From: Fimbriimonadales bacterium
Lineage (GTDB): Bacteria; Armatimonadota; Fimbriimonadia; Fimbriimonadales; ATM1
Assembly (NCBI GenBank): GCA_026129745.1
Contig: JAHCHL010000003.1
Location: 1-64,000, forward strand
Length of the DNA: 64,000 nucleotides
Reading direction: 5' to 3'
Shown here: piece by piece, positions 1 to 64,000 of the stretch
How the letters are laid out: the number at the start of each line of letters is the position of its first letter
How positions within the stretch are numbered: the stretch's first letter is position 1
Notes under the pieces: generated by a model
Seen by the model: the letters and a program-made list of their open reading frames with translations, nothing else
What the model was told of the DNA's origin: nothing
The model's database searches: none
Position numbers and translations under genes: made by a program

Positions 1-208
1 TATCACGGAAGGCGCGATTGCGTCCTGCGCGTTGACACATGTCCGGTCTTCAGAAAGCGATAGCATCCAGGGGCAAATCCGCGATGGTGGTCTTGTGTGA
101 TGCGACGTTATCTGCCACGAGATTTGCCCCAGCCACCCCGATTGGAAGTTCTTTCTTTCACGCTTCGGCCACCCGCCCGCCGACATTCTTGTTTGGATCG
201 GGCCCTAC
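1..208. other. Left edge, no gene recognised
   Basis: I see no convincing gene here. Short open stretches exist in all frames, but none shows a recognisable domain, ribosome binding site or signal peptide. It lies downstream of the minus-strand secreted-protein gene and could hold the tail of a gene that continues off the left edge. Confidence 0.4.
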
Positions 209-883
209 TTATGGCTTCAACAATTCGATCTCTACGCGGTCAAAGTAGAATCCGCCCACGTTAGTAAACCAGAAGACGAGCTGAACATATTGGTCCCCTG
301 GGAATTGCGGCACTACGATAAGGGGAATGGCATGGTCGCCCTTATACAGAGTGAATTCCGCATCGGGATTGGAGCCGCTCGAGAACACCTTGAACAATGC
401 ACCGTCCATCCCGTTCGAAATGTACATTGTGACAAGATATACGTCCCCCGCCTTTGCCGCTTTGAACTGTGCTTCGACTTGCGCGCTGAGACCTTGTTCG
501 GCGGCCAACAAATAGTAATCGCCTGTCGTGTCGTAGATTACGCAGTGCAGCAGATTGAGTTGCGCTTGGGCGCTATACGGCTTGCGGCCTGTCAATGTGA
601 CTTTTGTGAATTGCGTTGCACTTGGCTTGAGATTAATACTTCTCTTAATTTCCGCAACGCGCGTAGTGCTCAGCGATGGTATCGCTCGCTTCACACGGGC
701 TGCGAACGACGGATGTGAAATGTTCGTCTGTCGGCCGGGCTTGCCGATTAAGATCGGCTTAGAAACGTTCAAAGTCGTCTGGTCGCCACGCTGCTGGGAC
801 GCATCGTAAGTCGAAGATAGTAGCAAGAGCGCGGGGCAACAGAGCAACATCGTCGCAAAACATTTTCCGATGAGTGAGTGCAT
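209..883 (-). CDS. Secreted protein of unknown function
   Basis: The product is 224 residues. The start at 883 is preferred over an upstream in-frame ATG because a GAGAGG ribosome binding site lies about 6 bases before it and the residues that follow form a classic signal peptide (MHSLIGK, then a leucine-rich core around residues 8-22). The mature part ends in a beta-rich region with aromatic residues (FWFTNVGGFYFDRVEIELL), which resembles a carbohydrate-binding or jelly-roll fold, but I do not recognise the family. It is probably exported to the periplasm or cell surface. It appears to be a single gene; the next upstream DNA on its strand is the uvrA remnant. Confidence 0.6.
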   Translation of the reverse strand: MHSLIGKCFATMLLCCPALLLLSSTYDASQQRGDQTTLNVSKPILIGKPGRQTNISHPSFAARVKRAIPSLSTTRVAEIKRSINLKPSATQFTKVTLTGRKPYSAQAQLNLLHCVIYDTTGDYYLLAAEQGLSAQVEAQFKAAKAGDVYLVTMYISNGMDGALFKVFSSGSNPDAEFTLYKGDHAIPLIVVPQFPGDQYVQLVFWFTNVGGFYFDRVEIELLKP

Positions 884-953
884 TGTCTTCCTCTCGGGGG
901 CCGCGCTTCGGCAAGGCATGCGGCCCCAGTGGCGACATTATGCCGAATAGTGC

Positions 954-1135
954 CGCGAGCTCTTCGCCATGACTCCCGACCCCAAGATGCGCGGCTACAA
1001 GAACGGCCGCTTCAACTTCAACGTCAGGGGCGGGCGGTGCAACGCGTGCAAGCGCGACGGCATCACCGAGATCGAAATGCACTTCTTGCCGGACGTCTAC
1101 GTGCCGTGCGAGGTCTGCAAGGGCCGGCGCTACTG
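954..1135 (+). pseudogene. uvrA: uvrA fragment (zinc-finger region only)
   Basis: About 60 codons read RELFAMTPD, then a GRFNFN motif, then [23 protein letters not shown] and CEVCKGRRY. This is the second zinc-module region of the excinuclease ATPase UvrA, with all four Cys (CxxC...CxxC) intact. UvrA is normally over 900 residues. Here an in-frame TAG stands at 948-950 just before the similarity begins, and after GRRY the frame continues into unrelated sequence instead of the usual NRETLE. No ABC motifs are nearby. It is therefore a gene remnant or a partial duplication, not a working repair gene. A short ORF starting at ATG 969 could in principle still be translated. Confidence 0.75.
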
Positions 1136-1152
1136 CCCACGGTTAGCTGTTA

Positions 1153-1680
1153 CTACCTCGGCACCGGCTGCGGTCCTTCTAACTCCAAATTTCCAAGTCC
1201 TTGCGCTGGGCTGCCGTCTTCGAAAAACTCGACAGTTTCCGCATCAGAGTTCTTTTTCACGGCCAACATAATTCCTTCGAGAAGAATCCCTTCGTTGTCG
1301 GTTCCATAGCCTCGCCCGAACAAACCCGAAAAGTTCAGTTTCAGATTCTTACCGTCCCTTATCGCTTTGACGAGCCGCGCTTCTGGCGCAATTGTGCTTT
1401 CAACGAGAAACCGATTGACTGCTTCAACAACCGGATCCTCGCCAGTTGCTTCTACAACTTCCTCTTCCCATTCGAGCTTCCCACTCGACCCATCCGGAAT
1501 CGTAATTCGAATTTTATCCGATCCCTTGCTGTCATTTGCGGGCACATGAATCTCTTCCTTGCGCAGAACGTCCTTTGGCGGACCATTCATGACGTAGTAA
1601 GCAATACCGGCCAATACGGCAACTGCGACGACGATTGCCACAATCGTCCAGAGTGCGTTACCTGCGTCCCTTGTTCTCAT
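1153..1680 (-). CDS. GerMN-domain membrane-anchored protein
   Basis: The product is 175 residues. Residues 10-31 form one membrane anchor ([19 protein letters not shown]), followed by a charged linker and a C-terminal GerMN domain (about 60-170) with the typical [17 protein letters not shown] stretch and an ending like [13 protein letters not shown]. GerMN domains occur in spore germination protein GerM and in cell-wall-associated proteins of non-sporulating bacteria. The first 23 bases overlap the end of the upstream amidase gene, so the two are translationally coupled and probably act together on peptidoglycan. Nothing here indicates sporulation. Confidence 0.8.
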
Positions 1681-3247
1681 TTCCTACATACACCTCGATG
1701 CCTCGCACGATGGCTTCGGCAACGGCTCTTCGAAACTCAGGGTCCATCAGCTTTTGCCTGTCTCGTTCATGGTTGATATACGCCGTTTCGAAAAGCACCG
1801 CAGGCATTCTGCTGTGTCGCAATACTGCGAAACCGCCGACTTTGTAAACCTCGGAGTCGCTGCGCGCGCCATGATCTGGAAGGCCAGTCACTTTCACGAC
1901 TTCGGCTTGAATACACTCCGCGAGCGCGCGACTATCGGGATCTTGCATGTGATAGTACGTAAACGTTCCAGACGTAGAGTTCACGATGTTATTCGAATTT
2001 GTATGAATGCTGATAAAGAGATGCGCTCCGCTCGCGTTGGCCATTGCCGGTCTGTCATTCAATGCGATGAACGTATCGTCTTCTCGGGTCATCAAAACAG
2101 TCGCCCCCCCCTCTGCAAGATAACGTGCGACGTGCCGAGCGATGTCGAGGTTGATGTCCTTTTCAAGCAGGGTGCCCCATGATGCTCCAGGGTCTGTCCC
2201 GCCATGGCCCGCATCGACGACGATGATCTTTCCGGCAAGCCCTCCGCCGGAATGTTTCGGCCTCGATATGCGGACGAGCAAATTCGGACCTCGCGCGCCG
2301 ACATGAATGCCCATCGGTTGCTCGATCTCGAAGCGCAAAGCCAAACCGCCGCCTGGCCTGTCCATCAAACGTCCAGATCGAATGGCCCTCGCAGTCAGAT
2401 CGACGAGCCTCGCATTCGGCCCAAGCCGGGCCGAAGGAAAATTGACCCAATGAACGCCGGCTGTATCACGCAAGACTGAGAATGTGCCAGGAACCCCGCC
2501 TTGGAAAGGGATTTGGATGATCGTTTCGTCGTCCGTATCAGAGACAACTTCGGGCGTGCCCAGAGTCATCGGTGTAGGCGCATTTGGACTTGGCCGATAA
2601 GGGTCAGGCTTGACGGTTCTTGCACCAGACCAAAAGACGCGAATGGAACCCTCTGGCGTAAGTCCACCTTGCGGCTCCGCCAACACATTAAGCTGCGCAA
2701 CGACACGCACCGTGTTGGCATCGAATTGCGACATTCGAAACTCGCCCGAAGTTTCCGGAGCTGCGCCTGGGTCGAGCCTTGCTCCATACACGTCGACGAC
2801 AATTCTGGGCGGGGAGTCCATACGAAGAACACGGTGGCTGACGGGCCCGCGCACATCGACTTCGATTCCGGTCTCCCGCACCGCTATTCGTCGAATCGTC
2901 GCATACACCGTAAGGACGGACTCTGTTGTCCACTCGCTGCGACCTCCGACCGCCGACACAACCGCTCGCAGCGGAACGAAGTCCGTGCCGCCCCTTCTTC
3001 TTGCGAAAGTGTCTACAGTTCTGCCAGCCACGACGACCCGGGCCTGCGACCCACGGACGGATGCATTCCAGCCGAGTCGGTCTAACTCGGCTGCCGGAAC
3101 GAAACACTCGTCTCCCAGCCGTTCAGCAGAAGAAGCGAACGCGACTATCTGACCGGCGTAGATGACCGTGGCCAGCTGGCGGCTTTCTTGTGCGCCCGCA
3201 GAAACGGTAACGCAAAGAAGCAGTGCAAGAGCAATGCCCTTCAACAT
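1658..3247 (-). CDS. N-acetylmuramoyl-L-alanine amidase (AmiC type)
   Basis: This 529-residue exported enzyme should cleave the amide bond between MurNAc and the peptide stem during cell separation or wall remodelling. It has a signal peptide (1-20), a copper-amine-oxidase-like N-terminal domain (about 25-117, PLRAVVSAVGG), an AMIN-type domain (about 118-210, with a second beta-rich segment to 330), and a C-terminal Amidase_3 domain (338-522). The zinc ligands are visible: H348 in DAGHGG, E362 in LEKD and H415 in ISIHTN; the catalytic acid is E487 in LFETAYI. An AGGGAAG ribosome binding site precedes ATG 3247. The downstream GerMN gene overlaps its 3' end. Confidence 0.92.
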   Translation of the reverse strand: MLKGIALALLLCVTVSAGAQESRQLATVIYAGQIVAFASSAERLGDECFVPAAELDRLGWNASVRGSQARVVVAGRTVDTFARRRGGTDFVPLRAVVSAVGGRSEWTTESVLTVYATIRRIAVRETGIEVDVRGPVSHRVLRMDSPPRIVVDVYGARLDPGAAPETSGEFRMSQFDANTVRVVAQLNVLAEPQGGLTPEGSIRVFWSGARTVKPDPYRPSPNAPTPMTLGTPEVVSDTDDETIIQIPFQGGVPGTFSVLRDTAGVHWVNFPSARLGPNARLVDLTARAIRSGRLMDRPGGGLALRFEIEQPMGIHVGARGPNLLVRISRPKHSGGGLAGKIIVVDAGHGGTDPGASWGTLLEKDINLDIARHVARYLAEGGATVLMTREDDTFIALNDRPAMANASGAHLFISIHTNSNNIVNSTSGTFTYYHMQDPDSRALAECIQAEVVKVTGLPDHGARSDSEVYKVGGFAVLRHSRMPAVLFETAYINHERDRQKLMDPEFRRAVAEAIVRGIEVYVGNENKGRR

Positions 3248-3309
3248 AGAACTTCCCTGTTCCTCTCTTTAGATTTGATGGTCCGGCATCCGTGCCAGAC
3301 AAAAGACGA

Positions 3310-4206
3310 TCAGGCCCTGCCTGTTGCTTGGAGCGCGTTCCTCGCAATCGAGTGCAGGATCTCTTTCCATCGATCCTCTTCTTGCAATTCTATCTCAACA
3401 TCCTCGATCCCATCCAAGCTGTACGTGATCCGGTACTTGTCACCGTCTGCCGGCTGAATCGCGGCCATGGGCATCCCGACGTTGCAAACGAACTCAGCGA
3501 CCTGAAGATCGCGCTCGACGTGCGCGGGCTCTCGGTTCTCATCTGGCTCCAGCTCGATCCGAATTGGGAGGATAACTGGTGCCTCAGGATCGGCTTGCGG
3601 GCTTAATCCAAGCGACACCTCTATCGTGTGCCTTGCGGTTGCCCTGGGCAAATCCGGCCTGTAGCCAGCGACATATCCAAATGGCATCTGATGATGAATG
3701 GCGAGCCCCAAATCGCCAGCGAAGCTCGAGAAGGCTTTCGAAACCGTTAGCTCGACTGGGGACTTAACCAGCGGCCCTCGCTCGGCGGGATCGTGTCCAT
3801 TCAACCACTTGAAAATCGAATCGACTGCAGTCTCTGCTCCTCGGTCATCGAAGGTCATCTTTGCCGAGAACCCTGGCTTCTCGAATCTAAGGACTCCGCG
3901 GCCCCCGGCTTGATCTGCTTCGACAAAAGGAAGTTCCGCTCGTCGGTAGAGATCCCGGATTCCTGCGCTGATGGGGTCGGTTTCGAAGATCAAGATCGGG
4001 GTCGCTTCGTCATCATCCTCGCGAACGAGCGCCGCGAACGCAGGCTTGTTCAGCTCGACCGCCAAAGTAGGGATCTCCGGGTCGTTAGTAAACAAGCGCT
4101 TCCTGGCTGGTCGAAGCGCAAGGCGAGTGCCGGGAATCTGCGAAAAGCAATCGACGATGAGGCGATGTCCGCTCTCGAGTACGAGGCGATTAGGTTGGAA
4201 TGGCAA
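3310..4206 (-). CDS. Hypothetical cytoplasmic protein
   Basis: I do not recognise this 298-residue protein. It has no signal peptide or membrane segment and is rich in acidic residues and short beta-like stretches. The C-terminal part (KYRITYSLDGIEDVEIEL) ends in an amphipathic helix. There is no ATG near the 5' end. TTG 4206 lies 7 bases after a GGAG sequence; another TTG two codons upstream (4212) sits too close to that site. It is transcribed divergently from the aquaporin gene, so the roughly 150 bases between them should hold two promoters. Confidence 0.6.
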   Translation of the reverse strand: MPFQPNRLVLESGHRLIVDCFSQIPGTRLALRPARKRLFTNDPEIPTLAVELNKPAFAALVREDDDEATPILIFETDPISAGIRDLYRRAELPFVEADQAGGRGVLRFEKPGFSAKMTFDDRGAETAVDSIFKWLNGHDPAERGPLVKSPVELTVSKAFSSFAGDLGLAIHHQMPFGYVAGYRPDLPRATARHTIEVSLGLSPQADPEAPVILPIRIELEPDENREPAHVERDLQVAEFVCNVGMPMAAIQPADGDKYRITYSLDGIEDVEIELQEEDRWKEILHSIARNALQATGRA

Positions 4207-4353
4207 TTTCAATCTCCGCTTTTTCTAAATATATTTGTTACAGGACGCTGCGTCAGGGCACTACATCCGAATTGGAGGGATTCATTTTGCCCTGAATGAG
4301 CGTCCCAATTCAAGGAATACGACGGAAAACCATCCGTTTGTTCAGGGAGAACT

Positions 4354-5082
4354 ATGGGACATTCGACTTTCAAGACCGGGCTTGCCGAAGCGCTTGGCGT
4401 TTTTTTGCTCGTTTTCATTGGCGGTTCCGCCATCTGCGTCAGCGCATTTCAAGGCGGAGGATACGGCCTGCTCGGCATAGCTTTGGCCCATGGAATCGCG
4501 CTGATGGTTGGCGTGTATATGACTGCCGGCATTTCCGGAGCGCACATCAACCCTGCCGTCACCTTTGGCCTGGCTGTTGCAGGTGTCATCGAGTGGGGAA
4601 AGGCTTTTGTGTACTGGATATTCCAGTTAGCCGGCGCGGTCCTTGGTGGCGTCTCGGTGCTAGCAGTCTATGGAAGATTGGTTCCCAAGGACGAGGCTCC
4701 CTACCTTGGAACCCCGTTTTTCACCGCCGACGGTGTCGGCGCATTCAACATCGACGCTCCGAAGGCGATGCTCGTTGAAGCCCTGATGACCTTTATCCTC
4801 GCGATGACGGTGTTTATGGTCGCGGTCGACGGAGCCAGAAAGGGCCGGCAAATGTTCGGTATCTGCATTGGCTTGATCGTGACGGCACTGATCCTCATTG
4901 GTGGACCCATCACAGGGGCCGCGCTAAATCCCGCCAGGTACTTCGGAACGGCCGTGGTTTCAGGCCACCTATCGCAGCTATGGGTGTACTTCGCCGGGCC
5001 ACTATTGGGAGGCTTGCTTGCGGCGCTCGTTTGGAAGTTCTTGTTGCGGACGCCGGAAGAGGGTGCCGCAGAGGTCCAGTAG
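4354..5082 (+). CDS. Aquaporin / MIP family channel
   Basis: This 242-residue inner-membrane channel has the six membrane segments and two half-helix loops of the major intrinsic protein family. Both signature NPA boxes are intact: GAHINPAVT (about residue 65-73) and GAALNPARYFG (about 188-198). The second is followed by R, which forms the selectivity filter of water-specific channels, so water rather than glycerol is the more likely substrate; this point is inference. A GGGAG ribosome binding site lies just before ATG 4354. It seems to be a single gene. The end of the coding region is followed by about 110 bases before the S41 protease gene. Confidence 0.93.
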   Translation: MGHSTFKTGLAEALGVFLLVFIGGSAICVSAFQGGGYGLLGIALAHGIALMVGVYMTAGISGAHINPAVTFGLAVAGVIEWGKAFVYWIFQLAGAVLGGVSVLAVYGRLVPKDEAPYLGTPFFTADGVGAFNIDAPKAMLVEALMTFILAMTVFMVAVDGARKGRQMFGICIGLIVTALILIGGPITGAALNPARYFGTAVVSGHLSQLWVYFAGPLLGGLLAALVWKFLLRTPEEGAAEVQ

Positions 5083-5193
5083 GTTCGAGCGACAGGCATT
5101 TCGACCTAAGGCAGAATGCTCCTATTGTTTGGGGCACCAAACGCCGATGAAAACGGTATAGGCTTTCACAGCGTTTAACCCATCAGGACAAAC

Positions 5194-6438
5194 ATGAAGA
5201 CTCGAATCCTTTTTGCAGCCGCGCTCGCGCTTGCGTGCCCCGCCCTTTTTGCGCAACCCGTTACATCTGAAACCAAGGCCAAGCTCATCGAGCAGATATC
5301 AAAGCTGATCTCGACCGAGGTCTATGTCGGCGGAGTGGACTTTTCCAAGTGGGACAGTTACCTTGAGAACCACCGCCATGAGATCGACAAGGCTGAGACC
5401 GGCGACCAATTCGCGGCAGCGATTAACCGTGCGTTTGCGGAGTTTGGATTCTCACACCTGTCTGTGCTAACCCCGAGGGCCACAACGACCCAGATGACTG
5501 GACAGAGCGTTGGAATCGGCATTTTGGCCGAGACGCTCCCGGAAGGTGTGCGCGTTTCGCGAGTGTTGCCGGGCGGGCCAGCCTCGAAAGCAGGCCTGAA
5601 AGAAGGCGAACTGATCTTTCTCGCGGACGGCAAGCCGGTCAAAGGCCCGGAGAACATTCGAGGCGAAAAGGGCACGGTCGTCGAGCTTGAGATTCGCAAG
5701 CCCGATGGAACGGAATACAAGGTTACGATCATTCGCGACACCTTTAGCGTGCTCGTCGAAGATGAGCTGAAGTGGATCGACGAGAAGACTGCGATGATCG
5801 TCGTCAACACGTTCGCAGTCGGTTACAAACGCGACCAGATCAACAAGTTTTTCGATGAAATCAAGGAAAAGGGTGCCGAGAACCTGATCATCGACTTGCG
5901 TTCGAACGGCGGCGGCAGCACGATCAACCTCTTCCATCTCGCCGGAAAGATCATGCCGGGCGGAACGCCAATGGGCAAGTTTATCACTCGTGGTCATGCG
6001 AACAACTGGATGCTGAAGTATCCAGACAAAGAACCGAATCCAGTCGAGATCGCCAAGGAATTCGGCTTGACGCTGACCGCAACCGGCCCGAAAGACCCTG
6101 TTTACACCGGAAAAGTGGTCGTCCTGACCAGCCCAGTTTCGGCAAGCGCATCGGAGATCTTTGCGGCGACCGTTTTGGACCATGCCCGCGGCAAAGTGAT
6201 CGGCGCCAAAACCGCGGGCGCGGTTTTGGCGAGCCGGTTCGCACCGCTGCCGGAAGGCTGGGCGATGCAGATTCCGCTGATGGAATACGTAACCACCAGC
6301 GGGAAGCGCTTGGAAGCTGTAGGAGTTACTCCATCTGTGGCAGTCGGTATGCCGGAGCTGACTCAGGACGATGCAGTACTAAAGGTTGCCATGGACACAC
6401 TCAAGTCCATGAGCGCGTGGGTTGGCATCGGCCAATGA
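5194..6438 (+). CDS. S41 family peptidase with PDZ domain
   Basis: This 414-residue exported protease-like protein has a signal peptide ending near ALFAQ (residue 21), a PDZ domain (about 102-188, with the GxxA-x-A-GL-GELI pattern) and an S41 catalytic domain (about 195-385). The nucleophile is S318 in SPVSASASEIF. The Lys of the tail-specific protease Ser-Lys dyad is not at its usual position: the segment reads GAKTAGAVLAS, with Ala where E. coli Prc has the catalytic Lys. It may use a different dyad, like other S41 subfamilies, or be weakly active. It is probably periplasmic. No operon partner is close. Confidence 0.85.
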   Translation: MKTRILFAAALALACPALFAQPVTSETKAKLIEQISKLISTEVYVGGVDFSKWDSYLENHRHEIDKAETGDQFAAAINRAFAEFGFSHLSVLTPRATTTQMTGQSVGIGILAETLPEGVRVSRVLPGGPASKAGLKEGELIFLADGKPVKGPENIRGEKGTVVELEIRKPDGTEYKVTIIRDTFSVLVEDELKWIDEKTAMIVVNTFAVGYKRDQINKFFDEIKEKGAENLIIDLRSNGGGSTINLFHLAGKIMPGGTPMGKFITRGHANNWMLKYPDKEPNPVEIAKEFGLTLTATGPKDPVYTGKVVVLTSPVSASASEIFAATVLDHARGKVIGAKTAGAVLASRFAPLPEGWAMQIPLMEYVTTSGKRLEAVGVTPSVAVGMPELTQDDAVLKVAMDTLKSMSAWVGIGQ

Positions 6439-6657
6439 ACCACATCGTGTGAGTCCGTTTGTCGACTTCTCGGCAGCCTGCTCTCCTTTGAGTTCGTTCA
6501 AGTTTGCTCGCGCATCTTGACGAGGGAGTAGCCGAACCCTCAGATTGGGCGGAGCACCGCCAAAAAGCCCGATGCCCTTGAGCCTCGCTTGATTTCAGTC
6601 AAGGTATCCTCCTCGCAAGAATCGCGGGAAGTTTTCCCGCCCAACAAGGAGAGTTTC

Positions 6658-7266
6658 ATGCCTGAAGTCAAGCTCGTTTCGCCAACGCCCCTCGCAGAGA
6701 AAGTATTCACCACGGAGCGGGTCGGGATCAGCCGCAAAACCCATGAGGAGCACTTCAAGCTCTATCAGGGCTACGCTAACAAAACCAACGAGATCAGACA
6801 GGCTCTCGCCGACCTCGGTGCCGACCCCAGCAAGGCGAACCAGATCTTCAGCCAAATCCGCGCGCTGAAAGTCGACTACACGTTTGCCTATGGCGGCTTC
6901 GTCAATCACACGATCTATTTCGACATTCTTGGAGGCGACGGAGAGCCAAAGGGCGAAGCGTTGTCGATGATCGAACGAGACTTCGGCTCGTTCGACAATT
7001 GGAAAGCGGACCTGAAAGCTACTGGCATTGGCGGAAGAGGCTGGGTTTGGACTGCCTTCGACCACGAAGAAAAGACCCTCTTCAACTACATCGGCGATGC
7101 CCAGAACACTTTTCCGATGTGGGGCTGCACCCCAATTCTTGCGCTCGACGTGTATGAACACGCCTACTATCTCGACTTCGCCACAGCAAGAGCAGGGTAC
7201 ATCGACGCTTTTTTCCAAGTGATGGATTGGGATGCGGTCAATGCTCGACTGGCTAAAGTGCGGTAA
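6658..7266 (+). CDS. Fe/Mn superoxide dismutase
   Basis: The enzyme converts superoxide to hydrogen peroxide and oxygen. The 202-residue product carries the family landmarks GGFVNHTIYF (metal His), GRGWVWTAFD and the C-terminal DVYEHAYYLDF with the Asp and His ligands. The N-terminal metal His most likely lies in the KTHEEHFKLYQGY segment. The start at ATG 6658 follows an AAGGAG ribosome binding site; an upstream in-frame start at 6589 lacks one. There is no signal peptide, so the enzyme is cytoplasmic. Whether it uses Fe or Mn cannot be decided from the sequence alone. A strong terminator follows the gene. Confidence 0.93.
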   Translation: MPEVKLVSPTPLAEKVFTTERVGISRKTHEEHFKLYQGYANKTNEIRQALADLGADPSKANQIFSQIRALKVDYTFAYGGFVNHTIYFDILGGDGEPKGEALSMIERDFGSFDNWKADLKATGIGGRGWVWTAFDHEEKTLFNYIGDAQNTFPMWGCTPILALDVYEHAYYLDFATARAGYIDAFFQVMDWDAVNARLAKVR

Positions 7267-7287
7267 TCTATAAGCGCAGGTGGCCGT

Positions 7288-7333
7288 ATCGCGCCGGTTG
7301 TTAATTCGTCATGAACAAACGGCGCGATTTTTG
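7288..7333 (+). terminator. Terminator after superoxide dismutase gene
   Basis: A 9-bp perfect stem (ATCGCGCCG at 7288-7296 with CGGCGCGAT at 7320-7328) is followed directly by a run of five T. This is a typical intrinsic terminator, with a rather long loop. Confidence 0.8.
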
Positions 7334-7420
7334 CGTCCTTAGCCAGTCCGGGTAAGACCGAGCCGCCAATGCCTAAGCCACGCAGTGCGGGCAAACCCCA
7401 TCAGGAGTGAAAACAAGAAA

Positions 7421-8266
7421 GTGACTAAACGTAGAGCCTTTACTCTCATCGAATTGCTGGTTGTTATCGCGATCATCGCGATCCTTGCAGCCATTCTTTT
7501 CCCAGTCTTTGCCACCGCCAAAGAAAAGGCGAAGCAGACAAGCTGTCTCTCCAACGTCAAGCAGTTAGGAACCGCGTTCTTCCTCTATCTCGGTGACCAC
7601 GACGACACGTTCCCGCTGGCGTTGACCCACGATGGGACGAACTATCGTGCGAACACGTTCATGGAGATCCCCGCCAACTGGCGAGCAACTCAGTCAGTCA
7701 ACCGACATGAAGAGAACCGAACTCACTGGTCGAACTCGCTGTTTCCCTACGTGGCGAACTACGGCATTTATGCGTGCCCATCTGGCCCTGAAGAGCGGCT
7801 CGCAGGAGTGACCTACACCGGCAACACGGTTCGCCCGCGGGAAGTGAGCTATACGTTCAATGGCCTGCTCCATGCCTATAATCAGTCTGGCGTCGCCAAT
7901 GCGTCGTCGCTCCCGCTGATGTGGGAAGGGCTTGGCAAGGTCAAGGTCCTCGGTTTTGCGATCGCAAGCCCGAACTTGAACTGTACGACCCTCGCAGTGC
8001 CTTGCGGCTACTACTCCAACGCCGGCCCTGGCGCGATCCTTGTGGCTAATGTGCGATCCCAGTGGATCCACAACAGGGGCGGAAACTTCGTGAGAACGGA
8101 CTCCTCGGCAAAGTGGTCACGGCTTGGTGCTCAAATCACGCCTCAAACGACCGATATTCGGGTCGACCCGTGGCAGACCTACAACGCCCAAGGCTTTGGC
8201 CTCACCTACTACGCTCAGAACAACTACCCCTATTTGTTCCGGCCGGATCACCAATTCGACGATTGA
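7421..8266 (+). CDS. Pseudopilin, H-X9-DG type (copy 1)
   Basis: This 281-residue protein has the class III prepilin leader: a short basic head, then [16 protein letters not shown], with cleavage by prepilin peptidase expected before F. The first membrane helix leads into a globular domain with [11 protein letters not shown] and a C-terminal H-x9-D-S motif ([12 protein letters not shown]), the H-X9-DG signature in altered form. The GTG at 7421 is preferred because an AGGAG site lies upstream; the longer reading adds residues before the basic head that do not fit a prepilin leader. It is the most divergent of three tandem copies (7421-10910) and probably takes part in a type II secretion-like or pilus-like assembly. 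Confidence 0.85.
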
Positions 8267-8291
8267 TCGGGACAAGTTGCTGGATTTATCG

Positions 8292-8322
8292 GAGCCCCAT
8301 GGGAACCTATCCCGTGGGGCTC
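8292..8322 (+). terminator. Hairpin after pseudopilin copy 1
   Basis: GAGCCCCATGGGA pairs with TCCCGTGGGGCTC across a 5-base loop, with a single G-T wobble. There is no clear T run, so it is either a weak terminator or an mRNA-stabilising hairpin. Confidence 0.5.
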
Positions 8323-8359
8323 TCGTCTCAGATGCGGCACTGAATTTTTGCCGAATCAC

Positions 8360-8388
8360 TTGGCATTTGGCATAATCCGTGTTATACT
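8360..8388 (+). promoter_or_regulatory. Sigma-70 type promoter of pseudopilin copy 2
   Basis: TTGGCA (8360-8365) and TATACT (8383-8388) are separated by exactly 17 bases. Transcription should start near 8395, giving a leader of about 130 bases before the ATG at 8526. Confidence 0.75.
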
Positions 8389-8394
8389 GAATCG

Positions 8395-8525
8395 TTACGC
8401 GCCTATGGCTTAGGCCCATCTGGCAACGGAAGCCTACCGAAACCAGTCTAGCCTCCTGCCAATGCGCATGCCTGATTGATCATTGGTTGATTGCCTGCAA
8501 TCATTTCTGTAGGAGGAAATAACAG
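8395..8525 (+). promoter_or_regulatory. Long structured leader of pseudopilin copy 2
   Basis: The predicted 5' untranslated region folds into several local hairpins: GCCTA-TGGCT-TAGGC (from about 8401), a nested CTGG/CCAG and CGG/CCG stem, and TGATTG-CCTG-CAATCA. A CCTCCT near 8452-8457 is complementary to the AGGAGG ribosome binding site at 8512-8517 and could mask it. It matches no riboswitch class that I can recognise. Confidence 0.4.
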
Positions 8526-9392
<867 letters not shown>

Positions 9393-9418
9393 TCGCTAAG
9401 TTGTAGACAAGAAGGTTG

Positions 9419-9453
9419 CGCGCGGCCCATAATGGGCCGCGCGTAGCACTTTT
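9419..9453 (+). terminator. Terminator-like hairpin after pseudopilin copy 2
   Basis: A 12-bp GC-rich perfect stem (9419-9430 with 9432-9443) is followed by TAGCACTTTT. The T run starts 6 bases late, so partial read-through into the small lipoprotein gene is likely. Confidence 0.6.
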
Positions 9454-9470
9454 CTGGAGGTGTAAACCTA

Positions 9471-9662
9471 ATGATTCGAATCAAAACACTGCTTGCCGGA
9501 CTGCTCGCAGCCGGATTCATCCTCGTTGCTATCGGTTGCGACAGCAACCCGGAACCACCTGAAGTCGACCCGAATGCTCCGAAGAAGGAAATTGCTCCGG
9601 GTGAGCGCGGCGAAGGGACACCAGGCACCGCAGCCCAATTCGAAACACCGCAAGTCGACTAA
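9471..9662 (+). CDS. Small lipoprotein
   Basis: This 63-residue protein has a basic N-terminus (MIRIK), a hydrophobic core and a lipobox LVAIGC with the lipidated Cys at residue 23. The mature part is only about 40 residues, acidic and proline-rich (DSNPEPPEVDPN), with no domain. A CTGGAGGTG ribosome binding site lies 9 bases before the ATG, which supports real translation. It sits between two nearly identical pseudopilin genes, behind a weak hairpin and before a strong terminator, so it may be co-transcribed with pseudopilin copy 2. The function is unknown. Confidence 0.75.
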   Translation: MIRIKTLLAGLLAAGFILVAIGCDSNPEPPEVDPNAPKKEIAPGERGEGTPGTAAQFETPQVD

Positions 9663-9693
9663 GTGAGCCAGCCTTACGGGCTGACCAGATACC

Positions 9694-9736
9694 GACCGCA
9701 AGTGCGCCTCATGAGGAAGCCCTTGCGGTCTTTTTT
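9694..9736 (+). terminator. Terminator after small lipoprotein gene
   Basis: GACCGCAAG (9694-9702) pairs perfectly with CTTGCGGTC (9722-9730) and is followed by TTTTTT. The loop holds a second small palindrome, CCTCATGAGG. This is a clear intrinsic terminator. Confidence 0.88.
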
Positions 9737-10055
9737 GTACGAAGACGTTCATTGAGATCCCGAGGTGCCAGTGGGAGCTGTCGGGTTCTGGAACTAATCC
9801 CTTACAATTGGCGTGAAAATTGCTGGCGAGTCTCTTGCGGCTTGACAGGCCCGTACGACCGCCAAGTGAACCTGACCAAAGCTCGTCTCAGCGAAAAAAC
9901 ATGAAAAAGTCGATCTGAGCCGAACTTATGGGTGGACGAACCCGTCCACTAAGGGCCTGTTTGTATTGCTGCGGATTCGTAAGTGGCCTCATGTGCCTGC
10001 CGCAATTGTTTGCCCGTAGGGCGGCACTAACTCAAAAAACGAGTAGGAGATACAC
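9737..10055 (+). other. Intergenic leader region of pseudopilin copy 3
   Basis: No gene is seen in these 319 bases. There is one perfect 7-bp hairpin, GTGGACG-AACC-CGTCCAC (9932-9949), and a GC-rich palindromic stretch near GCCTGCC...GGGCGGC. A TTGACA occurs at 9842 but has no good -10 partner at the right distance. By analogy with copy 2, this is probably a promoter with a long leader. Confidence 0.4.
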
Positions 10056-10910
10056 ATGAACACAAAAAGAGGTTTCACCCTCATTGAACTACTGGTCGTA
10101 ATCGCCATCATTGCGATTCTTGCGGCCATCCTCTTCCCTGTGTTCGCTACGGCTAAAGAGAAGGCCAAGCAAACCTCCTGTCTGAGCAACACTCGACAGT
10201 GGGGCACCGCCCTTCATCTTTACCTTGGCGATCACGACGACACCTATCCTCTGGCGATGTCGGTCGTCCAGTCCTCGGGTGCATACCGATGGAACTTCTA
10301 TCACGCCGTTCCGAACAATTGGCGTGTCAGCCTTGGCGCCCAATACGACGAGGAAATGAAGACCCACTGGTCGAACTCGACCAAGCCGTACATTGAAAAC
10401 TACGGAATCTATGCATGCCCGTCTGGCCCCGAAGTACGCCTTGGCGTTAACTATAACGAAGGAGGCCCGCGCCCTCGACAGGTTGGGTACACGTACAACG
10501 GTCACCTCCATGCCTACAACGCATCCGGAATCATCTCTCCGTCTGAGCTGATCACGATGTGGGAAGGCCGTGGTAAGGCCAACGTCCTTGGTTTCGCTTT
10601 GACGAACCCGACGCTGATCTGCACCAACATCTCGGATGTCACGCCGTGTCTCTATCGTCCATCCAACCTGCCGCAAGGTGCCATGTTTGTTGTGGACGGT
10701 ACGATGTGGATCCACAACCGAGGCATCAACGCCACGTTCGGTGACAGCCACGCCAAGTGGCGACGAGTCGGCGCCCAGATCACTCCGCAAGACACGGACT
10801 GGAGAGTCGACCCGTACACCGGCTACAACATCCAAGGATTCCCGGGCAGCTACTGGTGGGATGGTTTCCACGCATGGCTGTTCCGACCGGGATATGACTT
10901 CAGCATCTAA
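10056..10910 (+). CDS. Pseudopilin, H-X9-DG type (copy 3)
   Basis: This 284-residue protein has the prepilin leader [18 protein letters not shown], with cleavage expected between G and F. It shares almost all of its sequence with copy 2 (8526-9392), including [14 protein letters not shown], the H-X9-DS motif [12 protein letters not shown] and the aromatic end. The main difference is near residue 255, where copy 2 has extra residues (GSPGPP) and copy 3 has QDT. A TAGGAG site precedes the ATG. Two hairpins, the second a strong terminator, close the transcription unit. It is probably a surface or secretion pseudopilin; the substrate is unknown. Confidence 0.9.
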
Positions 10911-10914
10911 CCAA

Positions 10915-10985
10915 AACGAAGCCTGACGCTTCGTTGCCTGCCTACACGATTCCGCCCGTCCCAGCAAAGGACGGGCGGCTTTTTC
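10915..10985 (+). terminator. Double hairpin terminator after pseudopilin copy 3
   Basis: The first hairpin is AACGAAGC-CTGAC-GCTTCGTT (10915-10935). The second is CCGCCCGTCC (10952-10961) with GGACGGGCGG (10969-10978), followed by CTTTTTCTT. The second is a classic intrinsic terminator just before the RNase P RNA gene. Confidence 0.88.
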
Positions 10986-11036
10986 TTCGTAGAGGGCACT
11001 CACAGCTCACGTTTTCCGGTTTACTATTAAGAAGCT

Positions 11037-11377
11037 TGGGAGTCGGCCGGACGGCGGCCCCGACGAAAGTTGGGGAGGAAAGTCCGGGCTCCACAGGGCA
11101 GAGCGCCAGGTAACGCCTGGGCGGAGTGATCCGACGGAAAGTGCAACAGAAACATACCGCCCCGATTCGTCGAGGTAAGGGTGAAATGGTGGGGTAAGAG
11201 CCCACCGGCGTCCCGGAGACGGGGCGGCCGGGCAAACCCCGCTCGGAGCAAGGCCTAATAGGAAGGGAATGATGCTGCCCGCGGACCCTTCGGGTTGGCC
11301 GCATGAATTGTGGCGCAAGTCACAATCGAGATAGATCGCCGTACAAAGACATAACCCGGCTTATAGGCCGACTCCCA
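11037..11377 (+). ncRNA. rnpB: RNase P RNA (bacterial class A)
   Basis: This is the catalytic RNA that matures the 5' ends of tRNAs. The conserved regions appear in order: GAGGAAAGTCCGGGCTCC, GAAAGTGCAACAGAAA, GGTAAGGGTGAAA, GGGGTAAGAGCCCACCG, the AGATAGATCGCC segment, and ACCCGGCTTATAGG near the 3' end. The outermost helix P1 is perfect over 12 bp (11037-11048 with 11366-11377), which sets both ends; the length of about 341 bases is normal for class A. No T-rich terminator is obvious just after the 3' end. Confidence 0.96.
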
Positions 11378-11489
11378 GCGCTCCTTGTTCGAACCATAAT
11401 CAGCGGATTGACGTCATTAGAGACTGGCTCGCAATTTGCGTTGCCAACAGTTCATAGCATCGCTCGAAATGGAAGGAGTAGCACACAAG

Positions 11490-13310
11490 ATGAAGTGGCT
11501 TAATAAATTGGGCCGATTAGGCCTCATTGCAACGGCAGCAACCGTATTTGTACCAGGCATTGCTCACGGAGGAAATCACACCCCGCTCGAACGCCTCGAC
11601 ATGATGGCGAACGAGATCGTTTTCCAAGATTTGATGAAGCGTTCCGAATTATTCGCGCAAGTAGTCGGTGGAAACAGAATTGCCGGCAAGCCCGAGTGTC
11701 GCGTAGCGGGAAACATTTCCGTTTTGTTTGGACCCGGAGCATCAGAGCATGAGAAATATCGCGTGATGCAAGAGGTCATGAAGGCTGGCGGATTGCAAGG
11801 CATGTATCAGGTTGGTGGTCGATGGACGCAAACGGCGACAAACGCATCGACCGGATCGGCAGGTGACCCTATTACAGTCACTTGGAGCATTGTTCCCGAC
11901 GGCGTAACAATTCCCAATGCCGGCCTCGGCTCAGGTCCGAACAATATCAACGCACAAATGAACGGTCAATTCGGTGGAACACTGTGGATCACCAAGATCG
12001 ACGAAGCGTTTATTCGCTGGGGTCAACTATCAGGTGTCACATATGTTCAAGTCACTGATGACGGTGCGTCACTCCACAATTCGCCCGGTAGAAACACAGC
12101 ACCGATTCGCGGAGACGTTCGAATCTCGATGTTTCAAATGAGCAACGGCAATGTCATCGCTTATAACTTCTTCCCCAACAATGGCGACATGGTGTTGAAT
12201 CGTTCATTTCTCTCGAGTTTCGGCAACTCAACTAACAACTATCGATTCTTGAGAAATACAGTTGCTCACGAGCATGGCCATGGACTTGGATTCGATCACG
12301 TCGACCCAACGAACGGAACGAAGCTGATGGAAGCGTTTCTCAATACGAACTTCGATCATGCGCAAAGCGACGACATCCAAGCAATCCAATTCAACTATGG
12401 CGACCCATTTGAAAACAACGACACAGCTGGTACGCGAACCAATCTCGGAACGGTTAGCAACAACCAGACAGTCAATAACCTATCGACGGACAAGAGAACG
12501 GACGTCGATTGGTATCGAGTCCTTGTTCCTGCTGGAAAAACACTATCGATAACGATCACTCCAGAAGGCGGTGTTTACCAACAAGGTCCTCAAGGCGGAA
12601 GCACCACGACAAGAAACGCAAACGCAATTCACCAACTGCGTGTCACGGCATTCTTGGCAGACGGAACGACGCAACTTGGCTCAACGACTGCGTCGGCGGC
12701 AGGGCAGATTGCAACCCTATCCAACGTGGTTCCGCCGCTAACCAATGAGCTGTTCATTAGAGTAGATGCAGTTGCAGGAACACTCAACGACATTCAACTC
12801 TATCGAATGACGTTCAACCTCGCCCCGCTAACGGAAGCCTATGTTCCGCAATCACTCACCATCAACACGGGCGTCCAAACAGGAGGCAACGTGGGTTCGC
12901 TTGCGAACAGCGACGATGATCGACTGTTGGTACGTGAGGCTCCGCCTCTTGCACTGGGATTGCCGTCGATTCGGTGGTCAGTGACTTCATTCGGCAGAGC
13001 GAATGCGCCAATCAACACGGTCACGGTTCGTGTCGAAGCATCGACAAGCGCAGCTCCTGCAGCAAGCGTTCAGCAAAGGCTGTTGCTCTGGAACTGGAAC
13101 ACGAACCAATACGAAGCAGTTGATACGAGAAGCGCCACGGCAAGCGACTCGACGTATGACGTGCTGATCAGTTCGAACGCGGGCCGATTCATGAACGCTG
13201 CGACTGGCGAGTTGCGGGCGAGGATGGAATGGTACGATCCAGGCACACTATTCTCGTTTGGGTGGATTTCCCGAACCGACCAGTTGCGCTGGACAATCGT
13301 CTATCAATAA
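11490..13310 (+). CDS. Secreted matrixin-like zinc metalloprotease
   Basis: This 606-residue protein has a signal peptide (MKWLNKLGRLGLIATAATVF..., cleavage near GIAHG). The metzincin zinc motif HEHGHGLGFDH is at residues 260-270, with H260, H264 and H270 as ligands and E261 as catalytic base. The downstream LMEAF segment is probably the Met-turn, as in matrixins. Residues from about 310 form a PPC-like domain (DVDWYRVLVPAGKTLSI), often removed during secretion, and the last 150 residues are another beta-rich region. GGAAGGAG lies upstream of ATG 11490, so this start is preferred over ATG 11436. It stands alone between rnpB and a terminator. Confidence 0.88.
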   Translation: MKWLNKLGRLGLIATAATVFVPGIAHGGNHTPLERLDMMANEIVFQDLMKRSELFAQVVGGNRIAGKPECRVAGNISVLFGPGASEHEKYRVMQEVMKAGGLQGMYQVGGRWTQTATNASTGSAGDPITVTWSIVPDGVTIPNAGLGSGPNNINAQMNGQFGGTLWITKIDEAFIRWGQLSGVTYVQVTDDGASLHNSPGRNTAPIRGDVRISMFQMSNGNVIAYNFFPNNGDMVLNRSFLSSFGNSTNNYRFLRNTVAHEHGHGLGFDHVDPTNGTKLMEAFLNTNFDHAQSDDIQAIQFNYGDPFENNDTAGTRTNLGTVSNNQTVNNLSTDKRTDVDWYRVLVPAGKTLSITITPEGGVYQQGPQGGSTTTRNANAIHQLRVTAFLADGTTQLGSTTASAAGQIATLSNVVPPLTNELFIRVDAVAGTLNDIQLYRMTFNLAPLTEAYVPQSLTINTGVQTGGNVGSLANSDDDRLLVREAPPLALGLPSIRWSVTSFGRANAPINTVTVRVEASTSAAPAASVQQRLLLWNWNTNQYEAVDTRSATASDSTYDVLISSNAGRFMNAATGELRARMEWYDPGTLFSFGWISRTDQLRWTIVYQ

Positions 13311-13322
13311 AAACAAACGACC

Positions 13323-13358
13323 AACGCCCCTTCGACAATGTTGTCGGAGGGGCGTTTG
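13323..13358 (+). terminator. Terminator after metalloprotease gene
   Basis: A 15-bp stem (13323-13337 with 13342-13356, one G-T wobble) with a 4-base loop, followed by a mixed TTGAGTTT tail. Confidence 0.75.
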
Positions 13359-13418
13359 AGTTTACGGTGCTTCGATTCGGATCGAACTCTGAATGATGTC
13401 AACGAACCACACTACGCT

Positions 13419-13493
13419 TGGTGGGCGGTACTGGACTTGAACCAGTGACCCCTTCGGTGTGAACGAAGTGCTCTACCACTGAGCTAACCGCCC
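13419..13493 (-). tRNA. tRNA-Val (CAC)
   Basis: The minus strand folds into a cloverleaf with acceptor GGGCGGT/ACCGCCC, anticodon stem CTTCG/CGAAG, loop TTCACAC (anticodon CAC, reads GTG), T arm GTTCAAGTC and an encoded CCA end. It is 75 bases including CCA. Confidence 0.95.
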
Positions 13494-13513
13494 GCCGAGC
13501 AGATGATACCGCC

Positions 13514-13900
13514 TTAGGTGCGATTTTCTGGAGCTGGCCGATTGCGCAGAATCGCAATGAATGCGATCACTCCTGATGCAGCCATCGCGGTCAGCAAGAC
13601 TGCCAAAGCTGCTTTCGGCTCGCCAGCGCTAACAGCTTCCCAAGCCGCAATTGCGCGCCATCCGTACATGGCTCCAAGCAGCAGCGCCAAAACCATCCCC
13701 AGGTGAATTCCGGTCATATACGCCGCTTTGCTCTTGCTTGATGACAGAAAGGCCATGACAAGCATGAGGGCGCCGCCGCCTCCGCCAGCAATGACCGCGG
13801 TGCGCGCTTTGGCAGAAAACTCTTCGACGGCCCATGCACCTAACCCACAGACGATCAGAAACAAGCCGAAAAGCACCATGATCCGAACAGACTTAGGCAT
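13514..13900 (-). CDS. Small four-helix membrane protein, TMEM14-like
   Basis: This 128-residue protein has four hydrophobic segments (about 6-26, 36-54, 61-81 and 95-115). The glycine-rich second helix (AGGGGGALMLVMAFLSSSKSKAAYMTG) and the following GIHLGM helix resemble the TMEM14 family of unknown transporter-like proteins, though I hold this only moderately. There is no ribosome binding site. Instead a TATACT box (13911-13916) ends exactly 10 bases before the ATG, which suggests a leaderless transcript. It is divergent from the adjacent C26 hydrolase gene, with only 35 bases between start codons. Confidence 0.6.
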   Translation of the reverse strand: MPKSVRIMVLFGLFLIVCGLGAWAVEEFSAKARTAVIAGGGGGALMLVMAFLSSSKSKAAYMTGIHLGMVLALLLGAMYGWRAIAAWEAVSAGEPKAALAVLLTAMAASGVIAFIAILRNRPAPENRT

Positions 13901-13935
13901 ATCGAAATGAAGTATACGCCCGGTAGACTCGAGCG

Positions 13936-14628
13936 GTGCGCCAACCCATCATCCTCATCTCACCCGATGTTATCGTTCACGGAGACATACCGCGAAAGAA
14001 GTCCGCACTCGGATTGGACTATCAGCAGGCGATTTCGGATGCAGGTGGATTGCCCATCGTGGCATCGCCCTATGCGAATGCGAGCGAATTGTTTGACCTG
14101 GCAGATGGTTGGTTGATAACAGGAGGGGACGACTTGCCGGCGAACCTCTTTGGTCAGGAACGGCATGAAGCGAACGTCGATGTCGATCCGTTGCGGCTGC
14201 AAAGCGAATTGCGTCTGCACGAGAGGTTCTTCGCATCCGACAAACCTGTGCTCGGCATCTGTATGGGAGCGCAGTTTCTAAACGTAATGGCAGGTGGCGA
14301 CTTGATACAGCATCTGCCAGATGTGTTGGGAAACGACTGTCGAAAGAACGGCACTACGCAAATTGCGATTTCACCGAACTCCAAATTGAAGTCGATTGGA
14401 TTGCCTGACACATTCGAAGCTCGATGCTTTCATCATCAAGCGATTGGCACAGTCGGCCAAGGATGGACTGCCACTGCACATGGTTCGGACGGAATCATCG
14501 AAGCGATCGAACAAAGCGGAGATCATTGGCGAATCGGAGTTCAGTGGCATCCCGAGAGGACATTGGAGTCGACACCCTCGCGAACACTGTTCGTAGCGTT
14601 CGTTTCAGCCTGTGCTAATCGACGTTAA
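13936..14628 (+). CDS. Class I glutamine amidotransferase-like hydrolase (peptidase C26)
   Basis: This 230-residue protein belongs to the PuuD / gamma-glutamyl-gamma-aminobutyrate hydrolase family. The catalytic triad is visible: C109 in LGICMGAQFLN, H205 in VQWHPER and E207. An early GGDDLPANLFG stretch is typical. It would hydrolyse a gamma-glutamyl amide in polyamine breakdown, but no other polyamine gene is adjacent, so the substrate is uncertain. It starts at GTG 13936 with no ribosome binding site; a TAGACT box ends 6 bases before it, as expected for a leaderless message. The last 14 bases overlap the convergent YqgF-like gene. Confidence 0.85.
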   Translation: MRQPIILISPDVIVHGDIPRKKSALGLDYQQAISDAGGLPIVASPYANASELFDLADGWLITGGDDLPANLFGQERHEANVDVDPLRLQSELRLHERFFASDKPVLGICMGAQFLNVMAGGDLIQHLPDVLGNDCRKNGTTQIAISPNSKLKSIGLPDTFEARCFHHQAIGTVGQGWTATAHGSDGIIEAIEQSGDHWRIGVQWHPERTLESTPSRTLFVAFVSACANRR

Positions 14629-15022
14629 GCACGCTCTCGGCCAATATCGCAGCAGCGAAGTCGTCGATTGGAACCGGTGGCACAAGCAGAGTGCTTGGCA
14701 ACAGTCGCCGCCATCCACGGCGAGGGGTGTATTCCCAATACCGCTCACGGGCTCGCATAGAAGTGTCTCGCTCATCGACGACTAAAATTGACGCTCCAGG
14801 TAGGTCTTCTCGAATTTTCTCGACAGTTTTCTTTGAGTTCGTTCCATTGCCCACAACGAGAATCTCGGCGTTATAGGCATCGATCATTTCGCGAACTTTA
14901 GCTGTGAATGATTCAAATTCGACTACGCCTCGTTGCTCTATCTGTGTCTTTCCATCGATTCTGCGAACAACGGCTAAGCCTACTTTTGCAATGCCAGGAT
15001 CAATGCCCAATACACATCGCAT
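14615..15022 (-). CDS. YqgF/RuvX-like RNase H fold nuclease
   Basis: This 135-residue protein has the RuvC-like fold: GIDPG with D8 at the end of strand 1, LVVGNGTNSKKT in the middle, VVDERDTS (D83, E84) and a C-terminal PIDDFAAAIL with D120/D121. The WRRLLPSTLLVPPVPIDD segment is characteristic of a YqgF subfamily known from cyanobacteria. Family roles are pre-16S rRNA maturation or branched-DNA cleavage; which applies here is unknown. It starts 2 bases after the DUF3084 gene ends and so is the last gene of the Lpt operon. Confidence 0.8.
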   Translation of the reverse strand: MRCVLGIDPGIAKVGLAVVRRIDGKTQIEQRGVVEFESFTAKVREMIDAYNAEILVVGNGTNSKKTVEKIREDLPGASILVVDERDTSMRARERYWEYTPRRGWRRLLPSTLLVPPVPIDDFAAAILAESVLNVD

Positions 15023-15024
15023 CG

Positions 15025-16536
15025 TTAGTTCTTAACCCTAATTTCAATTGGAACTCTATCCCCAGAACGCACTTCTTCTGAAGTCACAAACGAAATCGTC
15101 ACATTGCCGCGTGCACGCTGCACTTGATCGACGACTCGGGCAATCAGCTTGATTCCAGGAAGCTCGATCGGAGGTTCGCCACCTACGTCAGGGATGACTC
15201 CGTCTGCGTAAACCTTTGCGCTCAAGTCTCCTTGCACAAAGTTTAGAATATCAGAAACCGTCTCGTTTTCCGTCCTACCGCCTGCAAGACTCATCGTTAG
15301 GATCTCGTGTCCTTTGTTGTAAACGAGTCTGTTGCGGTAAATGACAATGTCCAGTGGGACGACTCGACCAGCAGGCACATCTCCGGCGAAGAAGTTGTAG
15401 AACGCGGATGCGATGGCCACCAACTCGCCATCCGATCGGACGATTGCGTCCGCCCACGCTTCCATCTGGTCTTCAGCTGTAATTGTTATGATGGTGTTCT
15501 CACCAACAAACCTCTGTCGATCCTGCACTGATGCGGCTAAGCCATTGTCGAGCGGCTCCGCGCCTTTTGCCTTTGCAAGGTTGCTGGCTTCTTCGATCAG
15601 TCTTCGCAAATGCAGGTGTGCGAATTCCCGAGATATGCCACCTTCAATGTTAGATCTCGCAAGTTCTTGTCCCTTGACAATGAGAACTGGGCTTCCGCGG
15701 AAGATTTGCGCACTCGCAATAATTCGGTCAAGGCCTTGCTGCAACTGAAAAAGTTCGTTGCGCTTCGACTGTAGCTCAAGGGCCAAATCCATGTTTGAGG
15801 CGCTCAGCTCGCTGGCTTGCTTTTGTAATCCTTCAAGCGTCTTCTTGTAATCGGCGATGCTTGATTCGGCATCAGCAACCCTTTCTCTCGCTTCATCGAG
15901 CTGTTTCTCAAGCTCAATCAACTCCTGCTCTTTTCGAATCGATTGTTGATACTGATCGTTTAGCGCAACGAGTGTATCGTTATACTGGCGAGTTACGTCG
16001 TTGAACTTCTCTGTCATCTCTGCAAAGTCATCTTCCGCCTTTTGGAGCCGCACTTCGGATGCCTTAACTTGCGCAGTAAGTGCTTGTTCGGCCTTCGAGA
16101 GTTCGTCGACATGGGACACCAACTTCTCTTGGTTCGCCCGTGCCTCGGCGATCTGCTGTTCCAGTGTTGTGAGCTGCGATTGCTGAGCCAATAGCGCGTT
16201 TTCGGCAACGGCCTTGGCATTTGAAATCGATGTTAGTTCGTTCTTCTGCGATTCCACTTCCTCCAGCAAACTGTCTCGCATCTCGACAACACGAGGTCCC
16301 TCATAAACCCACTTTCGCACGGGAGCGCTTACAGCCATGATCGTGAAAGTGGTGATGATCGGAATGAGCGCACCGGTGATCATTGTGAATGCGATGGCGG
16401 TGTGCTTGGGTCTGAGTCGCCCGATGCGCAGGCGTTTCTTACCCATTCTCCGACCAAGCAAATCTCCGGTGTAAGCCAAAAAGCTTCCGAGAATTGCAAG
16501 TGCTAAGACGACGATGACTAATGTCGGTATCTGCAT
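15025..16536 (-). CDS. DUF3084 membrane protein with long coiled coil
   Basis: This 503-residue protein has two membrane helices (about 4-24 and 48-70), then a long coiled coil (about 85-275, rich in E, K, Q and heptad leucines), then a C-terminal DUF3084 domain (about 275-500) with ISREFAHLHLRRLIEEA and EILTMSLAGGRTENETV. DUF3084 proteins are known mainly from cyanobacteria and have no firm role. The position after the LptF/G-like gene suggests a link to envelope assembly. An AGGAA site lies before the ATG. The RLRPKHTAIAF cytoplasmic loop is basic. Confidence 0.85.
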   Translation of the reverse strand: MQIPTLVIVVLALAILGSFLAYTGDLLGRRMGKKRLRIGRLRPKHTAIAFTMITGALIPIITTFTIMAVSAPVRKWVYEGPRVVEMRDSLLEEVESQKNELTSISNAKAVAENALLAQQSQLTTLEQQIAEARANQEKLVSHVDELSKAEQALTAQVKASEVRLQKAEDDFAEMTEKFNDVTRQYNDTLVALNDQYQQSIRKEQELIELEKQLDEARERVADAESSIADYKKTLEGLQKQASELSASNMDLALELQSKRNELFQLQQGLDRIIASAQIFRGSPVLIVKGQELARSNIEGGISREFAHLHLRRLIEEASNLAKAKGAEPLDNGLAASVQDRQRFVGENTIITITAEDQMEAWADAIVRSDGELVAIASAFYNFFAGDVPAGRVVPLDIVIYRNRLVYNKGHEILTMSLAGGRTENETVSDILNFVQGDLSAKVYADGVIPDVGGEPPIELPGIKLIARVVDQVQRARGNVTISFVTSEEVRSGDRVPIEIRVKN

Positions 16537-16544
16537 GATGGTTC

Positions 16545-17675
16545 CTATCGACCTTTACTCCAGAGTAGTCCAATGGCGAGACCGAGTCCGATCAGGACCG
16601 GCAAAAAAGCAGCAACGAATGGTTCGACAACGCCTCCCTTGGCAAGAATCATGAGGTAGGTCTGTGCGACATAGAACGCAAATATGATGGCGATGCTCAA
16701 GGCCAAGCCCACTCCGAAAGACTGTCTTGTTCGGCGAATAGCGGCGGGCGCGCCAACAAGAGCAAAAACCAGCGCTGTGAGAGCCAAGCTTGGCTTGTTC
16801 CAATAGGCGGTTTCCAATTCGCGAAGCTTCACAAACAGTTGACGGTCTTTGCCGTCGACAGCCGCAAGTTCTTGGCGCTTCTTGCCGATCTGATGGCTAA
16901 TTTCCTGCATAGACATCGTGTCGAAGTCCAGCTTTCGCCGAGACAAAATGTCTGTTGGCGTAAAGTCGAAAGTCGATCCCTCAGGTGGGCCCATTTCTTC
17001 CGATCGCACGACACTCACAGTACCGTTTCTCACGTAGTAAATCTCCGCTCCTTCAATTCGCCAGTCTCTAAGCGGAGTGTAATAAACACGACGAGCGAAC
17101 ATCATCCAGGCCGGAGAGTAGTCCTGGTTGTACCAAACACCGGAAACGTTATACATGGCATCGTTTGCCGGATCGACGTCGCTCGCAAAGAGGCCGCCAC
17201 GCAACTTTCCCTCAATGAAAAGCGGTTGGTAGAACGGTGTGCCTCCAATGCCCTTGAGTTGCTTTGAAATCTCGCCTTGCAACACGTTCGCGCGGTTGCT
17301 CGCTTCCGGAACGATCGTCTCGCCGAACACGAATGTCACTATGCTCACGAAGAGCCCGAACACGAAAACTGGGCGCATGAGTTGAACGAGGCTTGCGCCT
17401 CCGGCCATTGCGGCGACGATTTCGGAATCGTTTGACAGCTTCGCAAATGCCAAAAGCGATGCGAGCAGCATCGCCATAGGAAACGATTTGACGATGAGGC
17501 TCGGCATGTAGTAACTCGTCAGAGTCATGACCGTTCTGATGTCGATACCTTCGACAAACAGATTCGTCACTCGCATGAGGTACGTGGCTGCGATGAGCAA
17601 CGTGCTGAAAAGGCAGACTCCAAAGATCCAGGGTCCAAGCAATTCTCGAATGACAAGTCGATCGACCAGTTTCAT
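16545..17675 (-). CDS. LptF/LptG family permease
   Basis: This 376-residue inner-membrane protein of the YjgP/YjgQ family forms the membrane part of the LPS extraction ABC transporter. It has three N-terminal membrane helices (about 13-37, 53-77, 95-118), a large periplasmic beta-jellyroll domain (about 125-270) and three C-terminal helices (about 292-312, 325-345, 350-372). The LPS system normally needs LptF and LptG; only one permease is here, so either it works as a homodimer or the partner is elsewhere. Its ATG overlaps the lptB stop by 4 bases. Confidence 0.88.
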   Translation of the reverse strand: MKLVDRLVIRELLGPWIFGVCLFSTLLIAATYLMRVTNLFVEGIDIRTVMTLTSYYMPSLIVKSFPMAMLLASLLAFAKLSNDSEIVAAMAGGASLVQLMRPVFVFGLFVSIVTFVFGETIVPEASNRANVLQGEISKQLKGIGGTPFYQPLFIEGKLRGGLFASDVDPANDAMYNVSGVWYNQDYSPAWMMFARRVYYTPLRDWRIEGAEIYYVRNGTVSVVRSEEMGPPEGSTFDFTPTDILSRRKLDFDTMSMQEISHQIGKKRQELAAVDGKDRQLFVKLRELETAYWNKPSLALTALVFALVGAPAAIRRTRQSFGVGLALSIAIIFAFYVAQTYLMILAKGGVVEPFVAAFLPVLIGLGLAIGLLWSKGR

Positions 17676-18388
17676 TCGAACTGCTCTCCCAAGTAGTGCT
17701 TGCGCACCTCGGGATCATTCTTTATCGTATGGCCGTCACCTTCGCGAATGATTCTGCCTTCGACGAGAATGTAGTTGCGGTCTGTGATCCCAAGCGTCGC
17801 GCCAACGTTATGATCGGTAATCAGTATCCCAATTCCCTTTGTCTTTAGGCTTGTGATAATCGATTGAAGTTCTTCGATTGTGCGTGGGTCGATCCCCGTG
17901 AACGGCTCATCCAGAAGGATGAACTTTGGATCGCATGCGAGGGCGCGGGCAATTTCGACCCTTCTGCGTTCGCCGCCTGAGAGTACTCCTCCACGGCTCT
18001 TTCGTAGCTTGTCCATGCCAAGTTCCCCAAGAAGCTTGTCGACAATCGCACGTTGGTCTTTGCGCCTGACTCCGCGCATTTCTAACACCAATCGAAGGTT
18101 CTCTTCAACAGTCAATCTTCGAAAGATCGACGCTTCTTGCGGCAAGTAACCGATCCCTGCTCGAGCACGCTTATACATAGGCCAGCGCGTGATCTCATTG
18201 TCATCCAACAGCACTTTGCCTTCGCCAGGTTTGACGAGTCCGGTGATCATGTAAAAAGTCGTCGTTTTGCCGGCACCGTTTGGGCCAAGCAATCCGACAA
18301 CTTCACCAGTTTGCATCGACAACGAAACGGAATCAACGACGCGTCGCGATCGGTAGCGCTTGACGAGGTTAATCGCCGTAATCTTCAT
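17672..18388 (-). CDS. lptB: LPS export ABC transporter ATP-binding protein LptB
   Basis: This 238-residue cytoplasmic ATPase powers LPS extraction from the inner membrane. Motifs: Walker A GPNGAGKTT (34-42), Q-loop YLPQEASIF (about 81-89), signature LSGGERRR (from 136), Walker B FILLDEPFTGIDP (from 156) and the switch His in ITDHNVG (H193). YLPQEASIFRRLTV and LLDEPFTGIDP are characteristic of LptB rather than of branched-chain amino acid ATPases. It overlaps the upstream LptC-like gene and the downstream permease gene by 4 bases each, consistent with an operon making one complex. Confidence 0.95.
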   Translation of the reverse strand: MKITAINLVKRYRSRRVVDSVSLSMQTGEVVGLLGPNGAGKTTTFYMITGLVKPGEGKVLLDDNEITRWPMYKRARAGIGYLPQEASIFRRLTVEENLRLVLEMRGVRRKDQRAIVDKLLGELGMDKLRKSRGGVLSGGERRRVEIARALACDPKFILLDEPFTGIDPRTIEELQSIITSLKTKGIGILITDHNVGATLGITDRNYILVEGRIIREGDGHTIKNDPEVRKHYLGEQFE

Positions 18389-19923
18389 GCGGAACCACCT
18401 CGCGAGAACGCAATCTTGCGCGGCTGAAAAGTGTTCTCTTTGAAAGTTATGTCGACTTGCGGAGAGTAGATCGTTCCCGCGCCTGAAATCAGAGCAGGAT
18501 GTCTGCCTCGCAACTCGGAAACGCCACGCAGCACCATGGTGGAATTCGACCGCTGGTAATCGAGCGATTCGCAGTTTCCTTCAACCGACCACTGCGGGGT
18601 TCCGCTCGAACGCTGCTCAATCGGAAGCAATCCCCTGATATTTGCATCGATTCCTCCGCGGCAACTGAGCCAAAGCAAGACAGTAGCTTGACGCCCGTTC
18701 TCTTGTCCAGGCCCGACTTCACCTTCGAAAGATCGCGCAGAGATGTTGACAGTTTCTTCCCCCCCGCTTCTCGGCCTCCGAAGTTGAAATGGTGAGCCTT
18801 CTCCTTCGATCTTGGCGGACTCTTTTGCAGAACCTTTCGCAACGCTTACACGGTTCAGATCAGTAATCAATACATCGCTTCTCTCGTCTTCGAACCGAAT
18901 GCCGCCGCCACTACCTGAGATCGAAATCGGTTCAAAAGCGTTTCTCCTGTTCATCGCGTCTCTGTCGAATCGGACGGCGACGGTCGGTGCACTCAGAGTA
19001 CCTCGCACCGTTGGATGACTGCTGATCGCTCTAACTCCGCCCGTAAGCCGCAGCTCAAGAGAACTTCCGTCGTAAACCGCCGAGCTTCCTGTTGCAGAAG
19101 CATTCCACTTCACTCCCCCCTCCAGGCCTGTCATGTCGACACGCACTCCGCCATTGAAAGTGCCTGATCGCAATCGATACTGCTCGCCTTCGCGGGCCGC
19201 AGTGACATCGAGCTCCCTGCCTGTGACCGTCAATCCATGCTGCTGCCACGTCATCTTTACTGCGGTTCCGCGCAGTTTGAACCTTGCGTCACGATTGTCA
19301 TTTAGAAACTCGACTTCCCCGCTGCTCACACCATAAATCGTTAAGTCGCCATCAGATGAACGAAACCAAATATCTTGCCCTTGTACGGAGATCATCCGCA
19401 ATGTCGCATCGCTTGCATCAAGTTTGGAGAAAAGAGCGCGAGCTGAATTGGCTCTTTCGATCGAGAATCCGTTTGCGATCGCGCTGACGCCGTCGGTCGC
19501 TTCAATCTCACCATCTCTCGATGTGTTGCCGATTGCTCCTGCCCGCAAAGTCGCTCTTCCATCTGCCGTTTTCGCTTCGACATTGCCTGTCAATCGAAAT
19601 ACGCTATCAGATTCATTGGCAAGGCCCTTTTCCGCATTTGCTGTTAGGAACGGTTTGTTGCTTTGAAAGAGCGTCAACCGCACTCCGTCCAAATCGCTCA
19701 CCATATCCCCTGTCCGTAAGGTTGCATCGGCGCGATCCGCTTGGATCTCCCATCGTCGTTGGCCTGACTCGTCTTGAGAAGCAATCGTCAAGGTGCCGGT
19801 GGCGATTCCGATCGGCGTATCGTGTAACGCATCTCGTTCAGGCTCCGCTCGACTCTCGGTTGGCGCCTTCGATGCACAGCCGGCAGCAAGGATAGCTATC
19901 AAGAAGAGGGCAATACGGTGCAA
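18385..19923 (-). CDS. LptC/OstA-like lipoprotein
   Basis: This 512-residue lipoprotein has a short signal with lipobox LAAGC (lipidated Cys16). TTG 19923 is taken as start because GGAGG lies 5 bases before it; the longer frame would run far into rlmN. Residues 45-150 look like an LptC domain (WEIQADRADATL, then LTANAEKGLANESDSVFRLTGN), and later repeats of beta strands to the end (GAGTIYSPQVDITFKEN) resemble the LptA/OstA bridge fold. It may therefore combine LptC and LptA roles in one long periplasmic chain; this fusion reading is inference. Its start overlaps the end of rlmN by 25 bases. Confidence 0.75.
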   Translation of the reverse strand: MHRIALFLIAILAAGCASKAPTESRAEPERDALHDTPIGIATGTLTIASQDESGQRRWEIQADRADATLRTGDMVSDLDGVRLTLFQSNKPFLTANAEKGLANESDSVFRLTGNVEAKTADGRATLRAGAIGNTSRDGEIEATDGVSAIANGFSIERANSARALFSKLDASDATLRMISVQGQDIWFRSSDGDLTIYGVSSGEVEFLNDNRDARFKLRGTAVKMTWQQHGLTVTGRELDVTAAREGEQYRLRSGTFNGGVRVDMTGLEGGVKWNASATGSSAVYDGSSLELRLTGGVRAISSHPTVRGTLSAPTVAVRFDRDAMNRRNAFEPISISGSGGGIRFEDERSDVLITDLNRVSVAKGSAKESAKIEGEGSPFQLRRPRSGGEETVNISARSFEGEVGPGQENGRQATVLLWLSCRGGIDANIRGLLPIEQRSSGTPQWSVEGNCESLDYQRSNSTMVLRGVSELRGRHPALISGAGTIYSPQVDITFKENTFQPRKIAFSRGGSA

Positions 19924-20972
19924 AGCGACCTCCGTTTCGCAAACTTTCCTGCATGGCTTCCAGCTAATTGGCCGCAAGCCGCAGAAATGTCGTGTCCGCG
20001 CTCCATGCGTTGTGACACGTTGACTCCAGCCGATTCGAGCACGGCTCGAAAGCGACGGACACGATTCCGGCTGGGTCGTCTGAATCCCTGTTCGGTATCC
20101 ACGTGATTGAAAGGTATCAAATTGACGAGACAAGGCAATCCTTTGATAGAGCGTGCGAGTTCTTCCGCCTGATCTTCTGTGTCGGTTACTTCTTCGATGA
20201 GTAAGTATTCAAACGTGATTTTGCGCCCAGTCGCTTCCACGTATTCGCGGCACGCGCTGAGCAACTCGGCCATGGGCCACTTTCGATTGACCGGCATGAG
20301 CCTGTCACGGACCTCATCGAACGGCGAATGCAGCGAAATCGCCAAGTGGATGGGGAGCTTCTCGTTAGCCAATCTGCGGATTTCTGGAACGATCCCGACC
20401 GTCGAAACGGTCATGTGCCGGTAGCTTAGCCCGACTTCGTCCTTGAAAAGCCTTAGCGACTTGATCACATTGTCATAGTTAAGCAACGGCTCGCCCATGC
20501 CCATGTAGACAACATGTGAGATTCTTCGTGGCGACAGCCGTTGCAGCATCAAGTATTGGCCGACGATTTCGCCAGCATCGAGGTTTCTATCGAATCCCCC
20601 AAGGCCTGTGGCGCAGAAGCGGCAACCCATCGCGCATCCGACCTGGGAGCTTATGCAGCAACTGACTCTTGAAGAGTAGGGGAGCAGCACACACTCGAAG
20701 CCCTGTTGATCGCCGCTATGAACGAGCAGCTTATTCACGCCATCAGTAGACTCTTGCTTTCGAAGGATGGCTAAGCCGCTAACTTGCCATGTCGCGCCAA
20801 GGCTGGCGCGAAGGTTCTCCGGCAGATCGGTCATCTCGCCGAAGCGGGTGGCCCCCTTTCGGTAGACCCACTTGGCAATCTGTGCGGCGCGAACGTTGGC
20901 CCGTGGCTCTTCGCCAAGAAGGTCGGCAATTTCGGCTCGGGTCATACCCACGATGGTGGGGGTTGCGCTCAC
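19899..20972 (-). CDS. rlmN: 23S rRNA (adenine-2503-C2) methyltransferase RlmN
   Basis: This 357-residue radical-SAM enzyme methylates A2503 of 23S rRNA (and A37 of some tRNAs). The 4Fe-4S motif is CAMGCRFC (C113, C117, C120), followed by YMGMGEPLLN. The catalytic C-terminal Cys is C333 in AACGQLAG; the second catalytic Cys is probably in the FECVLLPY region family-wide, though in RlmN only C333 and one more Cys are used. The start is uncertain: GTG 20972 gives MSATPTIVG, while ATG ten codons in also fits. The 3' end extends a little past the usual AACGQLAG end. It is first in the Lpt transcription unit. Confidence 0.95.
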   Translation of the reverse strand: MSATPTIVGMTRAEIADLLGEEPRANVRAAQIAKWVYRKGATRFGEMTDLPENLRASLGATWQVSGLAILRKQESTDGVNKLLVHSGDQQGFECVLLPYSSRVSCCISSQVGCAMGCRFCATGLGGFDRNLDAGEIVGQYLMLQRLSPRRISHVVYMGMGEPLLNYDNVIKSLRLFKDEVGLSYRHMTVSTVGIVPEIRRLANEKLPIHLAISLHSPFDEVRDRLMPVNRKWPMAELLSACREYVEATGRKITFEYLLIEEVTDTEDQAEELARSIKGLPCLVNLIPFNHVDTEQGFRRPSRNRVRRFRAVLESAGVNVSQRMERGHDISAACGQLAGSHAGKFAKRRSLCTVLPSS

Positions 20973-21010
20973 TCCGCGATTTTACACTTCAGGGGGCTTT
21001 TGGCCCGGTC

Positions 21011-21039
21011 TTGACAATGGCTTACCAAGTATGTATAAT
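21011..21039 (+). promoter_or_regulatory. Perfect sigma-70 promoter of SLH porin gene
   Basis: TTGACA (21011-21016) and TATAAT (21034-21039) are separated by exactly 17 bases, the full consensus. Transcription should start near 21046, giving a leader of about 140 GC-rich bases that includes the hairpin AGGCC-AAA-GGCCT and ends with an AAGGAGGAG ribosome binding site. Confidence 0.92.
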
Positions 21040-21187
21040 GGGGCGTTCAGGCCAAAGGCCTGTCGTCGTCTGCCGTCGCCCACGGGCGCAGGGAGCCGAG
21101 GAGCGGAAGGGCAACATTGGATATCTTCAGCATCCCGGTGACCTCGAACGAGGGAGGGGCGGCAAGACCCTCAAGGAGGAGTAACAA

Positions 21188-23140
21188 ATGAACCGAATGC
21201 TGAAAATTGCTTTCGGCGCTGTGCTCGGCACGGCCCTGATGGGCGGCGCCGTCGCGCAGAACTTCCCCGACGTTCCTGAATACCACTGGGCCTACGAGGC
21301 GCTGCTCAACATGAAGAATGAGGGCATCCTCGTCGGGTATCCGGATGGACTTTATCGACCGGGTCGACCGGCAAACCGCGCTGAACTCGCGGCCGCCGTC
21401 AACTCCGCGTACGAAAAGCTGAAGGGCATGATCAATGGCCTTCAGAACCAGGTCGACACGCTGAATCGAAAGATCGGCGACGTCGAGTCGGGTCTCGCCA
21501 ACAAGGCCGACAAGAGCGAACTCGCGGCTCTCCGCGATGCGCTCAACGCTCTCCGCGCTGAAGTCGAAACGATCAAAGGCTGGAGACGCATCATCGACGA
21601 CCTGCAGCGGCTCGTCAACGAGTTCCAAGCGGAACTCCGCGAAATCCGCGGCGACGTCGATGGCATGAAGTCGGACCTCGTCGATATCAAGCGACGCCTC
21701 GACGCTCTCGAAAAGAGGAAGCCCGCCGTGGACATCCATGGCGACGTGAACCTGATCATGCTCGCCGGTCACTCGACCGACGACCTGTTCGGTATCACGG
21801 TGGATGGCCGCCCGACCGGATTCGGTCGTGGTGACTACTCCGGCCTTCCTGTTGGAATGACTCGCGACCTGACCATCGGTCACGAAGCAGCCTTCCGATT
21901 CTCCGGAACCAATGACACCGGGCCCCAGTGGCACGCGACGCTCGTCGTGGGCAACCTGCTCGGCTACAACTTCGGTAAAGGCGGATCATTTGGCACGATC
22001 TTCGGGAACCAGTCGGGCGTCCAATTCGGCGTTCCTTTTGCGGAGTCCAGCACGAAGGTCTACTTCCAAGACTTCGCCGTCAATCTGGGTACGTCCCTCT
22101 TCGGTCAGGGCATCGATCTGACGCTCGGCCGAGTCGGCTACCAGACCAGCGGTTGGTTCTTCGCTCGACAAGACAACACCCCATACTTCCACAATGAACG
22201 ATGGGATGATGGCAACTGGTACTTCGATGGCGCGATCATCGGATTCAATTGGGGAACCGTTGGACTCGATGTCTTCGCAGGCAGACAGTCCGGCCGTCTC
22301 GACAGCGACGGGTTTGGATCGATCCTTGCGACCGAAGTGTGGCCAATGATGGTTGGGCCGATGCCTTCTGTTGTGGGGCCGCTTCTCATGGTGGATCAGC
22401 ACCTTGGTGCTAACCTGACCTTCGGATTGGGTGACCGCGGTGATGTAATGCTCAATTACATCATGCTGGACTCCAACTGGACGTCCGGCGGCATCAACCG
22501 CATGACCGTGTTCGGTGGCGAAGTCAACTTCAACATCACCGACAACATCGCGATCAACGGCGGTTACAGCCAGACCAATTACCAGTACAACACGTCGAAC
22601 GTTCTCGATGAGGATAACTTCGCATGGTGGGCAAACGTCAGCTTCAACTTTGGCCGCGCCAACATCCACGCAGGTTATCGCCACGTCGAGCCGTTCTTCG
22701 GTGCACCTGGTGACTGGGGACGAACTGCGTTCCTTTGGAACCCGACCGACCTGAAAGGCTTCCACGGAGGCGTTTCATTCGACGTCAACGATCGGTTCAA
22801 CCTCGCAGTTGACGGCTACTTCTACGAAGCAGTCGACGGCGCGATCTTCGTCTCCGACCTCGAAGTTCTCGGGATCAAGGGCGAACTGAACTATCAGATC
22901 AGTGACACCTGGGGCCTCATGCTTGGCGGCGAGTACGTCAAGTGGGACACGACGATTGGTGGAACCAATCCGAAGGTCTTCTGGGGCCGCGTCGGACTCA
23001 ACTGGGCGATGGATTCGAACAGCCAACTCAAGTTCTTCTACGAGCTGAGTGACCTGGACATCGATGCTGGGTTTGGATTCGGCATCTCCTCAGACCGCAA
23101 GGGTGGCTTGTTCACCGCGCAATGGAGCCGCAAGTACTAA
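21188..23140 (+). CDS. SLH-domain outer-membrane porin-like protein
   Basis: This 650-residue exported protein has a signal peptide (1-24, ending GGAVAQ), one SLH domain (about 25-80, FPDVPEYHWAYEAL...GILVGYPDG...NRAELAAAV), a coiled coil (about 80-180) and a C-terminal beta-barrel (about 185-650) of alternating aromatic strands ending in QWSRKY, which has an aromatic residue last. This SLH-coil-barrel layout is the OmpM/SomA type of diderms that tether the outer membrane to wall polymers. AAGGAGGAG lies 5 bases before the ATG. With its perfect promoter it is probably one of the most abundant surface proteins. A terminator follows. Confidence 0.9.
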   Translation: MNRMLKIAFGAVLGTALMGGAVAQNFPDVPEYHWAYEALLNMKNEGILVGYPDGLYRPGRPANRAELAAAVNSAYEKLKGMINGLQNQVDTLNRKIGDVESGLANKADKSELAALRDALNALRAEVETIKGWRRIIDDLQRLVNEFQAELREIRGDVDGMKSDLVDIKRRLDALEKRKPAVDIHGDVNLIMLAGHSTDDLFGITVDGRPTGFGRGDYSGLPVGMTRDLTIGHEAAFRFSGTNDTGPQWHATLVVGNLLGYNFGKGGSFGTIFGNQSGVQFGVPFAESSTKVYFQDFAVNLGTSLFGQGIDLTLGRVGYQTSGWFFARQDNTPYFHNERWDDGNWYFDGAIIGFNWGTVGLDVFAGRQSGRLDSDGFGSILATEVWPMMVGPMPSVVGPLLMVDQHLGANLTFGLGDRGDVMLNYIMLDSNWTSGGINRMTVFGGEVNFNITDNIAINGGYSQTNYQYNTSNVLDEDNFAWWANVSFNFGRANIHAGYRHVEPFFGAPGDWGRTAFLWNPTDLKGFHGGVSFDVNDRFNLAVDGYFYEAVDGAIFVSDLEVLGIKGELNYQISDTWGLMLGGEYVKWDTTIGGTNPKVFWGRVGLNWAMDSNSQLKFFYELSDLDIDAGFGFGISSDRKGGLFTAQWSRKY

Positions 23141-23162
23141 ACGCTTCGGCTTCCTGAAAGAA

Positions 23163-23199
23163 ATCGGACCGGCTGGAGACAGTCGGTCCGATCTTCTTT
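23163..23199 (+). terminator. Terminator after SLH porin gene
   Basis: ATCGGACCG (23163-23171) pairs with CGGTCCGAT (23184-23192), followed by CTTCTTT. It fits an intrinsic terminator with a slightly interrupted T run. Confidence 0.75.
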
Positions 23200-23250
23200 A
23201 ACCCATTCGCACGCGTTAGGCGTCTTATTAATCTCGGAGGTAAGCACACA

Positions 23251-23670
23251 ATGAAACGAAGAAAGAAGCTGTTCGCTGTTCTCGCAGTCGCCATGATCGC
23301 GACATTCGCACTCGCACAGAATATTGGCGACCTCATCAAGATCGGCGGCATCGGACTTGCTGTTCGGCACTTCGGGCCCGAAATCAACAAAGCTGTCAAC
23401 AAGCTCCAAGGATTCGACGACTCCGAGGCAATGATGACCAAGGTCGTCCCAATCCTCTCTGTCGGCCAGGGCGGCTATATTGGCGCGGCGCAAGTCATGG
23501 GGCCACCGAGTGCGGTCAACCAAGTCGTTGCCGTCGCTCAGGTCGAAGGAAACATCTTTGGCTCTGTCCGTCTCAAAGCGCTCATTCCAATATCGACGGA
23601 GAGAAACCTCTCGAACATACAAAGAGTGCCGGGTGTTGGTGTCAGCGGCATTATCGATCTGAAACTTTAG
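23251..23670 (+). CDS. Small exported protein of unknown function
   Basis: This 139-residue protein has a strongly basic head (MKRRKK) and signal peptide (to about ALAQ, residue 23). The mature part is glycine- and valine-rich (IKIGGIGLAVRHFGPEINKAVNK) and ends in hydrophobic beta-like stretches. I do not recognise the family; short proteins with an IGGIGLAVR-like start occur near secreted proteins in this kind of genome, but that is only an impression. CTCGGAGG lies before the ATG. It stands between the SLH porin and metK, in the same direction, and a large dyad follows it that may end its transcript. Confidence 0.6.
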   Translation: MKRRKKLFAVLAVAMIATFALAQNIGDLIKIGGIGLAVRHFGPEINKAVNKLQGFDDSEAMMTKVVPILSVGQGGYIGAAQVMGPPSAVNQVVAVAQVEGNIFGSVRLKALIPISTERNLSNIQRVPGVGVSGIIDLKL

Positions 23671-23693
23671 CCGGGTTTAACGTTTGATCCATC

Positions 23694-23730
23694 CGCGAAC
23701 GGGCCTATTCGAGGCCCGTTCGCGTATAAT
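23694..23730 (+). promoter_or_regulatory. metK promoter: 12-bp inverted repeat abutting TATAAT
   Basis: A perfect 12-bp inverted repeat (23694-23705 and 23713-23724, loop TATTCGA) is followed without a gap by TATAAT (23725-23730). The ATG of metK begins 10 bases later, so the transcript would be leaderless or nearly so. The repeat could end the upstream transcript, act as an operator over the -35 region, or both. No SAM riboswitch is possible in such a short leader. Confidence 0.65.
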
Positions 23731-23740
23731 GCCGCCCGCA

Positions 23741-24883
23741 ATGTCCATCCGACTTTTCACGTCGGAGAGCGTCAGCGAGGGGCACCCCGACAAAGTCGCC
23801 GACCAGATCTCCGACGCTATCCTCGACGCTTGCCTTGAACAGGATCCCAATAGCAGAACCGCCATTGAGACGCTGCTTGGTCTCGGCTTCGCCGTTGTTA
23901 CGGGCGAGATTAAAACCAAAGGCTACGTCGAGATGCGCGACGTCGCCAGAGGTGTCATCGAGTCGATCGGTTACAACGACGCAGACCTCGGCATGGACGG
24001 CAGGACTTGCGGCGTGCTTGTTTCCGTGAACGAGCAGAGCGGCGACATCGCGATGGGAGTCGACACAGGCGGAGCGGGCGACCAAGGCATGATGTTCGGC
24101 ATGGCGTGCGACGAAACGCCTGAACTGATGCCGATTCCAATTGCGCTCGCTCATGCGATGATGCGCAAGCAGGCGGAAGTGAAGTGGAACAAAGATCTCG
24201 GCCTCCGACCCGACGCGAAAAGCCAAATAACGGTCGCATACGAAAACGGAAAGCCGAAGTACGTGCACACAGTCGTTTGCTCGTGTCAGCACGATCCGAT
24301 GGACCAAGAAGAGGTTCGTAGCCGTGTTCGCGAACACATCATCGACCCGGTTTTGCAAGAGTATGCGAATGCTGGCGCGATCGAAATCGGCAAAGAGCTG
24401 ATCTCTCACATCAACCCGACCGGCGCATTCGTTTCTGGAGGGCCACAAGCCGACAGTGGACTAACAGGACGCAAGATCATCGTCGACACATACGGTGGAA
24501 TGTGTCCGCACGGAGGCGGCGCCTTCAGTGGAAAGGATCCGACGAAAGTCGATCGAAGTGCCGCTTATATGTGTCGACACGTCGCAAAATGCATAGTCGC
24601 AGCAGGGCTTGCAAGCAAAGTTCAGATTAGTGTCGCCTACGCGATCGGCGTCAAGGATCCCGTTCAAATCACCATCGATACGTTCGGGACCGGACAGATT
24701 GCTGACGAAGACATCCAAGCTCGCGTTCAAGACGTGTTCGACTTTAGCCCTGCCGGCATCACGCAGCACCTCAAACTTCGTGGAGCGTCGTTTAAGTATC
24801 GGCAAACGGCACGCAATGGACACTTCGGCCACTCGCAGTTTCCCTGGGAAAACACAGATCCTGCAGAAAAGCTAAAAGGCTAA
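23741..24883 (+). CDS. metK: S-adenosylmethionine synthetase
   Basis: This 380-residue enzyme makes SAM from methionine and ATP. Family motifs are present: FTSESVSEGHPDKVADQISD at the start, GAGDQGMMFG (the GAGDQG nucleotide loop), and GGAFSGKDPTKVDRSAAY near residue 260. ATG 23741 is chosen because it matches the usual N-terminus (MSIRLFTSESV); an upstream in-frame ATG adds residues that fall on the dyad and -10 box. There is no ribosome binding site. The 3' end overlaps the convergent nucleotidyltransferase gene by 4 bases. Confidence 0.96.
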   Translation: MSIRLFTSESVSEGHPDKVADQISDAILDACLEQDPNSRTAIETLLGLGFAVVTGEIKTKGYVEMRDVARGVIESIGYNDADLGMDGRTCGVLVSVNEQSGDIAMGVDTGGAGDQGMMFGMACDETPELMPIPIALAHAMMRKQAEVKWNKDLGLRPDAKSQITVAYENGKPKYVHTVVCSCQHDPMDQEEVRSRVREHIIDPVLQEYANAGAIEIGKELISHINPTGAFVSGGPQADSGLTGRKIIVDTYGGMCPHGGGAFSGKDPTKVDRSAAYMCRHVAKCIVAAGLASKVQISVAYAIGVKDPVQITIDTFGTGQIADEDIQARVQDVFDFSPAGITQHLKLRGASFKYRQTARNGHFGHSQFPWENTDPAEKLKG

Positions 24884-25818
24884 TACTCGATAAGCTCGCC
24901 GTCGAAAGCAACACAGTTCTTCAGGTCGCCGTGAGATTCGATGTTGCCGCCAAGAATGCAGTGTTCGATGCGACCGGCGACTTGCACTCTCGAGCCAGGA
25001 AGAATTGTCGAATCGCTTGTTCCGCCACATTCGACAAGGCTGCCGTCGCCAATGCAGGTCGATACGCCAAGCGGACAATTGACGAGCGCATTTGCTCCAA
25101 TGAGAACTCCCCCCCCAATCAAATAGCGCGTGCATTCGAGAAACGAATCTAAAGTTCCGGTGTCGAACCAGTCCCCTTTGTAAAGTCCGGGCAAAACGGT
25201 TTCTCCGCGATTGATCAGAAGTTGAATCGCATCCGTGATTTCGTACTCCCCCCGTGCGCTCGGTTGCAATTCGGGAATGACTTCCCAAATCGGAGAGCGG
25301 AAAAAGTACACGCCAGCCATGGCGAGGTTCGATTCGGGCACGGCCGGCTTCTCCACGAGCTTTATGATCTTGCCGTCTTCGACATTCGCAACTCCGAACC
25401 GGCGCGGGTCGTCGACTTCCTTCACCAAATTCAGGTTCGCACAAGACGAATTGGCGAACTGCGTTCGAAGCTCCGAAAGCGGCTCACTGTAAATCGCGTC
25501 TCCAAGATAGACAATGAATTCGTCCTCTCCGACGAAATCTTTAGCAAACGAGATCGCGTGAGCGAGACCCTTTGGCTCAGACTGTCTGACGAAGGTCAGC
25601 TCAACGGACAGATCGTCACCTGTGCCAAGAGCAGTCCGCATCGCATCTTCGTTCTCACCCACGACAACGCAAATTTCAGTAACGTCGATCTCCCGCAATC
25701 GATCGAAAGCATAGTGGATGGTCGGTCGATTTGCGATTGGCAAAAGCGGTTTGGGAATGTGAGCCGTCGCCGGATACAAGCGTGTGCCTTTTCCAGCGGC
25801 GAGAATGACTCCTTTCAT
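24880..25818 (-). CDS. Sugar nucleotidyltransferase (RmlA/GlmU-like)
   Basis: This 312-residue enzyme probably couples a sugar 1-phosphate to a nucleotide (dTTP or UTP). Motifs: AAGKGTRLYPAT (from about 7), PKPLLPIANRP, LGDAIYSEP and EKPAVP, plus GEYEITDAIQLL. After the catalytic domain comes a left-handed beta-helix tail (GGGVLIGANALVNCPLGVSTCIGDG), as in long thymidylyltransferases (StrD type). ATG 25818 matches the family N-terminus (MKGVILAAGKGTR); the longer frame overlaps the divergent lipoprotein gene. It probably supplies activated sugar for surface polysaccharide. The exact substrate cannot be told. Confidence 0.88.
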   Translation of the reverse strand: MKGVILAAGKGTRLYPATAHIPKPLLPIANRPTIHYAFDRLREIDVTEICVVVGENEDAMRTALGTGDDLSVELTFVRQSEPKGLAHAISFAKDFVGEDEFIVYLGDAIYSEPLSELRTQFANSSCANLNLVKEVDDPRRFGVANVEDGKIIKLVEKPAVPESNLAMAGVYFFRSPIWEVIPELQPSARGEYEITDAIQLLINRGETVLPGLYKGDWFDTGTLDSFLECTRYLIGGGVLIGANALVNCPLGVSTCIGDGSLVECGGTSDSTILPGSRVQVAGRIEHCILGGNIESHGDLKNCVAFDGELIEY

Positions 25819-25847
25819 GCTGCTTGCGGTATCGTTTGGCGAGATCG

Positions 25848-27059
25848 ATGCATTGCCGGCGCGACCACGGATGGATAGCACTGGCGACGGTCGGAACGCT
25901 GTCGTTCGTCGCTGTTAGTGGCTGTTCGAAAGAAGAGCCGCCTCCGTTTCCGGACCACTTAGAAGGGTACCTCACCGAATCTCCGAATCAAGGTTTCAAA
26001 CTCTATGTCGAGGCTGCCAACGCAGCCGAGCGAGATGCCGCAGAACTCATCGGCAGAGTCAACTGGACACCCGATAGGAAGCGCGCCGCAATCCAAGCTG
26101 CCACCAAAGCGATCGCCTTGCTCGACTCGGCACACCAAACTGAATTCGAGTTCGTTTACTCTCCGACTTCGCCCTTGACACCCCAAGCTGAGCGGCGAGG
26201 TTGGAGGTTCATTGGAAGGACGCTTGTCTGGAGAATCGACGATGCCATCAGAGCGAACGACTTCAAAGCCGCCGTCGACGACTTTGAGCGCGTGGTGATC
26301 TTCGGAACGAACTTGTCGGGTGGCGATGGGATCGATGCGAATCTCGGCTTTTCCCTGATTAGAGAAGCGCGCGATCTAATTTGGGCGGCTTTTCCATTAT
26401 TGCCACCCGACCTCTTGCGTAGAACCCACAGCGTCGTTATGAAGGCGTTGACGAACGCCCCAGGGCCTCACGTCACTCTGCGTCACGATCAAGCAGCGAT
26501 GTTGAAAGCGGTCGCATCGATCCAAGAGGCCTATCTGGCAGGGGACTTGAAACCGTTCCGCAAGGCTCTTGCTGAGCCGGCCGCTCCTGCGTTCGACTTC
26601 CTCGATGAGCTTCGAAAGAAGCCTGCATCGGAACAAGTCGCCTACTTTGAGCGATTTGCCAGAGAAGCGAACGAAGAAGCCAACGCGCTCATCAGACAGG
26701 CTTCCCTGTCTCCACACCTCTGGCAACCCCATGAAGACCCAAAAGGCTCAAGACCTTGGTTTCGCCTCGCCAACAACTACTTCCGAAACGGAAGGCTGTT
26801 CCTCAAGGAGTGGGCGCTGCACCAAGCTCAAATGCGCCTTTTGGCAGTGGACGCGGCCTTGCTCGCAAGGGTGAAGGAGCGGCAAGAACTTCCGGCAGAT
26901 TTATCTGGCATTCGAGACTGGGCACGGACCGATCCGTATTCAGGACGCGACTTCGTGTATGTTCCGCAGGGATCGGACTATAGGCTCTATAGCGTCGGCG
27001 AGGACCGCAAGGACGACTTCGGCGACAAGAAGGCGGATCTGGTTCCCCCCTGGAAGTGA
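25848..27059 (+). CDS. Lipoprotein of unknown function
   Basis: This 403-residue protein has a lipoprotein signal with lipobox VSGC near residue 25. The rest is mostly alpha-helical and rich in Ala, Arg and Glu, with tetratricopeptide-like helical pairs possible but no clear repeat. The C-terminus carries DWARTDPYSGRDFVYVPQGSDYRLYSVGEDRKDD, a compact motif of a kind also seen at the ends of other helical lipoproteins of this sort. The start (ATG 25848) is tentative, as in-frame TTG 25824 also lies in the 29-base gap to the divergent nucleotidyltransferase gene. No ribosome binding site is visible at either. Confidence 0.65.
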   Translation: MHCRRDHGWIALATVGTLSFVAVSGCSKEEPPPFPDHLEGYLTESPNQGFKLYVEAANAAERDAAELIGRVNWTPDRKRAAIQAATKAIALLDSAHQTEFEFVYSPTSPLTPQAERRGWRFIGRTLVWRIDDAIRANDFKAAVDDFERVVIFGTNLSGGDGIDANLGFSLIREARDLIWAAFPLLPPDLLRRTHSVVMKALTNAPGPHVTLRHDQAAMLKAVASIQEAYLAGDLKPFRKALAEPAAPAFDFLDELRKKPASEQVAYFERFAREANEEANALIRQASLSPHLWQPHEDPKGSRPWFRLANNYFRNGRLFLKEWALHQAQMRLLAVDAALLARVKERQELPADLSGIRDWARTDPYSGRDFVYVPQGSDYRLYSVGEDRKDDFGDKKADLVPPWK

Positions 27060-27085
27060 GGAGTCGGGCAGGTAGACTTGCCGCC

Positions 27086-27526
27086 ATGCAAGGCCGAGTC
27101 GTTTCCGTCCGATTTAAGCCGGAGAGAGGGCGAATGCAAGAGGCAGAGAGCCTCAATCTCATTGCTGAGAAGGGAATTGAGGGGGATTTCTATTTGGGCA
27201 GCCCCGATCGTCAAGTACTGTTGCTCGATCAAACGACGCTCGATGAATTCGGCTACCAACCTGGCGATCTCCGCGAGCAGATTTTGGTTGACTTCGAGGG
27301 TTTGCAAAGCCTTGAAGTGGGAAGCACCCTTTCGATTGGGGAGGCGAAGGTTCAGGTTACGATGGACTGCGCTCCTTGCCTGCACATGGCAGATACCCTC
27401 GGCGAGCCGGGCCAAGAGTTCGTCCAAAAGCTCATGGGGCGACGAGGCATGCTTGGTGTAGTGGTCGAGAGCGGCTCCGTTAGAGCCGGTGACACGGTCG
27501 CTGTTGAGGTGCCTGCCGGGGCATGA
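27086..27526 (+). CDS. MOSC-domain protein
   Basis: This 146-residue protein belongs to the MOSC family (molybdenum cofactor sulfurase C-terminal domain), which handles sulfur or molybdenum cofactor. Visible features are EKGIEGDFYLGSPDRQVLL, LREQILVDFEGL and the CxxC pair C95/C98 in DCAPCLHM, where the first Cys is the family active-site position. ATG 27086 fits the family start; a TAGACT box ends 7 bases before it, again a leaderless-type arrangement without a ribosome binding site. The stop overlaps the next gene by 4 bases (ATGA). Confidence 0.85.
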   Translation: MQGRVVSVRFKPERGRMQEAESLNLIAEKGIEGDFYLGSPDRQVLLLDQTTLDEFGYQPGDLREQILVDFEGLQSLEVGSTLSIGEAKVQVTMDCAPCLHMADTLGEPGQEFVQKLMGRRGMLGVVVESGSVRAGDTVAVEVPAGA

Positions 27527-27828
27527 GCGAGTCTCGGCGCCCAGACTGGCTCGGGCTTGTTTTGGGCCTTGCCGTATTCTTGCTTGGGATCGCGATCCTC
27601 GTCTTCACGTTTCTGCAGGCAAGCGAATTCTTCGCCCAGTCGCCCGACAATGTGGTCAAGAAAGAAGACGTGGACGTCGCACAAGTGGGGAAGAACTTCG
27701 CCGACGTGATCCTCCAAATCGGGAAGCTGCTCGTAATGAGCGGAATCGGATCGATGATTAGCAGCAGAGGCGTTAGGATGTACCAGGCGGCAAGGCACCA
27801 AAGCGACAATCATACAAAGAATTCATAA
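27523..27828 (+). CDS. Small two-helix membrane protein
   Basis: This 101-residue protein has two hydrophobic helices: residues 9-31 (LGLVLGLAVFLLGIAILVFTF) and about 63-80 (VILQIGKLLVMSGIGSMISS). The polar stretch between them (QSPDNVVKKEDVDVAQVGKN) would face the periplasm. The C-terminus is basic. I know no family for it. It overlaps the MOSC gene by 4 bases and is therefore translationally coupled to it. Confidence 0.6.
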   Translation: MSESRRPDWLGLVLGLAVFLLGIAILVFTFLQASEFFAQSPDNVVKKEDVDVAQVGKNFADVILQIGKLLVMSGIGSMISSRGVRMYQAARHQSDNHTKNS

Positions 27829-27894
27829 GATTTCTCAGTTGGACCTTGACTCTCTCTCTTTAGTATAAACTTAGTACTGAAGAGGTTAGAAACT

Positions 27895-28446
27895 ATGAAG
27901 CAGTCTTGGCTCGTCTGGATGCTTTTGGCCCTGATTTGGCTCGCAATGGCCGGCTTCATGGCCTCGTCGGCTGAGTTTCGCACATGGCTTGATTCGCGAA
28001 ACGCCGAGCACTCGGATATGGGCCTCAAAAGGCATGAGCTCCCAGGTCGGGACCCGGCAATCGGGAGCAGAATAGGCTTGCCAGCATCTGACATCTACGA
28101 TCGTAAGATCGAACCGAGCAACTCTGATTCGAAAGTGCTTATCGCCTATTTGGCAAACTGCTCTGCTTGTCGGAAGGATGCAATCGCACCGGAGCTGCTT
28201 CCATTCGAAGACTTTGATCTCGTTATTGTTGTTCATTCGGATCTAAGTGAAGTCGACAACTTGAAAAACCTATTGCCAGAAAACGCCCGAATACTTATGG
28301 ATGAAGCCGGCAACATCGGAAAATCGCTGAACGCTTCCGCTCCTCCACGATACTATCTGTTGTCGGGAGAGCTGCGCTTGCTGGAAGTGCAACAGTTCAT
28401 AGGAGCCTTGCCGAGGTTCGTGAATTATGAGGAGCCGCAACTGTGA
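27895..28446 (+). CDS. Membrane-anchored thioredoxin-like protein
   Basis: This 183-residue protein has one N-terminal membrane helix (about 5-24) and a periplasmic domain. The segment KVLIAYLANCSACRKDAI carries a CxxC (CSAC) in the position of a thioredoxin active site, and ARILMDEAGNIGKSLNASAPPRYYLL matches the redoxin pattern where a Pro (cis-Pro position) follows; overall it resembles TlpA/AhpC-type redoxins. It is first in a four-gene unit with a pseudopilin, a cysteine-rich protein and another anchored protein, and overlaps the next gene by 4 bases. A role in disulfide handling for its neighbour is inference. AGAGG lies before the ATG. Confidence 0.65.
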   Translation: MKQSWLVWMLLALIWLAMAGFMASSAEFRTWLDSRNAEHSDMGLKRHELPGRDPAIGSRIGLPASDIYDRKIEPSNSDSKVLIAYLANCSACRKDAIAPELLPFEDFDLVIVVHSDLSEVDNLKNLLPENARILMDEAGNIGKSLNASAPPRYYLLSGELRLLEVQQFIGALPRFVNYEEPQL

Positions 28447-29042
28447 AAGATCGAGCGCGCGGGCTTACCCTTCTCGAAGTTGCGATTGCTGTGACAGTGA
28501 TTGCGGCGATCGCAGTGATCACGGTAGTCGTGCTTTCGCGTGGCAAGTTCAGTCGAGACGATGCAGTTTGCAAGACAAAACTAAGTCAGCTAAACATTGC
28601 ATTAGGAGTCTATCGAGCTGCCTATGGCATCGAGGGTGAGGTTGTCGGGGCACCTGAGCGCTTAGGATTGCCACCGAGCTTGTTTCATTTGGGGCTTTCA
28701 AATGGGATGTCATGGCGAGAATATTTGCCAAGCATTCACTGTCCGAGAGCGTTCGCATCTGACTTGATAGGCGGAATGGCGCCGGTTGGATTCGGGTATG
28801 TGCCCAGCTCGGAAATTCCACTTCAAACCTGGCATGACGGTAATGTGCTGCTTAGAGGAAAGACTCCAGTGGCATTTTGTTTCTATCACAATCCACCCGG
28901 TCACGACCCTGATGATCCCAATCTTGAACATAGATTGAACATTCTGTTCTTAGATGGCAATGTAGGGCATGAGAAAGTCTTCGGAATGTCTGTCGAAGGT
29001 TTTCGGCTCGATACGTACAGTCGACTAAGATCGGAGCAGTAG
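28443..29042 (+). CDS. Pseudopilin in accessory cluster
   Basis: This 199-residue protein has a prepilin-type leader: MKDRARGLTLLEVAIAVTVI, with cleavage between G and L and a Glu at mature position 5. The C-terminal part has HRLNILFLDGNVGHEKV, where an H-x-x-x-x-x-x-x-DG-like end recalls the H-X9-DG signature in shortened form. It starts with GTG in a 4-base overlap with the redoxin-like gene. It is not closely similar to the three tandem pseudopilins at 7.4-10.9 kb and is probably specific to this cluster. Confidence 0.8.
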   Translation: MKDRARGLTLLEVAIAVTVIAAIAVITVVVLSRGKFSRDDAVCKTKLSQLNIALGVYRAAYGIEGEVVGAPERLGLPPSLFHLGLSNGMSWREYLPSIHCPRAFASDLIGGMAPVGFGYVPSSEIPLQTWHDGNVLLRGKTPVAFCFYHNPPGHDPDDPNLEHRLNILFLDGNVGHEKVFGMSVEGFRLDTYSRLRSEQ

Positions 29043-29067
29043 CGATAGGAGCAATGAAATCTGCAAA

Positions 29068-29478
29068 GTGAAACGGATGATAAAACGACTCTCCCTGGCA
29101 GGTTTAGGCATCTGTCTTGGACTGCTCGTCAATGCTCAACTCCCCCCAACAGGTTGCACAGCTTTTGGTGCCTGCTCTGACGCGCAATGTACTGGTACAG
29201 ATTGCTCGACGATAGAACTCAAATGCAAGTTTGGTGGCACCCAGGTCAGTCAGAACTATGTCTCGAAGTCGTGTTGTTCGTCACCTCCAGCTAATCCGAG
29301 GCATCCGTGGTACTGCTGCGAAACCAAGAACTATATGTATATCTGCAACAATGGAGGTGGGCTTGTATGTGACGGCATGCAAACGTTCGTCCGCAAAAAC
29401 TGTGCAAGGAATAGCTTGCTTCCCTACTGCCCATTGAGCGGAACTGGATGCGGCGGCCAGCCTGATCCGGAGCCTTAG
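29068..29478 (+). CDS. Cysteine-rich secreted protein
   Basis: This protein of up to 136 residues has a signal peptide (to about LLVNAQ) and then 14 Cys within about 110 residues, spaced in pairs (KSCCSS, WYCCET) and singles. Such spacing implies several disulfides in a small, stable extracellular fold. I recognise no toxin, lectin or known family. It lies between a pseudopilin and an anchored protein, after a thioredoxin-like protein, which suggests that disulfide formation matters. The start is unsure: GTG 29068 or ATG 29077, with an AGGAG about 16 bases upstream of the first. Confidence 0.65.
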   Translation: MKRMIKRLSLAGLGICLGLLVNAQLPPTGCTAFGACSDAQCTGTDCSTIELKCKFGGTQVSQNYVSKSCCSSPPANPRHPWYCCETKNYMYICNNGGGLVCDGMQTFVRKNCARNSLLPYCPLSGTGCGGQPDPEP

Positions 29479-29481
29479 CGC

Positions 29482-30099
29482 ATGGTCATCGAGCACAGTA
29501 AGAAATCCCGAGTGCGTCTTGTAATTGTGATCGTAACAATCGTTTTGATTGCAAGCGTTCTTGGCTATGTGTTGATTGCAATAAAAGAATCTCCAGACAA
29601 AGTGGCAGAACAAGTAGCGAAGGCATGGAGCGAAGGGAATGTAGAAGTGATCTTGCAGTACGCTCCAGCAGGTGAGATTGCGCTATTGCCAAAGGAGTCG
29701 TTTAGAAACGCTTACGAAAAGGTCGTTACTCAAGAACTGTCCGAACTTACACTCAATTCTGTAGAACGTTCAAATGAGGGGGCAACGTCAAGGTCGCGAA
29801 AGCAGCACACTTACATTGCTAATTATACGACAGGAAAGGGAGTTGAATTTGAGGCAGAATTTGTCGTTTTCTCTAACCATGAAGGAGTTGTCTGCGGGGC
29901 TCTCTCGACACTGTTCAGCATATATACGATGCACGCACTAACAGAGGGCGGATACGACGGCTCTTATCCTTCCTTTGTCAAGTTGCATTCACCGGCACAA
30001 GGAAGGATCGCAGCGATTCTGCGTCAATGCGGTATCAAAGAAGTCTACGACCCTACTGACGGCCGAACGATTCCGATTTCGGAATTCGAGCGAGAGTGA
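29482..30099 (+). CDS. Membrane-anchored protein of unknown function
   Basis: This 205-residue protein has a basic head, one membrane helix (about 11-33, LVIVIVTIVLIASVLGYVLIAI) and a soluble periplasmic domain of about 165 residues. No catalytic motif is visible. The domain has mixed helix and strand character (VAEQVAKAWSEGNVEVILQYA at the start, like the first helices of NTF2/SnoaL-like folds), but this is only a guess. It starts 3 bases after the cysteine-rich gene and closes the accessory cluster. Confidence 0.55.
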   Translation: MVIEHSKKSRVRLVIVIVTIVLIASVLGYVLIAIKESPDKVAEQVAKAWSEGNVEVILQYAPAGEIALLPKESFRNAYEKVVTQELSELTLNSVERSNEGATSRSRKQHTYIANYTTGKGVEFEAEFVVFSNHEGVVCGALSTLFSIYTMHALTEGGYDGSYPSFVKLHSPAQGRIAAILRQCGIKEVYDPTDGRTIPISEFERE

Positions 30100-30216
30100 C
30101 GCTCGAAAGCTCCTCGCCTGTCTGTCGTTGGCTCGATGTTCGGCAGCCTGGGCCGTTAGGTTGCACTGACCGGCAGGGCATCATCAAGACAGAACCCACC
30201 CAAGACCGATCGGGAG

Positions 30217-30250
30217 AATCTTGACGTTTAGGTCAAGATTGGCCCATAAT
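30217..30250 (+). promoter_or_regulatory. suf operon promoter and perfect dyad operator
   Basis: A perfect dyad with 9-bp arms (AATCTTGAC at 30217-30225, GTCAAGATT at 30232-30240) and a 6-base centre covers the -35 box TTGACG (30221-30226). The -10 box CATAAT lies at 30245-30250, spacer 18. The size and symmetry fit the operator of a dimeric winged-helix regulator, and the Rrf2 gene at the end of this operon is the obvious candidate. Confidence 0.75.
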
Positions 30251-30271
30251 ACGCGTAGTTAGAGATAGCCC

Positions 30272-31720
30272 ATGTCCACCGACACCCAGATACTCGAATC
30301 CGCCGCAGAGCGAGAGTACAAGTGGGGCTTCGTCACCGACATCGAGCAAGACACCCTGCCCCCTGGCCTGAATGAGGACGTCATCCGGTTCATCAGCGCC
30401 AAGAAGGGCGAACCGGAGTGGATGCTCGATTGGAGGCTGAAGGCCTACCGCCACTGGCTCACCATGAAAGAGCCGGATTGGCAGAACGTACACCACGAGC
30501 CGATCGACTACCAATCCATCGTCTACTACGCCGCACCGAAGTCGTCAGCCGATGGCCCCAAAAGCTTGGACGAAGTCGATCCCAAGCTCCTCGAAACCTA
30601 CGAAAAGCTCGGCATACCGCTCCACGAACGAGCGATTCTCGCCGGTGTCGCCGTCGACGCCGTATTCGACAGCGTCTCGGTCGCAACGACCTTTCAGGAG
30701 GAACTCAAGAAACACGGGATCATCTTTTGCTCGATGAGCGAAGCGATTCGCGAGCATCCCGAACTGGTGAAAGAGTATTTGGGTTCGGTCGTTCCCTATA
30801 CCGACAACTTCTTCGCGACATTGAACAGCGCGGTTTTCAGCGATGGTTCGTTCGTATACATTCCTAAAGGCGTTCGTTGCCCGATGGAACTTTCGACGTA
30901 TTTCCGTATCAACGCGCGCAACACCGGACAGTTCGAACGAACGCTGATCATCGCGGAAGAAGGCGCGTATGTCAGCTACCTCGAAGGCTGCACAGCGCCG
31001 ATGCGGGATGAAAACCAACTGCACGCCGCAGTGGTCGAACTCGTCGCTCTCGACCATGCGACGATCAAGTACTCGACGGTCCAAAACTGGTACCCGGGAG
31101 ACGAAAATGGCAAGGGCGGCATCTACAACTTCGTTACGAAGCGCGGCAAGTGCCAAGGAAAGGCATCGAAGATCTCTTGGACGCAAGTCGAAACCGGCTC
31201 TTCCATCACATGGAAGTATCCAAGCGTTCTGCTTATCGGTGACGATTCGGTCGGCGAGTTTTACTCCGTTGCGCTCACATCGCTGAGGCAACAAGCCGAC
31301 ACCGGCACGAAGATGATTCACATCGGCAAAAACACGAAGAGCACGATTGTGTCGAAAGGCATCTCTGCAAAGCTTGGGCAAAACACGTATCGCGGATTGG
31401 TGAAGATCAATCGGGGCGCGGAAAACGCACGAAACTATTCGCAATGCGACTCGATGCTGATCGGCGACAAGTGCGGCGCGCACACGTTCCCATATCTCGA
31501 AGTTCGCAACTCAACAGCGACCGTTGAGCACGAAGCGTCCACATCGAAGATCGGAGAAGATCAGATTTTCTATTGCAACTCGCGCGGAATCCCGACCGAA
31601 GATGCAGTTTCGATGATTGTAAACGGCTTCTGCAAAGAAGTTTTCCGCGAGCTTCCGATGGAGTTTGCGGTCGAGGCGCAGAAACTGCTTGCCGTCAGCC
31701 TCGAAGGAAGCGTCGGATAA
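30272..31720 (+). CDS. sufB: Fe-S cluster assembly scaffold SufB
   Basis: This 482-residue protein is the SufB part of the SufBCD scaffold on which Fe-S clusters are built. Diagnostic stretches include [59 protein letters not shown], and near the C-terminus [21 protein letters not shown]. Full length is normal. It is first in the suf operon, 22 bases after the -10 box with no obvious ribosome binding site (GATAGCCC precedes ATG). Confidence 0.97.
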
Positions 31721-31740
31721 ACAACAATTTGGAGAAAGGA

Positions 31741-32490
31741 ATGCTTGAAATAAAGAATCTGCATGCAGCAGTCGAAGGAAATGAAATCCTTCGCGGACTG
31801 TCACTGACAATCAACGCGGGAGAAGTTCACGCGATCATGGGCCCGAACGGCAGCGGCAAGAGCACGCTCGCCCAAGTGCTTGCAGGCAAGGATGACTACG
31901 ACATCACCGAAGGCGAAGTGACGTACCTCGGCAAAGACCTGCTTGAAATGGACCCGGAAGAGCGCGCTTGTGAAGGTGTCTTTCTCGCGTTCCAGTATCC
32001 GGTTCAGATTCCAGGAATAACGAACTCCTACTTCCTTCGCGCTGCTCTAAACGCGCAGCGAAAGCATCGGGGCGAACCTGAGCTCGACGCATTCGAATTC
32101 ATGGCGATGCTGAAAGAGAAAGCGAAGCTCGTCGACATCGATGAGTCATTTCTCAATCGCGCAGTCAACGAAGGTTTTTCCGGCGGAGAGAAAAAGCGAA
32201 ACGAGATTTTCCAAATGGCGGTCTTAGAGCCGAAGCTCTGCATTCTGGATGAAACGGACTCGGGCCTGGATATCGACGCGCTCAAGATCGTTGCGAACGG
32301 CGTAAACACGATGCGTTCGCCGGATCGCGCGATCCTCGTTGTCACGCACTATCAGCGCCTGCTCAATTACATCGTCCCCGATTTCGTGCACGTATTGGTC
32401 GATGGTCGAATCGCGAAGTCCGGCGGCAAGGAGCTTGCGCTCGAGCTTGAAGAGAAAGGATATGCCGAGTTCGAGGCGGCGACAGTCTGA
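31741..32490 (+). CDS. sufC: Fe-S assembly ATPase SufC
   Basis: This 249-residue ABC-type ATPase drives conformational change in SufBD. Walker A GPNGSGKST (about 34-42), the SufC-specific FLAFQYPVQIPGI, signature FSGGEKKRNEI and Walker B LCILDETDSGLDID are all intact. ATG 31741 follows a GGAGAAAGGA ribosome binding site; the frame is open much further upstream but only through sufB in another phase. The ATG of sufD overlaps its stop by one base (TGATG). Confidence 0.97.
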   Translation: MLEIKNLHAAVEGNEILRGLSLTINAGEVHAIMGPNGSGKSTLAQVLAGKDDYDITEGEVTYLGKDLLEMDPEERACEGVFLAFQYPVQIPGITNSYFLRAALNAQRKHRGEPELDAFEFMAMLKEKAKLVDIDESFLNRAVNEGFSGGEKKRNEIFQMAVLEPKLCILDETDSGLDIDALKIVANGVNTMRSPDRAILVVTHYQRLLNYIVPDFVHVLVDGRIAKSGGKELALELEEKGYAEFEAATV

Positions 32491-33791
32491 TGTTGGAGAC
32501 GCAAGAGAAACCGATCAAATTTGCGGAAGGCTGGAGCGCGCCTGCGGACACTTATCGCGAGCTTCGCGAGTCCGCGATGAGCAAGTTTCGTGAACTGGGA
32601 CTGCCGCACACGAAGCTCGAAGATTGGCGTTCGACGAGCATTCGCGATATCGTAGAAACCGATTTCAGCGATGAAGAACCGATGATTGGCGACATCGGGG
32701 CCATTCTCGAAACGATACCGCTTGCAGAGAACGCAGTCCTTGCTGTGTTTATCAACGGCAGGTTCTCTGCGCGTCACTCTAAAATCGACGAAATCGCATC
32801 GGGAGTTACGATCGCGCCGATTGCAAGCGCACAGCCGGATCGGCTCGGATCGGTCGCATCCTTCGAAAAAGATGCGTTTACGGCGCTCAATACGGCGCGA
32901 TTTTCCGACGGCCTGTACGTCCATGTGCCTCGCGAAACGGCATTTTCGAAGCCAATATTCGCAGTATTCATCGGTACTGGCGAGAAGCCCGTCGTTGTCC
33001 ACCAGCGAGTGTTGGCGATCATCGAGGAAAGTGCGGAAGCGACGCTGATCGAAACGCACGTAGTTCCAAACGGACAAAGAGCGTTCATCAACTCGGTGAC
33101 AGAGTGCATCGTCGGGTCAAGCGCAAAGTTCGATCATGCGAAGCTGCAAATCGGAAGCACCGACGCCTTTCATATTACGCACTTCCAAGCTGAAGCAGGA
33201 GAACAATCTCGCATTCATCAAACCAATGTCACGCTGGGTGGGTCGATAGTCAGAAACGATTCGAGAGCAGTTCTGAACGGCGAGTTTGCAGAAGTAACGC
33301 TAAACGGTCTTTACGTCGCGACCGGTACGCAGCATATCGATAACCACACGACGCTCGATCATGCGAAAGCAAACTGCCCAAGCTTCGAGCTTTACAAAGG
33401 CGTTCTCGATGACAAAGCGACCGGCGTTTTCCGAGGCCGAATCATCGTGCGTCAGGATGCGCAAAAGACGGACTCAAAGCAGTCGAACATGAATCTCATT
33501 CTGTCCGACGATGCTACAGCATTCAGCAAACCGCAACTCGAGATCTTTGCAGACGATGTGAAGTGCACGCACGGAGCAACCATCGGGAAGATTGACGAAG
33601 AGGCTCTCTTTTACTTGCGGTCGCGAGGAATTCCGGTCCAGTCCGGAAGGCACCTACTCACTTACGCCTTTGCAAGCGACGTGCTCGCAGACTTTCCAGT
33701 CGAAGAAGTCAAAGAAAAGCTGGAAGCGCTGCTGTTTGCGCGGTTTACGTCGGAAGGCGAGTTGCCGAATAACCATGACAAGCGTGCGTGA
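32490..33791 (+). CDS. sufD: Fe-S assembly protein SufD
   Basis: This 433-residue partner of SufB in the SufBC2D complex has the usual beta-helix core (NVTLGGSIVRNDSRAVLNGEFAEVTLNGLY) with the conserved HIDNHTTLDHAKANCPS stretch, and ends with the SufBD C-terminal motif SRGIPVQSGRHLLTYAFASDVL. The key His in DNHT and the Cys in the core are seen. Translation is coupled to sufC (one-base overlap), and its last 17 bases overlap the start of sufS. Confidence 0.95.
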   Translation: MLETQEKPIKFAEGWSAPADTYRELRESAMSKFRELGLPHTKLEDWRSTSIRDIVETDFSDEEPMIGDIGAILETIPLAENAVLAVFINGRFSARHSKIDEIASGVTIAPIASAQPDRLGSVASFEKDAFTALNTARFSDGLYVHVPRETAFSKPIFAVFIGTGEKPVVVHQRVLAIIEESAEATLIETHVVPNGQRAFINSVTECIVGSSAKFDHAKLQIGSTDAFHITHFQAEAGEQSRIHQTNVTLGGSIVRNDSRAVLNGEFAEVTLNGLYVATGTQHIDNHTTLDHAKANCPSFELYKGVLDDKATGVFRGRIIVRQDAQKTDSKQSNMNLILSDDATAFSKPQLEIFADDVKCTHGATIGKIDEEALFYLRSRGIPVQSGRHLLTYAFASDVLADFPVEEVKEKLEALLFARFTSEGELPNNHDKRA

Positions 33792-34998
33792 TGCCGTTTC
33801 GTTCGATGTTGAACGCATTCGCCGGGACTTCCCGATTCTCGGCAAAGGCATAGCGTATCTCGACAACGCGGCAACCACACAAAAGCCTCAACGAGTCATC
33901 GATCGAATCACTCGATTCTATCGAGAGCAGAATGGCAACGTGCACCGAGGAGTTCACGACCTAAGCGTAATGGCTACGCGCGAGTATGAAGGCGCCCGGC
34001 AGCGCATTGCAAAAGATATCAATGCAAAGTCTGAGCGCGAAATTGTCTTTGTGCGTGGCACAACGGAAGCGATCAATCTCGTCGCACAATCGTTTGTAAG
34101 GCCAAAGCTCAAGCAGGGGTCTCGAGTTCTGATTACTGCGATGGAGCATCACTCCAATATCGTCCCGTGGCAAGCGATTTGCGGCGAGACAGGCGCGAAA
34201 CTCGATGTCGCCCCGATAGACGACAACGGGGATGTGGTGCTCGAAGCATTCGACCGACTTGTTAGAAAGGGTCCCGTCATTGCGTCATTCGCGTCAGTGT
34301 CGAATGCGCTCGGAACCGTCAATCCGATCAAAGAGATGATCGAGATGTGCAAGTCCAATGGAGTGCCGACACTCATCGACGGCGCACAGTCTGTTCCACA
34401 CACACGGGTCGATGTTCGCGACATCGACTGCGATTTCTTTGCATTCTCATCGCACAAAGCGTTCGGACCGACCGGTATCGGCGCGCTTTACGGCCGTGAA
34501 GAGCTGCTCAATGCGATGCAGCCTTATCAGTACGGCGGAGACATGATCTTGTATGTCAGCTTCGAGCACACGGAGTACGCTCCGTCGCCTGCCAGATTCG
34601 AAGCAGGTACGCCGCATATCGCCGGCGCGATCGGAATGGCTGAAGCGATCGACTATGTACGAGAGATTGGCGATTTCCGCCTTCACGAGAACCGCCTTAT
34701 CGATTCCGCTGTGCAACGATTGCATGAAATCGATGGCGTGCGCTTGGTTGGAATGCCGAAGCGAAGAATGGGCGTTGTGTCGTTCCTTCTCGATGGCGTG
34801 CATCCGCATGATGTCGGCACAATTCTAAACGAGAGCGGAGTCGCAATCAGAGCGGGACATCACTGCGCGCAGCCGCTGATGCATCGATTCGACATTCCCG
34901 GAACGTGCCGCGCATCGTTCGCCTTCTATAATAATGAGGCGGAAGTCGATGCACTCATAGCAGGTGTCAGAAAAGCGAAAGAGGTCTTCAGTCAATGA
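33775..34998 (+). CDS. sufS: Cysteine desulfurase SufS
   Basis: This 407-residue PLP enzyme takes sulfur from cysteine for cluster assembly. PLP is bound by K228 in FSSHKAFGPTGIG; the persulfide Cys is C364 in RAGHHCAQPLM; LDNAATTQKP near residue 29 is typical of SufS-type (group II) enzymes. ATG 33775 lies inside the end of sufD and matches the family start, whereas the much longer open frame merely shadows sufD. It overlaps sufU by 4 bases, its normal sulfur acceptor. Confidence 0.95.
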   Translation: MTSVRDAVSFDVERIRRDFPILGKGIAYLDNAATTQKPQRVIDRITRFYREQNGNVHRGVHDLSVMATREYEGARQRIAKDINAKSEREIVFVRGTTEAINLVAQSFVRPKLKQGSRVLITAMEHHSNIVPWQAICGETGAKLDVAPIDDNGDVVLEAFDRLVRKGPVIASFASVSNALGTVNPIKEMIEMCKSNGVPTLIDGAQSVPHTRVDVRDIDCDFFAFSSHKAFGPTGIGALYGREELLNAMQPYQYGGDMILYVSFEHTEYAPSPARFEAGTPHIAGAIGMAEAIDYVREIGDFRLHENRLIDSAVQRLHEIDGVRLVGMPKRRMGVVSFLLDGVHPHDVGTILNESGVAIRAGHHCAQPLMHRFDIPGTCRASFAFYNNEAEVDALIAGVRKAKEVFSQ

Positions 34999-35456
34999 GC
35001 CAGTTGACAGAACTCTACCAAGAAGTCATCCTTGATCATTATCGCAACCCGCGAAATGCGAAGCCAATCGAGAAGGAAACGCACTCGGCAGAGGGACACA
35101 ATCCGCTTTGCGGCGACGATGTCGAAGTGCACCTGCTGATTGAAGATGGGGTTGTTGCAGATGTCTCTGTGCGCGGTGTTGGTTGTGCGATTTCGACAGC
35201 ATCTTCGAGTTTGATGAGCGAAGCGATTCGAGGTAAAAGCCTCGATGAAGTCGAACAGATGTTCGAAAGGTTTCATGCCATGGTTACATCACCAATCGAT
35301 GCACCGGCGCCAATCGACGGACTCGGAAAACTTGAAGTGTTGGCCGGCGTTCGCAATTATCCGGTCAGAATCAAGTGCGCGACCCTTCCCTGGCACGCAT
35401 TGAAGTCTGCAATTGCAGGATCGAGCGAGCCTGTGACGACGGAGGCAGGTGAATGA
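34995..35456 (+). CDS. sufU: Zinc-dependent sulfurtransferase SufU
   Basis: This 153-residue protein accepts persulfide sulfur from SufS and delivers it to SufBCD. The zinc site residues are C39 and D41 in NPLCGDD, C64 in GVGCAISTAS and C128 in RIKCATLPWHAL. The 18-residue insert between C64 and C128 that distinguishes SufU from IscU is present (MSEAIRGKSLDEVEQMF region). This form pairs with SufS lacking a SufE, as here. It overlaps the next gene by 4 bases. Confidence 0.93.
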   Translation: MSQLTELYQEVILDHYRNPRNAKPIEKETHSAEGHNPLCGDDVEVHLLIEDGVVADVSVRGVGCAISTASSSLMSEAIRGKSLDEVEQMFERFHAMVTSPIDAPAPIDGLGKLEVLAGVRNYPVRIKCATLPWHALKSAIAGSSEPVTTEAGE

Positions 35457-35785
35457 GCGACCCTATTGCCGACTTTCAGTCGCGAGTGCTCCAAGGCGAG
35501 GTCATCGAAGCGCTAAGAATGGTCTTCGACCCGGAGATACCCGTCAACATTTATGATCTCGGGTTGATCTACGAGGTGCAAGTGCAGGAAGGCAACAAAG
35601 TGCACGTCAAAATGACGCTGACTTCACCGGCCTGCCCTGTCGCCGGATCATTGCCAGGAGAAGTCGAAGAGAAGGTTCGTTCTGTCGAAGGCGTCACAGA
35701 CGCTTCTGTCGAATTGGTGTGGGAGCCACCTTGGGATATCTCGATGATCCCTGAACCGATACGCATGGACTTAGGACTTTGGTGA
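35453..35785 (+). CDS. DUF59/MIP18-family Fe-S protein (SufT-like)
   Basis: This 110-residue protein carries the DUF59 signature FDPEIPVNIYDLGLIYEV and, further on, MTLTSPACPVAGSLPGEV with its conserved Cys. It matches the PaaD/SufT family found in suf operons, which helps target or mature Fe-S proteins. Full length is usual. Translation is coupled to sufU (ATGA overlap), and the Rrf2 gene begins 4 bases after its stop. Confidence 0.92.
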   Translation: MSDPIADFQSRVLQGEVIEALRMVFDPEIPVNIYDLGLIYEVQVQEGNKVHVKMTLTSPACPVAGSLPGEVEEKVRSVEGVTDASVELVWEPPWDISMIPEPIRMDLGLW

Positions 35786-35789
35786 AACG

Positions 35790-36260
35790 ATGAAAATTAC
35801 TGCACAAGAAGAGTACGGTCTAAGGTGCCTCCTGCAAGTCGCGAAAGCCGACGGCAGCATCACTATTTCTGAAATCTGCAGGAACGAAGGCATCTCGTCT
35901 GCCAACGTTGCCAAGATGATGAGCCTCTTGCGAAAGGGCGGATTCGTGAAGAGCAATCGCGGACAAGTGGGTGGTTATGAACTTGCAAGAAAGCCATCGG
36001 AAATTGCAATTGGAGAGGTGCTTGCATTCTTGGGCGGACGCCTATTCGATCCGGGTTTTTGTTCCAGCCATAGCGGCATCGAAGAGGAGTGCGCGCACAA
36101 CTCCGATTGTTCCGTGCGCTCGGTTTGGCTCCGTGTTCAGTTCGCAGTCGATCAGGCCCTGGGCCGCATCAGCGTCGAGGACTTGTTGCGCGGTACCGAG
36201 CAAGAGCTGATTCGATTGCAGCCATCACGGATCCCATCGGAAGGAATCGCCAACCGCTAA
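35790..36260 (+). CDS. Rrf2-family Fe-S regulator (IscR/SufR-like)
   Basis: This 156-residue regulator has a winged-helix domain (about 1-80, MKITAQEEYGLRCLLQVA..., then RKGGFVKSNRGQVGGYELAR) and three cysteines C91, C101 and C107 for an Fe-S cluster, as in IscR-type proteins (IscR: 92, 98, 104, so the first spacing is longer here). It probably represses sufB-led transcription when clusters are plentiful. It is last in its operon; in iscR-led operons it is usually first. The dyad at 30217-30240 is the likely target (inference). Confidence 0.88.
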   Translation: MKITAQEEYGLRCLLQVAKADGSITISEICRNEGISSANVAKMMSLLRKGGFVKSNRGQVGGYELARKPSEIAIGEVLAFLGGRLFDPGFCSSHSGIEEECAHNSDCSVRSVWLRVQFAVDQALGRISVEDLLRGTEQELIRLQPSRIPSEGIANR

Positions 36261-36309
36261 CCGATTGCGCCAAAGCCGGCCTGAATTGGGATAACATCGA
36301 GATTCTACG

Positions 36310-39300
36310 ATGCTTTCTGCCGCCTTTGCACTCGCCCTGCTCGCCCCATCTACGCCACCTGTTCAATCGCCTGAGCGCCCAAGGGACATTTGGGTCTTCC
36401 GATCGGTTCTCGACAATCGAGCGCGCATTGTGACGTTGGCATTGCACAAGGACCTATGGGTCGCATACGACGCGACAAACTGCGGGCTGTATCGTGCGTG
36501 GACGGGTGGAGTGCGATTCGAAGGCGCAGTGTATACGACTGTTCATGGGCCACAGCCCAGAAGTTTTGGAAACTTGCATTTGACCGGAATTCTCGATGAA
36601 CAAGTATGGTCGTTCGAACGAGGAGGAACAAAGCTCGATGCTAAGATCGAATTCAAAGGATATCGATTCGAGAACGGTCGCGCAACGCTCCAATACCGAT
36701 TCAAACCCGACCGGAATCGAGACGTCTGGATTTACGAATCTCCTGAAGCCTACAGCCGCTCTGACGGCACAGTCGAATTCGAAAGAAAATACACGATAAC
36801 CGGGTTGCGGCCAACTGAGCGAGTTGGTGTCCGAATGCTTTTGCCGGCAATCGCGAATACAACTACCGATGGTCAGTTCGAACGGATACGCCAAGTCGCC
36901 TTCGGTGACCGAACATTCGTCGAAGGCAATCTGTGGCTCAACAGTACGAATACGCGCCACTCGACGAACATCGCAATCCAATCGGAAGACGAAGAACTTT
37001 ATGTTTCCACGACGCCACCAAACGAGGAGCAGCAACAAGCCCCGAGAGAACCCGGAGTGTCTCTTCGTGTCTACTTCATCGGCCAAGCGATGGAGCGAAT
37101 TCCCAAATTGCTTTCAGGCCAAACGCCGAATTACTCGGTAGTGATTCCAGTCATCGACTTGAAAACAGACGCCGACTTCGGAGGACACTCGAATCACTTC
37201 TATGCGCGCATCACAGGGTTCTTGAACATCGATCAGCCGGGCGAATACACGTTTAGGCTCACATCCGATGACGGCTCGCGCCTAATGATACGTGACGAGC
37301 TGATCATCGACCATGACGGACTGCACAGCGCGACGCCAAAAGACGGAACGTTTCGGCTGTCTGCGGGCGAGCATCCATTCGAAGTCGAATACTTCGAGAA
37401 CACGGTTGACAATGTGCTGAAGCTCGAATGGAAAAAACCTGGCGCGACCGAATTCGAATTGATTCCCGCGAGCGTATTCACAACGCAAGCCGGTGAAGTT
37501 CGCGTCACTTCACCGGGAAGAAAAGCAATCTTTGATCCAGCAAACAGATTCAGGCCTGGCGACGGCCGGCCCCTTGAGGACGTGCATCCGGCTTTCGACC
37601 TCGCGACAGTGAGACCGCGCGACTTCAGACCTCGCGTGGGCGGCATGGACTTCTTGCCGGACGGCAGACTCGTCGTATGCACTTGGGACCCAGACGGTGC
37701 TGTGTATATCCTCGAAAACGTAACGGACAATTATTTGTACAACGTAAAGGTGAAGCGGATCGCAGCGGGCCTCGCAGAACCGCTTGGGCTTAAAGTCGTA
37801 AACGGCAAGATCTATGTACTGCAAAAGCAAGAACTGACGTTACTCATCGATCACACCGGAGACGAAGTGATCGACGAATACTACGCGGTTGCGAATGGTT
37901 GGGGAGTTACGGCGAACTTTCATGAGTTCGCGTTCGGGTTGACTCATCATCGCAATCACTTCTATGCCGCATTGGCAATCGCGATCAATCCGGGCGGTTC
38001 GAGCACTCAACCACAGAACCAAGATCGCGGCAAAGTCATCAAGATCGCACACGATGGATCGTACACGTTCGTCGCAGACGGACTCCGAACCCCGAACGGA
38101 ATCGGATTTGGATACAGCGGTGAGATGTTTGTCACGGACAATCAGGGCGATTGGCTGCCATCTTCGAAAGTCGTTCACGTCAAAGAGGGCGCATTCTACG
38201 GTTCGTATGCGGTGAATCCAGAATTAACTGGCAAAAGAACAGAATCGTTGCCGGTTGTCTGGCTCCCACAGGGTGAAATCGGCAACTCGCCAAGCCAACC
38301 AGCACCGCTCAATGTTGGGCCTTATCGCAATCAGATGATTCATGGGGATGTCACGCACGGTGGAGTCAAGAGAGTTTTCGTCGAACCAATCGAGGGGCAG
38401 CTTCAAGGGTGCGTTTTCCGATTTACTCAAGGTCTTGAAGCGGGCGTGAATCGAATTGTCTGGGGTCCGGATGGTGGACTCTACATTGGAGGAATCGGTT
38501 CGACTGGCAACTGGGGGCAAGAAGGAAAAGAGAGATTTGGCTTGCAGCGGATGCGATACAACGGCAAGCCGGTTTTCGAGCCGCTGGCAGTTCGCGCATT
38601 CACCAACGGAATGGAAGTCGAGCTAACTGAACCGCTCATGGCAGGCATGGGTGAAAGCGTTGGCGACTACACAGTCGAAATGTGGAAGTACGTTCCAACC
38701 GCAGATTATGGCGGGCCCAAAATAGACGAACAAACGATGAAGGTGCAAAGCGTTACAGTTTCGAGAGATCGAAAGAAAGTGTTTCTCGAGCTGAACGCTC
38801 TAAAAGAAGGGCACGTCGTTTACATCAGACTCAATAGGGGCCTTGCAAGCGCAACCGATCAAAAACTTTGGACAACCGAAGGCTGGTATACGCTGAATCG
38901 AATCCCCAAAAACAGAATGGGGCGGGTGGCCCCAAAGGCAAATCAAGTGAATCAACTATCAGAAGAAGAGAAAAGAGAAGGATTCGAGCTTCTATTCGAT
39001 GGCAACAGAATCGAGCATTTCCGTGCATGGCGTGGACAGGCGGTTCCATCAGGATGGACGGCAATAGACGGAGAGCTTCGCTTCACGCCCGGTAGCGGAC
39101 GAGGTGACATCGCAACGGTCCAACAATACGGAGACTTTGAACTGCGCCTTGAATGGAAAGTCTCCCCAGGCGGTAATAGCGGAATCATGTTTCGCTCCAC
39201 CGAAGACAGAAACTACGCTTGGGAAACCGGGCCCGAAATGCAGGTGCTCGACAACGATTTGCATCCGGACGGCAGAAATCCGCTGACTTCAGCTGGGTCG

Positions 39301-39576
39301 AACTACGCACTTCATGCACCAGCAAGAGACGTCTTAAGACCGGTCGGCGAGTGGAACGAAGTAAGAATCATCGCCAAAGGCGATGACATCGAATACTGGC
39401 TGAACGGATACAAGATCGTTGAATACACGATCAACAGTCCCGAGTGGAAAGAACTTGTCGCAAACAGCAAATTCGCGTCGATGCCCGACTACGGACAGCG
39501 CAAAGTTGGCCACATTGTCTTGCAGGATCACGGCGATCTGATTGCGTATCGCAACATACGCATAAAAAAGCTATAG
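36310..39576 (+). CDS. Secreted PA14 / beta-propeller / DUF1080 protein
   Basis: This 1088-residue exported protein has a signal peptide (to about residue 20), an N-terminal beta-rich part, a PA14-like domain (about 277-385, YARITGFLNIDQPGEYTFRLTSDDGSRL), a sorbosone-dehydrogenase-like beta-propeller (about 437-760, GGMDFLPDGRLVV, PNGIGFGYSGEMFVTDNQGD) and a C-terminal DUF1080 jelly-roll (about 884-1088, FDGNRIEHFRAWRG, GNSGIMFRSTED). DUF1080 proteins include 3-keto-glycoside hydrolases. The gene faces an operon with Tat-exported oxidoreductase and isomerase genes. Its exact substrate is unknown. It has no clear ribosome binding site. Confidence 0.88.
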   Translation: MLSAAFALALLAPSTPPVQSPERPRDIWVFRSVLDNRARIVTLALHKDLWVAYDATNCGLYRAWTGGVRFEGAVYTTVHGPQPRSFGNLHLTGILDEQVWSFERGGTKLDAKIEFKGYRFENGRATLQYRFKPDRNRDVWIYESPEAYSRSDGTVEFERKYTITGLRPTERVGVRMLLPAIANTTTDGQFERIRQVAFGDRTFVEGNLWLNSTNTRHSTNIAIQSEDEELYVSTTPPNEEQQQAPREPGVSLRVYFIGQAMERIPKLLSGQTPNYSVVIPVIDLKTDADFGGHSNHFYARITGFLNIDQPGEYTFRLTSDDGSRLMIRDELIIDHDGLHSATPKDGTFRLSAGEHPFEVEYFENTVDNVLKLEWKKPGATEFELIPASVFTTQAGEVRVTSPGRKAIFDPANRFRPGDGRPLEDVHPAFDLATVRPRDFRPRVGGMDFLPDGRLVVCTWDPDGAVYILENVTDNYLYNVKVKRIAAGLAEPLGLKVVNGKIYVLQKQELTLLIDHTGDEVIDEYYAVANGWGVTANFHEFAFGLTHHRNHFYAALAIAINPGGSSTQPQNQDRGKVIKIAHDGSYTFVADGLRTPNGIGFGYSGEMFVTDNQGDWLPSSKVVHVKEGAFYGSYAVNPELTGKRTESLPVVWLPQGEIGNSPSQPAPLNVGPYRNQMIHGDVTHGGVKRVFVEPIEGQLQGCVFRFTQGLEAGVNRIVWGPDGGLYIGGIGSTGNWGQEGKERFGLQRMRYNGKPVFEPLAVRAFTNGMEVELTEPLMAGMGESVGDYTVEMWKYVPTADYGGPKIDEQTMKVQSVTVSRDRKKVFLELNALKEGHVVYIRLNRGLASATDQKLWTTEGWYTLNRIPKNRMGRVAPKANQVNQLSEEEKREGFELLFDGNRIEHFRAWRGQAVPSGWTAIDGELRFTPGSGRGDIATVQQYGDFELRLEWKVSPGGNSGIMFRSTEDRNYAWETGPEMQVLDNDLHPDGRNPLTSAGSNYALHAPARDVLRPVGEWNEVRIIAKGDDIEYWLNGYKIVEYTINSPEWKELVANSKFASMPDYGQRKVGHIVLQDHGDLIAYRNIRIKKL

Positions 39577-39578
39577 TT

Positions 39579-40244
39579 CTATTCCCGGTCGAAAAAACGG
39601 TCGGGCGGTTCTTGGTTCTGATAGAACTGCCCTAACGGCATTCGTTTCGCGTGCGTGTCGATCCAGGCGATGATCGCCATTCCGTTGTGGACTGGATCGG
39701 GTCTCCCCCAGCAGTCTGCATTTGGCCATGAAGGAGGCAACAGAAATTTGCCGTCGTCGCCGCACCAGCTTGTCGGAATCGCAGCTTTCGAGCCAGTAAA
39801 CAAGACGGTTTCGCTCGGTTCACGAATTTCGCTGTGGTTCGCAGCGCGATGCGATGCGAAGTTGGAAAAGTCAGGAAGCATCGTCGTTAGATATCCGGCG
39901 TTGTATCCCCAGTGCGACGTCGGCGCCCCGGATTGATCGCGAGGACTCACTTGACTTCCTGGATTGAGCCAAATCTGTTTGTTCTGTACGTAAGGATCTA
40001 ACAAGTCATGCCACAGCTTGAATGACGTTCCTTCGGCATAGGCGGCCAAACAAAAGTGGTCGTCATAGGATTCAGCGTACAGAATCATTGCCTGGCTTAA
40101 CTGCCTTACATTGCTCATGCCTGATGCAGACTTGGCAGCGTCCTTAGCCCGTGACATCACAGGAAACAGAATCGCTGCCAAGATTGCGATGATCGCAATC
40201 ACAACGAGCAGTTCGATGAGCGTAAACGCTAAGCGAGCTCGCAA
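39579..40244 (-). CDS. Pseudopilin at the end of the sugar-transport operon
   Basis: This 221-residue protein has the leader [18 protein letters not shown], and HNGMAIIAWIDTHAK near the C-terminus is the H-X9-D-T form of the family signature. Its TTG start codon follows the TAG stop of the sugar-binding protein gene with no base between, so it is read from the same message. Pseudopilins with such a middle part (YAESYDDHFCLAAY, HWGYNAGYL) often go with secreted or surface carbohydrate systems, but the role is unknown. Its stop lies 2 bases after the convergent DUF1080-protein stop. Confidence 0.85.
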   Translation of the reverse strand: MRARLAFTLIELLVVIAIIAILAAILFPVMSRAKDAAKSASGMSNVRQLSQAMILYAESYDDHFCLAAYAEGTSFKLWHDLLDPYVQNKQIWLNPGSQVSPRDQSGAPTSHWGYNAGYLTTMLPDFSNFASHRAANHSEIREPSETVLFTGSKAAIPTSWCGDDGKFLLPPSWPNADCWGRPDPVHNGMAIIAWIDTHAKRMPLGQFYQNQEPPDRFFDRE

Positions 40245-41228
40245 CTAATACACCGAATCGGGGAAGTAGTGACTGCTCGCATTCTCTGGCGTAATCAGTT
40301 CGACGTCGATCATCATGTGCTTGGGCATGAACTTCAAAACGTTCTCGCGCCCAGCTTTTAGAGTCCCTGCCGCCATTTGCATGCCCACAGCGATCATCGA
40401 CGGTGAATAGGTTACGGTTGCCGGATAGAGAGGATCACCGTCCATAACACGCTTGACGACATCCTTCATGCCGCCCCCTCCGACGATCCAAACATTCTTG
40501 TCTCGACCGGCCGCTCGGAGTGCCGTTTCAACACCGAGCGCCATATCGTCGTCCGCCGCCCAAATCGCGTCAATCTGCGGATTCGCGCTGAGCATATTCT
40601 GCATCACGCTCTCGGCGCGTTCGCGATTCCATTGCCCGCTGTCTTGCGCGACGATCCGAATTCCAGGCGCAGCCCGGAACACTTCGAGCGCTGCCTGAAC
40701 TCGATCTGTGTTCACCGTGCTTGGGATGCCTTCCAAAATTGCGATGTTTCCCTGCCCATTGAGTTTTTGAACAATGAACTGCGCGGCCTTTCTTCCGAAT
40801 GCTTTGTTGTCGCCTTCAATGAAGATGTCTGCCACAGGTTCGGTAAACCCGCGATCGACGTTGACGATAAGTATTCCAGCGTCTTTCAAGCGCTTTGCGA
40901 TTGGCGTGATGGGTGCACTCTCCGTTGCGAGAATGACCAGCGCATCGACTCCTTGGCTCTGGAGATTCTCAAGGTCGGTGATTTGCTCGTCGGGGCTTTT
41001 CGCGTCTTCGATGATCCAATCGATGTCTGGATGAAGCTTCGCGGCCTCCTCAGCCCAGTACTTGATTCCTGCCGTCCATCCGTGATCTGCCGCTGGAATC
41101 GAAACGCCGATCTTGAATCGCTTTCCGTCTCGTGGACCGGTCGCTGACGGACCTTCTGTGCCCGTAGGCTGGCACCCGGCCATAAGAACGGTAAGCCCGA
41201 GAATCGCTGAGAAAACTATGTTCTTCAT
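40245..41228 (-). CDS. Sugar ABC transporter substrate-binding lipoprotein
   Basis: This 327-residue lipoprotein has lipobox LMAGC near residue 19 and a periplasmic-binding-protein type 1 fold (ribose/galactose/inositol class): KIGVSIPAADHGWTAGIKYWAEE, then ILEGIPSTVNTDRVQAALEVF and DAIWAADDDMALGVETAL. It delivers its sugar to the permease at 41239. A GAGG site lies 9 bases before the ATG. The ligand cannot be told; glucosides, ribose and inositol are all bound by this class. Confidence 0.9.
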   Translation of the reverse strand: MKNIVFSAILGLTVLMAGCQPTGTEGPSATGPRDGKRFKIGVSIPAADHGWTAGIKYWAEEAAKLHPDIDWIIEDAKSPDEQITDLENLQSQGVDALVILATESAPITPIAKRLKDAGILIVNVDRGFTEPVADIFIEGDNKAFGRKAAQFIVQKLNGQGNIAILEGIPSTVNTDRVQAALEVFRAAPGIRIVAQDSGQWNRERAESVMQNMLSANPQIDAIWAADDDMALGVETALRAAGRDKNVWIVGGGGMKDVVKRVMDGDPLYPATVTYSPSMIAVGMQMAAGTLKAGRENVLKFMPKHMMIDVELITPENASSHYFPDSVY

Positions 41229-41238
41229 ATCTTCAACC

Positions 41239-42246
41239 TCAATTTGAGTCGTTCGATTTGCTGCCGCGCTGCAACAGGACGGCGACCAGTATGACCACTC
41301 CGCGAACGACGCCTTGCCAATTCGTATCGACTCGATACCACGTCATCATCGTCGTGATGAGTGTCAGCAGCAGCGCGCCTGCGACGGTGCCCCAAATTCT
41401 ACCTTTGCCGCCCCTCAAACTCGTCCCGCCAATCACAACCGCCGCGATGGCGTCCAGCTCATAGAACAATCCGACCGATCCGGTCCCGACCGAGTTCATG
41501 CGAGCCACATTGAAGAACGCAGCCAATCCGACGAGCAGCCCAAGAAAACCGTAGGTCCAAACTTTGACCGCTCTCGTGTCGATGGCCGAGTATCTCGCGG
41601 CGCGCTCATTGGCACCGACAGCGATTACGTATCGTCCGTACCTCGTGTAATTGAGTAAGAAGCTTGCAAGCAGTGCGACTCCGATGAACGCCAACACGCT
41701 CCAGTAAACGACAACAGGATTGCCTGCCTGGTTTGTCACCCCAGGAATCGGAATCCCCCCAAAGCCGATCTCCTGAAAGTCGGGAACTTGAGAACGTATC
41801 TCACCGCCTTGTCCAAGCACGAGAGCTATCGAGCGAAACGCAGCAAGACCAGCGAGGGTCACAACGAACGGAGCGACGCGCCCAAACGCGATCACGAAGC
41901 CGTTGAAGAATCCTGCCGTCGCGCCAATTCCCAGCGCAGCCAACGCCGCCATAAGAATCGAAACGCTCTCCGACGACCCCCCTCCAGCCAGCTTATTCAA
42001 TGTCAGTATTGCAACGGCTCCGCAAAGCGCCACTAAGCTGCCAACAGACAGATCAATTCCGGCTGTCATGATCACGAACGTCATTCCGACAGCGATGATT
42101 CCGATATAGGAAGCTTGACTGAACAGGTTGCGGATGGACTCGGGTTGCAAGAATGCTCCCCCGAACTGGGTGATGCAAACAATGACGAGCACGATCAGCG
42201 CAACGAGCACGCCGTTCTCTGCAAGAAACCCGAGAAGCTTTCTCAC
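41239..42246 (-). CDS. Sugar ABC transporter permease (RbsC type)
   Basis: This 335-residue inner-membrane protein has eight to ten hydrophobic segments. It belongs to the ribose/xylose/inositol permease family (GMTFVIMTAGIDLSVGSLVALCGAV, FNGFVIAFGRVAPFVVTLAG and the coupling motif NERAARYSAIDTRAVK). It starts with GTG, 4 bases inside the end of the ATPase gene (GTGA), which couples their translation. Confidence 0.92.
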   Translation of the reverse strand: MRKLLGFLAENGVLVALIVLVIVCITQFGGAFLQPESIRNLFSQASYIGIIAVGMTFVIMTAGIDLSVGSLVALCGAVAILTLNKLAGGGSSESVSILMAALAALGIGATAGFFNGFVIAFGRVAPFVVTLAGLAAFRSIALVLGQGGEIRSQVPDFQEIGFGGIPIPGVTNQAGNPVVVYWSVLAFIGVALLASFLLNYTRYGRYVIAVGANERAARYSAIDTRAVKVWTYGFLGLLVGLAAFFNVARMNSVGTGSVGLFYELDAIAAVVIGGTSLRGGKGRIWGTVAGALLLTLITTMMTWYRVDTNWQGVVRGVVILVAVLLQRGSKSNDSN

Positions 42247-43730
42247 GCCGCCTCGACCCCTGCTGCAAGTTGCATGATCGCACCCTCAGAAATCTCCTCG
42301 CCAGTTAACTCGCCAACTGTGACTCCTTCGCGCATCACGACAACCCTATGGCACATACCGACAATTTCAGGGAGTTCGCTGGAAATCAAAAGGCAAGCGG
42401 TTCCGCTTGCTGCCAGTTCTCGAATCAATGAATAGATTTCGCGCTTTGCGCCGATGTCCACTCCGCGAGTAGGTTCATCGAGAACTAAGATTCGCGGTTG
42501 TGTTTCAAGCCACTTCGCGATTGAGACTTTCTGTTGGTTTCCTCCGCTCAAGGTTGCGATGGGCGCACGAAGATTATTTGCACGGATGTCCAACTTCCTT
42601 CTCCAGCCTTCTGCCGTTATGCGCTCTTTCGATTTGTTCATCAGGGGTTTAGCGTATTCGCGAAGATTTGCGAGCGTGCAGTTCTCAATAACGCTCATCT
42701 GTAGAACCAGACCCGTTCCTTTTCGGTCCTCGCTGACATAGGCGATGCCGGCGAGAATGGCATCTTTGGGAGATCGAATCCGCACAGGCTTGCCTTCGAC
42801 TCGTGTCTCGCCGCTTCGTTTTGTGCGAGCACCCACGATCGCCTCCGCAAACTCTGTTCTTCCTGAACCGATCAATCCTGCCAAACCAACAATTTCGCCT
42901 GACCGAACGCTAATGTTGGCATTCGTGACGTGGCCAGGCACCTTGAAGTCGGACGCTACGAGAATCGGTTCGCTCGAAGACAACTCGGGTTTGGAGGGAA
43001 ACATCTCGCTCAGCTCTCTTCCCACCATCAAACTCGCCATCTGCGACTGGCTTGCCTCTCCGCGACCAAGAGTCTTGACCAAAACACCGTCGCGCAAAAC
43101 GGAGATGCGGTCACAAATGCGTTCGACTTCTGAAAGGCGGTGCGAAATGTAAATGACTGTTGCGCCGCTTGACTTCAGATCCTCGATCAACCCGAATAGC
43201 GCGACCGTTTCTTGATCCGTAAGCACAGCTGTCGGCTCATCCATGATGAGAACTCTCGCCTCGTGCGAAAGCGCTTTTGCGATCTCGACCAACTGCTTCC
43301 CTGCGATGGACAACGAACCAACTGCAGCAGATGAAGAAAAGGAAGCGCCGACACTGCGCAGCAGCTCATTGGTTCTCGAATTCATGTCCGCCCTGTTCAG
43401 CAATCCGAATCTTGTTGGTTCGCTGCCCAAGAAAACGTTCTCCGCAACGCTAAGCGAGTCAACCAAGTCAAGCTCCTGATGGATCATCGCGATACCTCGC
43501 CGCAAAGCATCTCGCACAGAATGAAATCGGACTGAGTCCCCTTCGAGAAAAACGGAGCCAGATGTTGGCTGCTGAACGCCAGCCAGAATCTTCATGAGCG
43601 TGCTCTTGCCTGCGCCGTTCTCGCCGATAACGCCATGCACTTCGCTGGGTTCGAAGCTCAAAGAGACGCGATCCAATGCCCTAACGGCGGGAAACTGCAT
43701 CACGACGTCTCTAACTTCGAGCCGAGGCAT
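42243..43730 (-). CDS. Sugar ABC transporter ATPase (RbsA/MglA type)
   Basis: This 495-residue protein holds two ABC domains in tandem, as usual for this class. The first has Walker A GENGAGKST and LIMDEPTAVLTDQE; the second has the altered Walker A GLIGSGRTEFAE and LSGGNQQKVSIAKWL, ILVLDEPTRGVDIGAK. The second domain is degenerate at Walker A in all members of the family. It is cytoplasmic and follows the TIM-barrel gene by 4 bases. Confidence 0.93.
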   Translation of the reverse strand: MPRLEVRDVVMQFPAVRALDRVSLSFEPSEVHGVIGENGAGKSTLMKILAGVQQPTSGSVFLEGDSVRFHSVRDALRRGIAMIHQELDLVDSLSVAENVFLGSEPTRFGLLNRADMNSRTNELLRSVGASFSSSAAVGSLSIAGKQLVEIAKALSHEARVLIMDEPTAVLTDQETVALFGLIEDLKSSGATVIYISHRLSEVERICDRISVLRDGVLVKTLGRGEASQSQMASLMVGRELSEMFPSKPELSSSEPILVASDFKVPGHVTNANISVRSGEIVGLAGLIGSGRTEFAEAIVGARTKRSGETRVEGKPVRIRSPKDAILAGIAYVSEDRKGTGLVLQMSVIENCTLANLREYAKPLMNKSKERITAEGWRRKLDIRANNLRAPIATLSGGNQQKVSIAKWLETQPRILVLDEPTRGVDIGAKREIYSLIRELAASGTACLLISSELPEIVGMCHRVVVMREGVTVGELTGEEISEGAIMQLAAGVEAA

Positions 43731-43734
43731 GTCG

Positions 43735-44652
43735 TTAGAAGTCGTCGCAGGCGCGATACGCTTCGATTAAGGCGCGCTCGCCTTCTCTTCCGCCTTTCGA
43801 CTTTCCATGCTCCATTCCCATAACGCCCTGGTAGCCTTTCGCATGAATGTGTTTGAACACGTTGCGGTAGTTGATTTCTCCGGTAGTCGGCTCAGCTCGT
43901 CCAGGGTTGTCGCCGATTTGGAAATAAGGAGTTTCGCTCCACGCGGCATCGATGTTTGGAATCAAGTTTCCTTCGTGAATCTGTTGATGATAAAGGTCGA
44001 ACAAGATTTTGCATGAAGGGCTGTTTACAGCTCGACAGATCATGAACGCTTGCGGAATCTTATTGAGGAAGAGATTCGGATGATCGCGAAAGTTCAGCGG
44101 CTCCAAAACCATGACCAATCCGTGAGGCTCGAAAATCTCCGCGCCCCTCCGCAGCGCTTCGATGACGTTGGCGGTCTGAAAGCCTGGATCCAATCGCGGC
44201 TCGATCGTTCCAGGAACGACCGTCATCCACTTTGCATTGACGCGCTTGGCGACCTCGACTGATTCGCGGCACTCATTGAGGAATCGATCCAAATGATCTT
44301 GGCGACCCGTTGAAAGCGTCGCGCTCCACGCAGTCCCACCATTGACGACGAAAACGCCCATCATGATCCCGAGGTCGGTCATCGCTTTCGCAATGCGATT
44401 CTGCTCCTCGACGGAGCGCCCCTTCATGCCGTTGTCTTCCCATGCACGAAAGCCTTCGTCCGCGGCGAACTTGAGCTGATCGATTAAGTCGTTGCCGGCG
44501 CTTGCAGAAAACATTCCGAAGTGCGGAGCATAGTTCAGCTTGAACGGACCCGAATGCGAAACACTCTTCGAACCCAATGCCGTACCGGCTGCAAGCGACG
44601 CCCCCGCCGCCAATCCACCATGAATCAACTTTCTTCTTGAAAACTTTGCCAT
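43735..44652 (-). CDS. Tat-exported TIM-barrel isomerase/epimerase
   Basis: This 305-residue protein has a twin-arginine signal (FSRRKLIHGGLAAGASLAAGTAL) and a xylose-isomerase-like TIM barrel (hydroxypyruvate isomerase / IolE superfamily). Metal ligands are expected at the E of MVLEPLN (about E190), D of ILFDLYHQQ (about D225), H of FKHIHAKGY and E of GVMGMEHG. ATG 44652 is chosen because it opens the Tat signal; a longer frame shadows the upstream gene. Exported members of this family act on 3-keto glycosides, so it fits the pathway proposed for this operon. Confidence 0.85.
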   Translation of the reverse strand: MAKFSRRKLIHGGLAAGASLAAGTALGSKSVSHSGPFKLNYAPHFGMFSASAGNDLIDQLKFAADEGFRAWEDNGMKGRSVEEQNRIAKAMTDLGIMMGVFVVNGGTAWSATLSTGRQDHLDRFLNECRESVEVAKRVNAKWMTVVPGTIEPRLDPGFQTANVIEALRRGAEIFEPHGLVMVLEPLNFRDHPNLFLNKIPQAFMICRAVNSPSCKILFDLYHQQIHEGNLIPNIDAAWSETPYFQIGDNPGRAEPTTGEINYRNVFKHIHAKGYQGVMGMEHGKSKGGREGERALIEAYRACDDF

Positions 44653-44654
44653 CT

Positions 44655-45911
44655 TCAAAACACCCTCGTCTTGCCAGGTTTTGCAACAGGCGGCACTTCG
44701 CAATCGCCAAATTCCAACTTTTGTGGCAGCAGGCTCTCTTGCGAATTGAGCGCTGTGTCCCACGTCACTTCTTGTCCGGAGTAGCACGACATGCGGCCCA
44801 TGATCGCGGTCAGCGTGCTTTCGGCAACTTGTCTTCCTTCATTGATCGTCTTGCCGCCCATCATCGCGTTGTATAGCTCTCGATGCTCTTCAACGTATGG
44901 ATTCGGTCGCTCTCCGTCGAATCGCCAACTGTTCACTCCGCGAATCCAAGTGTTCGCATTCGACGTGCCCAGTGTCCCGACCAAATGCTCGGAAACTCTG
45001 CTCGCTGTTCCATCGATTTGCCGGCACATGCTCAGCATCTTCACACCGTTCGCATACTCGTACTCAACGGCGAAGTGATCGTAAATGTGTCCGTATGCAG
45101 GATCGGTGCGAACCTCTCTTCCGCCAAGTCCAAGCGCGCGAATGGGATGCTGCCGCATCGCCCAGTTGCAAACGTCGATGTTGTGAACATGTTGCTCAAC
45201 GATGTGATCGCCAGACAGCCACGTAAAGTAGAGCCAGTTGCGAATCTGCCACTCCATGTCGCTCCATTCAGGCTTCCTTCGATGCATCCATAGCCCCCCC
45301 TGATTCCAGTAACAATAGCAAGCCATGATCTCGCCGATCGCGTAATCGTGAATACGCTTCATGGCCTCGACATACGCAATGTCGTATCTCCGTTGCGTGC
45401 CCGCTACGATGTTCAGTCCCTTCTTGGCAGCCAAGTCCGAAGTTTCGAATACTGACCGCACTCCCGGCGCATCGACAGCCACCGGCTTTTCGCAGAAGAC
45501 GTGTTTGCCAGCCTCAATCGAAGCTTTCAGGTGTTCGGGTCTAAAGCCGGGGGGGGCGGTCAATATCACCGCGTCTACGCCCGAAGCCAAAACGCCCTTG
45601 TAGTTGTCGAATCCAGTGAAAACGCGGTCGTCAGTGACTTGACAGCGATCTTTCAGTGAGTCCTGCAGCGCGCGCCGAGATCCGTTCACCCGATCTGCGA
45701 AAACATCGCCCATCGCCCAAATCACAACCCCGGGGTGCGCAGCGGCAGCATCGACCGCCGCGCCCGCGCCACGGCCCCCGCTGCCGATCACGCCGACGCG
45801 AATCTGCGAACTGCCCTGGGAAAACACACCCGTTGGAATCGCAAACGCCGCCGCCGCCGCAGCGGACGACTTCAAAAAACCACGCCGAGAAACCTCTTTC
45901 GCTCCGTCCAT
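44655..45911 (-). CDS. Tat-exported Gfo/Idh/MocA oxidoreductase
   Basis: This 418-residue protein has a twin-arginine signal (VSRRGFLKSSAAAAAAFAIPTG), a Rossmann fold (IRVGVIGSGGRGAGAAVDAA, about 36-55) and the family GKHVFCEKPVA motif with the active-site Lys-Pro. The C-terminal substrate domain holds HNIDVCNW, where a His acts as base. It oxidises a sugar using tightly bound NAD(P). There is no ribosome binding site; TAAGAT ends 5 bases before the ATG, so transcription begins almost at the start codon. It heads an operon: dehydrogenase, isomerase, ATPase, permease, binding protein, pseudopilin. Confidence 0.9.
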   Translation of the reverse strand: MDGAKEVSRRGFLKSSAAAAAAFAIPTGVFSQGSSQIRVGVIGSGGRGAGAAVDAAAAHPGVVIWAMGDVFADRVNGSRRALQDSLKDRCQVTDDRVFTGFDNYKGVLASGVDAVILTAPPGFRPEHLKASIEAGKHVFCEKPVAVDAPGVRSVFETSDLAAKKGLNIVAGTQRRYDIAYVEAMKRIHDYAIGEIMACYCYWNQGGLWMHRRKPEWSDMEWQIRNWLYFTWLSGDHIVEQHVHNIDVCNWAMRQHPIRALGLGGREVRTDPAYGHIYDHFAVEYEYANGVKMLSMCRQIDGTASRVSEHLVGTLGTSNANTWIRGVNSWRFDGERPNPYVEEHRELYNAMMGGKTINEGRQVAESTLTAIMGRMSCYSGQEVTWDTALNSQESLLPQKLEFGDCEVPPVAKPGKTRVF

Positions 45912-46170
45912 GCCCTATCTTAGCGCAAGGGCTTGCCGATGTGAGGCAATTGATCGCTCCGCTCAAAAAGTGTTCTTCAGAAAGAAGGAACTATCTGGTA
46001 TCGAATAGAATGGGAGTGTTAGCGACTGGGAAGGGTGATAATGAAGGTTCGAGTTGGGAGAGAGCCGCCAGGAAGCGAGCGCCACGGGTGTGAGTTCAGC
46101 GGTCGGCCTACGCATTCCCATGGTAATGGGGTTGTCTCGGGGTGTACCATGACGATCGGAGGAAGGAGTT

Positions 46171-48003
46171 ATGTGGGTTAGCAAATCGCTGGCGAAGCCC
46201 GCTTTCTGGATTCCCGGCCTGGCCGCCATTTTGCTCTTGGTGGGGTTGCTTGCATACCGGATATTCTTTGCCGAGAACCCCCACTATTCCCAAGCACTCC
46301 GATACATTGAAACTCATTCTTTTGCCGAAGCCGAATCAGAACTTAGGCTCTGCTTAGACGACAATTCGAGCCACCAGCGCGCCAAAGGCCTCTTAGCCTA
46401 TACGGTGATGCGCAGAGAGTTTGAGGAATTCGGAGACGAAGAGGAAGCCAAATCGGCACTTCTCAATAGTTTTTACCAGTTCTACACTCTCTATCGACTC
46501 CGATCCAAGGTTTCATCCATTCGCGATGAAGACACGCGCAAACGATTGGAAGAACTCATTAGGGAGACCGAAAAGTATGTCCGTGAGCGATTCAAGCGTG
46601 AACGAATTCCATTTAGGGACTGGGACGATGTCATAGAGTGCATATACACTGCTGGTGAAACCTTATATCGTCTCCGTGCTCGGAATGCTGAGACGCTTGA
46701 CACCGCAGTAAAGGATGTCGCAGCAAGTCTTACTGCTTACAGAAATCCGCACGCGAGAGATTACTTGCTCAGCAGAATGGCTCTTGATCCGGATCTGATT
46801 GGGCTGGCACTTGTCGTTGGGCCGGAGTTTCGGAAGAGCTTGGAATCAGAGGCTTCACGAAAGTCAACGTTTATTGAGAAGGAGAGCCGCGCTGCCCTTC
46901 GAATGCTCGACTTGAAGGATGAACTGAAAAGGTTTGCCAACGACCATGAGAATATCAGGTGCATGAAGAAGTCCGACTTGCCTTCAGACCAGCGTTTGAT
47001 AATGGAAGACGAGGATGTTCTTACCTTTCTGTCAAGCGACTGGGAAAACCTTTTGGTGCGCTTAGAAGCTGTGGAGGAGCTGAAAACAGATCCGTGCTCA
47101 ATAAATGTGACGTATGCGAAGATTGACGACGAAAAGATGATTTACGTCGTGTCCGCGTTCGATGCCAGGGCAAAGGAATGGGTTGCCCGGCCACTCTTTT
47201 GGAATGGAAGCGAGTTTCAGCAACTTAGCATTGAGGTCCTTGATGGCACAATGAGGAAAGAGTTGCGCGAAAAACTTCCCATCGGATTGGAAGTGCAGTT
47301 CGCAAGTGACGTTACGGAGTTTTGTCTCGCGATTCGCAAGGCGGAAGATGTGAAAAGAACTCGCGAAGAATCGGGGACCAGAACGGTTGTTCGGTACCAG
47401 GTTCAAGAATACTGGAATCCGAACAAATACGGGCGTGGCTATGGTGGATATGAAGAGTACCGAGTGCCCTACCAGACGACAGAACCCTATACCAGAACTG
47501 TCTCATACAAGGAGCGTGCGGTCGGTAATAAATGGAGGATCTACCGTTTCAGCGAAGCGAATGGAACTCTTAAGATGACGGACCAACTGTGGGTTGAGGA
47601 CGGCGAGAGCCTCGAACTCGCGATATCACGCAACGCCCCAATCCGACAACCGAGGACATCCTCTGAATCAGTTTCCCTGCCACCCGAGAGAAGCGTTTCT
47701 GGCGAGAAGTTCCCAGAAACTCGGATGCGAATACTGAGTTACAACGAGTACAGCGACTGGAACGATTACGACATCCAGTACGCACTAACAGAACTTGTCG
47801 CCCGCAGAGGATATGATATCGTCAAGCCACACGTCAAACGCATCTTCCAAAACGCGCTTGGCGAAAACTACAAAATAGTTCCGGGACGAACACTCTCCCA
47901 AGCCGAAAGTTACTTCACTCGGATTGAACGTGGGAATTATGAGAACATCGCCGCAGAACGAGAGCGCAGAAAGAGGATTGGCACATATGTGGCACCATGG
48001 TAG
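46171..48003 (+). CDS. Large membrane-anchored protein of unknown function
   Basis: This 610-residue protein has one N-terminal membrane helix (about 9-30, PAFWIPGLAAILLLVGLLAYRIFF) and is otherwise soluble. Residues 35-80 resemble one TPR-like helix pair (YSQALRYIETHSFAEAESELRLCL). The middle is charged and helical (FGDEEEAKSALLNSFYQFYTLYRL), and residues about 405-470 hold a Tyr-rich segment (YQVQEYWNPNKYGRGYGGYEEY). No enzymatic motif is seen. GGAGGAAGGAG lies just before the ATG. Codon use looks less GC-rich at third positions than in the neighbouring transporter genes, by eye. Confidence 0.6.
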   Translation: MWVSKSLAKPAFWIPGLAAILLLVGLLAYRIFFAENPHYSQALRYIETHSFAEAESELRLCLDDNSSHQRAKGLLAYTVMRREFEEFGDEEEAKSALLNSFYQFYTLYRLRSKVSSIRDEDTRKRLEELIRETEKYVRERFKRERIPFRDWDDVIECIYTAGETLYRLRARNAETLDTAVKDVAASLTAYRNPHARDYLLSRMALDPDLIGLALVVGPEFRKSLESEASRKSTFIEKESRAALRMLDLKDELKRFANDHENIRCMKKSDLPSDQRLIMEDEDVLTFLSSDWENLLVRLEAVEELKTDPCSINVTYAKIDDEKMIYVVSAFDARAKEWVARPLFWNGSEFQQLSIEVLDGTMRKELREKLPIGLEVQFASDVTEFCLAIRKAEDVKRTREESGTRTVVRYQVQEYWNPNKYGRGYGGYEEYRVPYQTTEPYTRTVSYKERAVGNKWRIYRFSEANGTLKMTDQLWVEDGESLELAISRNAPIRQPRTSSESVSLPPERSVSGEKFPETRMRILSYNEYSDWNDYDIQYALTELVARRGYDIVKPHVKRIFQNALGENYKIVPGRTLSQAESYFTRIERGNYENIAAERERRKRIGTYVAPW

Positions 48004-48126
48004 CCTGCTTTACAAAATGCTTTTTACATTGACTCAGTTAGGCGAAGCCTTTCGTAGTGCCACCGCCGACAGGGAGTCCATATTTGCGCTATCAAATCGA
48101 CAATCGATCTCAAGGAGGTACACACA

Positions 48127-48810
48127 ATGATTTGGCTCGCCATTTGCATCAGCGCACTAAATCCACTGCGATTGGAGCCGCGTGACGACGCATATCTCGA
48201 CCAACAGTTCATGACATTTAGAGACAGCCTAATAGCTGCCATAAAGAAGGGCAATGTAGAGTGGGTCAACGCAAGAATTGACTCCAACATCGTTTGGAGT
48301 TACCATGGTCGTGGAAAGAACGCCATGTTCAAACTTTGGCGAGAAAAACCCGAGGGCCTAGACGGATTCTACAAAGAACTACTCAAAGTGGTCACTCGCG
48401 GTGGCAGATGGGAAACATTCGATCGAAAGAAAGTGTTCTTAGCGCCGTACTACGTTTTCCTTTGGCCAGATAGTCTAGACTGTTACGAAACAGATTTCCA
48501 AGTTGCGCTTGAAATGCAAACACCGATCTACAACGGAATCAACGGGCGTCGAATCGGTTACCTTTCGTATGAAATCGTCGAAGTCCTTGACACGCGCGGC
48601 TCTCGAGGAGAATGGCTCAGACTATCCACATCGAAGGGCATCGTTTGGGGCAGGGACGAGGACTTTGGATCGCCAATGGGATATCGGGCAAACTTCGAGA
48701 AGGTAAAGGGCAGCTATATGCTGACCCTTTTCAGCGGCCCCGGCTGCTCGCCTGAAGTTCTCGCGTCTAATGTGGCCGGTGCATTTGGCATGAGATTCGT
48801 CGGGTGGTGA
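48127..48810 (+). CDS. Exported protein with SH3-like C-terminus
   Basis: This 227-residue protein starts with a weak signal peptide (MIWLAICISALNPLRLEP). Residues 25-115 are helical. The C-terminal half has EIVEVLDTRGSRGEWLRLSTSKG-IVWGRDEDFG, which reads like an SH3b domain, the type often used to bind cell walls. The assignment is tentative. A strong ribosome binding site (AAGGAGGT, 8 bases upstream) supports ATG 48127. It lies 123 bases after the 610-residue gene in the same direction and may form a unit with it. Confidence 0.6.
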   Translation: MIWLAICISALNPLRLEPRDDAYLDQQFMTFRDSLIAAIKKGNVEWVNARIDSNIVWSYHGRGKNAMFKLWREKPEGLDGFYKELLKVVTRGGRWETFDRKKVFLAPYYVFLWPDSLDCYETDFQVALEMQTPIYNGINGRRIGYLSYEIVEVLDTRGSRGEWLRLSTSKGIVWGRDEDFGSPMGYRANFEKVKGSYMLTLFSGPGCSPEVLASNVAGAFGMRFVGW

Positions 48811-49342
48811 GCTCTATCTGCCAATGTTTGGGCAAATTCCAGGTTCAGTTTCCAGGCGATGGCAGGATAATTAAGGGTTAGCTTGCCTCTGTGAAACTTC
48901 CATCCTATGCTCATGAAAGGATATTGCATAAGGCACACTAGGATTAGCGTTTGACCCAAGCTGGCTAACGGCGTTCGGCCGTCTGCCGGGCTGGCCAACT
49001 ATCGAACAGTTGTGTGGGGACGTATTAAATGGGTTGGCAATCCCCCTTCACGGGCTTTGATCTCCGATGAGGCCGATCTCTAGTCAATCAGCAGACGCCC
49101 ATCAAGAAGGTGCCTTCACAATGAAAATTGATGCTTCTGCCGACATTCGAACCCAAATGCGTAGGTACCCCCAAGAATGTGCTGCTGCCGGGATTGAGGG
49201 TCCTGCAACCCACCAAAGAAACCGCGTAAAAGTACATTGCGCCAAAGACCCAAAAATCATTCCACGATAGGTTGACAGTCGCTTGCGCCGATGCCTAACT
49301 CCGTCCATGATGAAACTACTATCCGAACGCAACTGCGACGAC
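48811..49342. other. 532-base gap without a clear gene
   Basis: I find no convincing gene. A 49-codon ORF at 49121-49270 (plus) starts MKIDASADIRTQMRRYPQ and has AAGGTG upstream, but nothing else supports it. A 42-codon stretch near 48940-49060 (plus) lacks a start. No tRNA, terminator with T run, or repeat stands out. It may be decayed sequence. Confidence 0.4.
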
Positions 49343-50056
49343 TCAATCAACCAAATAGTACGTAATCGTTGAGACGATGCGGACGCGCTTGATATGCGGT
49401 GTGTTCTCGTCCCGGTCTTCGATCTCGAACGAACCTTGATTCGCCGTTCGAATGTTGCCCACTTTGCTGTCCGAATCTTCAGCGAATTTGATTGCGACCT
49501 CGCGCGCCTTCTTAGTCGCCTCTTCGATCATTTCGGGTTTGATGTCATTCAGCTTGGTGAAGAGAAAGGAAGGCTGCGTCGAATAGTCGCCGCCCGTGAT
49601 TGCGATGTCCATTTTGCCAAGCTCAGTCAGTTCTGACATTGTCTTGACCACCGCATCGACCCTCTGTGTGTAAACGGTCACTGTACACGAGCCAGAGTAT
49701 CGAAAAACGGGATCCCCCCTCTCGGTGCTCGAAGTCTCGCGATCATAAACTACCGGCGGCGCAACCGAGATCTCCGATTCTTCGAATCCGCGCGTCTTCA
49801 AAAACTCCTTGACAATTCCGGACTTGCTTTGAATCGTGGAATACAAGTTGACCAAACTGTTGTCCGCCACAGAAAACCGAATCGGCCATATGGCGATGTC
49901 TGCTGGCACCTCGCGCTCGCTGAGGCCCTTTGCGACTACTTGTCGCTCCATCGCTCGCAAGCGGACCACGCCGTTCGACAAGAAGTAACCGAGCAGTCCG
50001 AGCCCCAGAAAAATAAAAATCCCCAGCACAAACGACGAACTTGTGTTTCGCTCCAT
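49343..50056 (-). CDS. SIMPL-domain (DUF541) membrane-anchored protein
   Basis: This 237-residue protein has a membrane anchor (about 9-31, FVLGIFIFLGLGLLGYFLSNGV) and a periplasmic SIMPL domain: VVAKGLSEREVPADIAIWPIRF at its start, AVVKTMSELTEL in the middle, and TKKAREVAIKFAEDSDSKVGNI, the conserved helical motif before the last strands. SIMPL proteins have poorly known envelope roles. ATG 50056 is taken as start, since residues before it (from GTG 50098) overlap the gap to the SUMF1 gene and add no domain. It follows that gene closely on the same strand. Confidence 0.8.
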   Translation of the reverse strand: MERNTSSSFVLGIFIFLGLGLLGYFLSNGVVRLRAMERQVVAKGLSEREVPADIAIWPIRFSVADNSLVNLYSTIQSKSGIVKEFLKTRGFEESEISVAPPVVYDRETSSTERGDPVFRYSGSCTVTVYTQRVDAVVKTMSELTELGKMDIAITGGDYSTQPSFLFTKLNDIKPEMIEEATKKAREVAIKFAEDSDSKVGNIRTANQGSFEIEDRDENTPHIKRVRIVSTITYYLVD

Positions 50057-50104
50057 ACGTGTTTCCGTGCGGTGAATATACCTTTTGGAGTCGACCACCG
50101 TCGC

Positions 50105-50818
50105 CTACCGCTCGCAAACAACCCGAAAACCGACGAACGGAGCATCCGACAGCCACCATTTGCTCTTCGGATTCTGCGGATCGCGTTCGTTCCATTTCGG
50201 CTCCTGTCTCGCGCGACTACCGAAACCGACGATCTTGTCTTTCCACGAACCGCCGCATACCAAGGCCTTGCCATCGTCGTCGATCGCCCACTCCGCAACG
50301 TTTCCCAGCACGTCGTACAATCCCCACGCGTTCGGTTTTTTCATTTTGACAGGATGCGTCTTGTCATCGGAGTTTTGCCAGAACCACGCGACCAAGTCCA
50401 AATCTTCCGGCTCCGAAGAAGCTCCCGCCCGCGCCGCAAACTCCCACTCGTCTTCAGTTGGCAAGCGATACTTCTTTCCCGTTTTCTTTGAAAGCCATTT
50501 GCAAAACTCTTCTGCAGCGTGATGCGTCATTCCGATCGCCGGATAACCAGACCGGCCAAATCCCCAATCCGCGGCGCCATACGGTCGACTCGGCCTCGAT
50601 TCTGCGTCGACTCCCTCTGCGACCTCATGATCAGAAAGATCGAGCCGGAATGCCCAAATGTCGAACAGGTTCCATGTCACTTCTGTCTCGCCGATCCAAA
50701 TGTCCTTTCCCGGAACGCGAATCATCGTGAACTCGATGAGCGAACCAGGTATTTTCTCGACATATACCGCTTGCTGCGGCGTCAGAATCATCAAACCAGT
50801 GACAAGCGTTGCGATCAT
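50105..50818 (-). CDS. Formylglycine-generating enzyme-like (SUMF1) protein
   Basis: This 237-residue protein has the SUMF1/FGE-sulfatase fold: WIGETEVTWNLFD, YPAIGMTHHAAEEFCKWLSKKTG, YRLPTEDEWEFAARAG, AWGLYDVLGNVAEW, CGGSWKD and FVGFRVVCE at the end. Such proteins either convert a sulfatase Cys to formylglycine or serve other roles in signalling and surface proteins. The two catalytic Cys of true FGE are not clearly placed, and no sulfatase gene is near, so the activity is uncertain. A short signal peptide (MIATLVTGLMILTPQQA) is likely. Its start codon overlaps the ApbE gene on the other strand. Confidence 0.85.
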   Translation of the reverse strand: MIATLVTGLMILTPQQAVYVEKIPGSLIEFTMIRVPGKDIWIGETEVTWNLFDIWAFRLDLSDHEVAEGVDAESRPSRPYGAADWGFGRSGYPAIGMTHHAAEEFCKWLSKKTGKKYRLPTEDEWEFAARAGASSEPEDLDLVAWFWQNSDDKTHPVKMKKPNAWGLYDVLGNVAEWAIDDDGKALVCGGSWKDKIVGFGSRARQEPKWNERDPQNPKSKWWLSDAPFVGFRVVCER

Positions 50819-51710
50819 GTTGCTATTCGGCGCGGCCCATGCCACGCCGCTTGAGAGGTTCCAGTATAGCGAACTTCACATGGGCGTTCGCGTCAATGTG
50901 ACGCTCTACGCGAAATCCACCGAACAAGCGGAGACCGCTGCGAAAGCCGCATTCGCAAGATTTGCCGAACTCGAGGCGATCATGAGCGACTACCGCGATG
51001 ATAGCGAATTGATGCGCCTTTGTGCAAAAGCCGGCACTGGCCCCATAAAAGTCAGCACAGAATTGTTCGACATCTTGCAAAGATCGCTGAAGCTTTCCGA
51101 AGAAACCGCCGGCGCATTCGATGTAACCTGCGGACCGGTCGTAAAGCTTTGGCGTCAGGCCAGACAAAACACAAGATTGCCTGACAAGAAAACATTGGAG
51201 CATGCGCTGTCTCTTGTCGGCTTCAAGTATATGAAACTCGATCAGAAACAATCGACAGTGACTCTCGAACTTCCAGGGATGATGATCGATCTCGGTGGAA
51301 TAGCAAAAGGCTACGCATGCGATGAAGCGCTGAAAGCGATGAGAAAACACGGCATCGAAAGTGCGATGATCGAAGCCGGAGGCGACATCGCTGTATCGAA
51401 TCCCCCGCCGAATAAGAATGGTTGGGAGATTGCTGTTCGAAACCTCGATGGAACACTTTTCTCACTCAAGAACTCGGGCATTTCGACCTCAGGCGACACC
51501 GAGCAGTTTGTGGAGATCGATGGCGTTCGCTATTCGCACATTGTCGATCCGCGAACAGGAATCGGATTGACGAACCGAGTTCAGGTGACTGTCGTTGCCA
51601 GCGATGCGACCACAAGCGACTCGCTCGCAACCGCGCTATGCGTCCTTGGAGAAGACGCAGGGATTTCAAAGAAGTATGGCGGAAGGGCCTATTTTGTGAA
51701 ATCGCGGTAA
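50799..51710 (+). CDS. apbE: FAD:protein FMN transferase (ApbE)
   Basis: This 303-residue exported enzyme attaches FMN covalently to a Thr of target proteins such as Nqr and Rnf subunits. Motifs: EAIMSDYRDDSELMRL, GGIAKGYACDEAL, AMIEAGGDIAVS, SGISTSGDTEQF, HIVDPRTG and the metal-binding ATTSDSLATAL. GTG 50799 gives a short signal peptide (MTSVAIMLLFGAAHA); the ATG at 50817 would remove part of it. No flavin-acceptor subunit is in the window. The 5' end overlaps that of the divergent SUMF1 gene by about 20 bases. Confidence 0.88.
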   Translation: MTSVAIMLLFGAAHATPLERFQYSELHMGVRVNVTLYAKSTEQAETAAKAAFARFAELEAIMSDYRDDSELMRLCAKAGTGPIKVSTELFDILQRSLKLSEETAGAFDVTCGPVVKLWRQARQNTRLPDKKTLEHALSLVGFKYMKLDQKQSTVTLELPGMMIDLGGIAKGYACDEALKAMRKHGIESAMIEAGGDIAVSNPPPNKNGWEIAVRNLDGTLFSLKNSGISTSGDTEQFVEIDGVRYSHIVDPRTGIGLTNRVQVTVVASDATTSDSLATALCVLGEDAGISKKYGGRAYFVKSR

Positions 51711-51719
51711 CCTCGCAGT

Positions 51720-52412
51720 ATGATCGCCTTGTCGCTTATAGCCGCTTTGACTGCTTCAACTAACGTGCTTGTCTTCACAAAAACCGTCGGCTTTCGGCAT
51801 GATTCGATACCGGCCGCAAGGTCCGCAATGCTAGACCTGGCAGCGCAGAAGAACTGGACGATCAAATTCACCGAAGACTCCGACGTGTTCTCTGAAGTCC
51901 AACTCAAGAACTACGACGTCATTGTGTTCTTGTTGACGACGGGAGATATCTTGAATTCAGAGCAAGAAAGAGCCTTTCGCAACTTCGTCGAATCCGGCGG
52001 AGGTTTCGTTGGTGTTCATTCAGCGAGCGATACTGAATACGATTGGGAATGGTATGGCAAGCTTGTCGGCGCATACTTCAAGAGTCACCCGGCAGTTCAA
52101 GACGCAACGGTACGCATAGAAAACGCGGAGCACCCAACAACATCGTTTCTGCCGAATCCATGGATTCGAAAGGACGAATGGTACTGTTTCAAACACAATC
52201 CAAGATCATCGGTGAATGTGCTAGCGACGGTCGATGAATCGACCTATTCAGGGGGAACGATGGGAGCGGATCATCCCATCATGTGGTGGCACGATGCGCT
52301 GGGAGGTCGCGCCTGGTACACAGCGATGGGACATACGAAGGAGTCCTATTCCGATGCGATGTTCATGCGCACGATCGCTGAAGCCGTGGAATGGGTTAAG
52401 CGAAAACGCTGA
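51720..52412 (+). CDS. ThuA-domain protein
   Basis: This 230-residue protein has a short signal peptide (to about residue 17) and a class I amidotransferase-like ThuA fold: VLVFTKTVGFRHDSIPAA, NYDVIVFLLTTGDILN, VGVHSASDTEYDWEWYGKLVG, DHPIMWWHDALGGRAWYTAMGHTKESY. ThuA takes part in trehalose use through 3-keto-trehalose with a Gfo/Idh/MocA partner. It follows apbE by 9 bases, and the closest match to its presumed pathway is the Gfo/Idh operon 6 kb away. It ends against the next convergent gene without overlap. Confidence 0.9.
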   Translation: MIALSLIAALTASTNVLVFTKTVGFRHDSIPAARSAMLDLAAQKNWTIKFTEDSDVFSEVQLKNYDVIVFLLTTGDILNSEQERAFRNFVESGGGFVGVHSASDTEYDWEWYGKLVGAYFKSHPAVQDATVRIENAEHPTTSFLPNPWIRKDEWYCFKHNPRSSVNVLATVDESTYSGGTMGADHPIMWWHDALGGRAWYTAMGHTKESYSDAMFMRTIAEAVEWVKRKR

Positions 52413-53594
52413 TCACTTCCATATTGACAATGCGACGCCCATCGGCGCAGGCCCACGATCGTTCTCGCGATTATTGAACTGCCACGCGCCGCGTCGATCG
52501 CCTATTGCGACCAAGTCGAATGAATCGAATTGTTGCGTCGCTTCGTTCCACACGCCCTGGCCATAAATCGTGCAAACATAAGCTTGCGAACCGGCTTCCA
52601 TATGCGCCCTTCCTACATATTCCATCGTCGACTTGCTGCCAGAAACTGCAAACCTTCGCATCGTTAGTGAAGCTTCCTTGACGTGCTCGGATCTCCATGT
52701 CGGCGCCTGACCGCGAACGTTGTCGACCAAGACTTCCATCGCGATTTTGCGAACGACAGCGGATGAAACGGGAACGGCGATAGTCGAGGTTGTTACAAAT
52801 GCTTTCGGATCGTCGAGTCCGATCCAATTCTGATTCCATGCCCATTTGCTGAACTCGAACCAAGGCTCGTTCATTCTGCCGACATCTTCAAATCTTGCGC
52901 CGCTTCTGTCGCTCGAACTTCTCGGTAAGTCGCGCAAATTGACTTGAAGAATCATCGGCTTGTCGCCGATCAAGTACATCGGCGGACCCGTTGTAACTTG
53001 AGGAATCGGTGAGTTTGCGTATCCTTTCTCTTGCCTTAAAGATTCCCATCGCACAAGAGCGCGCTTCATCCTTGCCAAGATGTCTGCAGCGTTGCTGCTT
53101 GCGAATTTCGCTTCCAGATACTCCGCATCGGGTCCCATAAAGTAGATCCCTTGCTTCGTGCCCGGATGATTCCATTCAGGCTTCGGAACCTGCTCGCCAA
53201 AGCGTTTGAAAAAGATGTGGTCCGGATTGTTTCTGACGCGATTGAGATTGCCAGCATCTTCGGGATAGAGCATGTAAACCTCGTCAGCCACCGTGACGAA
53301 CTCTTTCGAAAGCTTGATGATCTCAGGGTCTGACCAGACTAACTGTCGGCCTCTGACGCCGTTGTTTCACGTGCATCCCAAAGGGTGCCCGTTCATCGTC
53401 CAAAGCAAAATCGGCCGACCCAGCCGCTTGGCTTCCTCGACTGCAGGCCAAAATTTGTCCCGCCAACCGATCTCCGTGTAGGCACACTCCTGCTGGCTTG
53501 GCCGGATGAACTCGCTCCACTGGCGATAGTTGCCGGCGTCGGGTGTCAGGCTCGATGGGACCTGAAGGGCGATCAAAAGCAGTGCTGGCGTCAT
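52413..53594 (-). CDS. Thioredoxin-like exported protein with in-frame TGA (codon 76)
   Basis: From ATG 53594 the frame gives a signal peptide, then WRDKFWPAVEEAKRLGRPIL and NGHPLGCT, then a TGA (53367-53369), and continues in the same frame for 317 codons with no other stop: NNGVRGRQLVWSDPEIIKLS, VADEVYMLYPEDAG and a long beta-rich tail. The part around the TGA looks like a thioredoxin-fold active site, with C74-T75-X76. X76 sits where a second Cys is expected. Either selenocysteine is inserted, or a Cys codon (TGC/TGT) has mutated to TGA. The real stop at the end is also TGA. The family function is unknown. Confidence 0.7.
53324..53345 (-). other. Possible SECIS-like hairpin after in-frame TGA
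   Basis: On the minus-strand mRNA, GUCU-GGUC-AGAC forms a 4-bp stem with a GGUC loop, extended below an internal loop by CAG/CUG. The loop begins 31 bases after the UGA, and starts with G, which suits bacterial SECIS elements (loop usually 16-37 bases away). Short stems like this occur by chance, so this is weak evidence. Confidence 0.25.
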
Positions 53595-53655
53595 GGCTAT
53601 ACCTGTTCGGACGAGTCTCCGAACAACAAGTGTTCCACAAATCGAAGGATGAAGG

Positions 53656-53730
53656 TGGCTGCCGCACTTGGATTCGAACCAAGGACCCGCTGATTAACAG
53701 TCAGCTGCTCTACCGCTGAGCTATGCGGCA
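53656..53730 (-). tRNA. tRNA-Asn (GTT)
   Basis: The minus strand folds into a cloverleaf with acceptor TGCCGCA/TGCGGCA, anticodon stem GCTGA/TCAGC, loop CTGTTAA (anticodon GTT), T arm GGTTCGAATCC and an encoded CCA end. Confidence 0.95.
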
Positions 53731-53826
53731 ACGGGGATGCAAAAGGATACCCCCAGAGATACTCGGAAGCCAAGCCCGAAAAGCCCAGGGAGGGTACACT
53801 CAATGCCCCAACAATCCTCTCTGTCC

Positions 53827-53858
53827 CCAATGGGTGGGGACCAGAGGCCATAGGGAGG
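53827..53858 (+). promoter_or_regulatory. Hairpin in the rpsF leader
   Basis: CCTCT (53827-53831) pairs with AGAGG (53854-53858) and GTCCCC (53834-53839) with GGGGAC (53847-53852), with a small internal loop and a 7-base apical loop. It ends 4 bases before the rpsF ribosome binding site region (AGGGAGG). A TACACT box at 53806-53811 would start transcription just upstream. It could be an S6 autoregulation site, though it lacks the recognised S6:S18 motif. Confidence 0.45.
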
Positions 53859-53862
53859 AAAA

Positions 53863-54159
53863 ATGAGCCATCAAAGAAACTACGAAGCGCTTTACATCTT
53901 GCCGGCCAACCTCGACGACGCGACGGTCGCGGCCCATGTGGAAAAGCATAAGAAGCTGATCGAAGACAACGGCGGAAAAGTCGATCTCGCCGAAAAATGG
54001 GACAAACGAAAGCTCGCCTATCCGATCAAAGGACACACAGAAGGCAATTACTGCCTTCTGCATTTCAGTGCACCGGCGACGGTTCCCGCTGAGCTAAGCC
54101 GCCAGTTTCGAATCAGCGACGAAGTCATCCGCGGCAGGGTGTTTTTGCGGGAGGGATAA
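53863..54159 (+). CDS. rpsF: 30S ribosomal protein S6
   Basis: This 98-residue protein has the S6 pattern: RNYEALYILPANLDDATVAA at the start, DLAEKWDKRKLAYPIKGHTEGNYCLLHF in the middle, and RQFRISDEVIRGRVF at the end. The AGGGAGG site is just upstream. The gene is followed directly by ssb, as is common, but the usual rpsR and rplI do not follow. Confidence 0.96.
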   Translation: MSHQRNYEALYILPANLDDATVAAHVEKHKKLIEDNGGKVDLAEKWDKRKLAYPIKGHTEGNYCLLHFSAPATVPAELSRQFRISDEVIRGRVFLREG

Positions 54160-54162
54160 GAG

Positions 54163-54597
54163 ATGTCATCTATTAATAGAGTCGTCATAACAGGCCGACT
54201 GACACAAGATCCGGAGTTGCGCACAACACCGAGCGGCAAGCAAGTCGTTGGTGTCAGCGTCGCAGTTCAAAAGCGAATCAAGCCGACCGATCCCAACGAA
54301 AGAGACGCGCACTTTTTCCGCGTCACTGCTTGGGGCAAGGACGCTGAGTTCCTCGCCAACTTCGCGCACAAAGGCCGCATGGTCGGAATCGAAGGCCGCC
54401 TTGAACAGCGCAGGTACACCGGCAAAGACGGCATCGAAAGAGAAGTTGTCGAAATCATCGCAGACAATGTCGCCCTGCTCGACAGGCCGCGCGACGACGC
54501 AGGCAATGGCGAATCGCGCGAAAAAGCCGTTGCAGCGGTGCCGGTCGGCACCAACTCGAGCGAAGCAGACGACGACTACGACCCGTTCGAGGACTAA
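54163..54597 (+). CDS. ssb: Single-stranded DNA-binding protein
   Basis: This 144-residue protein has the OB-fold motif NRVVITGRLTQDPELRTTPSGKQV, then DAHFFRVTAWGKDAEFLANF and GIEGRLEQRRYTGKDGIE. The C-terminal acidic tip DDDYDPFED fits the partner-binding tail of SSB, with the usual DD-FE pattern near the end. It binds ssDNA in replication and repair. It starts 3 bases after rpsF. Confidence 0.96.
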   Translation: MSSINRVVITGRLTQDPELRTTPSGKQVVGVSVAVQKRIKPTDPNERDAHFFRVTAWGKDAEFLANFAHKGRMVGIEGRLEQRRYTGKDGIEREVVEIIADNVALLDRPRDDAGNGESREKAVAAVPVGTNSSEADDDYDPFED

Positions 54598-54600
54598 AGC

Positions 54601-55650
54601 TTGCATCGACTCAATGACCCTTCATTCGTTCGCAAGAACGATCCAAAGGGCATGATCGATCTGACCGAAGGCTTTCCGGCGCAATGTCGGGAAGCCTTTT
54701 CGATTGCGAACGCATTCGACTTTCCAAATAGCTTGCATGACTGCAAGTCAATTTGTGTAGCGGGACTGGGTGGCTCCGCTGCCGGAGGCGACTTCTTGCG
54801 TGCGCTCATGGATGAAAGCGGTTCGACGAATGTCGTCGTTTGGCGAGACTATGGTTTGCCATCTTGGGTCGACAAAGACACGTTGGTGATCGCATGCAGC
54901 TACTCGGGCAACACCGAGGAAACGCTGTCGGCAGCAGAAACTGCAAAGGAGCGCGGTTCGAAACTGCTCGCAATTACCAGCGGCGGCGAACTCGAAACAC
55001 TCGGAATTCCAACGTGCAAGATTCCCGGAGGTCAGCCCCCTCGCACCGCTCTCGGATATCTCTTCGTCCCGCTCGCAGTCGCAGCGGAAAAGCTGGGATA
55101 TCTGCCAAAGCAAGACTTCGATTCGGCATTCAGTTTGCTTGATCACTGCAAAGAGATCTGGGGCATAGCCGCTGGATTCGATGACAATATAGCAAAGCGA
55201 ATGGCAGAGTCGTTAGTGGGCTGCGTGCCGCTCGTGTATGGATCAGGCACCTGGGGGGGGCTTGTTGCAAATCGCTGGAAGGGTCAACTTTGCGAAAACT
55301 CGAAGGTGCTTGCATTCGCAAACTGCTTCCCTGAGCTTAATCACAACGAGATCATGGGCTGGGAGGGGAGCGAAAAGCAGAATGTGTTGCAATGGTCAGT
55401 CTTGGTCTTGGAATCTGGAGATGAAAGCCAGAAAATGCGCAAGCGAATCGACGTCAGCTGTGAGATTCTGCGGCCGAAAGCAGAACTGTGCACCGTCAAA
55501 CCCCAGGGCACGAGTCTACTTGAACGCATGCTCTCGCTGATTTACCTTGGTGACTTCGTCAGCATTTACTTGGCCGCACTCAATGAAGTGGATCCTGAAA
55601 CGATCGACTCAATCAACAAACTGAAAGCGGAACTTGCAAAAATCAACTGA
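54601..55650 (+). CDS. Bifunctional phosphoglucose/phosphomannose isomerase
   Basis: This 349-residue SIS-domain enzyme interconverts fructose 6-phosphate with glucose 6-phosphate and mannose 6-phosphate. Landmarks: CVAGLGGSAAGGDFLRAL, VIACSYSGNTEETL (sugar phosphate loop), GSGTWGGLVANRWKGQLCEN and FPELNHNEIMGWEG, the PGI/PMI-specific active-site stretch with E and H. The start is TTG 54601, 3 bases after ssb. An 8-G run at 55253-55260 keeps the frame and matches the family GTWGGLVA. Confidence 0.9.
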   Translation: MHRLNDPSFVRKNDPKGMIDLTEGFPAQCREAFSIANAFDFPNSLHDCKSICVAGLGGSAAGGDFLRALMDESGSTNVVVWRDYGLPSWVDKDTLVIACSYSGNTEETLSAAETAKERGSKLLAITSGGELETLGIPTCKIPGGQPPRTALGYLFVPLAVAAEKLGYLPKQDFDSAFSLLDHCKEIWGIAAGFDDNIAKRMAESLVGCVPLVYGSGTWGGLVANRWKGQLCENSKVLAFANCFPELNHNEIMGWEGSEKQNVLQWSVLVLESGDESQKMRKRIDVSCEILRPKAELCTVKPQGTSLLERMLSLIYLGDFVSIYLAALNEVDPETIDSINKLKAELAKIN

Positions 55651-56665
55651 CGGACAGGTCGCGAAAAACGCAAACGGCCTGTTCGAGCTTCGCGTCGTCG
55701 ATCTCGCGATGAAACACGCAGCGCAACCGATTTGGCGCAACAGCAAAACACCAAACGTTGTCGTCATACAACCGTTCAGCCCAATCGGACGCAGCTTTCT
55801 CCGTATGAACCATCACCATGTTCGTTTGAACCGTCGCCATGTCAATGTGAACTCCAGGCAGTTCGGAAAGTTCGTTGGCAAATCGCTTTGCACGAGCGTG
55901 ATCGTCTGCAAGCCTCTCGACAAGGTTACGAAGTGCATAGACTCCACAAGCAGCGAGCACTCCGGCCTGGCGCATCGAACCACCCATGCGCTTTCGATGT
56001 TGCCTCGCTCTTTGGATGAAGTCGGCGGGCCCTGTAAGCACCGATCCAACCGGACATGAAAGGCCTTTGCTCAAGCAAAAGTTCACCGAGTCCGCATACT
56101 GGGCGATCTCCTTCGCGGCGATGCCTTGTGCGACTGCAGCGTTGAAAATGCGCGCTCCGTCGAGATGTATGTTGACTCCACGGCGATCGGCGATTTCTCG
56201 ATACGCACGCATCTTCTCTTGCGGAATGATCGTTCCTCCGCAACGGTTATGCGTGTTTTCTAAGCAAAGCAGTTTCGTCGCAGGAGTGTGCATAGACGGC
56301 GAAGTGATCCGATCTTCGATGTGGTTGGGATCCATCGCGCCATTGTCGGAAGGCAATGTCCACGTGACGACGCCTGCGTGCGCACCCGGTCCTCCTGATT
56401 CATAGAACAGAATGTGCGCGTCTTGCTCGATCAGAATCGCGTCTCCAGGTCGAGTCCAGGACAGAACGGCGATCTGATTGCCCATCGTTCCGCTTGGAAC
56501 GAAAACTGCAGCTTCTTTTCCAAGCGTTTCTGCGGCAAGCGTTTCGAGTTCAGCGACCGTCGGTTCATCGCCAAGCACGTCGTCACCGAGAGGTGCCGAA
56601 ACCATCGCTTCGTACATTTCTTGCGTCGGGCGCGTGACTGTGTCGCTTCTTAGATCGACAATCAA
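55643..56665 (-). CDS. Low-specificity L-threonine aldolase
   Basis: This 340-residue PLP enzyme splits L-threonine or allo-threonine into glycine and acetaldehyde. [11 protein letters not shown] opens the protein; [36 protein letters not shown] and the PLP Lys in [12 protein letters not shown] are all typical. The ATG overlaps the upstream esterase stop by 4 bases. Its 3' end overlaps the convergent sugar isomerase gene by 8 bases. Confidence 0.93.
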
Positions 56666-57408
56666 TTCGAAAACCTCTTTAGGAAGAATTCAGCAGAGCG
56701 AGACAGAATCTCATCGAACGCGCCGATTGTAAAGGAATGACCTTCGCCTTCAAGCAAATGCAATTCGGAGTCGACACCGTTGAGTTTTAGCACATCGTAA
56801 AGCTTCTTACTTTGCTCAGGCCAAACAATGTCGTCTTTGTCGCCGTGGAAGATGATCGTCGGAGCCGTGTCCTTATCCACTTGATAGAGTGGGCTTGCTG
56901 CGATCCATAAATCTTCGTTTCCTTCGTAAGGCACACCTATATATTGTCCGATGAAGTCCCATGAAATCGGTGGATGCTGCGCTTGTGGCTGCGTCAGATC
57001 GGTCAAGCCGCAAACGTCCGCACAGACGTTTGCCCTCGATTCCAAATCTTTTGCGACGGCAGCAGTCAAAGACAAGTATCCTCCTGCGCTGTTGCCAAAT
57101 GTTGCAATTCGGTCTGGATCGATGCCGAGTTCACTTGCGCTGCGACGCAGATGCGCGATAAACGCGCGTATGTCGTCGATGGCTTCAGGATACGGATGCA
57201 AAGGGGCAAGGCTGTATTGCGGACAGAAAGCAGCGAATCCACGGTCAGCGAACATCAAAGCGACATCGCACATCTCGCTCTTATCTCCACTGATCCACCC
57301 CCCTCCGTGGATACAAACGACCGATCCGACAGGCGAATCCGGAATGAAAGCATCGAATTCGAGAGCGGTTTTGTCTCGAACGTAAGTGTCGTTGACGATT
57401 CGCTTCAC
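56662..57408 (-). CDS. Alpha/beta hydrolase (carboxylesterase, HSL-like)
   Basis: This 248-residue cytoplasmic enzyme has the oxyanion loop HGGGWISGD, nucleophile Ser in [10 protein letters not shown], Asp in [13 protein letters not shown] and His in [11 protein letters not shown]. It belongs to the small carboxylesterase/BD-FAE branch of the fold. GTG 57408 (a 4-base overlap with the aminotransferase stop) is taken as the start; the longer frame upstream only shadows that gene. The natural ester is unknown. It sits between an aminotransferase and threonine aldolase, in one unit. Confidence 0.85.
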
Positions 57409-58673
57409 TGCATCACCGCCGAAACTAAGGAGTTCGTCTCTTCGACTGAGTCGCCAAACACGGATATCGCTGTGTCGACTTCGCTCTCCGAGATGATCAG
57501 CGGCGGCTCGAAACGAATCACGCGCCGATTGTTGAGCGTGTAAGCCGCGACGACCCCGCGCTTGACCATTTGTGCGATGCACAGCTCACCGACATCGTCC
57601 ATAGTGAATTCGACCCCGAGCATCAACCCTTCGCCCCTCACATCGGATATCAATTCGGGAAATCGATCGCGAACGGATTGGAGTCCCGACTTCATCCTTG
57701 ATCCCATTGCAGCGGCTCGATCACAAAGCCCTTCTTCTTCAATGACGGCAATCGAGGCCAACGCAACTTCGCACGCAAGGGCGTTCCCTCCGAACGTGGA
57801 AGTGTGGACGAGCGGATTCTCACCAAACACCTTCGCCCAAATCCTTTCGGTGCCCATAAATGCCCCGACCGGCGCCACTCCGCCGCTGAGTCCCTTTGCA
57901 TACGTGACAAGATCGGCCTGAACGCCGGGATGATGATCTAAGCCAAACATCTTGCCCGTGCGCCCAAATCCTGTTTGAACCTCATCGACGATCAAGAGTG
58001 CGCCAGCACGATCACACGCTTCCCGGGCCGCCGCCATGTACTCAGCGGTAGCGACGTGAATGCCCCCCTCGCCCTGGATCGTTTCGACGATGAAAGCGGC
58101 CGTTTGATTGTCGATGGCGGATAGCGCGCCAACATCGTTGAACGGTGCGAACCCAAAGCCCGGAACAAGTGGCAAGAACGGTTCGCGATACTTCTCCCTG
58201 CCGGTCGCAGAAAGTGCGCCCATCGTCTTGCCGTGATAACCAGCGTGGGTGGCGACGAACTTCTCTCGGCCCGTGAACGCTTTTGCGAGTTTCAGCGCAC
58301 CCTCGACTGCCTCCGTTCCGCTGTTGCAGAAGAACGAGTACTGAAGGTCGCCAGGGCTGATCTGAGCGAGCTTCTCGGCGAGGTCGGCAAGAGGCCTGCT
58401 GAAGAAGACCTTGCTCGGAAGCGGCTGGGTGTCCAACGCGCGTTTCGCAGCTTCGACTACCTTCGGATGCCGATGCCCGATGCCGAAAACGCCGTATCCG
58501 CCCAAGCAGTCCAGAAACTTCTTGCCCGTGTGATCATAGAGGTAGCAGCCCTCAGCTTTCGCTTCGACCCCATAACCGGCGAAGGCCATCAAACGTGCGA
58601 GGCCAGGGTTGACGTACCTTGCGTACTTTTCGACAACGCTGTCGAGAAACTGATCGTCCCCGGAATGGTCCAT
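57405..58673 (-). CDS. Class III PLP aminotransferase (PatA/ornithine type)
   Basis: This 422-residue enzyme is an omega-aminotransferase. LDCLGGYGVFGIGHRHP, CNSGTEAVEGALKLAK, HAGYHGKTMGALSATG, DEVQTGFGRTGKMF and the PLP Lys in VTYAKGLSGGVAPVGA are visible. The family acts on putrescine, ornithine or acetylornithine; the GYGVFGIGH and VQADLVTYAKGL details lean toward putrescine-type PatA. The esterase gene overlaps its stop by 4 bases and aldolase follows. It is divergent from ndk. Confidence 0.88.
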   Translation of the reverse strand: MDHSGDDQFLDSVVEKYARYVNPGLARLMAFAGYGVEAKAEGCYLYDHTGKKFLDCLGGYGVFGIGHRHPKVVEAAKRALDTQPLPSKVFFSRPLADLAEKLAQISPGDLQYSFFCNSGTEAVEGALKLAKAFTGREKFVATHAGYHGKTMGALSATGREKYREPFLPLVPGFGFAPFNDVGALSAIDNQTAAFIVETIQGEGGIHVATAEYMAAAREACDRAGALLIVDEVQTGFGRTGKMFGLDHHPGVQADLVTYAKGLSGGVAPVGAFMGTERIWAKVFGENPLVHTSTFGGNALACEVALASIAVIEEEGLCDRAAAMGSRMKSGLQSVRDRFPELISDVRGEGLMLGVEFTMDDVGELCIAQMVKRGVVAAYTLNNRRVIRFEPPLIISESEVDTAISVFGDSVEETNSLVSAVMQ

Positions 58674-58706
58674 CAGCCCGATTATGCCCGCTCTATACCC
58701 CGGTGG

Positions 58707-58712
58707 TATATT
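58707..58712 (+). promoter_or_regulatory. ndk -10 box, leaderless arrangement
   Basis: TATATT ends exactly 10 bases before the ndk ATG (58723), as for metK. The intervening bases (GCCGCCCTAC) are nearly those before metK (GCCGCCCGCA). No ribosome binding site is present. Confidence 0.6.
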
Positions 58713-58722
58713 GCCGCCCTAC

Positions 58723-59148
58723 ATGAGCAGCGAAAACGAGAGAACTTTGATCTTGGTGAAGCCAGATGGTGTGGCACGAGGCCTTGTCGGCGAAGTCGTC
58801 CGCAGATTCGAAGCCAGAGGACTGAAGCTGGCAGCAATGAAGCTGATCAACGCCCCTCGGGCGACGGTCGAAAGGCACTATGAAGAACATCGCGAGCGCC
58901 CGTTTTTCGCCGACGTCGTCAACTACCTTTGCTCCGGGCCAATTGTTGCCATCGCGCTTGAGGGACCGAACGCCGTCAAGGCTGCCCGGTCGATGATGGG
59001 AGCAACGAATCCGGCAGATGCCCCGTCTGGCACTATCAGGGGCGACCTCGCCCTCAGTATCGAAAACAACATCGTACACGGCAGCGCCGACGCCGAATCT
59101 GCGGCTAAAGAGCTGGCAATTTGGTTCAGCGATTCCGAGTACGTTTGA
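58723..59148 (+). CDS. ndk: Nucleoside diphosphate kinase
   Basis: This 141-residue enzyme phosphorylates NDPs to NTPs. RTLILVKPDGVARGLVGEV opens the fold; the catalytic His is in the block IENNIVHGSADAES (IxxNxVHGSD, here HGSA: usual D replaced by A). RPFFADVVNYLCSGPIVAI and MMGATNPADAPSGTIRGD are typical. ATG 58723 follows the -10 box at 10 bases. Confidence 0.96.
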   Translation: MSSENERTLILVKPDGVARGLVGEVVRRFEARGLKLAAMKLINAPRATVERHYEEHRERPFFADVVNYLCSGPIVAIALEGPNAVKAARSMMGATNPADAPSGTIRGDLALSIENNIVHGSADAESAAKELAIWFSDSEYV

Positions 59149-59237
59149 CGGGAGCGGCCCATTTCTGGTTAGAATAGGGAATTCCCGGCGCCCGCAGGAT
59201 GCGGGCGAAGGCTAAAAAGGATTGGAGGTCCTGTGAC

Positions 59238-59756
59238 ATGAAGCGACTGCTGACACTTGGCGCAATCGGCTCAGCCTTTGCGCTCGCCTTGCCTGCTGCG
59301 GCCCAGAGCGGGTTAGACTTTGAAAACACCAGGCTTTCCCTTCGAGCGGGTGGCTTTTTCCCCATCGACGAGGATACGCGAGACCTGGATAACTTTTGGT
59401 TCGCGGCCGGAGTTGACTTTGAATTCGATGCCTCGCTTGTTAAGGGGGCTGTTACGGTCATTTCCGTCGACTGGCTGACCCGAGTCTCCGGCGCACGAGA
59501 CAACGCATTCCCGATCGTCGTAAGCCAACGCTGGTACTCCAGCCAAGACCCTGGCCGAAGGAGCTACTGGCACGTTGGAATCGGTGCGACTGCCTCCGAC
59601 TTTCGACCGGCGGATATTCTGTTCACCGCCAGGGCTGGCATCGGCTTGGAGATGAACGAAAGAGTCTTCTTTGAGGCGAATATCATGTGGTCCGACGAAG
59701 ACCACGGCAACCGTTCGGTAACCGGCGGCGCTGCCTTCGTTGGCATTCGATTCTGA
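59238..59756 (+). CDS. Outer-membrane beta-barrel protein
   Basis: This 172-residue protein has a signal peptide (1-22, ending PAAAQ) and about eight amphipathic strands: LSLRAGGFFPIDED, FWFAAGVDFEF, GAVTVISVDWL, YWHVGIGATASDF, FTARAGIGLEM and a final AAFVGIRF with the terminal Phe expected for outer-membrane insertion. It resembles OmpW/OmpA-like small barrels, but I cannot name the family. ATG 59238 follows GGAGG with good spacing. A terminator follows. Confidence 0.8.
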   Translation: MKRLLTLGAIGSAFALALPAAAQSGLDFENTRLSLRAGGFFPIDEDTRDLDNFWFAAGVDFEFDASLVKGAVTVISVDWLTRVSGARDNAFPIVVSQRWYSSQDPGRRSYWHVGIGATASDFRPADILFTARAGIGLEMNERVFFEANIMWSDEDHGNRSVTGGAAFVGIRF

Positions 59757-59779
59757 GGCTTAGCTGAAGAGAATTCGCT

Positions 59780-59814
59780 GGGCCGGGCGAGAATCCTCGC
59801 CCGGCCCACGTATT
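59780..59814 (+). terminator. Terminator after outer-membrane protein gene
   Basis: A perfect 12-bp GC-rich stem (59780-59791 with 59796-59807), 4-base loop AATC, then ACGTATTTT. Confidence 0.82.
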
Positions 59815-59846
59815 TTCGCGATGAGACACCGTCTAAAGGAGCAACT

Positions 59847-60422
59847 GTGAGCAAAGAGACACCAGGCGTTCGCTACGCCGAAATTGAGCGTGAGTCGGAA
59901 ACCGCGAGGGTCCGAGTCGTACTCGATCTTGATGGGGGTAGGAAGGCGACCGTCGATACTGGGATTGGCTACTTCGACCAACTTTTGGGAATGCTGGCGG
60001 CCGCCGGCAGAATCGACCTCGGTGTTTCAGCGGAAGGCGACTTGGCGGTCGATGACCGTCACACAGTCGAGGAGGTGGGCTACTGCTTTGGCAGAGCCGT
60101 CAGGCATGCGCTTGGCGACGGCCTCGGAATCTCTGGAAGATCTTCCCACGTGTCAACGCAGGAAGATGCGCTCGTACTCATTGCTCTCGACTTGTCGACC
60201 CGCCCTTACCTGTCCTATGACTTGGGCCTGACTTATGAAAGAGTCGGAGGTCTAACCGCTGAATGCATCGAGACCTTCATGCGCTCCCTGACCTTACAAG
60301 CGGGAATGAGTCTGCACGTCAAACGACTTGACGGCCACAACAATCACAATCTCTGTGAGGCCGCGTTCAAAGGCCTGGGGCGGGCCTTATACATTGCCGC
60401 AAACAAGTTGGAACCAGCATAA
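59847..60422 (+). CDS. HisB-like (IGPD fold) protein with altered metal site
   Basis: This 191-residue protein is clearly of the imidazoleglycerol-phosphate dehydratase fold: VDTGIGYFDQLL, DDRHTVEEVGYCFG, IALDLSTRPYLSYDL, GHNNHNLCEAAFKGLGRAL. The enzyme normally has FFDHML, HG, DDHHTVED and HHxxEA. Here Q45 replaces His of FDH, A53 replaces the next His, R71 replaces the first His of DDHH and N168 replaces the second His of HH. H72, E75, E76, H167 and E171 remain. One Mn site is thus missing, and normal dehydratase activity is doubtful. GTG start; AAAGGAG lies upstream. A HisA-like gene follows at once. Confidence 0.85.
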   Translation: MSKETPGVRYAEIERESETARVRVVLDLDGGRKATVDTGIGYFDQLLGMLAAAGRIDLGVSAEGDLAVDDRHTVEEVGYCFGRAVRHALGDGLGISGRSSHVSTQEDALVLIALDLSTRPYLSYDLGLTYERVGGLTAECIETFMRSLTLQAGMSLHVKRLDGHNNHNLCEAAFKGLGRALYIAANKLEPA

Positions 60423-60965
60423 GTGCTTCTGGTCCCAAAACTGGTCATTCAGCCTGACTCCGACATTCGTTCAAAAGTCGAGCAAGCGAGAAAGGGCGGA
60501 GCAAAGCGGATTCTCGTCGTCGATTCGGACGCCAAAGTCGCGGGCGCTCCCCAACACGTTCAATTAGTCTCGGAGATAGTCGCTGGCGGACAAGGGGACC
60601 TGATTCTTGATGCAGGCATTCGCCTGATACACGTTGCCGAGCTTGTACTCGGACTGGGTGTCGCTCAAGTCGTTGTGTGGGTCGACGATGTCGCGACCGA
60701 TCTTGCGCTGAGAAACTTTCACGCCAAATTCGGAAGTTCGATCCTCTACGCTGGTACAGTAAATCAACTCGAAGTCGTTAAAGACCTCGACACTCAAATG
60801 CTCGTGTCCGCCGCCGCCCCAGATGATGTGATGCAATACCGGACAGAACGCATACTGGTCGACCCGGACCCATCGTGCCGCAACCTCGATCTCTGGTCGA
60901 ACGTAGGACTGTTCGGCCTGATTGTCGAAGAAGGTTGCAGTTTCAATGACCTATGTCGTGGCTGA
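60423..60965 (+). CDS. Shortened HisA-like TIM-barrel protein
   Basis: This 180-residue protein starts with GTG directly after the hisB-like stop. ARKGGAKRILVVDSDAKVAGAPQHVQLVSEIV matches the HisA pattern (A-GA-L-VVDLDGAKAG-PVN), and DAGIRLIHVAELVLGLGVAQVVVW matches GGGIRS-ED-LL-AGV-RVI; the C-terminal GLFGLIVEEGCSFNDL is like the end of HisA. True HisA is about 240 residues with catalytic Asp near the N-terminus (AIDLRGG); here the start reads LVPKLVIQPDSD, and the second Asp region is missing. It is probably not an isomerase, but the pair with the altered HisB is striking. Confidence 0.6.
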   Translation: MLLVPKLVIQPDSDIRSKVEQARKGGAKRILVVDSDAKVAGAPQHVQLVSEIVAGGQGDLILDAGIRLIHVAELVLGLGVAQVVVWVDDVATDLALRNFHAKFGSSILYAGTVNQLEVVKDLDTQMLVSAAAPDDVMQYRTERILVDPDPSCRNLDLWSNVGLFGLIVEEGCSFNDLCRG

Positions 60966-61264
60966 ACGCGCTCCTTAGCAACTTTGTCGTGCAGATACTT
61001 GTCGGTATCGGGCTGATGGTGTTTCTGATCACAGTCGGAGAGGCTATCAAAAGTCTAGTCACGAGTCGAACATCCGGTAGAGCCTTGAAGCGTGCGCGAG
61101 AACAGTCGAGCAAAGAGCTGGAAAGCATGCGCACAGAAATGCAGCAAATGAAAGATATGTTGCTTTCCCACTCGATGAGCCTCGATGAAAATGTAAGTCA
61201 CTTAGCTCGAAGAGTAGAACATCTGGAGCGACGTGTTGAGAATGTCAGTGCTGAAGGAAGATAA
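60953..61264 (+). CDS. Small membrane protein with coiled coil
   Basis: This 103-residue protein has one membrane helix (about 8-34, SNFVVQILVGIGLMVFLITVGEAI) and a long cytoplasmic coiled coil (SKELESMRTEMQQMKDMLL, then NVSHLARRVEHLERRVENV). It overlaps the HisA-like gene by 13 bases, and the next gene follows at once. It is the first of three similar small genes in a row. The layout resembles PspB-type or other small regulators of envelope stress, but no sequence match supports that. Confidence 0.6.
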   Translation: MSWLNALLSNFVVQILVGIGLMVFLITVGEAIKSLVTSRTSGRALKRAREQSSKELESMRTEMQQMKDMLLSHSMSLDENVSHLARRVEHLERRVENVSAEGR

Positions 61265-61552
61265 ATGGAGTGGTTGATACCCATAGTTGCAATCTTTTGC
61301 GTTTTTGGATTGCCGATGATCATCGTGCTTGTCAGCATGTTGCTGAAGCACCAGCGCAATATGGCCGCATTGATTCATCAGAACCGTGGAGTGAATCAAG
61401 AGCAAGAAAGCGAAATTGCAAGACTCAAGTCAGAAGTAGAAACGCTGAAAGCTGCTTTGTACGAACATTCCACGAGCGTGGATGACAATGTGCGGGCACT
61501 CTCAAGCCGAATAGATAGGATCGAGTCAGCCACTCAAACGCGGAACAACTGA
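61265..61552 (+). CDS. Small membrane/coiled-coil protein, paralogue 1
   Basis: This 95-residue protein has one membrane helix (about 5-27) ending with LLKHQRNMAALIHQ, a motif nearly identical in the next protein (LLKHQRNMAELIHQ), then a coiled coil (SEIARLKSEVETLKAALYEHS and NVRALSSRIDRIE). It starts right after the stop of the preceding gene. Confidence 0.65.
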   Translation: MEWLIPIVAIFCVFGLPMIIVLVSMLLKHQRNMAALIHQNRGVNQEQESEIARLKSEVETLKAALYEHSTSVDDNVRALSSRIDRIESATQTRNN

Positions 61553-61553
61553 C

Positions 61554-61808
61554 ATGCCAGACGAACTCATTGCAATTGTCGCTATCGTGGTCGTAATTGG
61601 AATCCCGCTCATGATTCCAATCATTGCAATGCTTCTAAAGCATCAGCGGAATATGGCTGAGTTGATCCATCAGAGAAGCCAGTCGGAATCCAATGTACTA
61701 AAGGAGATCGAATCGCTCCGCGCTGAATTGCATGGATTGCGAACTGAATTGGAGTATCGCCGATTAGCTGAGTCAAATCAGGTAACGGAATCGACAAACT
61801 CGCAATAA
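61554..61808 (+). CDS. Small membrane/coiled-coil protein, paralogue 2
   Basis: This 84-residue protein has a membrane helix (about 6-28, IVAIVVVIGIPLMIPIIAML) and LLKHQRNMAELIHQ, as in its neighbour, with a shorter coiled coil (LKEIESLRAELHGLRTELEYR). The two are clear duplicates of each other. It lies 1 base after the previous stop and is followed by tRNA-Arg. Confidence 0.65.
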   Translation: MPDELIAIVAIVVVIGIPLMIPIIAMLLKHQRNMAELIHQRSQSESNVLKEIESLRAELHGLRTELEYRRLAESNQVTESTNSQ

Positions 61809-61810
61809 CT

Positions 61811-61886
61811 TGGCGCCCCCGACAGGACTCGAACCTGTGGCCCACTGCTTAGAAGGCAGTTGCTCTATCCGCTGAGCTACGGGGGC
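61811..61886 (-). tRNA. tRNA-Arg (TCT)
   Basis: The minus strand folds into a cloverleaf with acceptor GCCCCCG/CGGGGGC, anticodon stem ACTGC/GCAGT, loop CTTCTAA (anticodon TCT, reads AGA), T arm GGTTCGAGTCC and an encoded CCA end. Confidence 0.95.
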
Positions 61887-61900
61887 AGACGATTCGTATT

Positions 61901-62683
61901 TTACCCGTGGCGATTTTCGATCTCGTCCTGCTTTTCCTCAATCGGCGGTGCAGTCGTTGGCAGATCAAGTTCGTCGAGCGCTTCATTGATCGAATTGAGC
62001 TGCGTACGAATGTCTGCCATCGCAGATAGAAAATCTTCCTTATCTGCTGGTACAAAGTCTCCGACTAACCGGTGCCCAAGTATCTGCACACGCATCGAAT
62101 CCAGCGCGCTGATGAACACGGCGCATTGCCCTTCGGTTCGAGTCACTCTCGCGGCGATGCCCTGAAAGTGCCGGCGGTACTCCGCCACATTCTTGTCTGC
62201 CATCACATAAAGTTCGTTCGTCTCCGAATCTTGTGATTGAACGTGAAACGGAAACGCAGCCGTCACGATGTTGCCCTCGCTCCGAACGATTTCGCCGCGA
62301 ACGATGTCTGCACGGCGCAGTGACTGGTAAAGCTGCTTGGCAGTTCGCTCGACGCGGGCAGGAAGATCGCTCATTGAGGCCCGAACGTGCTCAGGTGCGA
62401 GCTTCAGCGCCTTTCGAAGTCTTGAGAGCCGGTCCTCGACCATGTCCCAGAGATGCTTGTGTTCTGGATTGCGAAAACGCTTGCTGACGAAATCGTTCCG
62501 TACAGCGATCGCATAAATCCCAGCTCCAATTCCTGCAACGGCCAGGCCTAAGCCGAACGCCACTGTGCCCATGCCTGAAAGCAAGTAAGCCACATAACAG
62601 CAAGCCGACATCGCGAGCAATCGAAATGGGTTCAAAATTGCTCGGGCGATAATGCGCTTGTCGGCCCGCTTGATCTCGTTCAT
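61901..62683 (-). CDS. Membrane protein of unknown function
   Basis: This 260-residue protein has two adjacent membrane helices (about 19-37 and 41-62) after a basic head (MNEIKRADKRIIARAIL). The rest is a soluble cytoplasmic part with helical segments (HLWDMVEDRLSRLRKAL) and an alpha-beta middle (GEIVRSEGNIVTAAFPFHVQS). No family is recognised. It overlaps gatA by 4 bases (ATGA), so it is made with the tRNA amidotransferase subunit, which may be only an operon convenience. Confidence 0.6.
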   Translation of the reverse strand: MNEIKRADKRIIARAILNPFRLLAMSACCYVAYLLSGMGTVAFGLGLAVAGIGAGIYAIAVRNDFVSKRFRNPEHKHLWDMVEDRLSRLRKALKLAPEHVRASMSDLPARVERTAKQLYQSLRRADIVRGEIVRSEGNIVTAAFPFHVQSQDSETNELYVMADKNVAEYRRHFQGIAARVTRTEGQCAVFISALDSMRVQILGHRLVGDFVPADKEDFLSAMADIRTQLNSINEALDELDLPTTAPPIEEKQDEIENRHG

Positions 62684-64000
62684 GCGATTGCTGGCATTCC
62701 GATTTTCGGCAATACCTCTTCAGTTGCAAGGGCGATCGAGAACAAATGCTCTTCATCGAAGCTCTTCGCGATCAACTGCAGCCCTACCGGCAAGCCGTTC
62801 GCAAGCCCACACGGCAAGCTTAGCGCAGGAAAACCGCCCATGTTTGCAGGGATTGTGCAAAAGTCGGCAAGCTTCAATGCCATCGGATCGTCGAGCTTTT
62901 CGCCTAATCGAAACGCTGTCGTCGGACTCGTCGGGCAAATGACCGCATCGTACTTCGTGAAAACCTCTTCAAACTGCCGCTTCATCAGCGTCCTTGCTTG
63001 GCACGCTTTCGCATAAAACGCATCGTAATAGCCAGACGACAATACGTAAGTGCCGATGATGATGCGCTCTTGAACTTCTTTTCCGAATCCAGCAGAGCGT
63101 GTGTTCGTCATCATGTCGATTGAGTTCGCTCCATCGACACGCAATCCATATCTTACGCCGTCGAACCTCGCCAAGTTGCTACTCGCCTCTGCCGGTGCGA
63201 TGATGTAGTAGGTCGATACACCGTGCTCGATGATGGGCAACGAAACTTCTTCGATGATCGCACCGGAATTCGACATGGCATCCAAGGCGTCGCGAACGAC
63301 TGCTCTAACGTCAGGCGAAATATCGTCTGAAAACAGCTCTCTCGGCATGGCAAGCCTCTTTCCATTCAATGCAGGTGTCCGCGCAACGCTTGCGTCGTAA
63401 CTGGCTTCGATCGTGGTCGAATCCATTGCGTCGCGCCCCATGACAGATTCGAAAGCGTCGATGGCATCGGATACGCAACGCGCAAAAGGACCTATTTGAT
63501 CCAACGAGCTTGCGAATGCGATGAGTCCATAACGACTCACTCGTCCATAGGTTGGCTTGAAACCGACAACACCGCAAAGCGATGCAGGTTGGCGAACGCT
63601 CCCGCCGGTGTCGGAACCAAATGAGATCGGCGCCATCTGCGAGGCTACCGCTGCAGCGCTTCCTCCGCTGCTGCCGCCAGGAACGCATTCGAGGTTCCAC
63701 GGATTGCGAGTTGCGAAGAACGCACTGTATTCGGTGCTTGTTCCCATGGCGAACTCATCGAGGTTCGTCTTGCCCAGAAAAACCGCTCCCAGAGACTCAA
63801 GTTTCGACGCCGCGGTGCCCTGATACTGCGGAACATAGTTCTCCAAAATCTTGGATGAACACGTCGTGCGCATGCCCTTCGTCACCATGTTGTCTTTGAG
63901 CGCAATCGGAATCCCAAGCATCGGGGTCGCATCGCCGCTGTCGATTCTCGCTTGTGCATGTTTTGCTTGAGCAAGTGTTGTCTCTGGGTCAACCGTGACG
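62680..64000 (-). CDS. gatA: Asp/Glu-tRNA amidotransferase subunit A (5' end beyond window)
   Basis: This enzyme converts misacylated Glu-tRNA(Gln) or Asp-tRNA(Asn) to the amide form. The amidase-signature triad is visible: Lys in PIALKDNM, cis-Ser in GGSSGGSAAAV and nucleophile Ser in GSDTGGSVRQP. GKTNLDEFAMGTS, NPWNLECVPGGSSGG and YGRVSRYGLIAFASSLDQIGP are diagnostic of GatA. The frame stays open to the right edge, so the first 50 or so residues are missing here; the visible part is about 440 residues of the usual 480-490. Confidence 0.95.
   Translation of the reverse strand, partial: VTVDPETTLAQAKHAQARIDSGDATPMLGIPIALKDNMVTKGMRTTCSSKILENYVPQYQGTAASKLESLGAVFLGKTNLDEFAMGTSTEYSAFFATRNPWNLECVPGGSSGGSAAAVASQMAPISFGSDTGGSVRQPASLCGVVGFKPTYGRVSRYGLIAFASSLDQIGPFARCVSDAIDAFESVMGRDAMDSTTIEASYDASVARTPALNGKRLAMPRELFSDDISPDVRAVVRDALDAMSNSGAIIEEVSLPIIEHGVSTYYIIAPAEASSNLARFDGVRYGLRVDGANSIDMMTNTRSAGFGKEVQERIIIGTYVLSSGYYDAFYAKACQARTLMKRQFEEVFTKYDAVICPTSPTTAFRLGEKLDDPMALKLADFCTIPANMGGFPALSLPCGLANGLPVGLQLIAKSFDEEHLFSIALATEEVLPKIGMPAIA

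Follow-up and report, generated by a model that had tools for sequence, protein, structure and literature searches.

The window (the whole 64,000-nucleotide stretch of DNA analysed here) carries on its minus strand a gene whose frame starts at an ATG at 53594 and ends at a TGA at 52415-52413, which acts as the stop. The sole interruption of this frame is an earlier TGA at 53369-53367, directly after Cys74-Thr75, and 317 sense codons follow it. The earlier note had described a TGA at 53367-53369 that interrupts an otherwise open frame with 317 stop-free codons after it, and this description held, with exact coordinates. The interrupting codon, number 76, lies in the context MNGHPLGC74-T75-U76-N-N-G-V-R-G-R, giving an active-site motif C74-T75-U76-N77-N78-G79.

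Table 1. Features of the selenoprotein locus. Hairpin positions are counted from the T of the TGA as +1.
Feature	Coordinates	Strand	Extent	Basis
Gene, very likely encoding a selenoprotein	52413..53594	(-)	393 residues including Sec76	Frame and homologues
In-frame TGA, very likely selenocysteine	53367..53369	(-)	Codon 76	TGA kept in the family; Sec machinery in the genome
Signal-peptide-like short hydrophobic N-terminus (MTPALLLIALQVPSS...)	53537..53594	(-)		By eye
N-terminal thioredoxin-fold domain	53049..53507	(-)	About residues 30-182	AlphaFold2 mean pLDDT 90.8; Foldseek
C-terminal beta-rich domain	52416..52982	(-)	Residues 205-393	AlphaFold2 pLDDT 87.9
SECIS candidate hairpin A, GGCCGAC-AGUUA-GUC(bulged U)GGUC	53332..53351	(-)	+19 to +38	
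SECIS candidate hairpin B, GUCU-GGUC-AGAC	53328..53339	(-)	+31 to +42, loop +35 to +38	

A ThuA-domain gene (window 51720-52412, plus strand; Pfam E 3e-76) is convergent to the selenoprotein gene, and a gene judged ThuA-like by eye lies a few kb from the tRNA-Sec gene (L050:9453-10121, plus strand). No sign of a link between ThuA and the selenoprotein gene was seen in other genomes, and no conserved gene neighbourhood was found around family members in 14 loci. Without a conserved neighbour gene we therefore make no operon-based guess at function, which is inferred from the active site only.

The AlphaFold2 model, made with the family alignment (A1), places Sec76 between strand 62-67 and helix 77-86, and this topology of strand, active-site loop and helix agrees with solved thioredoxin-like structures. 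A Foldseek search of the PDB returned 3ira (E 9e-5), AGR2 (9i3u, E 5e-4) and also AGR3; the earlier note had called this segment thioredoxin-like. In profile alignments U76 is matched to the leading Cys of both CVNC (3f9u) and CHWC (3ira), and the model predicts that Sec76 occupies the nucleophile position of the thioredoxin fold. The C-terminal domain carries a near-invariant D-x-V-R-G motif (residues 291-295) and found no match at E<=0.001 in a fold search of the PDB, while the window protein as a whole matched no family of Pfam or NCBIfam at E<=10. Export to the periplasm is inferred by eye from the N-terminal sequence, without a predictor.

The listing of open reading frames gives a 292 aa ORF from an internal GTG at 53291, and on this basis the locus could be read as two separate proteins, a 75-residue peptide and a 292-residue protein. 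We consider this reading all but excluded, since the stretch between the TGA and that GTG holds the residues most strongly conserved in the family (NNGVRGRQLVWSDPEI), and since such a split would run through the active site of the thioredoxin domain.

Conservation of the TGA and the selenocysteine machinery

A lone in-frame TGA in an open frame gives the first impression of a nonsense mutation, or of a sequencing or assembly error, by which a Cys codon of this genome became TGA. A first scan of genome contigs returned relatives in Chthonomonas sp. UBA6659 (64% identical) and in a Planctomycetota bacterium (50%), both with TGA at codon 76. The same codon is found in 17/17 of the closest homologues (43-64% identical) and also in distant paralogues; relatives are present in 39 of 101 related genomes, almost always with a single TGA, which falls at codon 76 wherever an alignment was made. 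With a profile built from 33 members (A1), the family is detected in 106 of 291 Armatimonadota genomes (E<=0.001), about 48 of the 291 having homologues with TGA at codon 76. Counted from the match tables at E<=1e-40, 73 of the 76 Armatimonadota matches spanning codon 76 carry TGA. Family matches occur in 136 of 343 genomes of Planctomycetota, the phylum of member L002, and about 78 of the 343 have a TGA-containing match by the same count. Codon 76 itself was checked in 64 distinct Armatimonadota members and in more than 20 from Planctomycetota. Viral contigs searched for relatives of the family yielded none.

The motif MNGHPLGCT-U-NNG is near-invariant in homologues of both phyla. The genome of the window has two further TGA paralogues (C12:102967 and C4:10138), as well as two distant paralogues with Cys (L053 and L054). 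Compared with homologue L004, non-synonymous/synonymous differences are 0.23/0.69 before the TGA and 0.28/0.75 after it; protein conservation is thus as strong after the TGA as before. Mutation or error is all but excluded by these data: the same TGA stands in independently sequenced genomes of two phyla and in two more paralogues of the window's genome, and no close homologue encodes Cys at site 76. As a side observation, two divergent relatives, L098 (G104:C1060:4000-5700) and L104 (G158:C672:1200-3000), have a TGA right after a Cys (RC-U-G), a different Sec motif.

The window's genome encodes selA (474 bits; curated cut-off 268), selB (391 bits; cut-off 242), selD (346 bits; cut-off 125) and a tRNA-Sec with anticodon TCA (80 bits; cut-off 47), and ARAGORN independently calls tRNA-SeC(tca) on the window's own contig. 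The selD gene (L056) is itself Sec-containing, with a TGA in the context CAGUASK. UxxK is a known Sec site of selD (PMC13188914 Table 1), and GUASK fits it; UGA is therefore read as Sec elsewhere in this genome as well. Across Armatimonadota, where 149 of 291 genomes have selA overall, a selA match is present in 44 of the 48 genomes with TGA copies (E<=1e-20) vs 105 of the 243 others (Fisher p 1e-10, uncorrected for shared ancestry). We note that one of the 44, G104, has weak selA fragments only. Four of the 48 have TGA copies and no selA match; two of them, G007 and G127, are 73-78% complete. The other two, G113 and G114, which hold the TGA copies L096 and L097, are 92-97% complete, and G111 and G112 of the same genus have selA.

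Reassignment of UGA to an ordinary amino acid, or its readthrough by a near-cognate tRNA, would not involve selenium and would likewise leave an open frame. We regard this explanation as very unlikely for five reasons: (I) the selenoprotein gene itself terminates on UGA, (II) the surrounding genes are complete under table 11, (III) the window's genome has the complete Sec machinery, (IV) TGA copies track selA across Armatimonadota, and (V) conserved hairpins follow the UGA.

In sum, UGA76 is very likely a selenocysteine codon, and the gene a member of a large, apparently uncatalogued selenoprotein family, with no direct proof of selenium incorporation. The earlier note had offered selenocysteine with a mutated Cys codon or a sequencing error as the alternative; the first option is supported by the conserved TGA, the Sec machinery and comparative SECIS evidence, and the second failed with the conservation of TGA in independent genomes. 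It had also proposed searching for selA, selB, selD and tRNA-Sec, all of which were found, and looking for Cys or Sec at position 76 of homologues, which returned Sec (TGA) in all close homologues and Cys in a distant paralogue. Its expectation of Cys in homologues mostly failed, losses of Sec usually being to Ser or Asp.

Candidate SECIS hairpins downstream of the UGA

Two overlapping hairpins follow the UGA of the window gene (Table 1). Hairpin A is the most stable hairpin in this gene (-7.8 kcal/mol), and its loop register matches that in other family groups. The same bulged-U hairpin is found in L100, L120, L148 and L151, with columns 24/32 G-C instead of A-U in L148 and L151. Hairpin B is the one put forward by the earlier note, as a hairpin with a GGUC loop separated from the UGA by 31 bases, and this description is exact. 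Its proposed role as the SECIS held only in part: the hairpin is conserved in orthologues, but the window gene probably uses hairpin A.

All four pairs of hairpin B are invariant in 17 orthologues, and the codons of this hairpin are more constant than the protein sequence requires: 17/17 use TCA for Ser88 (12% usage) and 17/17 use GTC for Val86. Codon-invariant columns number 6 of 121 comparable ones in the orthologues, and 4 of these 6 lie within 14 codons of the UGA. Because hairpin B does not vary, it shows no covariation in this orthologue group (A5). In the window gene it is weak (-2.4 kcal/mol vs -5.5 in orthologues) since a TTG>TTA change breaks its bottom pair. Over window 53328-53351, synonymous changes relative to the orthologues weaken hairpin B and create the stronger hairpin A; these may represent a remodelling of the SECIS, which we put forward only as a possibility. 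We consider it likely that the window gene uses hairpin A rather than hairpin B, and which of the two acts remains unsettled.

Covariation is seen in two paralogue groups. In group A3 (loop +22 to +26) both sides have changed in 5/6 pairs, 87% of cells pair vs 29-54% in slid structures, and the covariation score was reached by 0/500 shuffles. In group A4 (loop +26 to +30) the paired cells amount to 98%, and two of the pairs are compensatory. Hairpin register was one of the criteria for assigning members to A3 and A4, a choice that favours their numbers and whose bias the slid controls do not fully share. The distance of the hairpin from the UGA differs slightly among the three groups (A3, A4 and A5). 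In another member, L162, the hairpin GCA-GGUC-UGC (+24 to +33 from the TGA) looks the same as the apical stem-loop of the SECIS in E. coli fdhF.

The folding energy downstream of the UGA did not stand out from that of shuffles with synonymous codons (mean z -0.56; z +0.12 for the window gene), and the SECIS case therefore rests on covariation and codon invariance. Rfam gave no SECIS match at the locus, only a tRNA-Asn; Rfam SECIS_1 gave no match on the window's genome, and its controls were likewise silent, so that this search is uninformative. Taken at the level of the family, a bSECIS-like hairpin closely following the UGA, with G/GU in its loop, is supported comparatively, with two overlapping candidates in the window gene.

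Position 76, known selenoproteins and putative function

A tree of 98 members contains 85 Sec, 6 Ser, 4 Cys, 2 Asp and 1 Pro forms at position 76, with the Ser and Asp forms scattered in several separate places among the Sec forms. Cys at the Sec site is confined to distant paralogues (L053, L054, L091-L093, L106 and L107), and all of these except L053 fall in a separate outer branch (L054, L093 and L107 in the tree; L091, L092 and L106 by alignment). A selA match is lacking in three genomes that carry non-Sec forms, G076 and G100 (Ser) and G048 (Asp), and present in a fourth, G068 (Asp). Mutation alone does not explain the scarcity of Cys, because UGA to UGC or UGU is a single step, like UGA to UCA. 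From this distribution, in the absence of activity data, we infer that Cys may be unable to do the job of Sec76. In a distant branch, the Armatimonadota copies read PCANARTLR, with Cys, where L143 (G291:C204 match) has a TGA in FCUTNARIAR; this is another Cys/Sec pair and probably a further selenoprotein subfamily.

The protein could instead be a divergent member of a named thioredoxin-like family, still a selenoprotein, such as VPGUxxT (NF041382/NF041383, OS_HP5) or Trx7/PDZ (NF041199). In favour of this, both are thioredoxin-like with Sec, the latter through a Thioredoxin_7-like N-terminal domain, and L053, a Cys form, weakly resembles NF041383 (E 4e-6) and NF041199 (E 1e-3) along a stretch of ~65 residues that surrounds the active site. 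However, the window protein itself gave no match even at E<=10, and the scores reach only 27 bits vs a cut-off of 275 and 18 vs 300. For VPGUxxT the best paralogue reaches 26.6 bits vs cut-offs of 350 / 275 bits (about a tenth or less), and the motif VPG-U-xx-T differs from the GCT-U-NN-G (CTU-NNG) of the window family. For NF041199, whose motif is CxxU (PMC13188914), the best score is 18.1 bits (L053) and no PDZ domain was found in the window family; the C-terminal half of the family has no counterpart. We consider this alternative unlikely, and retain the reading of a separate, apparently uncatalogued family.

Other known proteins share the fold or the arrangement of the active site. The thioredoxin-like selenoprotein Sec.1 (PF13192, CxU motif; PMC13188914 Table 1) likewise has a thioredoxin fold with a Cys two residues ahead of Sec, but the window family lacks a Thioredoxin_3 (PF13192) match and adds a large domain at its C-terminus. 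Thioredoxin_7 (PF13899), 3f9u, 3ira and AGR2/AGR3 have the same fold, and in 3f9u and 3ira the leading Cys of CxxC corresponds to the Sec site; these solved relatives contain no Sec, and the Pfam match to PF13899 is marginal (7 of 33 members, best E 0.011; none for the window protein). The 119-family list of a 2026 review (PMC13188914) holds no fitting entry; its NCBIfam-numbered entries were compared by profile and its cd/PTHR rows by motif only. Among the former, NF041383, NF041199 and NF041382 alone were matched, weakly and locally, by distant paralogues, with scores far under cut-offs. Open-access literature searched by motif (CTUNNG, HPLGCT and others) returned no paper, and searched for Armatimonadetes/Armatimonadota selenoproteins returned nothing on the window family; GenBank annotation or other papers may include it. 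According to its authors, the deep-Sep method may overlook selenoproteins without Cys homologues (PMC12013277), and as Cys forms at site 76 are almost absent, the family would be hidden from searches based on Cys/Sec pairs.

In the mechanism we propose, SelA, SelB, SelD and tRNA-Sec would decode UGA76 as Sec, aided by the SECIS hairpin just downstream. The product would combine a signal-like N-terminus, a thioredoxin-fold domain with Sec at the nucleophile position and an unclassified C-terminal beta domain. The Sec76 selenolate would be the reactive group of an exported redox enzyme, acting in thiol/disulfide or peroxide chemistry; this is inferred, and substrate and activity are unknown. CxxC usually supplies a second Cys, but this position is Gly79 in the window protein, so that the resolving partner would probably be Cys74, two residues before Sec76. 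We note that this role is a guess, since some members have another residue in place of Cys74 (Met in L025, Thr in L032 and Ala in L029). An exported, selenol-based redox enzyme is the most likely function, inferred from the active site only.

A bolder reading, for which we see as much reason to doubt as to believe, is that of a Sec-obligate, probably exported thioredoxin-fold family with C-T-U-N-N-G and a new C-terminal domain; it would span two phyla, with genomes holding several paralogues each, and Cys would not replace Sec in it. If true, the loss of Sec to Ser or Asp would imply chemistry beyond that of a thiol, and the family would be among the main selenium users of these bacteria, missed since the present methods rely on Cys homologues.

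The finding adds what is very likely a large multi-copy selenoprotein family to Armatimonadota and Planctomycetota, two phyla with few descriptions of their selenoproteomes. It also suggests that annotations are truncated or missing in many of the genomes where family members occur. What Sec can do beyond Cys becomes testable on natural Sec, Ser, Asp and Cys variants of one protein.
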